Shown here: positions 1-64,000 of the stretch, one piece after another
How positions within the stretch are numbered: the first letter of the stretch is position 1
Layout: each line of letters opens with the position of its first letter
Assembly (NCBI GenBank): GCA_012728855.1
Contig: JAAYEH010000059.1
Coordinates: 1 to 64,000, forward strand
DNA length: 64,000 bases
Reading direction: 5' to 3'
Origin: Rhodopirellula sp.
Lineage (GTDB): Bacteria > Planctomycetota > Planctomycetia > Pirellulales > Thermoguttaceae
Notes under the pieces: generated by a model
The model's input: only the letters and a program-made list of their open reading frames with translations
Told to the model about the DNA's origin: nothing
Database searches by the model: none
Translations under genes and position numbers: made by a program

Positions 1-372
1 GGCCACGACGCGCTGGAGCGGTTTGAGAGCGTGCTGCATCTGCAACGGCTGGCGGAAACGATCCGCGACACGAGCCTCTGCGGCCTCGGGCAGACGGCGC
101 CCAATCCGGTTCTCAGCACGCTGCGCTGGTTCCGCGGCGAATATGAAGCGCATATCTACGAACGCCATTGCCCGGCGGCCGCCTGCAACGAACTGGTCAG
201 TTACCGGATCGACGCCGAGAAGTGCAAAGGCTGCACGCTCTGCCTGAAGAAGTGTCCGGCGGAGGCGATTGTCGGCACTGCCAAGACCCCGCATTACATC
301 ATCGAAGACCGCTGCATCGGCTGCGGAAGCTGCATCGACGCGTGTCGGATGGGCGCGATTATCAAGGCTTAG
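1..372 (+). CDS. C-terminal part of NuoF/HndC-like (HydB-type) NADH-binding hydrogenase subunit, truncated by window start
   Basis: Frame open from base 1; ends in two 4Fe-4S motifs ([24 protein letters not shown]), with a NuoF-like [19 protein letters not shown] stretch; directly upstream of HydA. Confidence 0.85.
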
Positions 373-392
373 AAAAGGCTTAGGAACCCGAG

Positions 393-2114
393 ATGATTCC
401 GATCGAAGTCAACGGTAGAACGGTAGACGCCCAAGAGGGCGAAATGCTGCTGGCCGCTCTCCGCCGCGCGGGAGTTCGTGTGCCGACGCTCTGTCACATG
501 GAGGGGCTACCGCCCAGCGGGGCGTGCCGTATGTGCGTCGTCGAAGTCGAGGGACAGCGGGGTCTCGCGCCGAGTTGCGCCCTGCCCGTCTCGAAGGGAA
601 TGAAGGTAGAAACCCATTCCTCGCGAGCCGTGCGGGCGCGGCAGACGATCATCGAACTGCTGCTGGCGAACCATCCCGACGATTGCCTCTACTGTGTCCG
701 CAACGGCAATTGCGAGTTGCAGGGTCTGGCCGAAGAGCTGGGTGTCCGCCAGCGCCGCTACGCCGGCGAGAAGAGCCGCCACTACCTCGATCTTTCCAGT
801 CCCTCGATCGTCCGCGACCCGGCCAAGTGCATCCTCTGCGGTAAGTGCGTGCGGGTCTGCGAAGAGGTGCAGGGTGTCGGGGCCATCGATTTCATCGGTC
901 GCGGGTCGCGGGCGAAAATCGGCACGGCCTTCGACGAAGGGATGAACGTGTCGAGCTGCATCAACTGCGGCCAGTGCATCAACGTCTGTCCCACTGGAGC
1001 GCTGTGCGAACAGACTCACATCAAGGAGGTGCTCGAGGCCCTGGCCGATCCGGACAAGTTCGTCGTCGTGCAGCACGCGCCGGCCGTTTCGGTCACCCTC
1101 GGCGAAGAGTTCGGCCTGCCGGCCGGCGCCGACTGTATCGGTGCCATGACGGCCGCCCTGCGGTTACTTGGCTTCGATCGCGTCTTCGATACCGGCTTCA
1201 CTGCCGACCTGACGATCATGGAGGAAGGCTCGGAACTGATCCACCGTCTCCAGAACGGCGGCAAATTGCCGATGATGACCAGTTGCTCGCCAGGCTGGAT
1301 CAAGTACGTGGAAACTTTCTATCCGGACTTCGTGGAGAATCTCTCCACCTGCAAGAGCCCGCAGCAGATGATGGGTGCGATCATCAAGACCTGGTTCGCC
1401 CAGCGGGAAGGGATCGACGCGGCCAAGATCTTCAGCGTGAGCGTGATGCCCTGCACGGCGAAGAAGTTCGAGGCGGGCCGTCCGGAGATGGGCCGCGACG
1501 GCCTGGCCGACATCGACGCGGTGCTCACCACCCGCGAATTAGCCCGCATCATTCGGATGCGTGGCCTCGATCTACGAGAAATCGAACCCGATACGGCCGA
1601 CACTCCCTTCGGCGAACGGACCACGGCGGGCAAGCTCTTCGGCGCCTCCGGCGGCGTGATGGAGGCGGCGATCCGCACGGCCCATTTTCTGGCCACCGGC
1701 CGGGAGATGGGCGACCTGAAGGTCGAGGCGGTTCGCGGCATGGAAGGAACCAAAGAGGCGAGGGTTCACGTCAACGGCACGGAACTGGGCGTGGCCGTGG
1801 TCAACGGACTCGGCAACGCCGCCAAGCTGCTCGATCAGATTCGCGACGGCCGCAGCGACCTGCACTTCATCGAGGTGATGACCTGTCCGGGCGGTTGCGT
1901 CGGCGGCGGCGGCCAGCCGATCCGGCTCAACCGCGATGCGGTCCGCGCCCGTATGCAGGGCCTGTACGACATCGACGAGAAGGAATCGGCCCGCACGTCG
2001 CACGGCAACCAATCGGTCCAGCGGCTCTACGAGGAATTCCTCGAGAAACCGTTGGGCGAGAAAAGCCGTGTTTTGCTGCACACCCACTACGCTCAGCGCG
2101 AGGCGCTGGTGTGA
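393..2114 (+). CDS. hydA: [FeFe]-hydrogenase catalytic subunit, NAD(P)-linked/bifurcating type (HydA/HndD-like)
   Basis: N-terminal 2Fe-2S domain, His-type cluster HPDDCLYCVRNGNCELQ, two 4Fe-4S motifs, H-cluster motifs TSCSPGW, MPCTAKKFE, EVMTCPGGCVGGGGQP, C-terminal small-subunit-like domain. Confidence 0.95.
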   Translation: MIPIEVNGRTVDAQEGEMLLAALRRAGVRVPTLCHMEGLPPSGACRMCVVEVEGQRGLAPSCALPVSKGMKVETHSSRAVRARQTIIELLLANHPDDCLYCVRNGNCELQGLAEELGVRQRRYAGEKSRHYLDLSSPSIVRDPAKCILCGKCVRVCEEVQGVGAIDFIGRGSRAKIGTAFDEGMNVSSCINCGQCINVCPTGALCEQTHIKEVLEALADPDKFVVVQHAPAVSVTLGEEFGLPAGADCIGAMTAALRLLGFDRVFDTGFTADLTIMEEGSELIHRLQNGGKLPMMTSCSPGWIKYVETFYPDFVENLSTCKSPQQMMGAIIKTWFAQREGIDAAKIFSVSVMPCTAKKFEAGRPEMGRDGLADIDAVLTTRELARIIRMRGLDLREIEPDTADTPFGERTTAGKLFGASGGVMEAAIRTAHFLATGREMGDLKVEAVRGMEGTKEARVHVNGTELGVAVVNGLGNAAKLLDQIRDGRSDLHFIEVMTCPGGCVGGGGQPIRLNRDAVRARMQGLYDIDEKESARTSHGNQSVQRLYEEFLEKPLGEKSRVLLHTHYAQREALV

Positions 2115-2118
2115 GGGA

Positions 2119-2153
2119 GAGAGTCAAGAGTCGAGGGTCGAGAGTCAAGAGCC
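2119..2153. repeat. Five tandem 7-mers (GAGAGTC AAGAGTC GAGGGTC GAGAGTC AAGAGCC)
   Basis: Direct reading of the intergenic sequence after hydA. Confidence 0.8.
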
Positions 2154-2256
2154 AAACCATGAGACGGATCCTCGATGCGTCGCCACCTCCGGCTGACAAA
2201 ACATATTCATTGGCCTTCGGGCAAAACCTACGCACTCCCCAGGGGAGAACCACCCC

Positions 2257-4242
2257 ATGAGCGCCGCATTCGTGACGACCGTCAAAGAGCGGTGCCGCAT
2301 GTGTTACACGTGCGTGCGGGAGTGTCCGGCCAAGGCGATTCGCATCGTCGACGGGCAGGCGGAGGTGATCGCCCAGCGTTGCATCGCCTGCGGCAACTGC
2401 GTCCGCGTCTGCTCGCAGTACGCCAAGCAGGTTCGCAACACGACCGATCTGGTTCGCGCCCTCTTGACCTCCGGCCGCCGGGTCGCCGCCTGCCTGGCCC
2501 CCAGCTTTCCCGCCGAGTTCACCGAGATGGACTACCCGCGGCTGGTCGGCATGTTGCGGGCGATGGGTTTCACGTTCGTTCAGGAAGTGTCGTTCGGGGC
2601 CGATCTGGTGGCTCGCCGGTATCGGCAACTGATGGGCAAGCCCAACGGCCGTCGCCATATCGCCACCACCTGCCCGGCGATCATCGAATACGTCGAAAAG
2701 TATCTGCCCGACCTGATCGACTCGCTGGCGCCGATCGTTTCGCCGATGATCGCCACGGCGCGCGTGCTCCGCAAGTTACACGGCGACGACGTGGCTGTGG
2801 TCTTCATCGGCCCTTGCATCGCCAAGAAGGTGGAGTCGGAGAGCGCGGAGGTCGCCGGCGAGATCGACGCGGTGCTAACCTTCCTCGAACTCCGCGAGAT
2901 GTTCGAGGAAGACCGCCTGTTGCCGGAAGACGTGGAGCCCAGCGGCTTCGATCTACCGCACGGCGGCGCCGGCGCGCTGTTTCCCATCAGCCGCGGCATG
3001 CTCCAGGCGGCTAAGCTGAGGGAGGATCTGATGACCGGCGAGGTCGTTGCCACGCACGGTCGAACCCACATGCTCGAAGCGCTGCGGGAATTCGCCGACG
3101 GCGACCTGGGGGCGGAACTGTTGGAGGTTCTCTGCTGCGAGGGGTGCATCATGGGGGCGGGCATCCGCAACGAGTCGCCGCTGTTCAACCGCCGCCGCCG
3201 CGTCCGCAAACACGTCTGCTGGCGGATGGAGGAGGTCGACCCTGCCCGCTGGCACGACGACATGGAGACCTTCGCCAACGTCGATCTCTCGCGGCGGTTC
3301 GAACCGGACGATCAGCGGATTCCCTCGCCGGCGCAGTCCGAAATCGCCATGATCATGGCGCGGATGGGCAAATGCAATCCGGACGATGAACTGAACTGCG
3401 GCGCCTGCGGCTACGATACCTGCCGCGAACACGCGGTGGCGATCTACAAGGGGCTGGCGGAGAACGAGATGTGTCTACCCTACACGATCGACCAACTCCG
3501 CCAGGCGATCAAGGAGGTGGAGGCCTCGCACGCGCAGTTGGCCAGTGCCCAGGAGGCGCTGGTGCAGTCGGAGAAACTGGCCAGCATGGGCCAATTGGCC
3601 GCCGGCATCGCCCACGAAGTGAACAACCCGCTGGGTGTGGTGTTGATGTACGCCCATCTCTTGCTGGACGACTGCGCCGAACAGTCGGCGATGCGCGAGG
3701 ACTTGCAGATGATCGTCGAGCAGGCCGACCGCTGCAAAAAGATCGTCGCCGGCCTGCTCCATTTCGCCAGGCAGAACAAAGTGGTCCGTTATCCGGCGGA
3801 TATGTGCGAACTGGCCGACCGGGCGCTTCGCGGCGTGCAGGCGCCGGCGAACATTGCGGTCGTCCGCGATTACCAGTTGGCCGACCCGGTGGCCGAAGTC
3901 GACCGCGACCAGATCGTCCAGGTGCTCACCAACTTGATTTCCAACGCCGTGGCGGCGATGGAGGACGGCGGCACACTCGCGCTCCACAGCAGCGGCGACG
4001 CGTCGCGAGTGCGGTTGAGCGTGAGCGACACCGGCGTCGGCATTCCCGAAGAGAATCGCAAGAAGATTTTCGAGCCGTTCTTTACCACGAAGCAGATGGG
4101 CAAGGGGACCGGCCTCGGACTGGCCGTGACCTACGGAATCGTCAAGATGCACTGCGGCGACATCCACGTCCAGTCCAACGCCGATCCGGCGGCAGGCCCG
4201 ACCGGGTCGACGTTTACCGTCACGCTGCCGCGCCGCGAATAA
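2257..4242 (+). CDS. Sensory [FeFe]-hydrogenase-like protein fused to histidine kinase (2x4Fe-4S, H-cluster-like domain, FeS domain, HisKA, HATPase)
   Basis: N-terminal [24 protein letters not shown]; divergent H-cluster motifs [46 protein letters not shown]-box [18 protein letters not shown] boxes [10 protein letters not shown] and GKGTGLGLA. Confidence 0.93.
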
Positions 4243-4267
4243 CCCAGAAGAAAGAAAGGCCCCAACC

Positions 4268-4702
4268 ATGAATACCCCGGCAACGAATCCCCACCCTGCT
4301 TCCTCGCTTCCCGTCTCGCGGCGGACCGTTCTTTTGGTCGACGACGACTCCGATTTCCTCTTCCAGCAGCGGGTGCAGCTCGAGGCCGCCGGTTTCGAGG
4401 TTCTCGCCGCCGTGGGCCAGGGCGAAGCGAGCGAGATCCTCGACCGCCACCGCCCCGACCTTGCGGTGATCGACCTGATGATGGAAAATGCAGATGCGGG
4501 GTTCACCCTCTCGTATCACATCAAGAAGAAAGACCCCACGATCCCCGTGATCATGGTCACCTCGGTCAACAGCGTGACCGGGATGGATTTCGACGCCACG
4601 GCCGACGAGCAGCGAGCCTGGATCAAGGCCGACGCCTTCCTCGCCAAGCCGATCCGTTTCGAACAGCTCAAGCTCCAGATCGATCGACTGCTGAAGGAAT
4701 AG
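4268..4702 (+). CDS. Stand-alone response regulator receiver protein
   Basis: TVLLVDDDSDF, phosphoacceptor AVIDLMME, K in FLAKPIR; no output domain. Confidence 0.9.
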   Translation: MNTPATNPHPASSLPVSRRTVLLVDDDSDFLFQQRVQLEAAGFEVLAAVGQGEASEILDRHRPDLAVIDLMMENADAGFTLSYHIKKKDPTIPVIMVTSVNSVTGMDFDATADEQRAWIKADAFLAKPIRFEQLKLQIDRLLKE

Positions 4703-4706
4703 CCCG

Positions 4707-5831
4707 ATGGACAAACTGCGGGTGCTGGTAACCGACGATGAGCCGGGAATGCGGCTGGGTGTGTCGCGGACACTCCGCGACTTTACGGTCCGCATCCCCG
4801 ACGTCGACGGCGACGTGGCTTTCGCCGTCGAGCAGGCGGAGACCGGCGAAGCCGCCCTGGAGATCATCGAGCGGAGCCCGCCCGACATCCTGCTATTGGA
4901 CCACAAGATGCCCGGCATGAGCGGCCTGGACGTGCTGGACCGGCTGGCCGGCATGTCGCTGGACATGCTCACGATCATGATCACGGCCTACGCCTCGATC
5001 GAGACGGCCGTCACCGCCACCAAGCGAGGCGCCTACGACTTCCTCGCCAAGCCGTTCACGCCTGACGAATTGAAAAACACCGTCCGCAAGACTGCCGCCC
5101 GCCTGATCCTGGCCAAGCAAGCCCGCCGGTTGGCCGAGGAGAAGCGGCAGGTCCGCTTTCAGTTCATCCGCGTGTTGGGCCACGAACTAAAAGCCCCCTT
5201 GAACGCCATCGACGGCTACCTGCAGATGATCAAGGATCGCACGCTGGGCGACGACTTATCGGCCTACGGAGAATCGGTCGAGCGGAGCATGGTTCGCATC
5301 GAGGGGATGCGGAAACTGATTGCCGATTTGCTGGATATGACGCAGATCGAGTCGGGCAACAAGAACCGCCGGCTGGAAGCGGTCGATCTGCCTGCCGTCG
5401 CCCGCCTGGCCGCCGAGACACTCGCTCCACAAGCGGCGGCGCGCGAAATCATGCTGGAAATCCACGGCGACCCGTCGGTTGTGATGACCGCCGACCGCAG
5501 CGAAATGGAGATGATCTTCAACAATCTCCTTTCCAACGCGATCAAATACAACCGCCAGGGCGGTCGGGTGGACGCGACCTTGTCCAAGGCAAACGATCGG
5601 GTGACCATCCAAGTCGCCGACACCGGCATCGGCATGAGCGGCGAGGAGGTCGAGCGGCTCTTCGGCGAATTTGTCCGCATCCGCAACGAGAAGACCCGCG
5701 ACATCCTCGGCAGCGGCCTGGGACTTTCGATCGTCAAGAAGCTGGCGACGCTCTACGGCGGCGAAACCGCGGTCGAAAGCCGTCCGGGCGAGGGGAGCAC
5801 GTTCTCGGTGACGGTGCGAGACCAGGGCTGA
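4707..5831 (+). CDS. Receiver-histidine kinase hybrid
   Basis: REC (VTDDEPGMR, LLLDHKMPGMSG, FLAKPF) followed by HisKA (FIRVLGHELKAPLNAI) and HATPase (NLLSNAIKYN, DTGIGMS, GSGLGLSIV). Confidence 0.93.
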   Translation: MDKLRVLVTDDEPGMRLGVSRTLRDFTVRIPDVDGDVAFAVEQAETGEAALEIIERSPPDILLLDHKMPGMSGLDVLDRLAGMSLDMLTIMITAYASIETAVTATKRGAYDFLAKPFTPDELKNTVRKTAARLILAKQARRLAEEKRQVRFQFIRVLGHELKAPLNAIDGYLQMIKDRTLGDDLSAYGESVERSMVRIEGMRKLIADLLDMTQIESGNKNRRLEAVDLPAVARLAAETLAPQAAAREIMLEIHGDPSVVMTADRSEMEMIFNNLLSNAIKYNRQGGRVDATLSKANDRVTIQVADTGIGMSGEEVERLFGEFVRIRNEKTRDILGSGLGLSIVKKLATLYGGETAVESRPGEGSTFSVTVRDQG

Positions 5832-5887
5832 TGCCTCACACGGTGGACGCCGCCAAGGGAATTGCCAAGGGAGCGGCTTTTCCAGAC

Positions 5888-5986
5888 GAACCGCAGAATG
5901 TCGAACAAGGAATGTCCAACGGCGAAGTGATCGCGATCTTCGTCCCTTCAACATTCTTCGGTTCCTTGTTCGATATTCTGCGGTTC
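5888..5986. repeat. 99-bp palindrome-ended intergenic element, copy 1
   Basis: 24-nt inverted termini gaaccgcagaatgtcgaacaagga / tccttgttcgatattctgcggttc; closely matches 7762-7860. Confidence 0.9.
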
Positions 5987-6087
5987 AAAGCAGGAACGTT
6001 GGTTGGGATCATTGGCGGCGGCTGCGGGGAGAATTGGAACCACCTTCCGGTGGGACATTCGCTGTGGCTGCTCAGGTTTTCTGTCCG

Positions 6088-6135
6088 TTGACGAATCGGC
6101 GATTCTTGTATAGAATGTCCATAAAACGTGGACAT
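6088..6135 (+). promoter_or_regulatory. Predicted promoter (TTGACG-17-TAGAAT) with overlapping operator ATGTCCA-N7-TGGACAT for abiE
   Basis: -35 at 6088-6093, -10 at 6111-6116, perfect 7-bp inverted repeat 6115-6121/6129-6135. Confidence 0.6.
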
Positions 6136-6814
6136 ACCATGCATCTCTCGAGGCCCTGATGTGGTGGAAACAGCGGAAATGCGGCAGCAGTTCGGCCGCG
6201 ATGTCTTTGACTACCAGCAGTTGACGGCTTGCCTGTCGCACCTGCGAAAGCCGCGGGACAGGATCCACAAGTTGCTGGCGAAGGGCGACATCGTTCGCAT
6301 CCGCAAGGGGCTCTATACGTTCGGCCGCATGTACCGCCGCGAGTCCCTCAGCCTCGAGGTACTGGCCAACCTGATCCACGGCCCATCCTACATCAGCCTC
6401 GATTATGCGCTGAGCTGCCACGGCCTGATCCCGGAGCGCGTCTCGACGGTGACCTCGGTCGCCTTGGGGCGGTCTCGCCAATTCGACACGCCGCTCGGCA
6501 CCTTCACGTACCAATCGCTTTCTCTGCCACGCTATGCTCTGGGCGCGGACCTGGTGGAATCTTCGGCGGGGTGTTTTCTGATCGCTTGCGCGGAAAAGGC
6601 GCTGGCGGACAAGGTCTGGACCGACAAGCGGTTCAGCGGTGCCAGCCGGTCGGACTTCCGGCCTTACCTTGAAGAGGATCTGCGGATCGACCCGGCCGAT
6701 TTGGCTCGCCTTGACCGCTCCCGCTTTCAGATAATTCAGCAAGCCTACCGCTCCAAGAAGATTGGAAATTTGTTCCGTTTCCTCGCTTCACTTGGCGAGC
6801 CCTCCCATGCATGA
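6128..6814 (+). CDS. AbiEi-family type IV antitoxin / transcriptional repressor (start codon uncertain, maybe GTG 6161 or ATG 6179)
   Basis: wHTH-like N terminus (LAKGDIVRIRKGLYTFG), AbiEi-like architecture, overlaps downstream AbiEii-like nucleotidyltransferase. Confidence 0.8.
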   Translation: MDIPCISRGPDVVETAEMRQQFGRDVFDYQQLTACLSHLRKPRDRIHKLLAKGDIVRIRKGLYTFGRMYRRESLSLEVLANLIHGPSYISLDYALSCHGLIPERVSTVTSVALGRSRQFDTPLGTFTYQSLSLPRYALGADLVESSAGCFLIACAEKALADKVWTDKRFSGASRSDFRPYLEEDLRIDPADLARLDRSRFQIIQQAYRSKKIGNLFRFLASLGEPSHA

Positions 6815-7676
6815 CGCAATCCGGAGCATGCTGAATCGGTATGAATGTCAGACCCGCGACGAGTCGGTCAACGCGTTGCGGGAGATCCTGCAGGAACTGG
6901 CCCTCCTGGGACTCTGGCGGGGGAAGTTTTTCGAACATGCTGCCTTCTACGGCGGCACCGCCTTACGCGTGCTCTACGGTTTGGATCGCTACTCGGAGGA
7001 TCTCGACTTCTCCCTGTTGAGGCCCAACGCAACCTTCCATCTGGGCGACTTTGGCGACGCGCTGCTCAGAGAGATCCGCAGCTTCGGGTTTGAAGTCGAT
7101 TTCCAGCCGCGTGAGAAGCTCGCACGAAGCAGGATTGAGTCGGCGTTCTTAAAGGCGAACACCTATCGGCAGTTGCTTGTCATCGATCCCGGAGAGGAGT
7201 TGCTGCGGGGGCTTCCTGCGGGCAAAACGCTGAAGATCCGACTCGAGGTGGACACCGATCCTCCGGACGGGTTCGAGACCGAGAGCAGATACCTGCTCCA
7301 ACCGATCCCATTCGCTCTGCGGGTATATCGGTTGCCCGACCTGTTTGCCGGCAAGCTGCACGCAGTTCTCTGCCGGAGGTGGAAGAGCCGGGTCAAGGGG
7401 CGGGACTGGTACGATCTGGTCTGGTACACCGCTCGCCATCCGCAGGTGAATCTTGCTCACTTGGAGACGCGCATGCGGCAGTCCGGCGACTACGGCGAGG
7501 ACGAACCACTCACGCGAGTCCGGCTTCTGGATCTGCTGCGCCAGCGCATCCGGCAAGTGGACGTCGCCGCACTCCGGGACGAAGTGGCCCCCTTCGTACG
7601 CCAGCGCCGGTCGCTGGAGGTTTGGTCGGCAGCGTTTTTCCTACAGACAATCGAAAGGATCGAGGCGGCTCAATAG
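6807..7676 (+). CDS. AbiEii/AbiGii-family nucleotidyltransferase toxin
   Basis: FYGGTALRVLYGLDRYSEDLDFSLL motif; 8-bp overlap with the upstream antitoxin ORF. Confidence 0.88.
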   Translation: MHDAIRSMLNRYECQTRDESVNALREILQELALLGLWRGKFFEHAAFYGGTALRVLYGLDRYSEDLDFSLLRPNATFHLGDFGDALLREIRSFGFEVDFQPREKLARSRIESAFLKANTYRQLLVIDPGEELLRGLPAGKTLKIRLEVDTDPPDGFETESRYLLQPIPFALRVYRLPDLFAGKLHAVLCRRWKSRVKGRDWYDLVWYTARHPQVNLAHLETRMRQSGDYGEDEPLTRVRLLDLLRQRIRQVDVAALRDEVAPFVRQRRSLEVWSAAFFLQTIERIEAAQ

Positions 7677-7761
7677 CCCGGCGCCGGCGTCGGATTCTCC
7701 ATAACGAACCCGCTCGCGGAGCTTCGCTCGGGCATTCGGCCGTTCCTGAGAAGAACGAATT

Positions 7762-7860
7762 GAACCGCAGAATATCGAACAAGGAATGTCCAACGGCGAA
7801 GTCACTGCGATCTCTGTCCCTTCAACATTCAGCGGTTCCTTGTTCGATATTCTGCAGTTC
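7762..7860. repeat. 99-bp palindrome-ended intergenic element, copy 2
   Basis: Same length and order as 5888-5986; 24-nt inverted termini. Confidence 0.9.
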
Positions 7861-7901
7861 AAAGAAGAAATACCCTGGATTGAGTCGTCAGGAGGAGTCG
7901 A

Positions 7902-8852
7902 ATGATGCGCGCAGCCGTAATTCCGAGATATGGGCCGCCCGCCGTGCTGGAAATCCGCGACGTTCCCCGCCCCGACGTGCGCCCGGGGCGGGTTCTGATC
8001 CGCGTTCGCGCCGCCGGGGTCAATCCGTTGGACTGGCGAATCCGCAGCGGTTCCCTCCGCCTGCTGTTGCCGCTGAAATTGCCATTGATTCCCGGCTACG
8101 ATGTCTCCGGCGAAGTGGCCGAGGTGGGCGAGGGAGTGACGCAGTTCCAGCCGGGCGATGAGGTGTTCGCTTTCCTCGATGCGATCCGCGGCGGCGCCTA
8201 TGCCGAATTCGTCGGCGCCTCCCCATCGGTCGTTGCGCGCAAGCCCGCCAACCTCAGCCATGAAGAGGCCGCCGCGGTGCCTCTGGCCGCTTCGACCGCG
8301 CTCTACGCCCTCCGTGACATCGCCAAGATCCACAGCCAGTCGGAGGTGCTCATCAACGGCGCCGCCGGCGGCGTCGGTTCGTTCGCGGTGCAACTGGCCA
8401 AGGCGCTGGGCGCTTGTGTGACGGGTGTTTGCGGTCCGGAGAACATCGATTTTGTCGGCCAGTTGGGGGCCGACCGTGCGCTCGACTACCACAAGACCGA
8501 CTTCACCCGCCAGCCGGAACAATACGATCTGGTGTTCGACGCGGTCTCCAAGAGTTCCTACGGGAAATGCCGGGGAGTCATGAAAACTCACGGCCACTAC
8601 GTTTCGACCGTGCCGACGCCGATGGAGTATTTCCACCAAGGCGTTACTTGGCTCTTGGGCGGACGGCGAAGTCATACCTTCCTGGTCCGCCCTCGCGGCG
8701 CCGACCTGCGGCACCTCGCGACGCTCATCGAGTCGGGCCGGCTTCGCCCGATCGTCCAGCGGGCCTACCCGCTGGACGAAGTCGCCCAAGCCCACGAGGC
8801 GAGCCAGGCAGGTCATGTCCGCGGCAAACTGGTCCTGCGGATCGGCGACTAA
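7902..8852 (+). CDS. Medium-chain NAD(P)-dependent alcohol dehydrogenase / quinone oxidoreductase family
   Basis: AAGVNPLDWRIRSG, VLINGAAGGVGSFAVQLAKALGA. Confidence 0.88.
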   Translation: MMRAAVIPRYGPPAVLEIRDVPRPDVRPGRVLIRVRAAGVNPLDWRIRSGSLRLLLPLKLPLIPGYDVSGEVAEVGEGVTQFQPGDEVFAFLDAIRGGAYAEFVGASPSVVARKPANLSHEEAAAVPLAASTALYALRDIAKIHSQSEVLINGAAGGVGSFAVQLAKALGACVTGVCGPENIDFVGQLGADRALDYHKTDFTRQPEQYDLVFDAVSKSSYGKCRGVMKTHGHYVSTVPTPMEYFHQGVTWLLGGRRSHTFLVRPRGADLRHLATLIESGRLRPIVQRAYPLDEVAQAHEASQAGHVRGKLVLRIGD

Positions 8853-8950
8853 GAGCCTATCCCAAAACCGTCGGGGACTGGCTCATTTTGCGGAGTCTTC
8901 GGAGCAGAATGTGCCTGTCCCCTTCTCCTCGAGGTTTTGGGATAGGCTCT
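8852..8950. repeat. Long hairpin element with GGGGACTGGCTC...GTGCCTGTCCCC core
   Basis: 18-bp outer inverted repeat agagcctatcccaaaacc/ggttttgggataggctct plus inner inverted repeat. Confidence 0.9.
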
Positions 8951-8973
8951 AAGCATCGGCGTCGATAACGGGG

Positions 8974-11067
8974 CTACATCCCCAAGCGGGCCTTTTCGGC
9001 ACGTTCCGCAATCGACTTATCCTTGGCGACCGCTTGGACCTTCTTCAGAATGGGCTCGAAATGTGCCTTGTTCGGCTGGCGCAAGAAACGATGATGGGCC
9101 AATTCAACGATGACCTCGCAGGCCGTCTGCGACAAGACGGGGTCGTCGAGATAGCCGGCAGCCCAGTCGGCGGTTTCGAGCGTTCGGATGGAGGCGGCCC
9201 GCGACAAAGCCAGGTTCTTGTTGTCGCTGGTGTCCGCAATCTCCATCGCGTTTTTCAGCATTCCAAGGGTTTCGGCCTCCGGTCGATCGGTGGGAAGGGT
9301 TACCACGCGAACATAGGCTCGCAATGCCTGCGAGCGATGGGCCTTCGATTCGGAATTCGTCGCCAAATCCCAAAGCGCACCGGCGTATTGAGCGGTCGGC
9401 CAATTCGAGAGAGCCCGAACCGCTGCCGCGGAAAGCTCCGGCTGGGGCGACTTCAAGAGCGGCTGAATCCTCTCGTAAACGGCGTCCGTCCCCAATCGTC
9501 CCAGCAGAGGCAGAACGGTTGCCTGAAACCGGGGCTGGTTGCTGTCGGCGTGCCGGTCCACGAAACCCAGGAGAACCGTCGCCCGATCGGAAACCGCCGG
9601 GTTCTTTTCGCAAATATAAGCGATCGCGCGCTCGACGGCGTCTCGCTGCGGGCCGGCCGGAACGTCCAGGTACAGAGCGAACATCCGCTTCAAGTCGGTC
9701 TCGTCCGGGTCGCAAATCGCCCGCAGGCCTTCGATCGCTCCCTCGCACACCGCGGGGTCCGTACTGCGGGCCAATTTCGTCAAGGGATCAATCGCCTCGT
9801 AGTACTTCAGTTTCGACAGAATATCAACGAGTTGCTCGCGAATGGCAACCTGTTGATTCAGTGCTTCCAGCAGGGCGGGACCAACCGCCGCTTTCGGCCG
9901 CTGCGCCAGCGCGTCGGCGGCGATTTGACGGCTGATGTCATCGGAACTCAAAGCCCGGATGAGAACCGGGATCACTCGGGGATCACCGGACGAACCGAGA
10001 AATCGCAATGCCATTTGAACCTTCGCCGGATCGCCGCTCCGCGCCGCTTCGAGCATGGCCGGCAGCATTTTTTCGCCCTGTCGCGACGCCAATTCCTCCA
10101 TCAGGGCAATCTGCAACTTCTGGCCGATCCCCTCCTGACGGAGCGTTTTCTCCAATGCCTCGTCGCTCAGATCCGTCATCTGGGAAATCACCACCTTCTG
10201 CCTGGCCGCATCCGGCGATTTCACCCAATCGGCAAGCAACGCCGCCCTCCGGTCGTCCGGCGTGGAGGCGAACAGGGCACGGAAACCGGCCTGGCGGGCG
10301 GCCTGGCATCGCTTGGGATCGGCCAGAAGACGGTGAATCTCCATCGCCTTGTCTTGGTGGTCCGCCGATTCCAGCAGAATGGCGGTCCGCACGGCGGCGG
10401 CCTCCATGGGGACAGAGGCCTTGTCGGCTTTTTTCAACGCATCGATCAGGAAGTCGGCTGCGGCTTCATTGCCGAAATTGCCCACCGCCCTCCAGGCGGC
10501 CAGAGCGACCGCCGCATCGTTGCTGCGGGTCAAGGCGATAATCTTATCGACCGACGCCGCATCCTGCATGATCGACAGCGAGTTGGCGACGCCGATCAGC
10601 GCACGGCCTTCCAGCTTGTCCAGCGCGTCTCGCAGAGCGGCAAGCGACGCGTCGGACTTGACCCGTTCCAGAAACAACCGCGCCGTGTCGGTCGTGGCCG
10701 GATCGAGAAGCATGGGAGCCACCGCGGGGACTTCCGCCTCGGTTCCGATGCGAAAGAGCTTGTCGCAGATGAACTGCCGCGCCGCGGCGGTCGTTGCCGG
10801 ATCCTGCAACGACTTGGCCAGGCGGGCCGCGGTTGCGGTTCGCTGCTTCTCATCCTTCATGGCGTTAATCACCACCCAATCCATCGCCAAGAGAGCTCTC
10901 TGGTCCTGGCCGGCCTCGTACTTGGGCATTTCGGCCCAGGCGGCTTCGACCTGTTCGGCGGAAAGATTGCCGCCGCTGCCGCCCTTTCCGGTGGTTGCCC
11001 AGTCGTCGGCCGGCAGGGCTGAACTCACCAAATAAAGAGATAGAAGAAGCGAACATGCAGGTTTCAT
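8974..11067 (-). CDS. Exported HEAT-repeat protein
   Basis: Signal peptide MKPACSLLLSLYLVSSALPAD; repeated helical HEAT-like units. Confidence 0.8.
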   Translation of the reverse strand: MKPACSLLLSLYLVSSALPADDWATTGKGGSGGNLSAEQVEAAWAEMPKYEAGQDQRALLAMDWVVINAMKDEKQRTATAARLAKSLQDPATTAAARQFICDKLFRIGTEAEVPAVAPMLLDPATTDTARLFLERVKSDASLAALRDALDKLEGRALIGVANSLSIMQDAASVDKIIALTRSNDAAVALAAWRAVGNFGNEAAADFLIDALKKADKASVPMEAAAVRTAILLESADHQDKAMEIHRLLADPKRCQAARQAGFRALFASTPDDRRAALLADWVKSPDAARQKVVISQMTDLSDEALEKTLRQEGIGQKLQIALMEELASRQGEKMLPAMLEAARSGDPAKVQMALRFLGSSGDPRVIPVLIRALSSDDISRQIAADALAQRPKAAVGPALLEALNQQVAIREQLVDILSKLKYYEAIDPLTKLARSTDPAVCEGAIEGLRAICDPDETDLKRMFALYLDVPAGPQRDAVERAIAYICEKNPAVSDRATVLLGFVDRHADSNQPRFQATVLPLLGRLGTDAVYERIQPLLKSPQPELSAAAVRALSNWPTAQYAGALWDLATNSESKAHRSQALRAYVRVVTLPTDRPEAETLGMLKNAMEIADTSDNKNLALSRAASIRTLETADWAAGYLDDPVLSQTACEVIVELAHHRFLRQPNKAHFEPILKKVQAVAKDKSIAERAEKARLGM

Positions 11068-11136
11068 GGCAAAAACTCGTTGCTATGGAAAGTGGAAAGG
11101 TTCTGTTGTGATCACTACCGAAAACACGGCTCAGCC

Positions 11137-12471
11137 CTACATCGTCCAAGGGCTTCTCTCGGCCCGGCTGAGCATGGAATTGGCCTGCTCGTCGCCGATG
11201 AATTGATCGTTTTTCGGATCCCACTTCAGTTTCCGCCCCAGACGCAGAGCGATGTCGGAAACGTTGCCCAAAGTCGTCGCATAATGTCCCTGCTCGACGG
11301 GCGACACGGGATCCTTGCGGGTCCGCATGGAGCGGAAGAAGTCGGCCGTGTGGGACGTATAAGGATCGCCCCAGGCTGGGCTGACGTGCAGGGGATCGTC
11401 CGTGTCCTTCAGCGTGATCTGGAGCAATTTGGGATCGCCGGCCTCGATTCCGGCGCGGTTGACGTGAACCCAGCCCTCGTCGCCGATGAATCGGCAGCCC
11501 TGCTTGTAAGGATTACCCGTGTTGCAGAAGTTCATGACCAGTCCACTTGCGTACTGCATCTTCATCCGCCAGGCAATCCAGGTGTCCGCCATTCCGCTGT
11601 CGGGAAGAATGCCCTGTCCTTCGACTTCGAAAGGTTTCTCAAAGATCTCCGGCACGCCCCAACCGGCGATGTCCAGGTGATGGACGCCCCAATTGGTGAT
11701 GAAGCCGGCGCAGTAATGCGAAATCATGTACAAACCCAGCCACTCAACCCGCCGCGGGTCGAAGGGGAACATCGGGGCCGGGCCGGTCCACATATCCCAA
11801 TCGAACCCTTCCGGCGGATCGCAAGGGGCAACCGCCGGAATCACCGTACCGCCGGGGACCGCAACCTGAACCTCGGAAATCTTTCCCAGGTAACCGTTTC
11901 TCGCCAGACTGCAGGCCAGTCGGAATTTCGGATCGCTCCGTTGTTGCGTGCCAACCTGAAAGACGGTCCCGTATTGGCGCACCATCGCCTTGAGTTTCAC
12001 CCCCTGGGCGATCCAGCGTGTCACGGGTTTTTCGGCGTAGATATCCTTGCCCGATTCGATCACGCGGCTGTACAAACATCCGTGCCAATGATCGGGCACG
12101 GTCCCCCAGATCGCGTCGATATCGTCGCGGGCCAGGACATCCCGGAAGTCGCCGTACAGTTTGCAGCCGCTATACGAGCCTTTGCCCAATCGTTCCGTGT
12201 AGAAAGACTCGGTCATCTGGCAAGCGCTTTCGCCACGATCCCGCCGCGCGTCGGCAATGGCCACGACCTGGTGATCCGGCAGAGGACGCATGGCATTCAA
12301 GGAATGCCGGCCCCGGTTGCCGACGCCGAAGACGCCAATGGTGATCCGTTCGCTGGGAGGAATCTGGCCGTCTTTGCCCAAAACGGCGGACGGAAGGACA
12401 AGAGGACTCGCTGCCGAGGCGGCAAGGGTTCCTGCCAGAAAAGTGCGTCGGGAAAGTTGGTGATTCGTCAT
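11137..12471 (-). CDS. Gfo/Idh/MocA-family oxidoreductase, Tat-exported
   Basis: Tat signal SRRTFLAGTLAASAASP; ITIGVFGVGNRGR; EKPVTRW. Confidence 0.9.
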   Translation of the reverse strand: MTNHQLSRRTFLAGTLAASAASPLVLPSAVLGKDGQIPPSERITIGVFGVGNRGRHSLNAMRPLPDHQVVAIADARRDRGESACQMTESFYTERLGKGSYSGCKLYGDFRDVLARDDIDAIWGTVPDHWHGCLYSRVIESGKDIYAEKPVTRWIAQGVKLKAMVRQYGTVFQVGTQQRSDPKFRLACSLARNGYLGKISEVQVAVPGGTVIPAVAPCDPPEGFDWDMWTGPAPMFPFDPRRVEWLGLYMISHYCAGFITNWGVHHLDIAGWGVPEIFEKPFEVEGQGILPDSGMADTWIAWRMKMQYASGLVMNFCNTGNPYKQGCRFIGDEGWVHVNRAGIEAGDPKLLQITLKDTDDPLHVSPAWGDPYTSHTADFFRSMRTRKDPVSPVEQGHYATTLGNVSDIALRLGRKLKWDPKNDQFIGDEQANSMLSRAERSPWTM

Positions 12472-12474
12472 GGG

Positions 12475-12693
12475 TTACTTCCACAGTGTATAAATGATTT
12501 CAACCGTTTCATCGACCAGCATCTGTCCGCCTTCCGGACCGATGACGTTGCTCTGCGGGATGGCCGAATAGGATCCGGCCACCCGGGCCCGTTCGGTAGG
12601 CAAGTAGCCGCCAAAGTCGGACATCTGGACGACAAACGTCTGCGTCGCCAGGCCCGACAACCCTTCTTTCGCCGATGCCCACGGGTCGATCAG
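12475..12693 (-). pseudogene. C-terminal remnant resembling neutral/alkaline ceramidase-family proteins
   Basis: FVVQMSDFGGYLPTERARVAGSYSAIPQSNVIGPEGGQMLVDETVEIIYTLW with no N-terminal part. Confidence 0.55.
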
Positions 12694-13051
12694 GGGCCGG
12701 CGCGACGCTGCAATTCGGCTTGCAGCCGCTTGATTTCCGCCTCCAGTTTCGCACCTTTCGCTTTATGGTCATCTTAACCGGTCACCTCGCGACTTTCCAC
12801 CCGCAATCGACCCCATTCCAGGGACATTCCCGGCAGTGGCGCTTTCGCCGATGCTCAGGTCGGGGTGTCGCAGCATTGGAGTCGGCAAACCGCCGCGCGG
12901 ACCCTCTCCCGCAGGGAGCGGGAACGTGCTAGACTTAAGGCCTACCCTAAACCTCGTGACGACCGGAGGTTCTTCTCCTGTAGCCGGGGGTGGTGGCAGG
13001 TTCTGATAACTTTCATTGGCACGTGCTGGTTTGACTGGGAAGGTGTGATCG

Positions 13052-14752
13052 ATGGAAATGGACCAATTGGTAGCCCTGTGCAAGCGGAGAGGGTTCCTCT
13101 ACCAATCGAGTGAGATTTATGGGGGACTCAATGGCTTCTGGGACTACGGTCCGATGGGCATTGAGCTGAAGCGGAATATCCGCGAGGCTTGGTGGCGAGA
13201 CATGGTGCAGGGGCACAACGAGTTGTCGGTTCCGGCGGGCGCCGTTTCGCCCTACGAAATGGTCGGCATCGACACGACGATCATCCTCCACCCCCAGGTG
13301 TGGAAGTGCTCCGGTCATTACGACTTGTTCCACGACATGATGCAGACCTGCCGGCAGTGCAAGCGGCTGTTCCGGGCCGATCACGTCGGCGAGATGCTCA
13401 AGGAATCGGCGTGGGCGAAGGCGCTGGCGGAAGCAACAGGCGGCGATGTTTCGACGCCGAATAGCGAAGGTCTGTTGAAATGGGCCAAATCCAAGGGGAA
13501 GAAGCTGGCCCCGGGGCTGGCGCTGGTTCGGGCGCCGGAGGTTACGCTCGCCAGCCTGGCGAAACATCTGGAGCAGGCCTCCACCTCCGGATTGTCGTTC
13601 AAGGGACTGCTCCAGCACCTGGCTACCGAGCAGCCGGCCGAGACCGGTCTGCAAACGCCGTGTCCGGAATGCGGCGGGGATCTGACGGAGCCGCGCGAGT
13701 TCAACTTGATGTTCGAGACCCATTATGGCGCGGTTCGCGACGAGAGCAATAAGGCGTTTCTCCGTCCCGAGACCGCACAGGGAATCTTCATCAACTTCAA
13801 GAATGTCGTCGACAGCACGCGGGTCCGCGTCCCCTTTGGCATCGCACAAATGGGCAAGAGCTTCCGCAACGAAATCACGCCACGGAATTTCACCTTCCGT
13901 TCAAGAGAGTTCGAGCAGATGGAGATCGAGTTCTTCTGCCATCCCTCGACCTCAGCCCGGTGGTATCGATATTGGCGTGATCGCCGTTACCGCTGGTACG
14001 TCGAACTCGGACTGGCCGGGGATCGGCTGCGGTTGCGCGAACACGAACAGGAGGAATTGAGCCACTACTCATGCGGCACGGCCGACATCGAATACGCCTT
14101 CCCGTTTCTGCCGCCCGGCGAATTCGGCGAGTTGGAGGGAATCGCCCATCGCGGCGACTTCGACCTTCGAAGCCACATGGAAGGTAAGCTGGTTCGCAAG
14201 GGGGACGAACTCGTTGTCGAGAGCGACGAAGAGGGCAAGCCTCGCTACCGCGGCAGCGGCAAGGATCTCAGCTACTTCGACGACCTGGCGAAAGAGCGCT
14301 ACATTCCCCATGTGATCGAGCCATCGGCCGGAGCCGACCGGGCGACGCTCGCCTTCCTCTGCGAGGCCTATCGCGAGGACGCGGCCCCGGACGAGAACGG
14401 CGCGATGAAACCGCGGACCTATTTGAAGTTCCATCCTCGGCTGGCCCCCATCAAGGCGGCAGTCTTTCCGCTGGTCCGCAAGGACGGTATGCCGGAGGTC
14501 GCCCAGGAGATTTATACGGAATTGAAGCGGCACTTCAACGTGATGTACGACGAAAAGTCGGCCGTGGGACGTCGCTACCGCCGGCAGGACGAGGTGGGAA
14601 CTCCGTACTGTGTTACCGTTGACAGCCAGACCCTGGTTGACGGCACGGTGACGTTTCGCGATCGGGATTCGCTCAAACAGTGGCGTGTGCGGCGCGAAGA
14701 CTGCTTGAAGGAGTTATTTGGGCTGATCGTCGGCGGGGCGGCGCCGTGCTGA
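13052..14752 (+). CDS. glyS: Glycyl-tRNA synthetase, single-chain class II type
   Basis: GFLYQSSEIYGGLNGFWDYGPMG, RPETAQGIFINF, FRNEITPRNFTFRSREFEQMEIEFF. Confidence 0.95.
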   Translation: MEMDQLVALCKRRGFLYQSSEIYGGLNGFWDYGPMGIELKRNIREAWWRDMVQGHNELSVPAGAVSPYEMVGIDTTIILHPQVWKCSGHYDLFHDMMQTCRQCKRLFRADHVGEMLKESAWAKALAEATGGDVSTPNSEGLLKWAKSKGKKLAPGLALVRAPEVTLASLAKHLEQASTSGLSFKGLLQHLATEQPAETGLQTPCPECGGDLTEPREFNLMFETHYGAVRDESNKAFLRPETAQGIFINFKNVVDSTRVRVPFGIAQMGKSFRNEITPRNFTFRSREFEQMEIEFFCHPSTSARWYRYWRDRRYRWYVELGLAGDRLRLREHEQEELSHYSCGTADIEYAFPFLPPGEFGELEGIAHRGDFDLRSHMEGKLVRKGDELVVESDEEGKPRYRGSGKDLSYFDDLAKERYIPHVIEPSAGADRATLAFLCEAYREDAAPDENGAMKPRTYLKFHPRLAPIKAAVFPLVRKDGMPEVAQEIYTELKRHFNVMYDEKSAVGRRYRRQDEVGTPYCVTVDSQTLVDGTVTFRDRDSLKQWRVRREDCLKELFGLIVGGAAPC

Positions 14753-14865
14753 ACTGCGGGGATCCGGAGGCCCAAAAGGCCATCAGCCCGGCTGTTCTTT
14801 GATCATGCGACAGCCCGCCTGCTTCCCGGCGGCCGGGGTGATTTTGGGCCGACGATTCGCGGTAC

Positions 14866-14916
14866 GTCAGGCTTTCCAGCCTGACCGCCACGCAGAGTCA
14901 GGCTGGAAAGCCTGAT
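14866..14916. repeat. Hairpin element tcaggctttccagcctga / tcaggctggaaagcctga
   Basis: About 20-bp inverted repeat, 11-nt loop, at 3' end of fabF. Confidence 0.85.
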
Positions 14917-14926
14917 GCGCTCGAAG

Positions 14927-16177
14927 TCAGACCGTTCCGTTGCGGAGGCGGCCGACGACGAGCGAGGCGTTGTGGCCACCGAAACCAAAGCTGTTGGACA
15001 TCGCCACGTCCAATCTCCGCTCCCGCGCCTGATTGGGCGTATAGTCCAAGTCGCAGAGCGGGTCGGGAGTGTGGTAGTTGATCGTCGGTGGAATCACGCC
15101 GTGAACAATAGCGAGCACCGTGAGCACCAGTTCGACACCGCCGCTGGCGCCGAGCATGTGGCCGAGCTGGCTTTTCGTGCTGGAGACACTCAGCTTGTAG
15201 GCATGGTCCCCGAAGATCGACTTGACGGCGGCGGTCTCTGCCTGGTCGCCCAGTGGAGTGCTAGTGCCGTGTGCGTTAATATAGCCGACTGCCGAGGGGT
15301 CGATCCTGGCGTTCGCCAGCGCCAGGCGCATGGCTGTGGCTGCGCCGATCCCGTCCTTGTCCGGCTGGGTAATGTGGCTGCCGTCGGCGCTGCATCCGCT
15401 GCCGAGCATTTCCGCATAGATTCGCGCGCCGCGGGCTTTTGCGTGCTCCAACTCCTCGAGGACCACGATGCCGGCCCCTTCGCTGAGTACGAAGCCGTCG
15501 CGGTCTTTTTCGAAGGGGCGGCTGGCGCCCGCCGGATCGTCGTTCCGCTCCGAGAGCGCCCGCATCGCGCAGAAACCACTCATTCCCATAGGAGTGACCG
15601 CCGCTTCCGCGCCGCCGCTGATCATGATGTCGGCATCGCCGTATTGGATCGTGCGGAAGGCATCGCCCATTGCATTCGACGCGCTGGCGCAGGCGGTAGC
15701 CACCGCGGCGTTGGGGCCGCGCAGGCCGTATTGGATGGAGACCTGTCCGCTGGCCGCATTGGGCATCAGCTTCGGAATGGTAAAGGCCGATACCTTGTCG
15801 GGGCCTTTTTCCAAGAGTCGAGTATGCTGGACCTCGATCTCGTGGAGCCCACCGATTCCGGAACCGATCATCACACCGCAGCGCGACAGATCCTCGCTGC
15901 CAAATTCCAGGCCCGAATCGCGGACAGCGTCGACCGAGGCCACTAGCGCAAACTGGGTGAAGCGGTCGAGCTTCTTGGTGTCCTTGGCGGGGATGTAGCC
16001 GTCGGTCGACCAGGGGTCGATCTCGCCTCCAAACCGGGAGCGGTAGAGGGACATATCGAACCGTTTGATCGGCCGAACGCCACTTTCCCCATTGCAGATG
16101 CGGGTCCAGAGGTCGTCGACCTGACAGCTTAGCGACGTGACGGCGCCGAGGCCGGTGATGACAACGCGACGTTTCAT
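14927..16177 (-). CDS. fabF: Beta-ketoacyl-ACP synthase II
   Basis: MKRRVVITGLGAVTSLS; ATACASASNAMGDAF active-site region; NAHGTSTPLGD; SFGFGGHNASLV. Confidence 0.96.
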   Translation of the reverse strand: MKRRVVITGLGAVTSLSCQVDDLWTRICNGESGVRPIKRFDMSLYRSRFGGEIDPWSTDGYIPAKDTKKLDRFTQFALVASVDAVRDSGLEFGSEDLSRCGVMIGSGIGGLHEIEVQHTRLLEKGPDKVSAFTIPKLMPNAASGQVSIQYGLRGPNAAVATACASASNAMGDAFRTIQYGDADIMISGGAEAAVTPMGMSGFCAMRALSERNDDPAGASRPFEKDRDGFVLSEGAGIVVLEELEHAKARGARIYAEMLGSGCSADGSHITQPDKDGIGAATAMRLALANARIDPSAVGYINAHGTSTPLGDQAETAAVKSIFGDHAYKLSVSSTKSQLGHMLGASGGVELVLTVLAIVHGVIPPTINYHTPDPLCDLDYTPNQARERRLDVAMSNSFGFGGHNASLVVGRLRNGTV

Positions 16178-16182
16178 GGGAA

Positions 16183-16431
16183 CTAATCGGATTCCTTCTG
16201 AACTGCCTGCTCGATGTGATCGATAGCCTGGCCGACCGTCTGAATCTTTTCGGCGGCATCGTCGGGGATGTTGATGTCGAACTCTTCCTCCAATTCCATG
16301 ACCAGTTCGACGGTGTCGAGCGAGTCCGCACCGAGGTCGTTGACGAACGACGTTTCGCGGGCTATCTGATCCTTGCTGACGCCCAACTGCTCGGCGACGA
16401 TGTCGATGACGCGTTCTTCCACTGAGGCCAC
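16183..16431 (-). CDS. acpP: Acyl carrier protein
   Basis: [26 protein letters not shown]. Confidence 0.97.
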
Positions 16432-16615
16432 TTCGGGATCCTCCTTATGATTGCCTTGGATTACCTTGGATACGCAACTCGGTACGGTTCAAAAACGGGG
16501 AGAATACGCCCCGAAAGGAGACGCGTTCCCCGTGTTTTTCGGACATTGATCGATCGAACAAGGTTAGCGGTTTTTCAAGCGACTGTCTATATCGCGTCGG
16601 GGAAGTCTGCGAAGC

Positions 16616-17371
16616 TTATGCCGTCAAGCCGCCATCGACCGTCAAAACATGGCCGGTGATGAACGCCGCGGCATCGCTGGCGAGGAAAAGCACCGCATCG
16701 GCTACGTCTTGCGGTTCTCCCATCCGCCCCAAAGGGATGCGAGCCTTTACCTGCTCGAGGATCTCCTCTCCCAGCGCCGCGGTCATTTCCGTCGCGATAA
16801 AGCCCGGGGCGACGGCATTCACCGTGATGTTTCGGCCGGCCAGCTCCTTGGCAACCGTTCGGGTGAGTCCGATCACCCCCGCTTTCGAGGCGGAGTAATT
16901 CGCTTGCCCGGGGTTGCCAGTGAGTCCCGAAACGCTCGCCATATTGATGATGCGACCGCGCTGGCCTTTCATCATGGGCCGAGCGGCAGCGCGCGTGAAA
17001 AGGAATGTCCCGCGGAGATTGATGCCAATGACGGCATCCCATTGGTCATCTTTCATCCGCATGATGAGGGTGTCACGGGTAATGCCGGCGTTGTTGACGA
17101 GGATGTCGAGCCGCTGCCACTTGCCGACTACTTCCTCAACGACCTGGTTGACGCGAGCGCTATCGGTGACGTCGCAAGGGAAGCTCTCCGCCGCGCCGCC
17201 CGCCGCGCGCACCTTGTCGGCCGCCTCGCCGAGCTGCTCGGCGTTGACATCCACCATGGCGACCTTCGCGCCGGCTCCGGCCAACGAATGCGCGACGGAA
17301 AGGCCAAGGCCCCTGGCCGCCCCGGTGACAATTGCCACTTGTCCGCTCAGATCGGTCGAGATACGACTCAT
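16616..17371 (-). CDS. fabG: 3-oxoacyl-ACP reductase (start trimmed to MSRISTDLSGQ)
   Basis: SDR motifs VTGAARGLG, NNAGI, YSASKAG. Confidence 0.95.
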   Translation of the reverse strand: MSRISTDLSGQVAIVTGAARGLGLSVAHSLAGAGAKVAMVDVNAEQLGEAADKVRAAGGAAESFPCDVTDSARVNQVVEEVVGKWQRLDILVNNAGITRDTLIMRMKDDQWDAVIGINLRGTFLFTRAAARPMMKGQRGRIINMASVSGLTGNPGQANYSASKAGVIGLTRTVAKELAGRNITVNAVAPGFIATEMTAALGEEILEQVKARIPLGRMGEPQDVADAVLFLASDAAAFITGHVLTVDGGLTA

Positions 17372-17388
17372 AGTACTCCGCTCATCTG

Positions 17389-18297
17389 CTAGACTTCCAC
17401 ACTTTGGCACGAAACGCCGCGATCGATCCTTCGCAACAGGCCTCGCAGCACGCGCCCCGGCCCGACTTCGTAAAACTGATCGAATCCCTGCTGCACCAGA
17501 TAGCGAACCGAGTCTTCCCAACGAACCGGTTCCACGACCTGCTTGATCAGGAGTTGGCGGATCTCGTCGGGATCGTCGTGGGCCGTTGCATCGACGTTGG
17601 AAACGACCGGGATCCGTGGCTTCTGCATGGGAACACCGGCCAATGCGTCGGCGAGTCGCTGGTCGGCCGGACGCATAATTCCGGTGTGGAAAGCGCCGGC
17701 CACGGCGATTGGCATCGCTTTCATGGCGCCCATACTTCTGGCCAGTTCCGCGGCCCGCTCGCATGCGGCGATCGTCCCCGAGATGACGATATTGCCCGGG
17801 CAAAGGAGGTTGGCTACCTGGAGGATCTCGCCGGCGCGGGCTTTTTCGCAGAGGGCCTCCACTTCCACACGTTCGAGGCCGAGCACTCCGACCATTCCGC
17901 CGGGAGTTGCGTCGGATGCCTCCTGCATGGCGGCCCCGCGTTGCTGGACGAGCGTCAGCCCATCCTCAAAACTCATCACGCCGGCAAATACCATCGCCGT
18001 GTATTCGCCCAGGCTCAAACCGGCCGCGGCCTCGCAGGATAGCACCACGTCGGGCGATTCGCTCCGCAGAGATTCCAGCGCCGCCAAGCTCGTCACGAAT
18101 AGGGCCGGCTGGCTGCAGACCGTCGAGTCGAGTTCGTCGGCCGGGCCTTCAAAACAGAGCTTGGCCAGGTCATACCCGAGGATCTCGCCGGCGCGATCGT
18201 ACAAGCGACGGGCGGCGGGGATCGACTCAGAGAGCCGCTTGCCCATGCCGACCGCCTGAGCGCCCTGTCCGGGGAAAAGAAATGCGATCCTGCTCAA
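17389..18297 (-). CDS. fabD: Malonyl-CoA:ACP transacylase
   Basis: FLFPGQGAQAVGMG; AAGLSLGEYTA; GAFHT. Confidence 0.96.
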   Translation of the reverse strand: MSRIAFLFPGQGAQAVGMGKRLSESIPAARRLYDRAGEILGYDLAKLCFEGPADELDSTVCSQPALFVTSLAALESLRSESPDVVLSCEAAAGLSLGEYTAMVFAGVMSFEDGLTLVQQRGAAMQEASDATPGGMVGVLGLERVEVEALCEKARAGEILQVANLLCPGNIVISGTIAACERAAELARSMGAMKAMPIAVAGAFHTGIMRPADQRLADALAGVPMQKPRIPVVSNVDATAHDDPDEIRQLLIKQVVEPVRWEDSVRYLVQQGFDQFYEVGPGRVLRGLLRRIDRGVSCQSVEV

Positions 18298-18315
18298 GGC
18301 GGGCGCCCTTTACCA

Positions 18316-18495
18316 TCACGACTCGGTCTCGACGACCTTGCGGCCCATGTAGTGACCACAGTTCGGGCAGACGACATGGGTCGGCACTGCCGTGCTGCAC
18401 TGGCGGCAGAAATGCAACTGCCGGGGCGTTTTGTAGTCGTGCGCGCGTCGCGAGCCCGTGCGGGCATTACTGTGTTTTCGTTTCGGAACAGCCAT
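18316..18495 (-). CDS. rpmF: 50S ribosomal protein L32 (59 aa, not in ORF track)
   Basis: Manual translation MAVPKRKHSNARTGSRRAHDYKTPRQLHFCRQCSTAVPTHVVCPNCGHYMGRKVVETES. Confidence 0.95.
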   Translation of the reverse strand: MAVPKRKHSNARTGSRRAHDYKTPRQLHFCRQCSTAVPTHVVCPNCGHYMGRKVVETES

Positions 18496-18759
18496 GAAAG
18501 TCCTCTCGATCCGTAGAGCAGACGCAACGGATTGCTACTGCCCCGCAGTGGCAAACCTCATATCGTAGACGCCAGAGGTGGCTCTGTCAACCGCTGGCGA
18601 AACCCCCCCAAATGACCAGTGGCACGAGGGCCCGAATAGCCTGTCCGCAAGCATGTTCGCAGGGAGGAGTTTACCCAGATTGTAGGGCGAAATTCATTCC
18701 GGCCAAATAAGTGGTAAGTGGACCAAAGTCCGCAATGCCACCCAATCGAGGGTATGAAC

Positions 18760-21378
<2,619 letters not shown>

Positions 21379-21525
21379 CGCGTGCGCCGCTTTCGGCCAA
21401 AGGGAAGACGTTGGGGCAGAATCTTACATGATATCGGTTGGAGGGGGGAGTGAGAAGTCACTTTGCTCGTGGAGACAGGGCACTCGGCGACCCGCCCGGT
21501 TCGGCCACCGCATGTCCGCGCGACA

Positions 21526-23004
21526 CTACGACCCCGGGGCGACGTTCAGCGGGGAATGGTCGGCGGCGTTACCGGCCAGGCGAAGTTGCACGGTGCCGGA
21601 TTTGCTGGCGATGGCGGAGCGAAAGTCTTTAGGAGAACGGACCGTCGCCCGATCCACTTGACGGACGAGCATGCCGGGCCGGAGCCCTGCCTGCCATGCG
21701 GGTGTGCCCTCCTCAACTTCGGTGACCAACACTCCGTCGTCGAAAGCGGGCGCGGGGCCGCTCGTGGGCGAGTCGGATTGCGAGCCAGCCGACGCGTAGT
21801 CAATCCGCATGCCACGCCAGGCAGGCGGCGGCACGGTAACGACTTTCTCCCCTCGGATCGGAAACTTCGTCAGAGCAACGTCGAGGTTCAGTCGCCGGGA
21901 ATCGCGGATGAGATCCAACTGAACGACAGACTCGACCGGAAGCTTTCCTACTTCCAAGACGAGGCTATCGGCATCGTGGACCGGCGCATCGTCGACCCGG
22001 GTGATCAGGTCGCCCGCCTTGAGGCCGAATCGGTCCGCGGGAGTGCCCGCGACCACACGCTCGATCCGCACTCCACGGAGGCCCTTCAGGGTCTCTTCCG
22101 CCGAAAGATTCATCGGCTGGACTCCGAGATAGCCGTATTCCACTTCCCTCCCTTGACTGAGTTGCTGGACAACGCGGCGGAAGGTGTCGTCGACGGGATA
22201 CGCATAGCCGGCGGCCTGTTCGTAACCGGCCGTCGCCGCCAGCGCGGTGGTGAGGCCGACCATGCGGCCGTCGAGATTCAGCAACGGCCCGCCGCTGGTG
22301 CCCAAGTTGAGCTTGGCATCCGTCTGAATCAACGTGCCGAAATGGTGCAGCGTCGCCTTGCCCGTTGGCTCCGTGCCCGCCGGAGCAAGCGGAGCCTTTC
22401 TCGCCAAATTGGAAACAACTCCCCAGCTCGCACTGGGCTGGCCATCGCGAGCGATGCCGTAGGGATTGCCCAGCGCGATCACCATGTGTCCCTTTTTCAA
22501 ATCGGCGGCATCGCCGAGCACAATCGGGACAAGGTCGACCGCATCGATCGCCAATACCGCAAGATCGCTGCGTGAATCCGCCCCTTTGATCCAGGCTCGA
22601 TAAACCTTTCGGTCGTGCGTGGTGATAAAGTACTCGCTCTGCGCACCCAAAACATGGTAGGCCGTGAGGATCAGTCCCTGGCGATCGATCACCACACCCG
22701 TGCCAAACTCGTTGGGAATGAAATCCGGGTCGGTGGGCGCGGGCGAAGGCGCAGGAAACGTCCGCCGACCAAAAGCATCGGGGCGAAGCTCGAACTGAAA
22801 GCTCTCACCCGGGAGTTCCTTTCGCACACTCGCTACCGCAACCACCGACTTCTCCGCCTTGGCGATCGCATCAACCAGAACCTGCTCGACCGCCCGGGCC
22901 AGTTCCAACGACGAAGGGGCCTTTGAGGGATTCTGCGCACCGAGCGGCTGGACCAACGTGCAAAGCACGGCCGTGAGGATTACCGGAAGCTGAAAACGGC
23001 GCAT
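21526..23004 (-). CDS. HtrA-like trypsin-type serine protease with two PDZ domains
   Basis: Triad regions ILTAYHVLG, SDLAVLAID, LGTSGGPLLN; two PDZ-like modules. Confidence 0.88.
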   Translation of the reverse strand: MRRFQLPVILTAVLCTLVQPLGAQNPSKAPSSLELARAVEQVLVDAIAKAEKSVVAVASVRKELPGESFQFELRPDAFGRRTFPAPSPAPTDPDFIPNEFGTGVVIDRQGLILTAYHVLGAQSEYFITTHDRKVYRAWIKGADSRSDLAVLAIDAVDLVPIVLGDAADLKKGHMVIALGNPYGIARDGQPSASWGVVSNLARKAPLAPAGTEPTGKATLHHFGTLIQTDAKLNLGTSGGPLLNLDGRMVGLTTALAATAGYEQAAGYAYPVDDTFRRVVQQLSQGREVEYGYLGVQPMNLSAEETLKGLRGVRIERVVAGTPADRFGLKAGDLITRVDDAPVHDADSLVLEVGKLPVESVVQLDLIRDSRRLNLDVALTKFPIRGEKVVTVPPPAWRGMRIDYASAGSQSDSPTSGPAPAFDDGVLVTEVEEGTPAWQAGLRPGMLVRQVDRATVRSPKDFRSAIASKSGTVQLRLAGNAADHSPLNVAPGS

Positions 23005-23051
23005 CAGCAGAGTAGCCACAGAAGCCTCAAAACCTGACACGGTTCAAAAAC

Positions 23052-23117
23052 GGGGACAGGCGACTCGCCTGAGCGAGTTCTGTTCATGTTTGCGGAAGCC
23101 CGGCTCGGAGCCAGTCC
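23052..23117. repeat. Degenerate copy of GGGGACAGGC...GAGCCAGTCC element
   Basis: Shares the two core ends with 8852-8950, 46835-46934 and 47631-47811. Confidence 0.55.
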
Positions 23118-23170
23118 TCATTTCTGTTCGTATCGATGTGATCACGGTCATTATAACGGGGGAGACAACG

Positions 23171-24274
23171 CTAGGAATCGGCGTCGACTTCTTCGGCCGC
23201 TTCCGCCGATGGACCGGCGACAAACCCTCCCGCAGCGAGCACCTTCTCTTTGAGTTCTTCGGTCAACGCAGGATTTTCCTTGAGGTACTGGCGGACTTTT
23301 TCCCGTCCCTGCCCAAGTTGAGTCTCCCCATAACGGAACCATGCGCCGACGCGGGTGACCACCTTGCTGTTCATGGCGAGATCGAGCACATCCCCCTCGT
23401 AGCTGATTCCATTGGAGTGGAGCATGTCAAACTCAGCCACCCTGAACGGAGGAGCGACCTTATTCTTGACCACCTTGGCTTTGACGCGTTGACCGACGAC
23501 CTCTTCACCGTCCTTGATCTGGCCGATGCGGCGGACGTCGATACGGCAAGAGGAGTAGAACTTCAGCGCACGGCCGCCGGGGGTAGTCTCAGGACTCCCG
23601 AACATCACGCCAATCTTCTCCCGGATCTGGTTGATGAAGATGACGGAGGTCTTGCTCTTGGCGATCGCACCGGTAAGTTTGCGGAGCGATTGACTCATCA
23701 GCCGCGCTTGAAGTCCGACGTGCGTATCGCCGATCTCACCGTCCAATTCCTTCTGCGGGACCAATGCGGCGACGGAGTCGATGACGATCACGTCCACGGC
23801 ATTCGACTTGATCAACATCTCCGAGATGTGCATCGCCTCTTCGCCGCTGGAGGGCTGGCTGACCAGTAAGGTCTCCAGTTCGACTCCCAGCTTTTTTCCC
23901 CAACTCGGGTCGAAAGCGTGTTCCGCGTCGATCAAGGCGGCGATGCCGCCTTGTCGCTGCGCCTGGGCGATCACGTGCAGTGCCAGAGTGGTCTTCCCAC
24001 TCGATTCCGGGCCGAAGATTTCGATGACGCGTCCTTTGGGAATTCCCTGCCCGCCCAGAGCAATGTCGAGCGAAAGACTGCCGGTCGGGATCCCTGCGAT
24101 CGGTCCGGTATGCCCGGCACCGAGAGGCATGATTGCCCCTTCGCCGAACTGCTTCTCGATCTGAGCGACCGTGATTTTCAGTGCCGGGTGGGAGTCGAGC
24201 ATGGCGGCGGCGCCATCCGACTTGCCTGTCCCTTTCGACGACGCTTTGTCTCGTTGGACTACTTTTTTGGCCAT
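23171..24274 (-). CDS. recA: Recombinase A
   Basis: [63 protein letters not shown]. Confidence 0.98.
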
Positions 24275-24481
24275 CGTTTCCTTGGACCTTGTTTTGGAGG
24301 AACGGTTCAGGGGATTCTACGACCTAGAATATACACCTGTTCACTATTTGCTTCAAGAGGCATTTCTCCCACCGCTTGGGACATGCGGGTTCGTAGTCTT
24401 GTGCGCCGGATTTTACCACAGGTTTCCCGGCTTGCCGAGGGGGGGGTAGGCAAGAGATGAGGAGGGAAGGTTCCAGGAGTA

Positions 24482-24545
24482 CGTCAGCTTTCTAGCCCAA
24501 CTCTGTGTTCCAGTCCGCTCGATCGTCAGGCCGGAAAGCCTGACG
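24482..24545. repeat. Degenerate hairpin of the gtcaggctttcc family
   Basis: cgtcaggc-cggaaa-gcctgacg plus imperfect upstream arm cgtcagctttctagcc. Confidence 0.6.
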
Positions 24546-24596
24546 CACGCCTCGCAACCACCTTGCCCGTGGGGGGGTGATATGCGTCCGCCGAAG

Positions 24597-25193
24597 TTAA
24601 CTGAAACCCCGGTCGAGTTCGTTTGCCAGTGGGGCGCGGGCCAGGACATCGTAAACGGGGCCGGAGGAGTTCAACGTACTGGAGAAGACCGTGACCTCAT
24701 CGATAAGGATCGAGCCGACGGAGATCTCGGCGTTTGCGATGAGAAGGTCCGCAAGACCTTCCCCTGCACGGCCACCGTGGCGGATGCGTCCGATGGTGAG
24801 ATGAGGCTTCAATCGCCGGCCTTCGCGACGAAATCCCAGTTTCTGGAGTTTCTTCTCCAACGCCTTGGCCAGATCAACCATTTCTCGCTCGCCCTCGCCT
24901 GCACCAAGCCAGATCGTCCGCGGACGTTTGGCGGTGGGAAAGGCTCCCGCGCCGCGAAGTTCAAAGAAAAAGCGAGGCGTGTCCGCGACGGCGCGCGTAA
25001 CGGTTTCGCAGACGCGGTGGATTTCCGTCGCTTCGACATCGCCGAGAAACTTCAAGGTGAGGTGCAGATTCTCCGGCTCAACCCACTTCACGTCGCCCGG
25101 CGCCGTCTGGAACATTCGGATGATCTCGGTCGATCGCCGGCGGACGGCTGGATTGATCTTGACGCCAACGAAGGTGCGAATTGTCTGCTTCAT
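24597..25193 (-). CDS. thpR: RNA 2',3'-cyclic phosphodiesterase (LigT/ThpR family)
   Basis: Two HxTx motifs HLTLKFLG and HLTIGRI. Confidence 0.92.
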   Translation of the reverse strand: MKQTIRTFVGVKINPAVRRRSTEIIRMFQTAPGDVKWVEPENLHLTLKFLGDVEATEIHRVCETVTRAVADTPRFFFELRGAGAFPTAKRPRTIWLGAGEGEREMVDLAKALEKKLQKLGFRREGRRLKPHLTIGRIRHGGRAGEGLADLLIANAEISVGSILIDEVTVFSSTLNSSGPVYDVLARAPLANELDRGFS

Positions 25194-25196
25194 GGA

Positions 25197-26099
25197 CTAG
25201 AAGGTCAGCATTTTGCGGTATTCTTCCATCCGCACGCTAAGATCTTCGCGGCGAATTTTCTTCAGCCGCTCAAGACTGAAGTCCTCCACGGTGAAACTGG
25301 CCACCAAAATACCGTACGCCATCGCCTCTTTGAGGGTTTTTGGCTCGAAATCTCCCCGCTCTGCGAGGTATCCCATCATACCGCCTGCAAAGGAGTCTCC
25401 CGCGCCAGTCGGGTCGATGACCTCAGCGGTCGGGTAGGCCGGCAGCACGTACGTTTCGTGCCGGCTGAAGAACATGGCCCCGTGCTCCCCTTTCTTGATA
25501 ACGACGAATTTCGGTCCCATCTCGCGGACGCGGTTGCCTGCCCGGACGAGATTGTTCTCCCCGGTAAGCATCTTCGCTTCACTGTCATTGAGCACGAGGC
25601 CATCGATCCGCTGGAGCAGTGCCGACAATTCGTCGCGCTCGGTGCGAATCCACAAATCCATCGTATCGGCCACCGCGAGCGTTGCGCCCGGGCACTGGTC
25701 GAGAACTTTCAGTTGCAGCTTCGTGGACCCGTTGGCCAGGAAGAGGAAGCGACATCGCTTGAAGGCATCGGGCAGCACGGGGTTGAACTGCCCCATGGCG
25801 TTGAGTTGGACGTCGATGGTCTCGCGATCGTTCATGTTGTCGAGATATCGGCCTCGCCAACGAAAGGTTTTGGTTCCGGCGAGAACTTCCAGCCCGGCCG
25901 TATCGATGTTTCGCGACTGGAGCAGAGCGGTGTGCTCGGCGGGCCAGTCTTCGCCGACGACACCCACCAGTCGGACGGGGGTGAAATAGCTGGCAGCATA
26001 GGCAAAATAGACAGCCGACCCGCCCAGTACATTCTCACGGGTGTCGTGGGGGGTTTCGATAGTGTCCAGAGCAACCGATCCGGCGACCAACAACGGCAT
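25197..26099 (-). CDS. PfkB-family carbohydrate kinase
   Basis: GSVALDTIETP; GGSAVYFAYAASYF; DPTGAGDSFAGGMMGYLA. Confidence 0.92.
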   Translation of the reverse strand: MPLLVAGSVALDTIETPHDTRENVLGGSAVYFAYAASYFTPVRLVGVVGEDWPAEHTALLQSRNIDTAGLEVLAGTKTFRWRGRYLDNMNDRETIDVQLNAMGQFNPVLPDAFKRCRFLFLANGSTKLQLKVLDQCPGATLAVADTMDLWIRTERDELSALLQRIDGLVLNDSEAKMLTGENNLVRAGNRVREMGPKFVVIKKGEHGAMFFSRHETYVLPAYPTAEVIDPTGAGDSFAGGMMGYLAERGDFEPKTLKEAMAYGILVASFTVEDFSLERLKKIRREDLSVRMEEYRKMLTF

Positions 26100-26464
26100 A
26101 GCGATGTCCTTCTTTTCGCGCGACAAGCCCGTACGCGGGCCTTGGCGGCCCCTGCCCGGTCGCTATTATCGGCCATTGTCGAAGCGGAACAAGGGGGCGA
26201 AGGCTGTTGTTCCGTCGCAGCGGGCCGATGTGCTATAATGCCAGACGGCGTAGGGCAGAAGCCTGATAGACCTTGGCGCTCATTGGTTTCCGCGGTCTTC
26301 GCTTTATCCGGAGCCCTACGGTGATCCCCCACGGATTTGGTCAGGACCACGGTGGACTGTTTCCGTGCGATGCATCGCGGGATTTGCTCGAGTCATGGCG
26401 TGCCGGCCATCGCTTGGCGTGGGTAACTTCGAGGCCCGGCACATCCGCAAACCGAGGAGCATTG

Positions 26465-26650
26465 ATGGCTCGTGACCAGAACACCTTCGCGAAGCGACAG
26501 CGAGAGTTCCTGAAGAAGCAGAAAGCGGCGGATAAGCGAGTGCGACGGCAAGAGAAGAAGGACCAACCCGACGAGAGCCCCACCACGGCTCAGGGACACA
26601 CGGCTGAGGTACACAGAATGGATTCCGATGACCGCCCTGTTACCGAGTGA
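26465..26650 (+). CDS. Small Lys/Arg-rich protein of unknown function
   Basis: MARDQNTFAKRQREFLKKQKAADKRVRRQEKKDQPDE; compact small-basic-protein composition; start trimmed from 26273. Confidence 0.6.
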   Translation: MARDQNTFAKRQREFLKKQKAADKRVRRQEKKDQPDESPTTAQGHTAEVHRMDSDDRPVTE

Positions 26651-26792
26651 ATCCGAGCTATTTCGTTCTCCGGCAACGGAGCCGCTCCGAGGTTTTCCAG
26701 CCGTGTGTAACGCCACGCGTTTTCCACGACGGAGCGGGAACTCGGATAAAGGCTCAAACGGTGGCTGAAAACAAGCCGGAAATGCCGGCGGC

Positions 26793-27863
26793 CTAACGCA
26801 ACGGCGCGTGGCCCAGGAGCCGAGTTTTCACCACGTCGTCGATCCAACACTCCAGCAGTGTCGGCTGGTAGGCGTTGCGTTCCAACTCGTCGATGGCCGA
26901 GATCGACCGATCAAGGCAGGCCGCGGCGGCCGCGTCATCCGTGGGCCAGTGCTGCAGCGCCCGGCGGACTCGGCCTTCCAGTTCCGTGTCGTCCATTCCC
27001 GCGGCCCCACTGAGGCCGCGGATCAGGTAGCGGTAGAACTCCGCAGCGAACTCGAAGACCTGCCGCATTCGGGCGCGCCGTCGAGCTGCTTCGCTCCCGG
27101 CCTCGGAAACAAAAGCGGAGACGGCTTCCGCCAGCGACACCCCGTCCAACCCTGGCTCGGACAGTCGCTCCTGTAGCATCAAGCGGAATTGCCATAGTTC
27201 GTCACCGGTCAGTTCCAGGGCTCGTTCCAGGCTGCCGCCGCTGTGGCTCGCCAGCCGCCGAGCTTCCTCCGGGCTTTCCACCAAGTTTTGCGACAACAGC
27301 AGTTCGGCAACGAGTTCGGACGGCAGTGCCCGAAAGCGAACGACCTGGCACCGTGACCGGATCGTGGGCAATTGCTTGGCGGGACTCGTCCCGATGAGGA
27401 TGAGCACGGACCGCGGCGGCGGCTCTTCCAGGGTCTTCAGCAGGCTGTTGGCCCCTTCGGCGTTTAAGTAGTCGGCGTCGTCGAGGATCGCCACCTTCCT
27501 GCCGCCCATAAACGGTTTCATGGCGATGGCGTGGCATAACCCTTGCCGACCCCGATGGTCCTTGTCGCCGATAAGAAGCTCCAACGGCAAGAACGACTTG
27601 TCTTTGGGGCGGTCTACCATTACAAGGTCCGGGTGAGTGTCCGCCGCCACCTGCACGCACGAGGAGCACTGCCCGCAAGGATCCAAATCCGCTGCCGGCC
27701 GCCGCCGACACAGCAGCGCTTGGGCAAGCCGTGCCGCGAACGTCCGCTTGCCGATTCCAGCCGGCCCGACAAACAGAAAACTGCTCGCCAGCCGCTGCCG
27801 CGCAAGTGCGAGCCGGAATTGCTCCACCACGTCATCATGGCCCAAAATGCCCTGCCAACTCAT
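26793..27863 (-). CDS. holB: DNA polymerase III delta' subunit
   Basis: FVGPAGIGKRTFA; zinc module CGQCSSC; EGANSLLKTLEEPP. Confidence 0.93.
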   Translation of the reverse strand: MSWQGILGHDDVVEQFRLALARQRLASSFLFVGPAGIGKRTFAARLAQALLCRRRPAADLDPCGQCSSCVQVAADTHPDLVMVDRPKDKSFLPLELLIGDKDHRGRQGLCHAIAMKPFMGGRKVAILDDADYLNAEGANSLLKTLEEPPPRSVLILIGTSPAKQLPTIRSRCQVVRFRALPSELVAELLLSQNLVESPEEARRLASHSGGSLERALELTGDELWQFRLMLQERLSEPGLDGVSLAEAVSAFVSEAGSEAARRRARMRQVFEFAAEFYRYLIRGLSGAAGMDDTELEGRVRRALQHWPTDDAAAAACLDRSISAIDELERNAYQPTLLECWIDDVVKTRLLGHAPLR

Positions 27864-28483
27864 GGTGACTCCCCGGACGAAGAAAGCGATCGCTCGACCG
27901 CTGCACGGAGATCCGCCTGCACTACGTCGATAGGACGATCGGCATCGATCACAACAACCTGCTCCGGTCGACGACGGGCTTCCTTCAAGAAGCCGTCCCG
28001 CACCTGGACGTGGAATCCGGCTCCCTGCTGCTCCATTCGGTCCAGCGGACGCTGCAATCGCGCGGTGGCCGCTTCGGTCGGCATGTCAAGCACCATTGTC
28101 AAGTCAGGCAGAACCCCCCCGGTCGCGATCCGACCCACCTCCCAAAGTTCCTCCGCCGCCAGCCCACCGGCATGTCCCTGATAGACGACGTTGGCCAGGA
28201 GGAAGCGGTCGCAAACCACCGTTTCCCCCCTCGCCAGCGCCGGTCGGATTACCTCCTCGACCAGTTGGGCTCTGGAGGCCATGTAGAGGAGCATCTCGCT
28301 TCGGCGGGTAATCGCCAGATCGTGGCGATGGAGCACCAAATCGCGGATTGCCTCGCCCAAGCGTGTGCTGCCGGGATCGCGGCACGTCACGACCGGCTGA
28401 CCCCGGTCACGAAGCCACTGCGACAGCAGGCTGATCTGCGTGCTCTTGCCGGTGCCGTCGCCGCCATCGATGGTAAAGAACAT
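27860..28483 (-). CDS. tmk: Thymidylate kinase
   Basis: MFFTIDGGDGTGKSTQ; CDRFLLANVVYQG; overlaps holB. Confidence 0.93.
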   Translation of the reverse strand: MFFTIDGGDGTGKSTQISLLSQWLRDRGQPVVTCRDPGSTRLGEAIRDLVLHRHDLAITRRSEMLLYMASRAQLVEEVIRPALARGETVVCDRFLLANVVYQGHAGGLAAEELWEVGRIATGGVLPDLTMVLDMPTEAATARLQRPLDRMEQQGAGFHVQVRDGFLKEARRRPEQVVVIDADRPIDVVQADLRAAVERSLSSSGESP

Positions 28484-28590
28484 TCTGCCGGTCCGCAGGA
28501 GTAAAGAAGCAAGACCCATATTGTAGGAGTCTTCCCGCCTGCGACGAAAGGCCCTCCAGGAACAAAAAGCAATTACGCCAGAGGAGACAG

Positions 28591-28623
28591 AGCAGCCCCG
28601 CTGCTGCGAGCAGCCGGGCTGCT
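28591..28623. repeat. AGCAGCCCGGCTGCT-family inverted repeat
   Basis: agcagccccgctgct-gcg-agcagccgggctgct. Confidence 0.75.
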
Positions 28624-28648
28624 GGAGTTTCTGCGATCCTGGCGAGCC

Positions 28649-30868
28649 TTACCGTTGCGGTTTGAGCACCACCGTGGCCAGCGGGGGCAGGTCGATCCGC
28701 AGCGATGCCGGCCGTCCATGGCTTGACAGTTGCTCGGCCTTTACGCCCGGACCGTTGCCGATGTTGCTGCCGCCGTAATAGCTCGAGTCGCTGTTGAAAA
28801 TCTCCTCGTACCAGCAGTCGTCGGGAACGCCTAGTCGATGCTGCAACCGCGGCACCGGCGTGAAATTCTCGCATACCACGAGGTAGTCCCGCGGATCCTT
28901 GGCGTATCGCAGATAGCTCAGCGTGCTCTCCTCGTGGTTGTGGCAATCGAGCCACTGGAAGCCCGCTCCCTCGAAGTCGAGCTCATAAAGCGCCTTCTCT
29001 TTGCGGTACAGGCGGTTCAGATCGGCGACGCACTTGCGTAAACCGATGTGGGAATCCCATTGCAGCAGATCCCACTGCAAACTGCGATCGAAGTCCCACT
29101 CATTCCACTGGCCCCACTCACAGCCCATGAACAGAAGCTTTTTGCCGGGGTGGGTCCACATATAGCTGTAGAGCAGACGGAGGTTCGCGAACTTCTGCCA
29201 CAAATCGCCAGGGGCCTTGTCCAGCAACGAGCCCTTGCCATGCACGACTTCGTCGTGCGAAAGCGGCAGGACGAAGTTCTCGTGGAAGGCGTAGATTAAG
29301 CTGAAGGTCAGTTCGTCGTGATGGTACTTGCGGTGGATCGGGCTCTTCTGTACGTAGCGGAGGGTGTCGTTCATCCAGCCCATATTCCACTTCAGACTGA
29401 AGCCGAGGCCGCCCAGGTACGTCGGCCGCGAGACGCCGGGCCACGCGGTCGACTCCTCGGCGATCGTCAGCACGCCCGGATACTGAAGATGCGCCTGCTC
29501 GTTCAATTGTTTCAGAAAACCGATGGCAGCCAGGTTCTCACGGCCGCCGAATTCATTGGGGAGCCAGTCGCCGTCTTCGCGGCTGTAGTCCAGGTAGAGC
29601 ATCGACGCAACCGCATCGACCCGGATACCGTCGATATGGTACTTGTCCATCCAGAACAGCGCGTTGGAAATCAGGAAATTGCGAACCTCGTGACGGCCGT
29701 AGTTGAAGATTTGCGTACCCCAATCGCGATGCTCCCCCTGGCGCGGATCGGCGTGCTCGTACAACGCGCTGCCGTCGAAGCGGCGCAGCCCATGACCGTC
29801 GCGGGGGAAGTGCGCAGGCACCCAATCGAGTACCACGCCGATGTCGTTCTGGTGGCAGAGATCGACGAAGTACATGAAATCTTCGGGCGAGCCGTAACGC
29901 GAGGTGACCGCATAGTAGCCCACGATCTGGTAGCCCCAACTCGCCGAAAGGGGATGCTCCGCGATCGGCAGCAACTCGATATGCGTGTAGCCCATCTCCT
30001 TGACGTAGTCGACCAACTGGTGGGCCAACTCGCGGTAGCTGAGCCAACGCCCGGGATCGTCGCCCGGCCTCCGCCAGCTTCCCAAGTGGACTTCGTAGAA
30101 TGAGAGCGGTTGATGGAGCCAGTCCGTGTTGGGGCGGCGGGCCATCCACTCCCGGTCGTGCCATGTATGTCGGTTGAGATCGACGACTCTCGACGCGGTG
30201 CGCGGGGGCACCTCGGCGGCGAATCCAAACGGATCCGACTTTTCCATCACATGGTCGAAGTGCCGGATTTGATACTTGTAATGCGTGCCGTCGCTCAGTC
30301 CGGGAATAAACAGCTCCCAGAATCCACTGGGGATGTGCTTGCGCATCGGATGGCGACGGCCATCCCAGGCGTTGAAGTCGCCGACAATGCCGACACTCGT
30401 CGCGTTGGGCGCCCAGACGGCGAAGTTCACTCCCTCAACTCCGTCAATGGTACGAACTTGGGCCCCCAGCTTGTTGTAACACTGCCAATGTCGCCCCTCG
30501 TTCAACAAGTGCAGATCGTAATCGGTCAAAAGGTGCGGAAACGAGTAAGGATCATGCATGACTTCTCTCTTGCCCCCCTCTTCAGACACCTGCAACAAGT
30601 AACGCGGCTTTTCGTCGGCGGCGCCAACCGGGCAAATGGCCTCGAAAAGACCCGCCGGGTGAATACGTCGCATCGGCCGCATGGGCTGTTGGTGCATCGG
30701 ATCGACGACCCAAGCCTGGGAGGAATGCGGCAGAAACGCTCGCACGGCCAACGCCCGCCGCTCGCCGTCGCCAACTTCATGCGGGCCAAGCAGTTCAAAG
30801 GGGTTTTCGTGTCGTCCTTCAACCAGTTGCCAAACCTTGTCCAACTCCACCGTCGTACGCACCGCCAA
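28649..30868 (-). CDS. glgB: 1,4-alpha-glucan branching enzyme
   Basis: [44 protein letters not shown]. Confidence 0.97.
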
Positions 30869-30892
30869 CCTCCACTTCTCAAACGGATTACT

Positions 30893-31498
30893 TTACCCAA
30901 AGCGCGGCGACGGTACCAGGGCCGATAAGCCGCTGCTGATCTGCCGCTTCCATCGGACCAGCCACCGATAGGACAATTGTCGCCATCCTCGGGATAAGCT
31001 GGACGACGAATCGCTTGTTTGCCGGGCCCCCGCTGGCTGAGGTGCCTCGTCGCCCGCAGCTCCGAACAACGCTCCCGCGGGAGGGGCGATCTGGTGCGGC
31101 GGGTCGAATCGCCAGTCGCGGACGCGACATTCTACATTGTGAAAAGCCAGCGTCCGGTCGATTCGTCGCCACAGATCGCGGTTCTTCACGGGAACCATCT
31201 GGCCGAAAAACTCCCAGCACCACTCGTTGCGGCGCCATTCGGCCAGACCGTGCCGTATTCCCTCTCGTACATAGGCGCTGGATGTCACCAACGTCACGTG
31301 AGATGGCTGGTTGAGAGCCTCCAGACCACGGACCACCGCCAGCAGTTCCAACCGCTCGCCGTAGACTCCCGGTTCCAGTTCATCCGCCTCGACTTGCTCG
31401 GTTGAGTCTGCCGAACAGAGAAGAAATCGCCAACGCCCGTTCTCGGGCCCGTCGACGGCGTCGGAATAAAGAATGTAACGGGGATTTGAAGCACTCAT
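30893..31498 (-). CDS. Ribonuclease HI-fold protein with degenerate active site
   Basis: GERLELLAVVRGLEAL, VTLVTSSAYVREGI and PVKNRDLWRRID align to RNase HI; D70 and D134 equivalents missing. Confidence 0.8.
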   Translation of the reverse strand: MSASNPRYILYSDAVDGPENGRWRFLLCSADSTEQVEADELEPGVYGERLELLAVVRGLEALNQPSHVTLVTSSAYVREGIRHGLAEWRRNEWCWEFFGQMVPVKNRDLWRRIDRTLAFHNVECRVRDWRFDPPHQIAPPAGALFGAAGDEAPQPAGARQTSDSSSSLSRGWRQLSYRWLVRWKRQISSGLSALVPSPRFG

Positions 31499-31869
31499 CG
31501 GGGCGCTCTCCAACAATCCTGTGGCTGAAGTCGGCAAAACTCGGAGAGCCGCTCACGACGACGGCTTCCCGCAGAAATGCCGGGAGCACTCCGTTGACAA
31601 CCCGCGACCCGGGAGTCCGGCCCGGGCACTCTTAGTCATCGGCAGTCGCAACCCAGAGTCCCCAGTTTATCTTCCTTTTCTAAATACGGTCCGGACAATC
31701 CGTGGCCGGACAAGGAAGGCTGGTTGCACGGAGAGAATCATTACCCACCCTATTGCCGAGCAGCCCGGCTGCTGCCACTGGCCGAATCGTCGGTGCGACG
31801 CAAAACCAATGCAAAGCAGCTGGGCGGCTGGGGGTTTTTGCTCTTATGGCGGGTGGTTGATTATTTTCG

Positions 31870-33153
31870 CTACAAGGCGCTTCGTAGCGGCCGCACCGCA
31901 GCGGTCGTGCCGGTGAGTTCGTTCAGCAGTCGTTGCCAGTTCTGTGGAGACCCCGGAGTCAACCGCCCCAGCACGCGGCACAGATCGGCGCCCGTTACGG
32001 CGGGCGGGTTTGCCGGCAGTTGATCGAGGTGCAGGAGTGCCAGGACACCTGCCGAGGCGGCATCGAAGGTTTCGTCGGCAATTCCGATCTCGCTCAGTCG
32101 CGCCAACTCCGCCTTCGGCATTCGTATCCCGATCTCCCGCAGCAGCATGCCATTGTGCTGCCCACCCCCGCAGACCAGGACTGGCCCCGAGAGACAACGC
32201 TCCGGCAAGACGCCGCGAATCGTCCGCACGGTGGCCTCGGCAATGAAATGGGCGGCGCTGCAGAGCATGTCCCGCACAGACCAGCCGGCGTCGACGGCCT
32301 GTTCCATGGCGTCATGGAAAAACGCCGTGGCATCCACACCGTAGGGATTCCAACGAGGCAGCGAAGTCGCAAAGTAGGGATTGGAGAGCCAGTGTTCGAC
32401 CAATTCGGCGACTTTGCCTCCCTGGACGCCGAGTCGTCCGCCATGGTCAAACGTGTGCTTGCCGCCGCTCAAACGCCGGGTCAATTGATCCAAGAGCCCT
32501 GTGCCCGGCCCAATGTCGAAGGATACAATCCGCCCGGCTGAACTGGCTCCCATGCCCGCCGGCAGCCACGTCCATCGCGATGTGCGTCCCAGGTCGAGAA
32601 GAATCTGATCGCGCTGAACGCTGCGGAGGAAGAGCCACTGCGGTAGGGCCGTCAGAGGCCCGCCGAGCCCTCCCCTGGTAATATCGCGTGCGGGAAAGGC
32701 GTCGATCACGTTCAGTCCGGTCAGCTCCGCCAGACGCGCCGCGTCGGAAAGCTCCCAATACGTTCGCAGGCCATCCTCATCCGTGTTCCATAGTCCCGGG
32801 TCGAGCACTCCGACCGCCAACACTCGTCCCGCACCCAAGCCCGTTTTGGCCAAAAGATCGGCCAGCAAATCCGCGAGCACCGCAGTTAAGGCTGTCTTGA
32901 CCTTGGCTACCCGCTGAGCAAGGGATCTGTTGTCCACCCCTGGTCCGGTGATGTGATCGAACAGGCCGACAACTTCTTCGGGCACGACAGACGTCACGCC
33001 GCCCGAGATTTTCAGTCGAACGTCCAATCCTCGTCCCACTGCGGCAACGGCGGCGGCCGAGACGCGCCGGCAGTGGGACGAGACGTGGAGGCCAGCCACC
33101 CATCGACGATCGTCGACCGTCGGGGCGGATTCAAATGGGAGGACGGTTGCCAT
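31870..33153 (-). CDS. AnmK-like (anhydro-N-acetylmuramic acid kinase family) protein
   Basis: SFDIGPGTGLLDQL; LVCGGGQHN; D-A-A-R-LAELTG region. Confidence 0.82.
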   Translation of the reverse strand: MATVLPFESAPTVDDRRWVAGLHVSSHCRRVSAAAVAAVGRGLDVRLKISGGVTSVVPEEVVGLFDHITGPGVDNRSLAQRVAKVKTALTAVLADLLADLLAKTGLGAGRVLAVGVLDPGLWNTDEDGLRTYWELSDAARLAELTGLNVIDAFPARDITRGGLGGPLTALPQWLFLRSVQRDQILLDLGRTSRWTWLPAGMGASSAGRIVSFDIGPGTGLLDQLTRRLSGGKHTFDHGGRLGVQGGKVAELVEHWLSNPYFATSLPRWNPYGVDATAFFHDAMEQAVDAGWSVRDMLCSAAHFIAEATVRTIRGVLPERCLSGPVLVCGGGQHNGMLLREIGIRMPKAELARLSEIGIADETFDAASAGVLALLHLDQLPANPPAVTGADLCRVLGRLTPGSPQNWQRLLNELTGTTAAVRPLRSAL

Positions 33154-33262
33154 GAAGAAATCCTTTTCCCTGCGCAGCCGCCAAGGCGCGGTTCATAGGA
33201 GCAAAGCACTCCGGCCGCGGTCCCTCGCGGTCGGAAATCCTAGTCTCTTGCAGCCGTCGCTG

Positions 33263-34009
33263 CTAGGCCACCATCCGCATTTCGCACACCGCGCCGGTCG
33301 CGCCGACGACGAATTCTTCGAAAACCCTTAGGTCCAATGCCGAAGCCGAGGGGGATTCCGGGTGAAACTGCGTACCGAAGGCGAACCAGTCGTCCATCAC
33401 GCTCTCGATCGCTTCGACGATGCCGTCGGGGCAGCGCGCCGTTACGGCGAATCCGGGCGCAACGTCGTCCACCGCCATATGGTGCATGCTATTGACGCGA
33501 ATCTCGCCGTCTCCGTACACCCGTTCCATCAACGAACCGGGGGCAACCTCCAAAGCATGTCGATGGGCTGGATCCATGGCGTCCTGATGGGGAATCGCCT
33601 TGGGCGAGTCTTCGGGAATATGCAGGAAGAGATTCCCTCCTTGGGAGACATTGAGCAGTTGCATTCCCGTCCCGATTCCGTAAACCGGCATGCGACGGTG
33701 CGCGATCCGGCTCATCAGCGCCCGATCAAAATCTTCTCGTCGCGACTCGAGGAGGCGAACCGACGGGTGGAGCATGAATCCATCGCGCCGCGGGTCGAGA
33801 TCGGCGCCGCCGACAAGCACCACGCCATCGAGCAGATCCAAGACGCGATCCAGATCATTCTTGTCGGCCATTGGCGGAATAATAATCGGCACAGCGCCGA
33901 TTCTCACCAGCGAGTCGTAGTATCCGGCGGCCAGATACGTAAACGCGGGCGAATCCTTGCGGGCGGAACGAAAGTCGGCATTCAAGCCAATGAGGGGTTT
34001 CACAGCCAT
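33263..34009 (-). CDS. Class I glutamine amidotransferase-like (peptidase C26 fold), nucleophile missing
   Basis: DGVVLVGGADLDP; MPVYGIGTGMQLLNVSQGG where GICRGxQ is expected; FGTQFHPES. Confidence 0.85.
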   Translation of the reverse strand: MAVKPLIGLNADFRSARKDSPAFTYLAAGYYDSLVRIGAVPIIIPPMADKNDLDRVLDLLDGVVLVGGADLDPRRDGFMLHPSVRLLESRREDFDRALMSRIAHRRMPVYGIGTGMQLLNVSQGGNLFLHIPEDSPKAIPHQDAMDPAHRHALEVAPGSLMERVYGDGEIRVNSMHHMAVDDVAPGFAVTARCPDGIVEAIESVMDDWFAFGTQFHPESPSASALDLRVFEEFVVGATGAVCEMRMVA

Positions 34010-34452
34010 GAGTACTTCTCCTTGGACACGTCCTGTGTCCCTTTGGGGTGAGACTGGAAACGGCGATAAGGCCAGTCGCAGTGGGAAGGAGAAGGGCCAA
34101 ACGAGTGGAGCGCTACAGCAATACGCTCGGCGAGCTGTTACAGCCGGGGGCGAAGCGATCGCTACCCCTACAACCAATCCCTTGGCTTCTCCGACGGATT
34201 ATGGGCCTCCGACAATGCCCGCATCCGGCACGATGTCCTTATCGTTACGTCCTGTAACTCCTGCACACTTGGCGTGTCACCACCATAAGAAATGCAAGTC
34301 AAGGGCGAGTTTACCTGAGGCCCGATACGTGTCAAGCAAAAGTCTATATTTTGGATTTATCGGCTGCCGTTCTACCATATCTTGTGCTGCTAGCATCGCT
34401 GCCAAGTGACTTGCCGTTCGGCGCTGAGGCGACCTGCAGAAGGCGAATTGCC

Positions 34453-34520
34453 AGCAGCCCGCCTGCTCATCCCGGCCGGGGCTGGTCCAAGGCCGGTCGA
34501 CAGTCAGCAGGCGGGCTGCT
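34453..34520. repeat. AGCAGCCCGCCTGCT inverted repeat element
   Basis: Perfect 15-bp arms 34453-34467 / 34506-34520 at 3' end of pyrE. Confidence 0.85.
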
Positions 34521-35115
34521 CGGGCGGTTCGATGTCGAAATCGCGTATGGTGAGCAGGCTCGAGAAGGGAATACCGCGGTCGGAGAAGGTCTTGGCCCCG
34601 CCTTCCATCCGGTCGATGATGGCGATGACTCGGACAACCTCCAGCCCAAACGCCTCGGCTCGCTCGATGGCAGCAATCGACGATCCACCGGTCGTCACCA
34701 CATCTTCCACGATAGCGACCTTTTCGCCGGGTTTGACCGGTCCTTCGATATACTGATTGGTGCCATGTCCCTTCGGCTGGCGACGAACCATGAATCCGGC
34801 AATTGGCATGTCGCGGAGTGCGGACATGGTCACCACCGCCGCGGTAATCGGATCGGCCCCGATCGCCATCCCGCCAATGGCGTCCGGCATACCGTCTTGG
34901 ACCAGCAGATCGAGAATGCCGTCGGCGATCAGGGCGGCGCCGCGGGGATCGAGTGTCACTTGCTTGCCATCGAGGTAGTAGGAGGCTGTCTTGCCGGAAG
35001 TCAACGTAAATGTACCAAAGCGGAGGGCCTTCTGGCGAACCAGTGCGATGAGGGCTTCTTTGTCGTACACGGGCAGGATCCTTGATGACAAAACAACGGA
35101 CGGTGTTTGTCCCAC
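34504..35115 (-). CDS. pyrE: Orotate phosphoribosyltransferase
   Basis: FTLTSGKTASYYLDGK; PRPP motif VAIVEDVVTTGGSS. Confidence 0.94.
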   Translation of the reverse strand: MGQTPSVVLSSRILPVYDKEALIALVRQKALRFGTFTLTSGKTASYYLDGKQVTLDPRGAALIADGILDLLVQDGMPDAIGGMAIGADPITAAVVTMSALRDMPIAGFMVRRQPKGHGTNQYIEGPVKPGEKVAIVEDVVTTGGSSIAAIERAEAFGLEVVRVIAIIDRMEGGAKTFSDRGIPFSSLLTIRDFDIEPPEQPAC

Positions 35116-35307
35116 CTATACCATGCATGCGGCCAATACGGAAGGGCTCCCGGATACTGGCCTTGCGAGATTCCCGAAGTTTCGGATTCGGTGTGGCACT
35201 GCTTGGGATTGAATGGACTCTCCATTTGTGCAGAACGCACCACAATCACAAGCAGTGGGACGCGCCCAACATGAAGCAGGCTGGCTGCCGCGACGGGAAA
35301 CGTCCCT

Positions 35308-36348
35308 TCACAGCTTTTCCGCCATCTCCAGCACGAGGCGCTCGGTTGTTTCCCAACCGATACAGGCGTCGGTGATCGACTGCCCGTAGACCAGTTCCGC
35401 CGCCGGCCTGGGAAAGGGCTGGCTGCCTTCGACGAGATTGCTTTCCAGCATGGCGCCAACGACCGCGTGAGAGCCGGAGGTTCGCTCGGCGACGATCTCT
35501 CGCAGAACGTCCGGTTGCCGGCAAGGATCCTTGCCGCTGTTGCCGTGACTGCAATCGACGAGGACAGACGGATGAAGCCCCGCCTTTTCCAAGAGTCGGA
35601 TCGTCTGGGCCACGTCTTTGGGCGAGCAGTTCGGTCCGTTGTCGCCGCCGCGAAGTACGAGATGGCAATCGGGATTGCCGCGGGTTTCCACCGCCGAGGC
35701 CACGCCGTCGCCGCTGATACCCAGAAACGTCTGGGGCTGGCTGGCGGCTTTGATGGCATGAATTGCCGAAGTGACCGTGCCTTGCGTCCCGTTCTTGAAG
35801 GCCAGCGGCATGGACAGTCCGGAAGCCATTTGCCGGTGGGTCTGCGATTCCGTCGTGCGAGCGCCGATGGCCGACCAGCAGATCAGGTCCGCGATGTACT
35901 GCGGCGTGATGGGGTCTAGTAGTTCCGTGGCGGTAGGAACCCCCATGTCAATCACCGCCAGCAAAAGCCGCCGCGCGATCCGCAAACCTTCGGGGATGTC
36001 GTCGGATCCATCCAGGTGCGGGTCCATGATCAGCCCTTTCCATCCCAGCGATGTGCGGGGCTTTTCGAAATAACACCGCATCACGATAAAGATTTTTTCG
36101 CTCACCTGCTCGATCATACTGCGCAGTCGCGTGGCGTACTCCAAGCCGGCCTGGGTGTCGTGAATCGAACACGGCCCGACGATCAACAACAGCCGCGGGT
36201 CGTTGTGCCGCAGGATATCGCGGATCTGTGATCGGGAGTCGGCAACGAACTCCTCTTGCCGGTCTGTCCGCGGGATCTCGTGCAGCAGAAGCGCCGGGGC
36301 GGGCAGAGGGATGTTCGATGCGATATTCAGATCGGATACTTTTCTCAT
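35308..36348 (-). CDS. 3-deoxy-7-phosphoheptulonate synthase (class I)
   Basis: LLLIVGPCSIHD; MRCYFEKPRTSLGWKGLIMDP; LVDCSHGNSGKD. Confidence 0.95.
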   Translation of the reverse strand: MRKVSDLNIASNIPLPAPALLLHEIPRTDRQEEFVADSRSQIRDILRHNDPRLLLIVGPCSIHDTQAGLEYATRLRSMIEQVSEKIFIVMRCYFEKPRTSLGWKGLIMDPHLDGSDDIPEGLRIARRLLLAVIDMGVPTATELLDPITPQYIADLICWSAIGARTTESQTHRQMASGLSMPLAFKNGTQGTVTSAIHAIKAASQPQTFLGISGDGVASAVETRGNPDCHLVLRGGDNGPNCSPKDVAQTIRLLEKAGLHPSVLVDCSHGNSGKDPCRQPDVLREIVAERTSGSHAVVGAMLESNLVEGSQPFPRPAAELVYGQSITDACIGWETTERLVLEMAEKL

Positions 36349-36635
36349 TCGCGTTCTTCCCCCGTCGCTGGTAACTCGTCGATTTCGGTATCCCTCTATT
36401 ATTACCTCGGCAGGCAAGCAACCCACAAGAGTTCACCGCCGTGGGTGATCGATACTGTCCGGCGCGTCGGTGACTTGCTATCATGCCCGGTGGCTCAAGT
36501 AGATCCCGCTTGCCGAGCGGGATCGTGGGCAGCCAAGCGATTTGCCGGCGCAGAGGTTCTGCTCGGCAAGCAGAGACTACCGGAACCATGCCGCCCGAGC
36601 GAGAACCCGGGATTGGCCCGCAAAGGAGCGTTACC

Positions 36636-37991
36636 ATGCGAAAAGCGAAGGCGGCGTTCGTCGGCTTTGGGGAAGTGAATACGCCTCGCGAGATCATCGA
36701 GAGGAAATGCGCCGAGGCGAGGCGGTTGTTGGAGGAGCAGGGGATCGAGACCATCGCCACCGAGCCGGTCAGCGACGACGCCGAAGGCCGCGACGTCGCC
36801 CGCGCGCAAGCCGAGTTGGCCGGCCGGGAGTTCGACTTCCTGATCGTCTGCCTGGCCGGCTGGATTCCGTCGCACGCGGTCATCGGCGTCGTCGATCCGT
36901 TCCGCCATAAGCCCATGCTCCTCTGGGGCCTTAGCGGTTGGACCGAGGGCGACCGCTTCGTGACCACCGCCGATCAGGCCGGCACGACCGCGCTGCGCAA
37001 GCCGATGGCCGATCTGGGATACCGATTCAAATACGTGGTCAACTACCTCGGCCGGCAACCCGACATGCGACAGATCCTCAGCTTTGCCCATGCCGCCCGC
37101 GCCGAGTCGCTTCTGCGGGGAGCGAGGATCGGCGAGATGGGCTACCGCGACATGCGGCTGTACGCGACGCTCCACGACGGGGTGTCGTTGCGGGCAAAGA
37201 TCGGCCCGGAGGTCGAGGTTTTCGAGATGCTCGAAATGGTTCAGACGATCGAGAAGCTCGACCCTGCGGAAGTTACCCGCCTTGCCGATGCGGTCCGCGG
37301 GCGTTGGCAGTTCGTCAAGCCGCCCAAAGAAGGGACGGTGGAAAACGCGGTGAAACTGTACCTCGCCGTCAGCCGCAAGATCAAGGAGCGAGGCTACCAG
37401 GCGGTCTCGCTCATCGACGTCGACGGCGTCAAGAAACTCCTGGGATTCGCGCCTGCCGGCACGTTCATGCTGTTGCACGAAGAGGACGATGTCTGCACCA
37501 TCCCGGAGAACGACACCCTCGGGGCAGTTACCCAATTGATCACCCGCTATCTGACCGGTCAGGCGGCCGCCTACATGGAGTTCTACGAGTTTCTCGAAAA
37601 CGGCATGTTGATGGGAGTGCCCGACTACGTGCCGACCGAGATCGTCGACGGCCCGGTCACCGTCATGCCGACCGCCTTCGGAGAGTTCGGCGAGGGGCTG
37701 TTGAACGTCTCCAAAGTCAAGACCGGACGCATCACTCTCGCCCGCCTCACGCACACGGGCGACCGCTACGGGATGCACATCGCCACCGGCGAAGCACGCC
37801 GGCCGCGGAAATGGGAAGAAGCCGGCTGGGCGCCGCCCGCCCCGCAGTTGCCGAGCCTGGAGATCACCCTGGACGGGCCCATCGACGAATTCATTCAGAA
37901 GGTGCTCGGGCAGCACTACATTGTATCGTATGGAGATCACCGCGAAGCGATGGTCGACCTTTGCCGATTGCTCGGAGTCGAGATCGTCTGA
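36636..37991 (+). CDS. L-fucose/L-arabinose isomerase-family protein
   Basis: Overall similarity to sugar isomerases; co-directional with FGGY kinase. Confidence 0.8.
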   Translation: MRKAKAAFVGFGEVNTPREIIERKCAEARRLLEEQGIETIATEPVSDDAEGRDVARAQAELAGREFDFLIVCLAGWIPSHAVIGVVDPFRHKPMLLWGLSGWTEGDRFVTTADQAGTTALRKPMADLGYRFKYVVNYLGRQPDMRQILSFAHAARAESLLRGARIGEMGYRDMRLYATLHDGVSLRAKIGPEVEVFEMLEMVQTIEKLDPAEVTRLADAVRGRWQFVKPPKEGTVENAVKLYLAVSRKIKERGYQAVSLIDVDGVKKLLGFAPAGTFMLLHEEDDVCTIPENDTLGAVTQLITRYLTGQAAAYMEFYEFLENGMLMGVPDYVPTEIVDGPVTVMPTAFGEFGEGLLNVSKVKTGRITLARLTHTGDRYGMHIATGEARRPRKWEEAGWAPPAPQLPSLEITLDGPIDEFIQKVLGQHYIVSYGDHREAMVDLCRLLGVEIV

Positions 37992-37994
37992 ACC

Positions 37995-39476
37995 ATGCCC
38001 TATCTCCTCTCCCTCGACGCCGGAACGACCTCGCTCAAAGCCGTGCTCTTCGACACGGAGGGCCGCCAGGTCGCCTCGCATCTGGAAGAATACGAGCTGT
38101 TCAAGCCCTCGCCCGATATCGTCGAATTGGATCCGCAGGTCTACTGGCAGTCGGCCACGGCTTCCATCCGTGCGGTGATCGAGGCCAGTAGGGTCGCTGC
38201 CGGCGACATCGTGGCGATCGGCGTCACCAGCCAGGGGGAAACGCTCACCGTCGTCGACGGCCACGGCGAACCGCTGCGGCCGTCGATCGTCTGGCTGGAT
38301 AATCGCAGTCGCGAGGAGGCCGAAGCGATGGACCGCGAGTTCAGCCCCAACGATGTCTATCGCGTCACCGGCCAGCCCGAAATGATTCCCACCTGGACGG
38401 CGACGCGGATCCTCTGGTTGCGCCGAAACGAGCCGGAAGTGTTCCGGCGGGCGCACAAGTACCTGATGGTGGAAGACTATCTGATCCATCGACTCACCGG
38501 CCGTTACGCCACGGATCGCGCCCTCTGTCCCTCGACGCTTTACTACGATCTGACGACGGGCCAGTGGTGGCCGGAAATGCTGGGGTATCTCGGCATTGAC
38601 GAAGCGCAACTGCCCGCATTGAAGGACTCCGCTGAAATCGCCGGAGAAGTCAGCGAAGAGGCGGCCCGCCAGACCGGTTTGCGGCGGGGCACGGTGGTCA
38701 CCACGGCGCCGATCGACCAGGTTGCCGGGGCCGTGGGCGCCGGCAACCTCGAGCCGGGCGTGATCACCGAGACCACCGGCGCCGCCTTGGCGATTTGCGC
38801 CACGCTCGATGAGCCGGCCTACGATCCTCAGCGCCGCATCGGACTGTACGCACACGCGGTTCGTGGCCGCTACGTCCTTCTGCCGTGGATCCCGACCGCC
38901 GGCATGGTTCTGCGGTGGTTCCGTGATGAATTGGGAGGCGGCATGGATTACAACCGGCTTGCCGAAGAGGCCCGTGCCGTCGCGGCGGGCTCAGACGGAC
39001 TGATTGTCCTGCCGCACCTCAGCGGCGCCGGATCGCCCGAGCCGGATCCGCGGGTGAAAGGGGTCTTCTGGGGGCTGACGCTGGGACATCATCGCGGCCA
39101 TTTCGTGCGGGCGATTATGGAGTCGATCGCCTACGTCCTTCGCAGCAACCTCCTGGCGTTGGAAGACCTGGGAATGGAGATTCGCGAGGTCCGTTCGCTG
39201 GGCGGCGCCGCCCGCAGCGACCTCTGGCTGCAGATCAAGGCCGATGTCTGCCGCAAGGATCTGCTGGTGATGGCCTGCGACGAGGCGGCGTCGCTGGGCG
39301 TGGCCATGCTCGCCTCGGTGGCGGCCGGCGTCCATGCCGATTTGGAGGCGGCCAAGCAAGCGATGGTCGCGGTTCGCACGCGCACCCCCTTTGATCCGTC
39401 GGCCGCGGCCGGGTACGATGCGTGCTATCGGCGTTACGCCGATCTCTATCGGCACATCAAAGGACTATTTGAGTGA
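37995..39476 (+). CDS. FGGY-family carbohydrate kinase (xylulokinase-like)
   Basis: LSLDAGTTSLKAVLFD; VIAIGVTSQGETL; SLGGAARSDLWLQIKADV. Confidence 0.93.
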   Translation: MPYLLSLDAGTTSLKAVLFDTEGRQVASHLEEYELFKPSPDIVELDPQVYWQSATASIRAVIEASRVAAGDIVAIGVTSQGETLTVVDGHGEPLRPSIVWLDNRSREEAEAMDREFSPNDVYRVTGQPEMIPTWTATRILWLRRNEPEVFRRAHKYLMVEDYLIHRLTGRYATDRALCPSTLYYDLTTGQWWPEMLGYLGIDEAQLPALKDSAEIAGEVSEEAARQTGLRRGTVVTTAPIDQVAGAVGAGNLEPGVITETTGAALAICATLDEPAYDPQRRIGLYAHAVRGRYVLLPWIPTAGMVLRWFRDELGGGMDYNRLAEEARAVAAGSDGLIVLPHLSGAGSPEPDPRVKGVFWGLTLGHHRGHFVRAIMESIAYVLRSNLLALEDLGMEIREVRSLGGAARSDLWLQIKADVCRKDLLVMACDEAASLGVAMLASVAAGVHADLEAAKQAMVAVRTRTPFDPSAAAGYDACYRRYADLYRHIKGLFE

Positions 39477-39484
39477 GCACGAGC

Positions 39485-39561
39485 AAGCAGCCCGGCTGCT
39501 ACCATCAGGCCAGACGATGGTGCAACCACCGACGGAAGGCGAACAGCCGGGCTGCTTTTTT
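39485..39561 (+). terminator. Rho-independent-like terminator within an AGCAGCCCGGCTGCT element
   Basis: Arms 39485-39498 / 39544-39557, nested accatc/gatggt, followed by T-tract. Confidence 0.7.
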
Positions 39562-39608
39562 CGCCTGTCGTTTAAGGACCGTATAGATCGTTTTGCAAGG
39601 AGTCTCGT

Positions 39609-40790
39609 ATGAACACGGTGAATGTCGCTCTGATCGGCCAGGGATTCATGGGGCGTTCGCATTCCAACGCCTGGGGGCAGGTGGCGAAGTTCTTCAAGCC
39701 GCCGCTGAAGCCGATAATGCATACGGTTTTCGGCCAACCGGAAGAGAATCCGCGGGTATTTGCCGACAATTGGGGCTGGAAAAACGCATCGACCGATTGG
39801 GAAAGCCTCGTCCGCTCCCCGGACATCGGGCTGGTCGATGTCGTCACGCCCACCTACATGCACGCGCCGGTCGCGATGGCGGCGGTCAAGGCGGGAAAAC
39901 ATTGCGCGTGCGAGAAGCCGGTCGATGCCACCCTCCAAGGCGCCCGTGAGATGGCCGAAGCGGCCAAGGCGGCGGGCGTGAAGACGTTCGTCTGGTACAA
40001 CTACCGTCGCGTCCCGGCCGTGGGGCTGGCCCACCGGTTGGTTCGAGACGGCGCCCTGGGCCAAATCCGGCACGTGCGGGCCACGTACCTGCAGGACTGG
40101 GCGGGCGAATCGACGCCGCTGATGTGGCGATTCACCAAAGAACTGTGCGGCTCCGGGGCCCACGGCGATTTGAACGCGCATATCGTCGACATGACCCGCT
40201 TCGTCACCGGCCAGGAGATCACCGAAGTGGTCGGCGCGGTGGCCGAGACGTTCATCAAACGCCGCAAGCTGTTGCGAGGCGTGGCGGCGGGGCAGATCAC
40301 CGCCGGGCTGCAATCGTCCGACGAGGAAGGAGACGTCACCGTCGACGACACCCTTCTCTTCCTCGCCCGCTTCTCCGGCGGAGCCGTGGCCAGCTTCGAG
40401 GCCGCCCGGCAGGCCACCGGCAATCAGAATCGCAACACCTTTGAAATCAACGGCACGAAGGGGGCGTTGAAGTTCGACTTCGAGCGCATGAACGAGTTGG
40501 AGTTCTACGACGCCACGCGGCCTCGCGCCGTGCAGGGCTGGACGACGATCATGTGTACCCACGGTGGCGACCACCCCTACGTGGCCAACTGGTGGCCCGA
40601 CGCCCACATTATCGGCTACGAGCACGGCTTTACGAACCAGGCTTTCGACGTCCTCAAAGTGATCGCCGGCGAGGAGCCGACGCTGCCGATTCCCGACTTC
40701 GCCGACGCGTATCAGACCCAGCGGGTGCTCGAGGCGGCCATGATCTCGGCTGAGGAAAGGCACGCCGTGAAGATCGCCGATGTGAAGTAG
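39609..40790 (+). CDS. Gfo/Idh/MocA-family oxidoreductase
   Basis: VNVALIGQGFMGRSHSNAW; CEKPVDATLQGAREM. Confidence 0.92.
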   Translation: MNTVNVALIGQGFMGRSHSNAWGQVAKFFKPPLKPIMHTVFGQPEENPRVFADNWGWKNASTDWESLVRSPDIGLVDVVTPTYMHAPVAMAAVKAGKHCACEKPVDATLQGAREMAEAAKAAGVKTFVWYNYRRVPAVGLAHRLVRDGALGQIRHVRATYLQDWAGESTPLMWRFTKELCGSGAHGDLNAHIVDMTRFVTGQEITEVVGAVAETFIKRRKLLRGVAAGQITAGLQSSDEEGDVTVDDTLLFLARFSGGAVASFEAARQATGNQNRNTFEINGTKGALKFDFERMNELEFYDATRPRAVQGWTTIMCTHGGDHPYVANWWPDAHIIGYEHGFTNQAFDVLKVIAGEEPTLPIPDFADAYQTQRVLEAAMISAEERHAVKIADVK

Positions 40791-40800
40791 GACCGTGGCA

Positions 40801-40836
40801 CACCAGCCCGGCTGCTTCCTCGCAGCCGGGCTGGTG
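40801..40836. terminator. Perfect 15-bp hairpin CACCAGCCCGGCTGC-ttcctc-GCAGCCGGGCTGGTG
   Basis: Direct reading; between convergent genes. Confidence 0.7.
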
Positions 40837-40871
40837 GAAGCTTCCCTGGACGCGCCGTGCGAGTTGTCATC

Positions 40872-41576
40872 TCACGATCTTGAGCGGCGTAGCTCCTCGC
40901 GGAGACGGGCCAGTTCCGCTTCGGCGGCACGCCGCGCTTCGGCCTCAGCCTCCCGCCCCGCTTCCGCAACCCGCCTGGCCTCTTCCGAACGTTGCCAGGC
41001 CTCTTCGTCTGTCAGCAGACGTTCGCCGGTGTCCAGGCGACAAAGCACAAGATGCTGGTCTCGCACCTCCAGCCGCATCGCCAGTTGCTCGCTCACCAGC
41101 GATCCCTGCGGATCCGGTGCCACGGGTTCGTACTGCTCACCTGCCGCCCGATAGCCCTGCAGCGGCGGATCGAGGTAGTCCTGCGTCGGATCAAACAGGT
41201 AATACTCGGGCACCCGCAGTTGCCGGTAGAGATCCGGCTTCTTGGTCGCATCGGTCTTCTTGGTTTTCCGCGACGTGACCTCGATGATCACGTCCGGCAC
41301 CTTCCGCTCCACCCACACCTTGTAGACCCGACGGGGATGCGGCTCGATCTGGTTGACCACGAAGACGTCGGGCACAACGAACTTTTTCGGGTTTCCCTGC
41401 TCGTAGTACAAGAGCAGGTTTCCGGAGACGTAGACCTTTCCCCCCGCGTAGAACCGTTGCAGCGAGTGAATCAGGCGGAACATTTCTTCGCGGTGTAGAT
41501 CCGTTTCGCCCGTCGGTTTTCCGTCGGATTCGGGATAGTAGACTGACGTGAAAGGGATGACCGACATGCCTGCCAC
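40872..41576 (-). CDS. Uma2-family (DUF820) endonuclease-fold protein with C-terminal coiled coil
   Basis: PDVFVVNQIEPHPRRVYKVWVERKVPDVIIEVTSRKTKKTDATKKPDLYRQLRVPEYYLFDP. Confidence 0.9.
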   Translation of the reverse strand: MAGMSVIPFTSVYYPESDGKPTGETDLHREEMFRLIHSLQRFYAGGKVYVSGNLLLYYEQGNPKKFVVPDVFVVNQIEPHPRRVYKVWVERKVPDVIIEVTSRKTKKTDATKKPDLYRQLRVPEYYLFDPTQDYLDPPLQGYRAAGEQYEPVAPDPQGSLVSEQLAMRLEVRDQHLVLCRLDTGERLLTDEEAWQRSEEARRVAEAGREAEAEARRAAEAELARLREELRRSRS

Positions 41577-41733
41577 CTCATTGTCGCACGGACCGACGCA
41601 CTGCCCGATCGGCAGAACCGATCCGATCGGCTATCTCTAGTATATCCGGGGAGTAGGGCCTCGCCAACCGCAAGAAGGCAGATTGTATTGAGAAGATCTT
41701 TTCGATCCCGAAGGCAATTTGCGAGCCCGGCAA

Positions 41734-42960
41734 CTACATCGAGTATTGTGGGATTTTCATCGTTTCGCCGTCTTTCATCGCCGACAGGTGGGCGTAATAG
41801 CCGGGAACGGTCATATTCAGCGCGTCGATCACGTCGACGGCCGGTTTGCGGCCACGAAGAATGGCGTCGATGAAATCGTCGCCGAGGTAGCCGTGCGAGC
41901 CGCCGTGTCCGCCCGGCTGGACCCCCGGCGGCAAGGCGTATTTCTGGATCTGCAGGCCGCTGTCGATCGCCTCATCGTAACGCTTCTTGCCCGTGGCGTC
42001 GCCGACAAAGGTCTTGTTGAACCCGGCATACTCGCCCCGAATCCGGCCCGCTTCCAGGTATTCGCCCTGCGAAGAACAGATGATCATCCGCGAGAGCCCT
42101 CCCTCCGCCGTGCGGAACAGTCCAACTTCCGACCTGAAGACGTTGCCAATCGCGTTGGGGGTCCGCTTCGATTCGTCGAAGTGCGGAGTGCCCTGGCACG
42201 ACACGTCTAGAAGAGGCCGATGAGTCACTCCCACATAGTAGGCCGTGGCGTGCGTCGGATACCACATCGGGCACCCTTTCTTTCGCCAGTCCTTGTAGGA
42301 GCCGATCGAGGGTGCGCCCAATGAGTGAGGATGGCAGTACTCCCCCTCGGAATAGACGATGCGGCCGAACACGCCGGCGGCAAAGAGCTTCTCCATCGCG
42401 TAGAGGTCGTCGTGAAAGCGGGATGTCTCGAACATCGCGTAGACCAGCCCGTTGTTCTTCTTGCAGCACGCAAGCAGAGCCTCGGCGTCTTCGATGTCGC
42501 CGCGGAAAGCCGGAACCGCCGTGGCGACGTGTTTGCCATGCTCCATGCAGAGGATGGCGTGCTTCGCATGGGCGGGAGCGTCGGTGGCGCAATAGATAGC
42601 CTCGATCGAATCGTCCTTGACCATCTCTTCCAGCGATGGGTAGGTCTTCTCGCATTTCGCCTGCCGGGCCATATCGGCACAGCGGTCTGGGAACAAATCG
42701 CTGACTGCAACCAGCTCGACGTTGGGATGATGCTGGAGATCAAAGGCCAGGCCGAATCGGCAGACTCCGTGGCCGACGATGCCCAGCCGGATCTTGCGGT
42801 CGCTGAAGGGCCTCCACTGCCTGGTCCGATCGTAGTCGGTCTTGGTCTGGTCGAATCCGGGAATCACCTCGGCCGCCGAAGCGGAATTCAGCAAGGAACT
42901 TCCCCCTGCAACAGCCGCGGCGGAAGCAGCCAGGAATGATCGGCGGGAAACGTTTGCCAT
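41734..42960 (-). CDS. Gfo/Idh/MocA-family oxidoreductase, Tat-exported
   Basis: MANVSRRSFLAASAAAVAGG; IRLGIVGHGVCRFGLAF. Confidence 0.9.
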   Translation of the reverse strand: MANVSRRSFLAASAAAVAGGSSLLNSASAAEVIPGFDQTKTDYDRTRQWRPFSDRKIRLGIVGHGVCRFGLAFDLQHHPNVELVAVSDLFPDRCADMARQAKCEKTYPSLEEMVKDDSIEAIYCATDAPAHAKHAILCMEHGKHVATAVPAFRGDIEDAEALLACCKKNNGLVYAMFETSRFHDDLYAMEKLFAAGVFGRIVYSEGEYCHPHSLGAPSIGSYKDWRKKGCPMWYPTHATAYYVGVTHRPLLDVSCQGTPHFDESKRTPNAIGNVFRSEVGLFRTAEGGLSRMIICSSQGEYLEAGRIRGEYAGFNKTFVGDATGKKRYDEAIDSGLQIQKYALPPGVQPGGHGGSHGYLGDDFIDAILRGRKPAVDVIDALNMTVPGYYAHLSAMKDGETMKIPQYSM

Positions 42961-43134
42961 GGTGGGATGCTCCTGTACAACAAGACCTGCGACCTGAATC
43001 CATCTTGTCGCATTCTCTGATGTGCGACGGGCGAATGCAAACCTGATCGGCACTAAAACAGGCAGTTTTGGTTTGAAGGAGTTGCCGTCGCTGCGAGAGT
43101 GCGAACAACGAGGCCTCGCCGCAAAGGCTACGAA

Positions 43135-43392
43135 CTACCGGTATGAGATTTCCTCTAAACACCCGGCAAGACAGCCAGGCGCCGGGTCGGACAGATACGA
43201 AAACAGGTCCGCGCTGTTCAGGATAAACCGGATCTTCTTGTCGGTCTCGCGCTGTGCCTCGGGCAGTTCAGCGGTCTTCCAGGTGAGTACGTGCCGGACC
43301 GCATCGGCCGTGAACGGGAGGCAATCGTCGCGACTGAATCCCGGAATGACCCGGTTCTGTGTGTCGAGGAGTTCGGCGAGGACATACCCGCC
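43135..43392 (-). pseudogene. Orphan C-terminal fragment of a secreted glycoside-hydrolase-like protein
   Basis: Manual translation GGYVLAELLDTQNRVIPGFSRDDCLPFTADAVRHVLTWKTAELPEAQRETDKKIRFILNSADLFSYLSDPAPG; no start codon, preceded by in-frame stops. Confidence 0.6.
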
Positions 43393-43395
43393 CTA

Positions 43396-46300
43396 TCACT
43401 CGCCGCGCAGCGAAGATAGCAACGGCGCCGACAGTACGGCACGGACGGCTGCCAGTCCGGCGACAAGCCCGACCGCGAGAACTGCCAGCAGCGTAGCCGC
43501 CATCGACATCCACGGTATCGAAGCGCTGCCGGAAACGATATGGGGCAGAAGCGCAACCAGCGCCGCCAGACCGCCGACCGCCAGGCCGCCGATCAACAGG
43601 GCGCCGTTCTCCAACAGAACCAGCCAGGCAAGCGTTCGGCGGCGAAAACCGGTAGCCCGCAGCAAGGCCAGTTCTCCGCGTCGCTCCAGCACGTTGCGGA
43701 GTTCCACCGCTGCCAGGCCCAGCGTTCCCAGCAGCAGCCCAAGCCCGCCGAGGCTCTGGAAGGTGGAGAGATAGGTGTTCTGCACCGCCAGAAACCGACC
43801 CAGCCGCCGGCCGGTCGTCTCCACTCGAACGCCGAAGTCTCCGAGCGTCTCGTTCAGAGCCGCCGTGATCTCATCGGTTTGCAGAGGATCGGTCTCGACC
43901 AGAAAGAAACGGTATCCGTTCGTGTCGGGAAAGAACCGCAGCAGTGCGGCTTCGCTGATGAGCAGATCGCCCTGGAAAATGCCGTTGTTGAGCAGCCCCA
44001 CGACCACCAGGCGGATCGTTCCGCCATAACCGTCGCTCACGTCGAACGTTTCGCCCACCCCGTTCCAAAGTTGCAGGGCGTACATCGCCGTGTTTTTCTC
44101 GATGACGACCGGCACACGCGGCGGACCATTGGCGTCGGCAGGCAATTCTCTCTCCAGCAGTAGCCAGGGATTGGCGCGCTCGTCGGCCCTTTCCGCGCCG
44201 GAACTTGCCCAATCGAATCCGCCTCGTTCGATCATCGGCCGCGGCACGCCGAGGATGCGCGGTTGCTGCGGCCTGTAAAGGTTCAGGCAACTGGCGTCGT
44301 CCCCCGCTTTCACCCGCAACGGCACGATCCGGGCCGACTGCAGCAAGGCCGATTTTTCGTCCCCAATGCCCAGTTCCGCCCGCCCCGCGGCGGTGTTGAG
44401 ATCCTGGTAGACCGACTGCGAAGTTTCCGCGACGAGAGCAAAACCGCCGTCGCCACTGGACCGTTGCGGCGCGCGGCCGAGCGGGTCGAGGTGAAAGGCG
44501 CCCATGGCGAGGATCAGAAAGCAGGCCGCCGCCACCAGTCCGATGCTCAGCGCGCTTCGTCCGGGGTGACGCGCCGCGTTGCGGACGGCCAAACGCGGTA
44601 GATTTCCGCGGCCCCTGGCCACGGCCGGCCCCGTTGCCCCGCTGCGCAATCGGGCCCAGACGAGCATCAGCAACGCCGCCAGAACCAGGCTGCCGGTCCC
44701 AAAGAACGCGCCCGCACGAGCATCCTCGCTCATCCAAACGGCCGCAAGGCCGATGCCGACCGCCACCAGCAGAACGAGCGCGGCCGACCACGTCCACCAC
44801 CGCGAAGTTCTTGTTGCCAGTCCAGTCCCGACGCCGCCGCGGCTCGCCAGAAGAGTCGCGGCGGAAGCCTTGCGGGTCTGCCGCACCGCCCACAGAATCG
44901 TCCCGCCCGAAATCACGATTCCACTGACGTAGCCCAATGCCAGACTCAACGGGCTGACATAGAGATCGACGAACGGCACGACCACCGCTCCGACCCACCA
45001 GGTTTTCAGCCCGACAATCATCAAAGCCGCGTAACCGAGGCCCGCGATAACACCCAGCACACTGGCCAACGACGCCACGATCAAGCCTTCGCTCGCCAGA
45101 CTGCCGGCCACCGACCGCGAGCGAAATCCCAGCGCTAGCAGAGTACCCACCTCCGCCGCTCGCTGATCGATCCCCAGGCGGAACAGGAGGGCGACCAGCA
45201 ACATCGCCGCCAGAATGATAAAGAAGCTGAGCATGAGGAAGAGCACGTTGAACGGCGTCGCTCCGGCGGAGGCTTCCAGCCCTTGTCGTTTGACGGGCTG
45301 GAAGAGGAAACCGCCGACCGCGGCAGGGATCTCGAGCCGGTCGGCAAGCGCGGCCGCATCGAGCCCGTCGCCGGCCGCCACCTGCAACGAGGTTGTCCGG
45401 CCAAAACGGCTCTGCCAGAGCTTTCGGCCCGCGGCGAGCGACACGAAGGCTTTGGGCGTCGCGCGATGCTCTTCCCAGTACTTTTCGTCTTTGTCGCGTA
45501 TCCTCGCGGCCTCGAACGGGAAGGGGGGATCCCACTGGGACATGGAGAGTTGATCGGTTACGCCGGGCACCTCCGGCGTCAGCCCCGGGTCGGCAGCCGC
45601 GCCCTTCAAGGCGGCAATCGCCGACACACGAAAACGACCGCTCTGCTCGCGCACGCGGCCGTCGTGGGTTTCCGGTTCAAACCACCGCATCGTCACGACG
45701 TCGCCGGGCCGAGCGCCAAGATCCTCGGCGGCCCATGCATTGAGCACGATTTCGCCGGATGCCGGAGTGACGATCGGGTCGCCCTGCGTCGCCGCAAATG
45801 GGCCGAACGGTGGCTTGGCGATCAAGTCGACGGCGGCGACCGTCGAGTAGGGGGTCGCGCGGCCCTGGAATTCGATCGCGTTGGCAAGGTAAGTGAAAAC
45901 GGGCCGCACCAGGAAACCTCGCAACGACGCCTCGATCGCCTCGACGAGTCGCGGTTGAAGAATCAGTCGATCGCTGGTAATGTCGAAGTATCCGTGCGAA
46001 GATTTTTTCACGCGGATGCCATAATCGGCCGCACGCGGCCGAAGGAGTTCTTGGAGAAAACGATCCGCCTCGGGCGGCGGCGTGGTTGCGTCTCTTCCCG
46101 CGACAAGGATCGCGTCGGCCCGGCCCGGCTCGTCCAGACGGTTGGCGAGCCAGTCCAGCGAGACATAGGCGTTCAGGGGCGCCTGCTGGTTGGGCCGCAA
46201 TGAAAAGCGGCCAAGCCCATCGGCCGGTATCACCGCTCGCACGATGACCGGCTGCGACTCGATCGTCTCGGACTTGCGGCCCAGCGAGCTTTCCGCCGGC

Positions 46301-46797
46301 ACCGACACGGCCCGAGGCAGTCGCACGAGGATGCGATCGCCGACCGTGACGCCGAGGCTCGTTGCCAGCGGTTGGTTCAGCACCACCTCGCGCCCCCGGA
46401 GCGGCCCGGCCGCCCATTGACCCCCGAGATTCCAGAATCGCTCATCGCATCCCACCAGAGTGACCTCAGTTACCCGCCGTGCCGGCGTGCTGCGGGGGGG
46501 CTCGGCGCTGGCTGTAAGGAGGATCACCGGAACCGCGGCGGCAAACCGCTGGGAGAAAGCCGGCTGCGAGGCCAGCTCGTCGGCCAGTTCGGCGCGGAAG
46601 AAGCGGTCGGTGGCCAGGACATAGTCGACCGGCCCCAGACGGTCCAAAGTCAGGTGACGAAGGCTTCCCCGCATCGAATCGCCCACCAGCAGCGCGCCGG
46701 TGAGCACCGCGGTTCCGGCGATCACGCCGATCGCCACGGCCGCATGCATCCGGCGGTAGTGCAGAAGCGAAAGCAGTATCAGGCGTAGTCGGGTCAT
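43396..46797 (-). CDS. Large FtsX/MacB-like ABC transporter permease
   Basis: N-terminal TM segment, large extracytoplasmic region, FtsX-like TM bundles (FNVLFLMLSFFIILAAMLL; ALLRATGFRRRTLAWLVLLEN). Confidence 0.88.
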   Translation of the reverse strand: MTRLRLILLSLLHYRRMHAAVAIGVIAGTAVLTGALLVGDSMRGSLRHLTLDRLGPVDYVLATDRFFRAELADELASQPAFSQRFAAAVPVILLTASAEPPRSTPARRVTEVTLVGCDERFWNLGGQWAAGPLRGREVVLNQPLATSLGVTVGDRILVRLPRAVSVPAESSLGRKSETIESQPVIVRAVIPADGLGRFSLRPNQQAPLNAYVSLDWLANRLDEPGRADAILVAGRDATTPPPEADRFLQELLRPRAADYGIRVKKSSHGYFDITSDRLILQPRLVEAIEASLRGFLVRPVFTYLANAIEFQGRATPYSTVAAVDLIAKPPFGPFAATQGDPIVTPASGEIVLNAWAAEDLGARPGDVVTMRWFEPETHDGRVREQSGRFRVSAIAALKGAAADPGLTPEVPGVTDQLSMSQWDPPFPFEAARIRDKDEKYWEEHRATPKAFVSLAAGRKLWQSRFGRTTSLQVAAGDGLDAAALADRLEIPAAVGGFLFQPVKRQGLEASAGATPFNVLFLMLSFFIILAAMLLVALLFRLGIDQRAAEVGTLLALGFRSRSVAGSLASEGLIVASLASVLGVIAGLGYAALMIVGLKTWWVGAVVVPFVDLYVSPLSLALGYVSGIVISGGTILWAVRQTRKASAATLLASRGGVGTGLATRTSRWWTWSAALVLLVAVGIGLAAVWMSEDARAGAFFGTGSLVLAALLMLVWARLRSGATGPAVARGRGNLPRLAVRNAARHPGRSALSIGLVAAACFLILAMGAFHLDPLGRAPQRSSGDGGFALVAETSQSVYQDLNTAAGRAELGIGDEKSALLQSARIVPLRVKAGDDASCLNLYRPQQPRILGVPRPMIERGGFDWASSGAERADERANPWLLLERELPADANGPPRVPVVIEKNTAMYALQLWNGVGETFDVSDGYGGTIRLVVVGLLNNGIFQGDLLISEAALLRFFPDTNGYRFFLVETDPLQTDEITAALNETLGDFGVRVETTGRRLGRFLAVQNTYLSTFQSLGGLGLLLGTLGLAAVELRNVLERRGELALLRATGFRRRTLAWLVLLENGALLIGGLAVGGLAALVALLPHIVSGSASIPWMSMAATLLAVLAVGLVAGLAAVRAVLSAPLLSSLRGE

Positions 46798-46834
46798 GCG
46801 GACGGAATATCAAAGCGATGGGTGCGTCTAAACC

Positions 46835-46934
46835 GAGACTGCTGAAAAAGGGGACTGGCTCTGCAACATCTTGTACCTGTTTTCAAGCCAAACCACGAAA
46901 AGTTGCCGTGCCTGTCCCCTTTTTCAGCAGTCTC
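46835..46934. repeat. Long hairpin element with GGGGACTGGCTC...GTGCCTGTCCCC core
   Basis: 21-bp perfect arms gagactgctgaaaaaggggac / gtccccttttt-cagcagtctc. Confidence 0.9.
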
Positions 46935-47622
46935 AAACCAACGGTGTTGTCGGTGCAGTGAGCCGGCCCTGGTCCAGTTCCAGTTGCCGGCTCATCCGCA
47001 TCGCAAGCCGGACACTGTGGGTGACCACCATCAGCATCATTTGCTCGGCCTGCTGCAGTTCCAGCAGCAGTTCTGCAATCCGATTGGCGGTGGTGCGATC
47101 GAGGTTTCCGGTCGGCTCATCGGCCAACAGCAGGGCGGGCTGGTTGATCAGCGCCCGGGCAATCGCGACACGCTGCCGTTCGCCCCCGGAAAGCTCGGCC
47201 GGCCGATGGTCCAACCGGTCGCTCAGCCCAACACGGTGCAACAAGTCCTTGGCGCGTTGGATGTCTTCGGCGCGCGTCGCGCCCGAGGCGACCGTAGGAA
47301 TTAACGCGTTTTCCAGCACCGAGCACTGCGGCAGCAGGTGATGGTCCTGAAAAACGAAGCCAATCTTCTGATTGCGGAATCGCGCCAGTGCCGACTCGTC
47401 CATCTCGCCCGGATTCTCGCCACCGAGCGAAATATGCCCCGAAGAAGGCGGCTCCAAGGTACCGATGATGTGCAGCAGGGTGCTCTTTCCCGAACCGCTC
47501 GGGCCGACCACGGCAACGGCGTCGCCGCGATCGAGTTCCAGAGAGACCGCGTGGAGGACGCAAAGCGGCTGGCCTCGCGTGGGATATTCTTTCGAAACGC
47601 AGTCGACCAGAAGCTCCGGCAT
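46933..47622 (-). CDS. ABC transporter ATP-binding protein (LolD/MacB type)
   Basis: VVGPSGSGKSTLLHIIG; LSGGERQRVAIARAL; LLADEPTGNLD. Confidence 0.95.
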   Translation of the reverse strand: MPELLVDCVSKEYPTRGQPLCVLHAVSLELDRGDAVAVVGPSGSGKSTLLHIIGTLEPPSSGHISLGGENPGEMDESALARFRNQKIGFVFQDHHLLPQCSVLENALIPTVASGATRAEDIQRAKDLLHRVGLSDRLDHRPAELSGGERQRVAIARALINQPALLLADEPTGNLDRTTANRIAELLLELQQAEQMMLMVVTHSVRLAMRMSRQLELDQGRLTAPTTPLV

Positions 47623-47630
47623 GGTTCCTT

Positions 47631-47811
47631 ACTCAAAACTGTAGACGGAGTTGAAAAGCCTGCAATGGGGAAAAGTACAAATTCTACATCTTTGTCAGAA
47701 AGAACCATATACCAGGGGGCAGGCACCGAGCGGCAGGCATTTCCTCGGCAGTTCCAGGCCAAAACCACGCTCGGAGCCAGTTCCCTTTTCAACTCCGCTT
47801 ACAGTTTGAGT
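47631..47811. repeat. Larger (181 bp) inverted-arm element of the same core family
   Basis: Arms actcaaaactgtagacggagttgaaaa / ttttcaactccgcttacagtttgagt; core GGGGGCAGGCAC...GAGCCAGTTCCC. Confidence 0.75.
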
Positions 47812-47813
47812 TC

Positions 47814-47850
47814 AAAAAAACCGCCGGCCGCGGAATTCCACGGCCGGCGG
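47814..47850 (-). terminator. Rho-independent terminator of groEL
   Basis: Minus strand CCGCCGGCCG-tggaattccg-CGGCCGGCGG followed by T7. Confidence 0.8.
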
Positions 47851-47932
47851 GCTGATCAAGAGGAATTTGAAAGAGAGGTGACCATCCGTCGTCGGCAAAC
47901 TGTGTACCGACCGGTTGCTCCTCCCCTTGGGC

Positions 47933-49555
<1,623 letters not shown>

Positions 49556-49646
49556 TTATCATCTCCTTCGTCAGATAGGGCGAGCCGGAAGGCCGCCACT
49601 GGTTTGGTTCATTCTTCGGTCTTACCGGCCCGACCGGGCCTGCGGC

Positions 49647-49985
49647 TCACTCGATCACCGCCAGAATATCCTCCTCACGCATCAGCAACAGCTCGCGCTC
49701 GCCCACTTTGAACTGTTCGCCCGCATACGAGCTGAACAGCACGCGCTCTCCGACCTTCACCTGGAACTCGGCACGGGAACCGTCTTCCAGCAGCCGCCCA
49801 TTGCCGAGCGAGACAATCGTCCCGCGAGCGGGCTTGTCCTTGGCGGTGTCGGGCAGCACGATGCCGCCGCTGGTGACTTCCTCTGCCGCCTCGCGCTCGA
49901 CCACGACGCGGTCGCCCAACGGCTGAAGTTTGAATTCGCCTGCGGCGATTTTCTTCTTTTCTTGAGTTGCGGTCTTCTTCGCCAT
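49647..49985 (-). CDS. groES: Co-chaperonin GroES (start trimmed to MAKKTATQEKKK)
   Basis: LQPLGDRVVVEREAAEEVTSGGIVLPDTAKDKP; GERVLFSSYAG. Confidence 0.96.
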   Translation of the reverse strand: MAKKTATQEKKKIAAGEFKLQPLGDRVVVEREAAEEVTSGGIVLPDTAKDKPARGTIVSLGNGRLLEDGSRAEFQVKVGERVLFSSYAGEQFKVGERELLLMREEDILAVIE

Positions 49986-50517
49986 TGCTTGCTCGCCTCC
50001 GAAGTTTTGAAAATCGAAAATCCGTGGAAAGACGGCCCGGTTCGCTTTCCGGGCCATCGGGCAAATCGGCTGCCAAATCCGCGCACCCGGTGCGCTTGGC
50101 GACGGGAAACGCAATCGGCGCGCCAATTGCCTCCAGTACTGCGCAACATTTTGTAGAAAAAGGAGTTATGCTGGTGCTTGGATGGCGTGTCCTGGTTCTC
50201 GACCGCCACGCTGGCAGCGCCAAAGCGGCGACGGGACATTTGGCTGCCGAATTGGCAGTTCGCCATCCGACTCAGCGATCCCCTGAGCCCGACTCAACAG
50301 ACCGCCATCTTGCGACCCACCTGTCGGTTTTACCGACACCAATGGCGAAAAAAACGACGCCTTGGGAACGTCCCTTTCCGGTAGCATCGGCATAAACTCT
50401 TGTAAGAAAGCAGTTTAAGTAAACCGCTGGTCGTCCGCACGGCGCGGCGCGCGAAGTGCTAAAGGTCTCTCGCCAGGATACGGAAGACAACACGGCGGTT
50501 CGTTGATGGAGAACTTG

Positions 50518-51555
50518 ATGAGTCCCAGGGTTTCCCGCTTTTCTCGCGCCTTTACTCTGGTGGAATTGCTGGTGGTCATCGCGATCATCGGAATTCTCAT
50601 TGCCCTGCTCCTGCCCGCCGTCCAGTCAGCCCGCGAGGCGGCGCGGCGGTCTCAGTGCAAGAACAATCTCAAGCAGATCGGGTTGGCCTTGCACCAGTAC
50701 CTCGACAGCAACCGCTGTTTTCCGCCCAGTTTTTGTATCACGCCGGGCGTCGCGTTGAGCGGAAACAACGGTTCGTGGTCGATCCACGGCCGCCTTCTAC
50801 CGTTCCTGGAGCAGGCCAGTGCTTACGAGCAGGTGCGGTTGGACATTGCCTGGGATGCGCAGTTGGCCGGCGGTATCCCGACGATGCGGATCCCGATCTA
50901 TCTCTGTCCCAGTGAAATCAATGATACCGTGCGAACGAAATCGGGGGCGCCCTACGTCTATCCGCAGAATTACGGGTTCAACTTCGGGTCGTGGCTGGTC
51001 TACGACCCGGCGGCGAACCGAGGAGGCGACGGAGCCTTCTTTGTCAACAGCCGCACGCGCGACGCCGACTTCCGCGACGGCCTGAGCAACACCATGGCCG
51101 CGGCGGAAGTGAGAGCGTTCACATCCTACGTTCGCAACACGAACGACCCCGGCCCATCGCCTCCCTCCACGCCCGCGGCACTGGTGGCGATGTTCAGCGG
51201 CGGAGACCACAAACTTGGCCCGGCCACCAATGACAATACCGGGCACACGGAATGGCCCGACGGCCGCGTACACCACAGCGGCGTCACCACGGTGTTCACG
51301 CCGAATACTGAAGTCCCCTACCTCTATGCGGGCGCTACGTACGACATCGACTACAATTCCGTGCAGGAAGGCCGGAGTACCAGCCAGCCGACCTACGCCG
51401 CCATTACCGCCCGCGGCTACCACCCCGGTATCGTCAATGCGCTGTTGATGGACGGTTCCGTGCGGTCCGTCTCGGATACGGTGGAGTTGGGCGTTTGGCG
51501 CGGACTGGGCACACGCCAGGGCGGAGAGGTGATTTCCGCCGCTGCCATGCCATAG
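50518..51555 (+). CDS. DUF1559-domain pseudopilin-like protein with type IV prepilin N terminus
   Basis: AFTLVELLVVIAIIGILIALLLPAVQSAREAARRSQCKNNLKQIGLALHQY. Confidence 0.95.
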   Translation: MSPRVSRFSRAFTLVELLVVIAIIGILIALLLPAVQSAREAARRSQCKNNLKQIGLALHQYLDSNRCFPPSFCITPGVALSGNNGSWSIHGRLLPFLEQASAYEQVRLDIAWDAQLAGGIPTMRIPIYLCPSEINDTVRTKSGAPYVYPQNYGFNFGSWLVYDPAANRGGDGAFFVNSRTRDADFRDGLSNTMAAAEVRAFTSYVRNTNDPGPSPPSTPAALVAMFSGGDHKLGPATNDNTGHTEWPDGRVHHSGVTTVFTPNTEVPYLYAGATYDIDYNSVQEGRSTSQPTYAAITARGYHPGIVNALLMDGSVRSVSDTVELGVWRGLGTRQGGEVISAAAMP

Positions 51556-51588
51556 CATCGGCACTAGGACGACTGTCGCAACCAGGAA

Positions 51589-51679
51589 GGGGTCGGGAGT
51601 CTTTTTCCGTATCGGCCGCGGACCACGTTGGATATGCAAAGCGGCGGTGAGGCCGATACGGAAAAAGACTCCCGACCCC
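51589..51679. repeat. Perfect 29-bp stem hairpin element GGGGTCGGGAGTCTTTTTCCGTATCGGCC
   Basis: Arms 51589-51617 and 51651-51679 are exact reverse complements; 33-nt loop. Confidence 0.95.
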
Positions 51680-51835
51680 GTTGCGCTCCATACCCCCGAT
51701 GAGTGTGCGACAGCCGTTTCTTCGTCGATCCTTACACATTGCAGTTCTCTTGCCAAGAATCGGCTATGTCGGCGACAATGAAGGGCTGTCTCTACGCTGC
51801 CCTTGCTCGCTTCTCTCGCCCGCCTCGCCACCGAC

Positions 51836-54649
51836 ATGAATGATTCGATCCACGTCATAGCCTGCGGCGTGCTTGCCGTCGATCTCGAACCGATCGCCCG
51901 CCGGCTTGGCCTTCGGCTCACCACCGCTTTCCTGCCCGGCGGACTCCACGACCGCCCGCACGAACTGCGGCGCAGATTGCAGGAAGCGATTGACGAGGCG
52001 TCGGCCCTGGGCCGCGGTGAACGGATCGTCATCGGCTACGGCGTCTGCGGAATGGGAAGCGTCGGGATTCATGCCCGCAGCGTTCCCCTGGTGATCCCCC
52101 GCGTGAACGATTGCATCGCGCTGTTCCTTGGTTCCGACGCGGCCTACCGGGACCAGTTCGCCCGTTACCCCGGCACCTATTACATTTCCGCCGGCTGGGT
52201 CGAAGGGAAAGCCCAGCCACAGTCCGGCGAGGGCAAAATTCACTGCGGTCCCGACTGCTACACGCTGGCCCAACTCGTCGCCGCTTACGGCGAGGAAAAC
52301 GCCGAAGCGATTCGCCGCTTCCTCACAAGCTGGCAGCGCAACTACCAGCGGGCGGCCTTCATCGACACCGGCGCCGAGGGAAAGAGCCGTTACGCCGAGA
52401 TCGCCCGTGCGATGGCCGATGCCTTCGGATGGCAATACGAAGACATTCCCGGGTCGCGCCAACTCTTGGAGAAGCTCCTTGTCGCCCATCATTCGACCGC
52501 GGAAATCTTGTTCGTGCCGCCGCACCACGTGACCGCCTACGACGCCCTCTCCAAGTCGCTGAAGGCGGCGCCGGTCTGGGAGGCCGAAGAGACCGCCGCC
52601 GGACGCGACCACACGCTTGTTTTCGATGAGACTTTAGCGGATCAAGACCGAGGCGAACCCGTTCGGCTGGGCCTGGGGATCGACGCGGGCGGCACGTACA
52701 CCGACGCCGTCCTCTACGATTTTGCCGGGGATGCGGTGCTTGAAAAGGCGAAAGCGCCGACGACGAAGTGGGATTTCACCATCGGCATCCAAGAAACCCT
52801 CGACCAGTTCGATCCCGGCCGCTTCGCGGAAGTCGATCTGGTGACCATCTCCACGACTCTCGCCACTAATGCCATCGTCGAAAGTCGCGGCCAGAAGGTG
52901 GGGCTGTTGATCTTCCCTCCCTACGGGCTGTGGCAGCCGTCGCACATTGCCTACCGGCCGGTCGCCGTACTCGATGGGAAACTGGAGATCGACGGCCACG
53001 AGATCGCGCCCATCAATCCCGGCCAGATCCGCCGCGTGGCGGCCGAGATGCTCCAGCGGCAGGAGGTGGGAGCGTTTGCCGTCGCCGGCTATGCCAGCCA
53101 TGCCAATCCGGCCCACGAGTTGGCAGCCAAGGCGATTCTCATCGAGGAGACGGGCCTGCACGTCACCTGCGGCCATGAGGTTTCCGAGGGATTGAACTAC
53201 CGGGTTCGGGCGGTCACCGCGGCCCTCAACGCCAGCATCATCCCCTGCTTGCAGTCGTTTCTCGCTGACGTGGAGGTTTCGCTCCACCATCGAGGAGTCG
53301 CCGCCCCGGTTATGGTGGTCAAGAGCGACGGTTCGTTGATGAGCCTGGCGGTGGCGCGAGACCGTCCGATTGAAACCATTCTCTCCGGTCCGGCAGCCAG
53401 TGTGGCGGGAGCGTGCCACCTGGCTCGGCTGCCGGATGCCGTGGTGGTCGATATGGGCGGCACCACGACCGACACGGCGACGATCCGCGGTGGCCACGTG
53501 GCGACCTGCGAGCAGGGGGCGACCGTCGGCGGATGGCGCACCCATGTCCGGGCTCTCGATATGCGGACGCTCGGCTTGGGCGGCGACAGCCTCATTGCCG
53601 TAGACAAGGGCGAACCGACCATTGGTCCGCGACGAGTCGTTCCCGTCTCATGGCTCTACCGCGGCGGTGACGCGCTGGCGGCACTCGACTGGCTGGAAGA
53701 GCACCTCGACCGCTTTCGCGGCTCGACGCGGCCGATGGAGCTATTATCGCTCAACGGTCGCGCGCGGCACGCCGGCTGCACGCCCGAACAGTCGCGAATC
53801 CTGGACTTGCTTGCCGAGCGACCGCATAGCCTGGAAGAATTGGCGGTGCGTTTGCGGGCACGCCGCTGGGAATTCGTCGAGGTACACCGCCTGGAAAGCC
53901 AACACACGGTCGAACGGTCAGGCCTCACGCCGACCGACGTGCTTCACGCGGCCGGCCGCATTTCTCTTTGGAACGCGCAGGCTTCCCGGCGTTTGTGCGT
54001 CATGTTTTGTCGGCTATTGGGCATGTCGCCGGAAGCTTTTTCCGACTGGATCTCCCGCCGCGTCATTCGCCGTCTGGCGGCCGAACTACTGAAGATGCAA
54101 TTCGCGAGCAAGCCGGCTTTGAGTGACTTGGAAGACTCGCCGGCCGCGGCGGCGATCCTCGACAATTGGCTGGAAGGCGGCACCGCTGACGTGCATATTC
54201 GCGTTGGTTTGAAGCACCCGGTGATTGGCATCGGCGCCCCGGTTCACCTCTTCCTCCCCGAAGCCGCCGCCCTCTTGGAAACCGAGGCCGTCATTCCTCC
54301 CGACGCCGACGTGGCCAATGCCATCGGGGCAATCACCAGTTGCGTTTCCGTGAGGAGGCACGTGGAGATATCGCCGGGCGACAACGGCCGCTATGTCCTC
54401 GCCGGTTTGCCGGACGTGCCGTGGTTCGCCGATTTTCAGGAGGCGAGCCGCTTCGCCATCGACGGGCTCACCCGCCTTGTCCGGCAGTCGGCCCGCGAGG
54501 CAGGCACGAGCGAATCGCGCGTCGAAATACGCATCCACGATCGGGTTGCGCCGACCGCGATGGGCAGCCCGGTGTTCATCGGCCGCGTGCTCCGGGCTCG
54601 GCTTTCCGGACGCCCGGATGTGTCGCGGCTGGGCGAGAGTAGCAGGTGA
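51836..54649 (+). CDS. DUF1638-like domain fused to hydantoinase/oxoprolinase (HyuA-like) domain
   Basis: N-terminal IHVIACGVLAVDLEPI, RIVIGYGVCGMGSVGI; HyuA motifs GLGIDAGGTYTDAVLYDF, TTLATNAIVESRGQKVGLL, VVVDMGGTTTDTATIRGG. Confidence 0.85.
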   Translation: MNDSIHVIACGVLAVDLEPIARRLGLRLTTAFLPGGLHDRPHELRRRLQEAIDEASALGRGERIVIGYGVCGMGSVGIHARSVPLVIPRVNDCIALFLGSDAAYRDQFARYPGTYYISAGWVEGKAQPQSGEGKIHCGPDCYTLAQLVAAYGEENAEAIRRFLTSWQRNYQRAAFIDTGAEGKSRYAEIARAMADAFGWQYEDIPGSRQLLEKLLVAHHSTAEILFVPPHHVTAYDALSKSLKAAPVWEAEETAAGRDHTLVFDETLADQDRGEPVRLGLGIDAGGTYTDAVLYDFAGDAVLEKAKAPTTKWDFTIGIQETLDQFDPGRFAEVDLVTISTTLATNAIVESRGQKVGLLIFPPYGLWQPSHIAYRPVAVLDGKLEIDGHEIAPINPGQIRRVAAEMLQRQEVGAFAVAGYASHANPAHELAAKAILIEETGLHVTCGHEVSEGLNYRVRAVTAALNASIIPCLQSFLADVEVSLHHRGVAAPVMVVKSDGSLMSLAVARDRPIETILSGPAASVAGACHLARLPDAVVVDMGGTTTDTATIRGGHVATCEQGATVGGWRTHVRALDMRTLGLGGDSLIAVDKGEPTIGPRRVVPVSWLYRGGDALAALDWLEEHLDRFRGSTRPMELLSLNGRARHAGCTPEQSRILDLLAERPHSLEELAVRLRARRWEFVEVHRLESQHTVERSGLTPTDVLHAAGRISLWNAQASRRLCVMFCRLLGMSPEAFSDWISRRVIRRLAAELLKMQFASKPALSDLEDSPAAAAILDNWLEGGTADVHIRVGLKHPVIGIGAPVHLFLPEAAALLETEAVIPPDADVANAIGAITSCVSVRRHVEISPGDNGRYVLAGLPDVPWFADFQEASRFAIDGLTRLVRQSAREAGTSESRVEIRIHDRVAPTAMGSPVFIGRVLRARLSGRPDVSRLGESSR

Positions 54650-54661
54650 TGACTTTGACCT

Positions 54662-55681
54662 TCAGCGAGGCGGGCGGTTCGTGTATTCGACCAACCGGGC
54701 CAGTAGCGAGGCAGCGGCGCCGTTATCGATCGATTCGGATGCCATCCGCGCCCCTTCGCCGAGCGACTCCGCGCGGCGAGCAGTCCATAATGCCGCCGCT
54801 GCATTCATCACCACGATATCTCGCGCTGCGCCGGGTTGACCATTAAGCACTCCGCGAATAATGGCGGCGCTCTGCTGCGGCCCTTCCGCTCTCAAACCAT
54901 CGCACCCTTGCGGCTGGAAACCGAAATCCGCCGGTGTCCACTGAAACTGGCGGAGTCCGGCTCCAATCACTTCCGTCACGTACGTGGCGCCGCTGAGGGT
55001 AACCTCATCCAAGCCGTCACTGCCGTGAACGACAACGACTCGGTGGGTTGGCAGCAGGGCCAACGCTTCCGACAGAAGCACTTGTAAGCGGGGCTGGCCC
55101 ACTCCGAGCAATTGGAACGGCGCCGAAGCGGGATTGACCAACGGGCCGAGAATGTTGAAGATCGTCGGCATCGCCAGCTTCTGCCGGACCGGTGCGACAT
55201 ATTTCATCGCCTTGTGGAGAAACGGAGCGAAACAGAAGCAGATCCCAAGGGTATCGATGCACTCCTCCACTCGCTGGGCATCGACTTCGACGTTCACTCC
55301 CAGAGCGGTCAGCACGTCGGCTGAACCGGTCCTGCTGCTATAGCGGCGACTGCCGTGCTTCGCTACCGGAAGCCCTGCCGCCGCCGTCACCAAAGCCGCC
55401 GCCGTGCTGATGTTGAACGTGCCCGACCGATCGCCTCCCGTGCCGACCACGTCGATCACCTTCGTGTGCCTGGTCCGGATCCTCGTCATTTTTTCGCGCA
55501 TCACAACCGCGGCACCCGCCACTTCCGCGACCGTCTCTCCCTTAGTGTGTAAGGCGACGAGAAAGCGGGAGATCTCGTCTTCCGTACACTTCCCTTCCAT
55601 GATCGACTCAACGGCTGCCGACATTTGGCCCATCGACAAATCCTGCCCGGCCTCCGCGAGATGCACAGCGGTTTCAATCAT
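54662..55681 (-). CDS. trpD: Anthranilate phosphoribosyltransferase
   Basis: VIDVVGTGGDRSGTFNISTAAALV; AKHGSRRYSSRTGSADVLTALGV. Confidence 0.95.
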   Translation of the reverse strand: MIETAVHLAEAGQDLSMGQMSAAVESIMEGKCTEDEISRFLVALHTKGETVAEVAGAAVVMREKMTRIRTRHTKVIDVVGTGGDRSGTFNISTAAALVTAAAGLPVAKHGSRRYSSRTGSADVLTALGVNVEVDAQRVEECIDTLGICFCFAPFLHKAMKYVAPVRQKLAMPTIFNILGPLVNPASAPFQLLGVGQPRLQVLLSEALALLPTHRVVVVHGSDGLDEVTLSGATYVTEVIGAGLRQFQWTPADFGFQPQGCDGLRAEGPQQSAAIIRGVLNGQPGAARDIVVMNAAAALWTARRAESLGEGARMASESIDNGAAASLLARLVEYTNRPPR

Positions 55682-55868
55682 GATGATGTTGCTCAGGGAT
55701 CCTGCAGATCTGGCTACCACGTTGTTCCGAGTCTACCCGGAACAAGGCCGGGAGGATAGCGTTCGCATCGGGCGGGAGTGGGGGATTCCTCTTGTCCGAC
55801 GCATCCACGGACCCTACAATCGCGCGGCAGCGGAAACTCCCACGCGACTTTGAGATACGAGCAGTGGC

Positions 55869-56813
55869 ATGGCCAAAAAGGTTATCCTTGACGTGGATCC
55901 GGGACTGGACGATGCGGTCGCACTCTGCATTGCCCTGTTTGACCCGCGACTAGAGGTGGTGGCCGTTACCGCCGTGGGCGGAAACGTCCCCCCTCATCTG
56001 GCGACGAGAAATGTCCAAGCGATCATCGAGCAGTTGGATCCGCCGCGATGGCCTCGCATTGGCGCCGCTTCGCCTCCGGATCACGGTCTGCCAGTGGATG
56101 GTCGTTTCATGCATGGGATCGACGGCCTGGGAGGCTGCAATTTTGAAGTTGCCGAACTCCGCACGCCGCACCCCTCCGAAAAGTTAATCTGCGACGAAGT
56201 CCGCGCCGCGCCGGAATCGGTGACTCTCGTGGCGCTCGGACCGCTCACGAATGTGGCAAGAGCGTTTCAGCGCGACCCGGAACTGCCCTATCTGGTCAAC
56301 CGTGTGATCATGATGGGCGGAACGGTTTCCGGACCGGGAAATATCACTCCGGCGGCGGAATTCAATGTCTTCTGTGATCCCGAGTCTGCCAGAACGGTCT
56401 TTCGTTCCGCTTCGACAAAGACACTCGTTCCTCTCGATGTGACCAATCGCATCCTGCTCTCGTTTGATCTGTTGAATCAACTTCCCGATGAGTCGCAACG
56501 GGTCGGTGCGTTCTTGCGAAAAGTCCTCCCCCCCGCGTTTCGTGCGTATCATCAGGAAGTTGGAATCGAGGGCATTCACTTGCACGATACGGTCGCGTTG
56601 ACCTCGCTGCTCGAACCGGACTTGTTCGACAGCAAAGAGATGGCGGGGGACGTCGAGACAACGGGAGACTTGACGAGGGGCGCCACGGTTTTCGACCGCC
56701 GCCGCAGGCCCGCCTGGCGACAGAACATGGAAGTGGCCTTCGACATCGATGCGCCGCGAGTCATCGAGTCCATCATTCGCAATCTAAACGCTGCCGGCGA
56801 ATGTCAGCGGTAG
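55869..56813 (+). CDS. Nucleoside hydrolase (IunH family)
   Basis: VILDVDPGLDDAVAL; VTAVGGNVP; TPAAEFNVFCDPESA. Confidence 0.94.
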   Translation: MAKKVILDVDPGLDDAVALCIALFDPRLEVVAVTAVGGNVPPHLATRNVQAIIEQLDPPRWPRIGAASPPDHGLPVDGRFMHGIDGLGGCNFEVAELRTPHPSEKLICDEVRAAPESVTLVALGPLTNVARAFQRDPELPYLVNRVIMMGGTVSGPGNITPAAEFNVFCDPESARTVFRSASTKTLVPLDVTNRILLSFDLLNQLPDESQRVGAFLRKVLPPAFRAYHQEVGIEGIHLHDTVALTSLLEPDLFDSKEMAGDVETTGDLTRGATVFDRRRRPAWRQNMEVAFDIDAPRVIESIIRNLNAAGECQR

Positions 56814-56876
56814 AGGACGTGCTCCACCAGTTTGCGACCGGCTCGATTGCGTCCGACGCAGGCTTTGCCGTCCGGA

Positions 56877-58067
56877 TCAGAAATCCACGCGGTTGCCCAC
56901 GCGCACCTTGACAACCTTCGTCTGCCGCTCCCGGAAGACGAGCAATGAGACTTCCTTGCCGACCTCCGTCAGATTGACGAGATTCACCAGGTGCGCGTCG
57001 TCCTCGACCGAAATGCTGTTGAACTGGAGGATTACGTCGCCTCGGCGGAGATCCGCAGTGGCTGCGGGCGAATTCTCCGTCAGATCGATGATCCGCGCAC
57101 CAAGCGGCCGCGGGAGCCCCAGTTCGGCGGCCATAGCCGGCCCGAAGTCACGATCGAGCGTCACGCCTAGAAAGGCGCGGGTGACTTTGCCTTGGTCAAT
57201 CAACTGCTTCGCGACCGCCATGAACATATTGATTGGAATCGAGAAACCGATCCCTTCGCTTCCTCCTGAATTGCTGGCAATCGCCGTATTGATTCCAATC
57301 ACCTCGCCCCGAAGATTGATCAGCGGTCCCCCGCTATTGCCGGGATTAATGGCTGCGTCGGTCTGAAGGAAGTCCTGCAGCCGGACGCCGGAATCGCCCA
57401 ACTCCAGGTCGCGACGGCCTTTGGCGCTGATGATCCCGTAGGTCACCGAGTGACTCAGCCCGAACGGGCTTCCCACCGCGAGGACGAAATCGCCGATTTC
57501 CATTTCGTCGCTATCGCCGACCGGAGCGGCGACCAGGTCGGGTGCGGAAACAACCAAAACACCGGTGTCGGTCTCCGGATCCACGAGAGTCCGTTGCGGG
57601 CGGATCTGCCGGCCGTCGGCGAGCGTGATGCGGATCCCGGATGCCTCGGCCCCGTCGATAACGTGACGGTTCGTCAAGATATAGAGATTGGCGCCCACCT
57701 CGACAATAACCCCTGAACCGGCTTCCTCGATGCGTTGCCGGCTCGAACCGAACTGCGGTGCAACGCGGGGAGCTACATCGGCTTCGATGTGGACAACCGT
57801 TGGACCCACGAGTTTCGCTACCGTCTTGACGACGTTCGTCTGCGTCTTGAGAATCTCCGCCTCACTCCGCAACTGCCGGTAGAGTTCTTCTCGCTTCTCC
57901 GGTGGCAGAATCCCCGCACGGCCCAAGGCCGCCGGGGTGACGGATTGAGCCAGGCAGTCGCCGCTCCCCGAACTGGCAAACAGCAGGGCGGCCGCTAGAC
58001 CCACGCCGAGCGGCCACGCTCCCTGTCCACCGCGGAACGGACTCTGTCGTCGGAGATATTCTAACAT
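56877..58067 (-). CDS. HtrA/DegP-like serine protease with PDZ domain
   Basis: YILTNRHVIDGA; TDTGVLVV; QTDAAINPGNSGGPLINLRGEVIGINTA; C-terminal PDZ; start trimmed to MLEYLRRQ. Confidence 0.94.
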   Translation of the reverse strand: MLEYLRRQSPFRGGQGAWPLGVGLAAALLFASSGSGDCLAQSVTPAALGRAGILPPEKREELYRQLRSEAEILKTQTNVVKTVAKLVGPTVVHIEADVAPRVAPQFGSSRQRIEEAGSGVIVEVGANLYILTNRHVIDGAEASGIRITLADGRQIRPQRTLVDPETDTGVLVVSAPDLVAAPVGDSDEMEIGDFVLAVGSPFGLSHSVTYGIISAKGRRDLELGDSGVRLQDFLQTDAAINPGNSGGPLINLRGEVIGINTAIASNSGGSEGIGFSIPINMFMAVAKQLIDQGKVTRAFLGVTLDRDFGPAMAAELGLPRPLGARIIDLTENSPAATADLRRGDVILQFNSISVEDDAHLVNLVNLTEVGKEVSLLVFRERQTKVVKVRVGNRVDF

Positions 58068-58144
58068 TGCAGGCAGACTCCTCCGGGAACCAATGACGGC
58101 AATCCTCAGCAGTCTACCCACGTTGCGGGTGGAAATCAACGGAA

Positions 58145-58594
58145 TCAGGAAACATCGAGTTCGATGTCGCTGATCGTAAGATCGATGTCGTTCGAACCGT
58201 TGTCGAGCAGCCTGCTCCAATCCACGTCTCCACGCGACGAGGAGCCCTCGCGTTCCGCTTCCCGCTGACACTTGATACACAGCGTCGCGTAAGGAAGAGC
58301 GTTCAGCCTCGCCATAGGAATGCTGATGCCACACCCCTCGCAGGCGCCGTACTCGCCTTGCCGCATCCGTTCCAAGGCGACTTCGATGCGGGCCAATTCG
58401 CGGCTTTCCACCTCCGCGAGTTGGCTGCTGATCTCGTCCTGGACTGAATCCAAGGCGGCGTCGATCAGGTCGCCGGAACTCTGGGCGCGCAGTTCCTTCA
58501 ATAAACTGAGGTCGCCGGCCAGGGCCTTCCGCAGCGCGTCGCGCCGCTTGATCAGCACCTGGTGCATGTTCGTAATCGCGTCTTTACGGCTCAT
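58145..58594 (-). CDS. DksA/TraR-family C4 zinc-finger protein
   Basis: YGACEGCGISIPMARLNALPYATLCIKCQREAE. Confidence 0.92.
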   Translation of the reverse strand: MSRKDAITNMHQVLIKRRDALRKALAGDLSLLKELRAQSSGDLIDAALDSVQDEISSQLAEVESRELARIEVALERMRQGEYGACEGCGISIPMARLNALPYATLCIKCQREAEREGSSSRGDVDWSRLLDNGSNDIDLTISDIELDVS

Positions 58595-59159
58595 AGGGTT
58601 TCACCTCGGAGTCCGATCCTAGCTTCATTAAAGGACTTGCGCCAAAAATGAGCCAGTCGCGAACTACCTCTTCTCTGCCTGATTCCTTCGATGGGTTCCC
58701 AGGTGACCGCCGGTACGCCCCGGCAGCAACCTAACTATAGTACGAATGTGGTCGGAGGGGGGCAGAAAATTCAAAAAAACTTTGCTTTCCCCTCCAACGG
58801 CGCGAATTCCGTAACCGATTCAACACCGGCGACGGGCCAGGGTGCCGTTCTACGGAACATTTCTTCTGCGGTTCCCCACGCCCCACTGCAAAACCGGACA
58901 CTTCCGCCACCACCGGGCGTGCCTGCGACCGACTTCCTGCCAGGACGTCGGCCCCGTAGATCGCTTTCGGATAATCGACAAAACCGGCACAGATATACAG
59001 CCGTTTTTTCCATCTTCCCCATTGGACTGGCAGCGATGCGCTTACCACGTTGCCCCCTCCTCAATCGCAAAGTAAATCCCTCAGTGGCGCAATCCGCAAA
59101 GCGAATGTCTCCGGATGAGCCCGAACAGCAATACGAAACCAAGACCGACGAGAGATCCA

Positions 59160-61286
59160 ATGGTCAGTTCCGTTGCCAACCTATTAGATACCGCCAGCGA
59201 CGATTTGGTTCTTCGAATTTGTGGAAGTTCTCGCAATGGTCAGGTGGTGCGTATCCGGGCCGGAAAGTGTACTATTGGATCTAGCCCGCAATGCACCCTC
59301 CGTATCCGCTCAAGAGGGGTAATGCCGCTACATTGCCTCCTCATTCGCGGTACCAGACGGACCGTGATTCGTCGCTGGGCGCCTGATACGCTGCTGAACG
59401 GTAAAGCGTTCACGGATTCTGAACTTTTGCCTGGGGATCGCCTGAGCGTTGGCCAGCTTGAACTCGAAGTGTTGCCGACAGCCCGCGGCCGAATTGCCGC
59501 GCCCTCGGAAGGAGGCGATTCCGGTTGTGCCGAGTTCAATAGCGAGGCAACGCAGGCTCTCGACACGCAAGAGTCGGCAATCGCCGAACTTGAATCTCGG
59601 CGGCAGGAATTGGACAGCCGGTCGCAATATGTGCAGCAGCAATACGAGGAGATTGAGCGCATCCAGGGAGAAATTGCCGAACAGCGTCGGCGATTCCAAG
59701 AAGAGCTATCGAAGTTCGAACGGCGCTGCGAGGCGCTCGACGACGAGCAGCAGCGGCGTCTGGAAGAACATCATCGCGCGGCGAAGGAACTCGATCGGCA
59801 AGCCGAGACGCTCAACCGCGAGAGGAACGAGTTGGAGTCTGCCCGTGCGGCCTTGGAAGAAAACCGCCAGGCCTGGCTACGTGACCGAGAGGAAGCCGGA
59901 GCGGCGTTTTCGGAATCGGAACAGCAACGATTGGAAGAGCATCGCCGCGCGGCGGCGGGACTCGACCGGCAAGCCGAGACGCTCAACCGCGAGAGGAACG
60001 AGTTGGAGTCTGCCCGTGCGGCCTTGGAAGAAAACCGCCAGGCCTGGCTACGTGAGCGAGAGGAAGCCGAAGCGGCGTTTTCGGAATCCGAACAGCAACG
60101 CGTGGAAGAGCATCGCCGCGCGGCGGCGGAACTCGATCGGCAAGCCGAGACGCTCAACCGCGAGAGGAACGAGTTGGAGTCTGCCCGTGCGGCCTTGGAA
60201 GAAAACCGCCAGGCTTGGCTACGTGAGCGAGAGGAAGCCGAAGCGGCGTTTTCGGAATCGGAACAGCAACGCGTGGAAGAACATCGCCGCGCGGCGGAGG
60301 ATCTCGAGCGGCAAGTCGAGACTCTCAACCGCGAGCGGGACGTGTTGGAGTCTGCCCGTGCGGCCCTGGAGGAAAGCCGCCAGGCCTGGCGGCGTGAGCG
60401 AGAGGAAGCCGAAGCGGCGTTTTCGGAATCGGAACAGCAACGCGTGGAGGAGCATCGCCGCGCGGAAGAGGATCTCGACGTCGGCGGCGTTCCCTGGGAA
60501 ACGCGGATTCCCGACGAAGTCGAGTTCGAATCGGTTTCCGGCAATTCGCCGCTGAGCAGCCTGGAAGTATTTCGCCGCATGGGAACCGTGCCGGACTTCG
60601 CCGAAACGGACGAAGAGCCCGTTTTGGCCGAGCCGATCATCCGCAAGTCGAGCCCTCCGCCAATCGCCCATTTCGAGGAAGAGGATTCCGTCGACTCCTA
60701 CATGGCACAACTGCTGGCACGATCCCGCCAATCAAATGCCGACAGGGGCCCGATGGTGCCCAAGGGGGTCCGGGAATCAGTCCGCCAAAGCTCTGCCGCT
60801 CCCATCCAACCCACGCTCTCTCAAGAGGCTCCCGGGGCGGATCGCCCCGATACGCCTCAGCCCAAGGAGTTCTCTCCTCGGACCGTTGCTCCGGAGAAGC
60901 ACCTGGACTTCGCGGCGATGCGGGATCTGGCCAATTTCTCCGCCCAAACTGCAATCCACCACCATGCGCGACGTAAGATCGACAGCGCCACCCGCACCAA
61001 GTTGTTTCTCACTGCGGCGGCACTGATGTTGAGCGGCGGGCTGCTCTGGGCCTACTGGGCCCGCGCCGCGGGAGACGCGACGCTGTATGGCGCGCTAGCG
61101 AGCTTGTCGATTGCTCTGGTATGGGGAGCGCAATACGCGATATTGACCGGGCGCCGGTTGCTCGGCCGGGCCAAACATCCCCAGTGGGAATCCAGCGAAG
61201 GCACCGTGACGATCGCGCCCCTTGCGCAAGCTTTGAACCTCGCGGACGCAGCCACAGAGGACGATCTGCTCCATTCGCGGGCCTGA
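59160..61286 (+). CDS. FHA-like domain protein with tandem coiled-coil repeats and C-terminal TM hairpin
   Basis: FHA-like N-terminus (CTIGSSPQCTLRI, LLNGKAFTDSELLPGDRLSVGQLELEV), four 57-aa repeats, two TM segments near the C terminus. Confidence 0.8.
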   Translation: MVSSVANLLDTASDDLVLRICGSSRNGQVVRIRAGKCTIGSSPQCTLRIRSRGVMPLHCLLIRGTRRTVIRRWAPDTLLNGKAFTDSELLPGDRLSVGQLELEVLPTARGRIAAPSEGGDSGCAEFNSEATQALDTQESAIAELESRRQELDSRSQYVQQQYEEIERIQGEIAEQRRRFQEELSKFERRCEALDDEQQRRLEEHHRAAKELDRQAETLNRERNELESARAALEENRQAWLRDREEAGAAFSESEQQRLEEHRRAAAGLDRQAETLNRERNELESARAALEENRQAWLREREEAEAAFSESEQQRVEEHRRAAAELDRQAETLNRERNELESARAALEENRQAWLREREEAEAAFSESEQQRVEEHRRAAEDLERQVETLNRERDVLESARAALEESRQAWRREREEAEAAFSESEQQRVEEHRRAEEDLDVGGVPWETRIPDEVEFESVSGNSPLSSLEVFRRMGTVPDFAETDEEPVLAEPIIRKSSPPPIAHFEEEDSVDSYMAQLLARSRQSNADRGPMVPKGVRESVRQSSAAPIQPTLSQEAPGADRPDTPQPKEFSPRTVAPEKHLDFAAMRDLANFSAQTAIHHHARRKIDSATRTKLFLTAAALMLSGGLLWAYWARAAGDATLYGALASLSIALVWGAQYAILTGRRLLGRAKHPQWESSEGTVTIAPLAQALNLADAATEDDLLHSRA
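59757..60481 (+). repeat. Four-plus tandem copies of a 171-bp coding repeat
   Basis: Unit R(L/V)EEHRRAAxxLDRQAETLNRERNELESARAALEENRQAWLREREEAEAAFSESEQQ. Confidence 0.95.
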
Positions 61287-62300
61287 TCAGAACCCTCGTG
61301 CCGCCTTGATGTCGTCGAAATCTCGAATGTGGTAATCGATACCTACGTAGTCCAAAACCCGGCACAAGGACCGCAGCGCGACGCCCATTCCATCCGGGCC
61401 GCTGAATCCGCCGAACTGGCCACCCCCCTTGAGATGCGGCTCGAGATCCAAGAACACGCCGGGAATGCCGCGGCGGCGAAGCTTGCGCTCCATTTGCGGC
61501 AAGAAACGAGCCAGCTCGCGGAGTAGCGTCTCGTGGGCACTGTCCCCTTTATCGCTCGGGACAAAGTTAGCAAGCATGTCCTCGTCGACGTGGCCGCCCT
61601 TGGCAACCGGCTTAGGGTTGTGGTAATCCTTGATGTGGACCCAGCCCAGCCCCGGCTTCATGAGCTGAAACTGCTCGAGCAGTTCACCGGCCGTAAAGCC
61701 CTGCACGATGATATTGGCGGCATCGAAAATCAGCACCATCGCCGGATGGTTCACTTGCCGGTAGATTTCTGCCAGCAAATAGCCGTTCTCGCCGACCAGG
61801 TTCGGCTCGACTTCCACGCCGTAAGTCAGGTCGGAACGATGGCACAGCTCCGCGATTTGGCCGAGTTGCTCCACGGCCTGTGGGATATGTTCTTTCGGGT
61901 CGGTTCCTTTGGGGTGGTAGAAAGAGAATCCCCGGATCAACTTCGACTCAAAGGCGTGTGCCAATTCGCAAGCTTTCTTGACGTCGCCCGTGAGGTATTT
62001 CTTGAAGGGGATATACGCGTTTTTCGTCCCGTCTTCGACGTCAAGGAGCTTGACCTTGCCGATCGGGGAACCGATCGATGAAACGTTCAGACCGTATTCA
62101 TCCTGAAGATGCCGGATTTTCTGGATTTCCGATCGGCTCAGTTTCATGGCGTTTTTCACCCCCTCGCCGACGTCGATAAACCGGATACTGTAATACTGCA
62201 GTCCCAGGGCGGCGAATGCCGCGAACTGCTGGACAGCGGTTTTCTGATTGGCAGCCTCGTCGGCGAATCCGGAGAGAATGACTCGAGGTTGGTCGGCCAT
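61287..62300 (-). CDS. Sugar phosphate isomerase/epimerase (xylose isomerase-like TIM barrel)
   Basis: SGFADEAANQKTAVQQFAAFAALGLQYYSIRF; VEVEPNLVGENGYLLAEIYRQVNHPAMVLIFDAAN. Confidence 0.88.
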   Translation of the reverse strand: MADQPRVILSGFADEAANQKTAVQQFAAFAALGLQYYSIRFIDVGEGVKNAMKLSRSEIQKIRHLQDEYGLNVSSIGSPIGKVKLLDVEDGTKNAYIPFKKYLTGDVKKACELAHAFESKLIRGFSFYHPKGTDPKEHIPQAVEQLGQIAELCHRSDLTYGVEVEPNLVGENGYLLAEIYRQVNHPAMVLIFDAANIIVQGFTAGELLEQFQLMKPGLGWVHIKDYHNPKPVAKGGHVDEDMLANFVPSDKGDSAHETLLRELARFLPQMERKLRRRGIPGVFLDLEPHLKGGGQFGGFSGPDGMGVALRSLCRVLDYVGIDYHIRDFDDIKAARGF

Positions 62301-62462
62301 AGTGGTATCCCGTGGATTTCGAGGAAAACGGACCATCGGTCGATGACGGGATCGTATTCTGAAGTTCCTGGCTCAAAATGGCAAGGGGGGCAAGGCAAAC
62401 CTGCGGAAACAGCCGGGCGACCGCGACAAGGCGAGCGGCAGAAGGAAATCTACCCGCTCGGA

Positions 62463-62524
62463 CGTAGCCTGACTCTCCGAGTCGGGTCTTGGAAGCCAGA
62501 CCCGACTCGGAGAGTCAGGCTACG
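62463..62524. repeat. Hairpin element, perfect 27-bp stem
   Basis: cgtagcctgactctccgagtcgggtct-tggaagcc-agacccgactcggagagtcaggctacg. Confidence 0.9.
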
Positions 62525-62611
62525 AATTTCCGATCGAAACTTAAGTTCGCCTGCTCAAACTACCGATAAGGTGCCGACGAACCAGGGGGGAGCACTCTGG
62601 TCGGCAAGGAG

Positions 62612-63235
62612 TTGCGTGTGGGCATCTGGGGCATCGGGATCCAGTCGGCAGGGCAGGCGGTTCTTGGAGCCGCTGCTCGCTTGACTGGTTCAGTGGGGCC
62701 GCAACAAGCGGAGCCTCACGCTTGCAACCAGTCGACCGCAGACGAATTAACCCTCTCTGGTGGGGCGATTTCAGCGAAACCTCCCGACTTGGTTGGCCGT
62801 CTGTTTCCTGGCGTTCCGCGACGGGCGGACGGCAGCGTCAACATCGAGAATATCCGCACCTACCGTGACGAGCGTAAAGACGCTCTCGACGCTCGTCTCC
62901 GCGAGGCATTTCGCGACGCGGGCATTGATACCAGTGCGCAGATTCGGCTCCAGGTCGGTTACGATGGCCATGTTGCGGTAGCCAACGATCACCCGCAGCG
63001 GGACGAAATCGAACAGATCTTCGCCGACAATCCCGACCTCCGCAACCACTTCGCTGAGGTCGCCTCGCTCTCGGAGGTCATCCGTGCGGGCGAGGAAGCC
63101 AGCGCATTTCAACAGGCGTACGCCGACGACCCGGACGCCGCCATCGCCGAGTTCTGGCATCTCTTCTCCGGACAACGGCGGCCCGACTTCAGCCTGCTCA
63201 TTGGCGGGGACGAGTCGACCATCGAGTTTCAGTGA
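62612..63235 (+). CDS. Hypothetical acidic protein (start uncertain)
   Basis: Open frame with plausible composition (IRLQVGYDGHVAVANDHPQRDEIEQIFADNPDLRNHF); purine-rich AAGGAG upstream. Confidence 0.55.
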   Translation: MRVGIWGIGIQSAGQAVLGAAARLTGSVGPQQAEPHACNQSTADELTLSGGAISAKPPDLVGRLFPGVPRRADGSVNIENIRTYRDERKDALDARLREAFRDAGIDTSAQIRLQVGYDGHVAVANDHPQRDEIEQIFADNPDLRNHFAEVASLSEVIRAGEEASAFQQAYADDPDAAIAEFWHLFSGQRRPDFSLLIGGDESTIEFQ

Positions 63236-63482
63236 ACGTGCCGGCCGAGCTCGCCCAACAAGGTGACCCTGATATACCGCACATCCATCACCTCTTTGCC
63301 CGGCTTCTCGGGATCCATGTGCCGCATCGGAAGCTCGACGTCGGCGAACAGACGGGGCAGACGAAGAACCGGTCAAAGATAGCGCCGTCGCGGGCCAGCG
63401 AGTCGATATTCGGCATGGCGAGGTTGCGGTTTCCGTGAACGCTCAGATCGCCCCACCCCTGGTCATCGGCAAGTATTGGCAC
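63236..63482 (-). pseudogene. Sulfatase N-terminal remnant plus frame-shifted downstream fragment
   Basis: ILADDQGWGDLSVHGNRNLAMPNIDSLARDGAIFDRFFVCPVCSPT then loss of frame; CxPxR motif destroyed. Confidence 0.6.
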
Positions 63483-64000
63483 ACAAGCAATTTGCCCAGT
63501 AAATACGAAGGGGATTGTCCTGCCGCTACGGGCAGGTAATCCATAGTGATACCTCCGTCGAGTTTCTGTTCAATTTGTCCGCGGGTTCTGCGCTACTCCC
63601 AGTGTCGGTGCCCATAGACCAGAGGTCAACGAACCGCCGATACGGGAGGATCGGGATCATTGTGAGAAAAAATTCCACCAGGGAGCTCTGTCTCATCGGG
63701 GGGTGCGGTTAATCGCGAACCGCAGGCATACCCAGGCTAATCGTACAGGTCGGACTTCTGGCGGGCCGTTGCCTTTTTCAGGGGGGCGGGGGAATTCGCC
63801 TTGCCCGAAGCTCTGAGTTTCGGTATTTCTACGCGGCCTTGAGGTGTTTCGCCCGGCCGTCCCTGGCAGCGATCGCCTTTTCCATGGCGCCGGATGCGCC
63901 CAACCGAATCCCTACTCGTCTTGTGCGACTCCAATTTAGGCAGAACAGGCTCTATGGCCGATCTCCGTATGCAAATCCGCCGTCCGGCCGGCTTCTTGTT

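Follow-up and report, generated by a model that had tools for sequence, protein, structure and literature searches.

A widespread mismatched hairpin of the Y1-associated type within probable DDE-type inverted repeats in a Pirellulales genome

The hairpin elements in the 64-kb stretch of Pirellulales DNA analysed here (the window) are probably composite, non-autonomous elements in which a hairpin of the Y1 type is nested in MITEs of several DDE families. We propose that the inside of each would be a REP/TIR-like hairpin such as is found beside Y1 (HUH, IS200-like) transposase genes and spreads armless in other bacteria, and that the outside would be the terminal inverted repeat (TIR) belonging to one or another DDE transposon family, several unrelated families being represented. 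DDE transposases encoded elsewhere in the genome would cut at the arms and move the copies in trans, and cutting there would give duplications that vary by family: 3 bp in that of the element at 8852, 8 bp in family F2 and probably 5 bp in the family of the element at 46835. A sequence-only reading of the window had pointed to four elements with a common asymmetric core and self-complementary arms; all four are present and share the core (Table 1), one of them in decayed form, although the arms require a different explanation from the one offered there.

Table 1. Hairpin elements of the window with their flanking duplications, and the arm sequences of the families.
Feature	Position	Strand	Details
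TAA target-site duplication, left	8850..8852	.	From sequence; 3-bp TWA seen family-wide
F1 element, 97 bp	8853..8949	+	52 F1/F1 copies in 1.64 Mb
F1 element, arms	8853-8869 and 8933-8949		
F1 element, core halves	8873-8884 and 8911-8922		GGGGACTGGCTC and GTGCCTGTCCCC
TAA target-site duplication, right	8950..8952	.	From sequence
Decayed F2-type copy	23041..23119	+	Left arm GGTTCAAAAAC at 23041-23051; right arm lost
Decayed F2-type copy, core halves	23052-23063 and 23108-23119		3 mismatches over both
AAACC target-site duplication, left	46830..46834	.	From sequence
F6 element, 100 bp	46835..46934	-	Arms GAGACTGCTGAAAAA; core halves 46850-46861 and 46908-46919
AAACC target-site duplication, right	46935..46939	.	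From sequence
F5-type element, rearranged	47631..47811	+	Arms ACTCAAAACTGTAGACGGAGTTGAAAAG / CTTTTCAACTCCGCTTACAGTTTGAGT; core halves 47715-47726 and 47774-47785
Arm sequences by family			F1 GAGCCTATCCCAAAACC; F2 GGCATGGTTCAAAAAC; F3 GAGGCCCTAACAAAAC; F4 GAGGCTATCCGGAAAC; F5 ACTCAAACTGTAA...; F6 GAGACTGCTGAAAAA

The core has the layout GGGGAC-A-GGC-A-C, then a variable inner stem and loop, then G-A-GCC-A-GTCCCC. Its half-site GGGGACAGGCAC has 346 exact matches in the 11.3-Mb genome and the reversed control pattern has none; with up to one mismatch allowed, the window contains four matches where 0.38 are expected. The asymmetry is real and is kept. Direct counting of the 12+12 core in 1.64 Mb, with stems and the four mismatch positions left free, gives A·A at both mismatches (T·T/T·T on the opposite strand) in 98 of 102 copies, a one-base difference in the other four and a symmetric arrangement in none. 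Most of the sequence examined was picked for an exact half-site and core conservation is over-estimated there; part of the apparent invariance follows from the search itself, which required the exact core, and in the contigs and window not picked for the half-site the exact core is present in 7 of about 12 copies. A core-blind comparison of divergence in core and arms is biased by the choice of regions, and we do not count it as evidence for selection. The first position of the inner stem is paired in 92% of 188 copies from other genomes (43% when shuffled), with all four Watson-Crick types represented, and this strong covariation indicates that inner stem and arms vary around a constant mismatched core. 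A search of Rfam with the window gave no match, and the 12-mers of the core were not found in a bacterial context in the main texts of open-access papers.

Pairing of half-sites in 1.64 Mb of the genome yields 117 pairs, and most copies belong to about six discrete arm families, the arms having no locus specificity. The same family is present on both sides in 52 F1, 16 F2, 11 F3, five F4 and two F6 copies, to which the F5 group is added. The arms in the window looked unrelated because each of its elements happens to come from a different family (F1, F6, F5 in rearranged form and F2 in decayed form), so that the idea of arms differing at each locus reduces to a sampling of different families; membership of families accounts for most of the pattern of a common core with different arms. 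Self-complementarity of the arms holds for the F1 element (95% over 21 nt, with the duplicated TAA included; fold z = -8.9) and for the F5-type element (91% over 23 nt), and does not extend to the decayed F2-type copy, in which the hairpin fold is gone (z = -1.1). The fold of the F6 element has z = -10.3. A further decayed F2-like palindrome, GGTACGGTTCAAAAACGGGG...CCCCGTGTTTTTCGGAC, is present at 16470-16545 of the window and is without a core.

The arm families are accompanied by ordinary target-site duplications, and discrete families with such duplications are the outcome that the sequence-only reading had itself named as incompatible with its interpretation. The 3-bp TWA duplications of F1 are 92% identical, compared with 73% (maximum 81%) in mispaired flanks, and the 8-bp duplications of F2 are 83% identical, compared with 35% (maximum 53%). 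In the window, the left TAA of the F1 element doubles as the stop codon of the ORF at 7902-8852. For F3, F4, F5 and F6 the duplications are based on few copies: F3 and F4 have TNA-like flanks in numbers too small for significance, a second F6 copy (L090) is flanked by the 5-bp duplication ATCCA, and two of four compound F5 elements have exact 4-bp duplications. In another genome (L167) a copy with the arm GTAACCGTTCACGG has the 8-bp sequence CCCAGATT on either side. Because of the duplications, we attribute current movement in this genome to the arms, on which DDE transposases may still be acting.

The compound F5 elements are either 233 bp long with two cores or about 128 bp with one. In the longer form (L077 15911-16144; L131 5303-5536) the two core hairpins are in opposite orientation, and the shorter versions (L070, L127) look like products of recombination between them. 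The sequence TTTGTCAGAAAGAACCATATACCA precedes the core half at 47715 in the window (47690-47714) and recurs on the left side of a Y1 gene whose ends are GGGGACGCACCTCTTTGTT (L037 145-168); it appears to mark a junction at which two element types have been joined.

A search of the genome for DDE_Tnp_1 genes identifies an IS5-like PF01609 element of 910 bp (L367) with ends GGGCCTATCCCAAAAC, flanked by TAA on both sides, and the F1 arm GAGCCTATCCCAAAAC is this end with one change. A second IS5-like PF01609 element with F1-type ends is 915 bp long (L366). Only the TIR is held in common; the sequence inside the ends of L367 is unlike that of F1, and the F1 interior is not derived from the parent IS. 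Matching full-length IS elements were found for F1 only among the arm families. An ISL3-type parent for F2 was considered and rejected, the search giving one weak PF01610 match with unrelated ends. A repeat of about 170 bp with F2-type ends contains a CCCGCTTGCCGAGCGGG hairpin and no core (L064 69, L103 11523, L119 5648, and shortened in L125 15531), and is predicted to be a second MITE on F2-type ends. Since F2 arms also bound this core-less repeat, arm and core are separable, and this observation together with the F1 parent IS and the duplications identifies the arms as transposon ends. From its TIR and TWA duplication, the F1 element of the window would be classed as a MITE of the IS5-like family. 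As in IS5-family MITEs with a TWA target, F1 shares its TIR with IS5-like elements of the same genome, has a 3-bp TWA duplication and lacks coding capacity; unlike them, it has as its interior a Y1-type hairpin that is common to MITEs of other transposon families.

Beyond this genome, the paired core is present in at least seven phyla (one genome per species; at least 95 stretches). Among the matches listed are members of the Planctomycetota, Desulfobacterota-type bacteria (Geomonas, Desulfonatronospira), Firmicutes (Desulfoscipio, Diplocloster), Bacteroidota (Prevotella), Acidobacteria, Armatimonadetes and Hydrogenedentota, and several of the hosts are cultured isolates. Within its own order the distribution is patchy (24 of 297 genomes). 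There are 28 hairpin copies in G. azotofigens, 226 in G. paludis and 84 in Desulfoscipio. The core is armless in Geomonas/Citrifermentans, where complementarity of the flanks is 1.19 (1.42 when shuffled), compared with 5.97 (1.73 when shuffled) in the Pirellulales genome; F1-type cores without arms are also present in G016 and G112. In Desulfoscipio geothermicus (G300; for example C44:130494-130606 and C32:78056-78168) core hairpins form REPIN-like inverted doublets, the two inner stems of which differ, being of the CCGATTC and CTTTTTTC or CCATTTTC types. Prevotella-group cores lie in frame within genes (L277 6591-6642, L282 5057-5108, L314 3444-3495, L349 6419-6471 and L411 1500-1550), including queA and a subtilisin-like protease gene among others, and encode peptides such as GDWL...VPVP in differing reading frames. 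In an empty-site comparison at the Prevotella queA locus, homologues are present in 106 of 120 genomes and the loop concerned differs in length from species to species; the corresponding place in G305 holds a decayed form of the insert.

The association with Y1 transposases is clearest in Geomonas, where the core is both armless and Y1-associated. A 198-aa Y1 gene (confirmed as Pfam PF01797) is abutted on both sides by GGGGACAGGCACCTGGCGGAGCCAGTCCCC or a near-identical sequence in G. azotofigens (L398) and G. paludis (L384), the copies being direct rather than inverted, and a 323-aa Y1 gene (L401) is bracketed by further core copies. A second related motif, GGGGTCAGGCAC, repeats next to the Geomonas Y1 gene (L398 1101-1232; L384 1126-1232). 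A Lachnospiraceae Y1 gene has GAGCCAGTCCCC at both sides and a Prevotella Y1 gene has GGGGACAGGCAC at one. Homologues of the Geomonas protein are present in 118 of 247 Pirellulales genomes, the best at about 50% identity, and the ends of these homologues are sisters of the core (such as GAAAAGGGGACATTCTACTTTT, AAAGGGGTCAGGACTCATT or GGGGACAGGCGC) that follow the motif GGGGWSAS, the nearest being GGGGACAGGCGC in L266 and L452. A search for a Y1 enzyme that could act on the hairpins, proposed in the sequence-only reading, is thus answered in part: Y1 genes exist (20 in this genome) and the core flanks those of Geomonas, and none of the 20 genes, nor any of about 80 loci examined in Pirellulales relatives, terminates in the exact core. 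Y1 genes of this genome have other ends (for example GGGGACGCACCTCTTTGTT and ATTCCGGGGACACGAAC). L034, which has cores nearby, was considered as the driver and rejected, as its own motif is GGGGTCAGAACT. An array of four to five GTGTCCCCGGAATC units at L036 2137-2210 adjoins a Y1 gene with ATTCCGGGGACACGAAC at its other end.

The suggestion of a REP- or MITE-like element was apt on both counts, since the core behaves like a Y1-associated REP/TIR hairpin and the arms like DDE-type MITE TIRs with duplications. Among described systems the core resembles the TIRYT/TIRtron repeats (PMC3733652; subclass 2.1 in PMC6006769), which have the motif GGGGWSAS at the repeat end (PMC3733652, PMC6006769), are associated with PF01797 Y1 genes and are dispersed through the genome. 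The left half of the core contains GGGGACAG and the right half read inwards gives GGGGACTG, one base off the motif, and many Y1 genes of the order end in an A-rich GGGG(A/T)CA. In contrast to TIRYT, the core halves are imperfect complements with two conserved A·A mismatches and form a single short hairpin; the core recurs unchanged across many phyla, and its planctomycete copies are orphans within DDE-type TIRs, the Y1 genes of the genome not being flanked by the core as a long terminal inverted repeat. The core also shares with the REP/REPIN sequences of RAYTs (PMC2817692, PMC3116915) the form of short imperfect palindromes in high copy number, mostly intergenic, occurring as singles, doublets and arrays, although no GTAG/GTGG lies beside it in copies from this genome or from Geomonas, and the direct orientation of the copies at the 198-aa Geomonas Y1 gene is a further difference. 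The RAYT trait of a Y1 gene bracketed by the repeat is seen in Geomonas (L384, L398, L401), whereas it is absent from this genome. A Y1 enzyme would once have placed the core, and the nesting may have been repeated several times rather than having occurred once and been followed by exchange of arms.

A less likely alternative is that a Y1 enzyme inserts the core at the loop of pre-existing palindromes (single-stranded hairpins on the lagging strand), in which case the arms would be nothing more than the hairpin targeted, and short MITEs of the TIR-TIR form would be favoured sites. Y1/IS200 enzymes work on single-stranded hairpins (PMC6006769), which makes the centre of a TIR-TIR palindrome an attractive site. 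The core does lie at the dyad centre in every arm family, Prevotella copies have locus-specific complementary flanks of 5-8 nt that TIRs do not obviously explain, and one copy of this genome, L122, carries private arms (GATCC..ACAAAGA). However, no empty palindrome, with arms and without any remnant of the core, was found: two arm pairs that lack the core, of F1 and F2 (L106 11451 and L065 13253), retain GGG/CCCCC or GGGGTGTCCCC and appear to be hairpin deletions, and the Geomonas copies, which are those with a linked Y1 gene, are not within palindromes. We consider insertion into palindromes unlikely as a full account; it could also be the loading step of the nested-MITE reading.

We think it very unlikely that the hairpins are bidirectional transcription terminators or RNA stabilisers used by the host and selected for structure. 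Many families do have an AAAAA-GGGGAC...GTCCCC-TTTTT layout, the F1 copy of the window is between convergent genes, and copies avoid long ORFs (one of at least 250 aa spans 33% of copies, compared with 79% of random positions). But primary sequence and mismatches are conserved, target-site duplications are present, the distribution within the order is patchy, and Prevotella copies lie in frame within genes; termination may be a by-product of the elements. Rewriting of arms in place around a fixed core, by hairpin-templated synthesis or quasi-palindrome correction, is the least credible alternative, and neither hairpin-templated synthesis nor arm replacement, which the sequence-only reading suggested, is supported as a general explanation of the arms. 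Such correction should also mend the A·A mismatches, which are never repaired, and the arms group into families that have duplications and, in the case of F1, a parent IS; a small minority of chimeras with unlike left and right arms (for example L052, L098 and L120) and the similar inner segments of F2 and F3 (0.64-0.65, compared with 0.57 shuffled) on different arms could be cited for it, the chimeras showing that recombination at the core can swap arms, rarely.

On the nested-MITE reading the components are of familiar types and what is new is their combination, together with an exact core that is more widely distributed than expected. REP hairpins usually vary from species to species, whereas this one keeps its 24 bases and both mismatches across planctomycetes, Geomonas, Desulfoscipio, Prevotella, acidobacteria and others. 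As an unlikely extension, one conserved mismatched hairpin might repeatedly and independently have become the cargo of unrelated DDE ends, movable either by Y1 enzymes as single-stranded DNA or by DDE enzymes as a double-stranded MITE; such a dual drive, if true, would explain the spread of the core over many phyla. Geomonas can be cultivated and has a linked Y1 gene, and so offers a way to study which features of a mismatched hairpin are read by a Y1/RAYT protein. Nesting in several families of DDE MITEs is a case of one class of mobile element riding another, and makes the route by which short hairpins enter TIRs a testable question.
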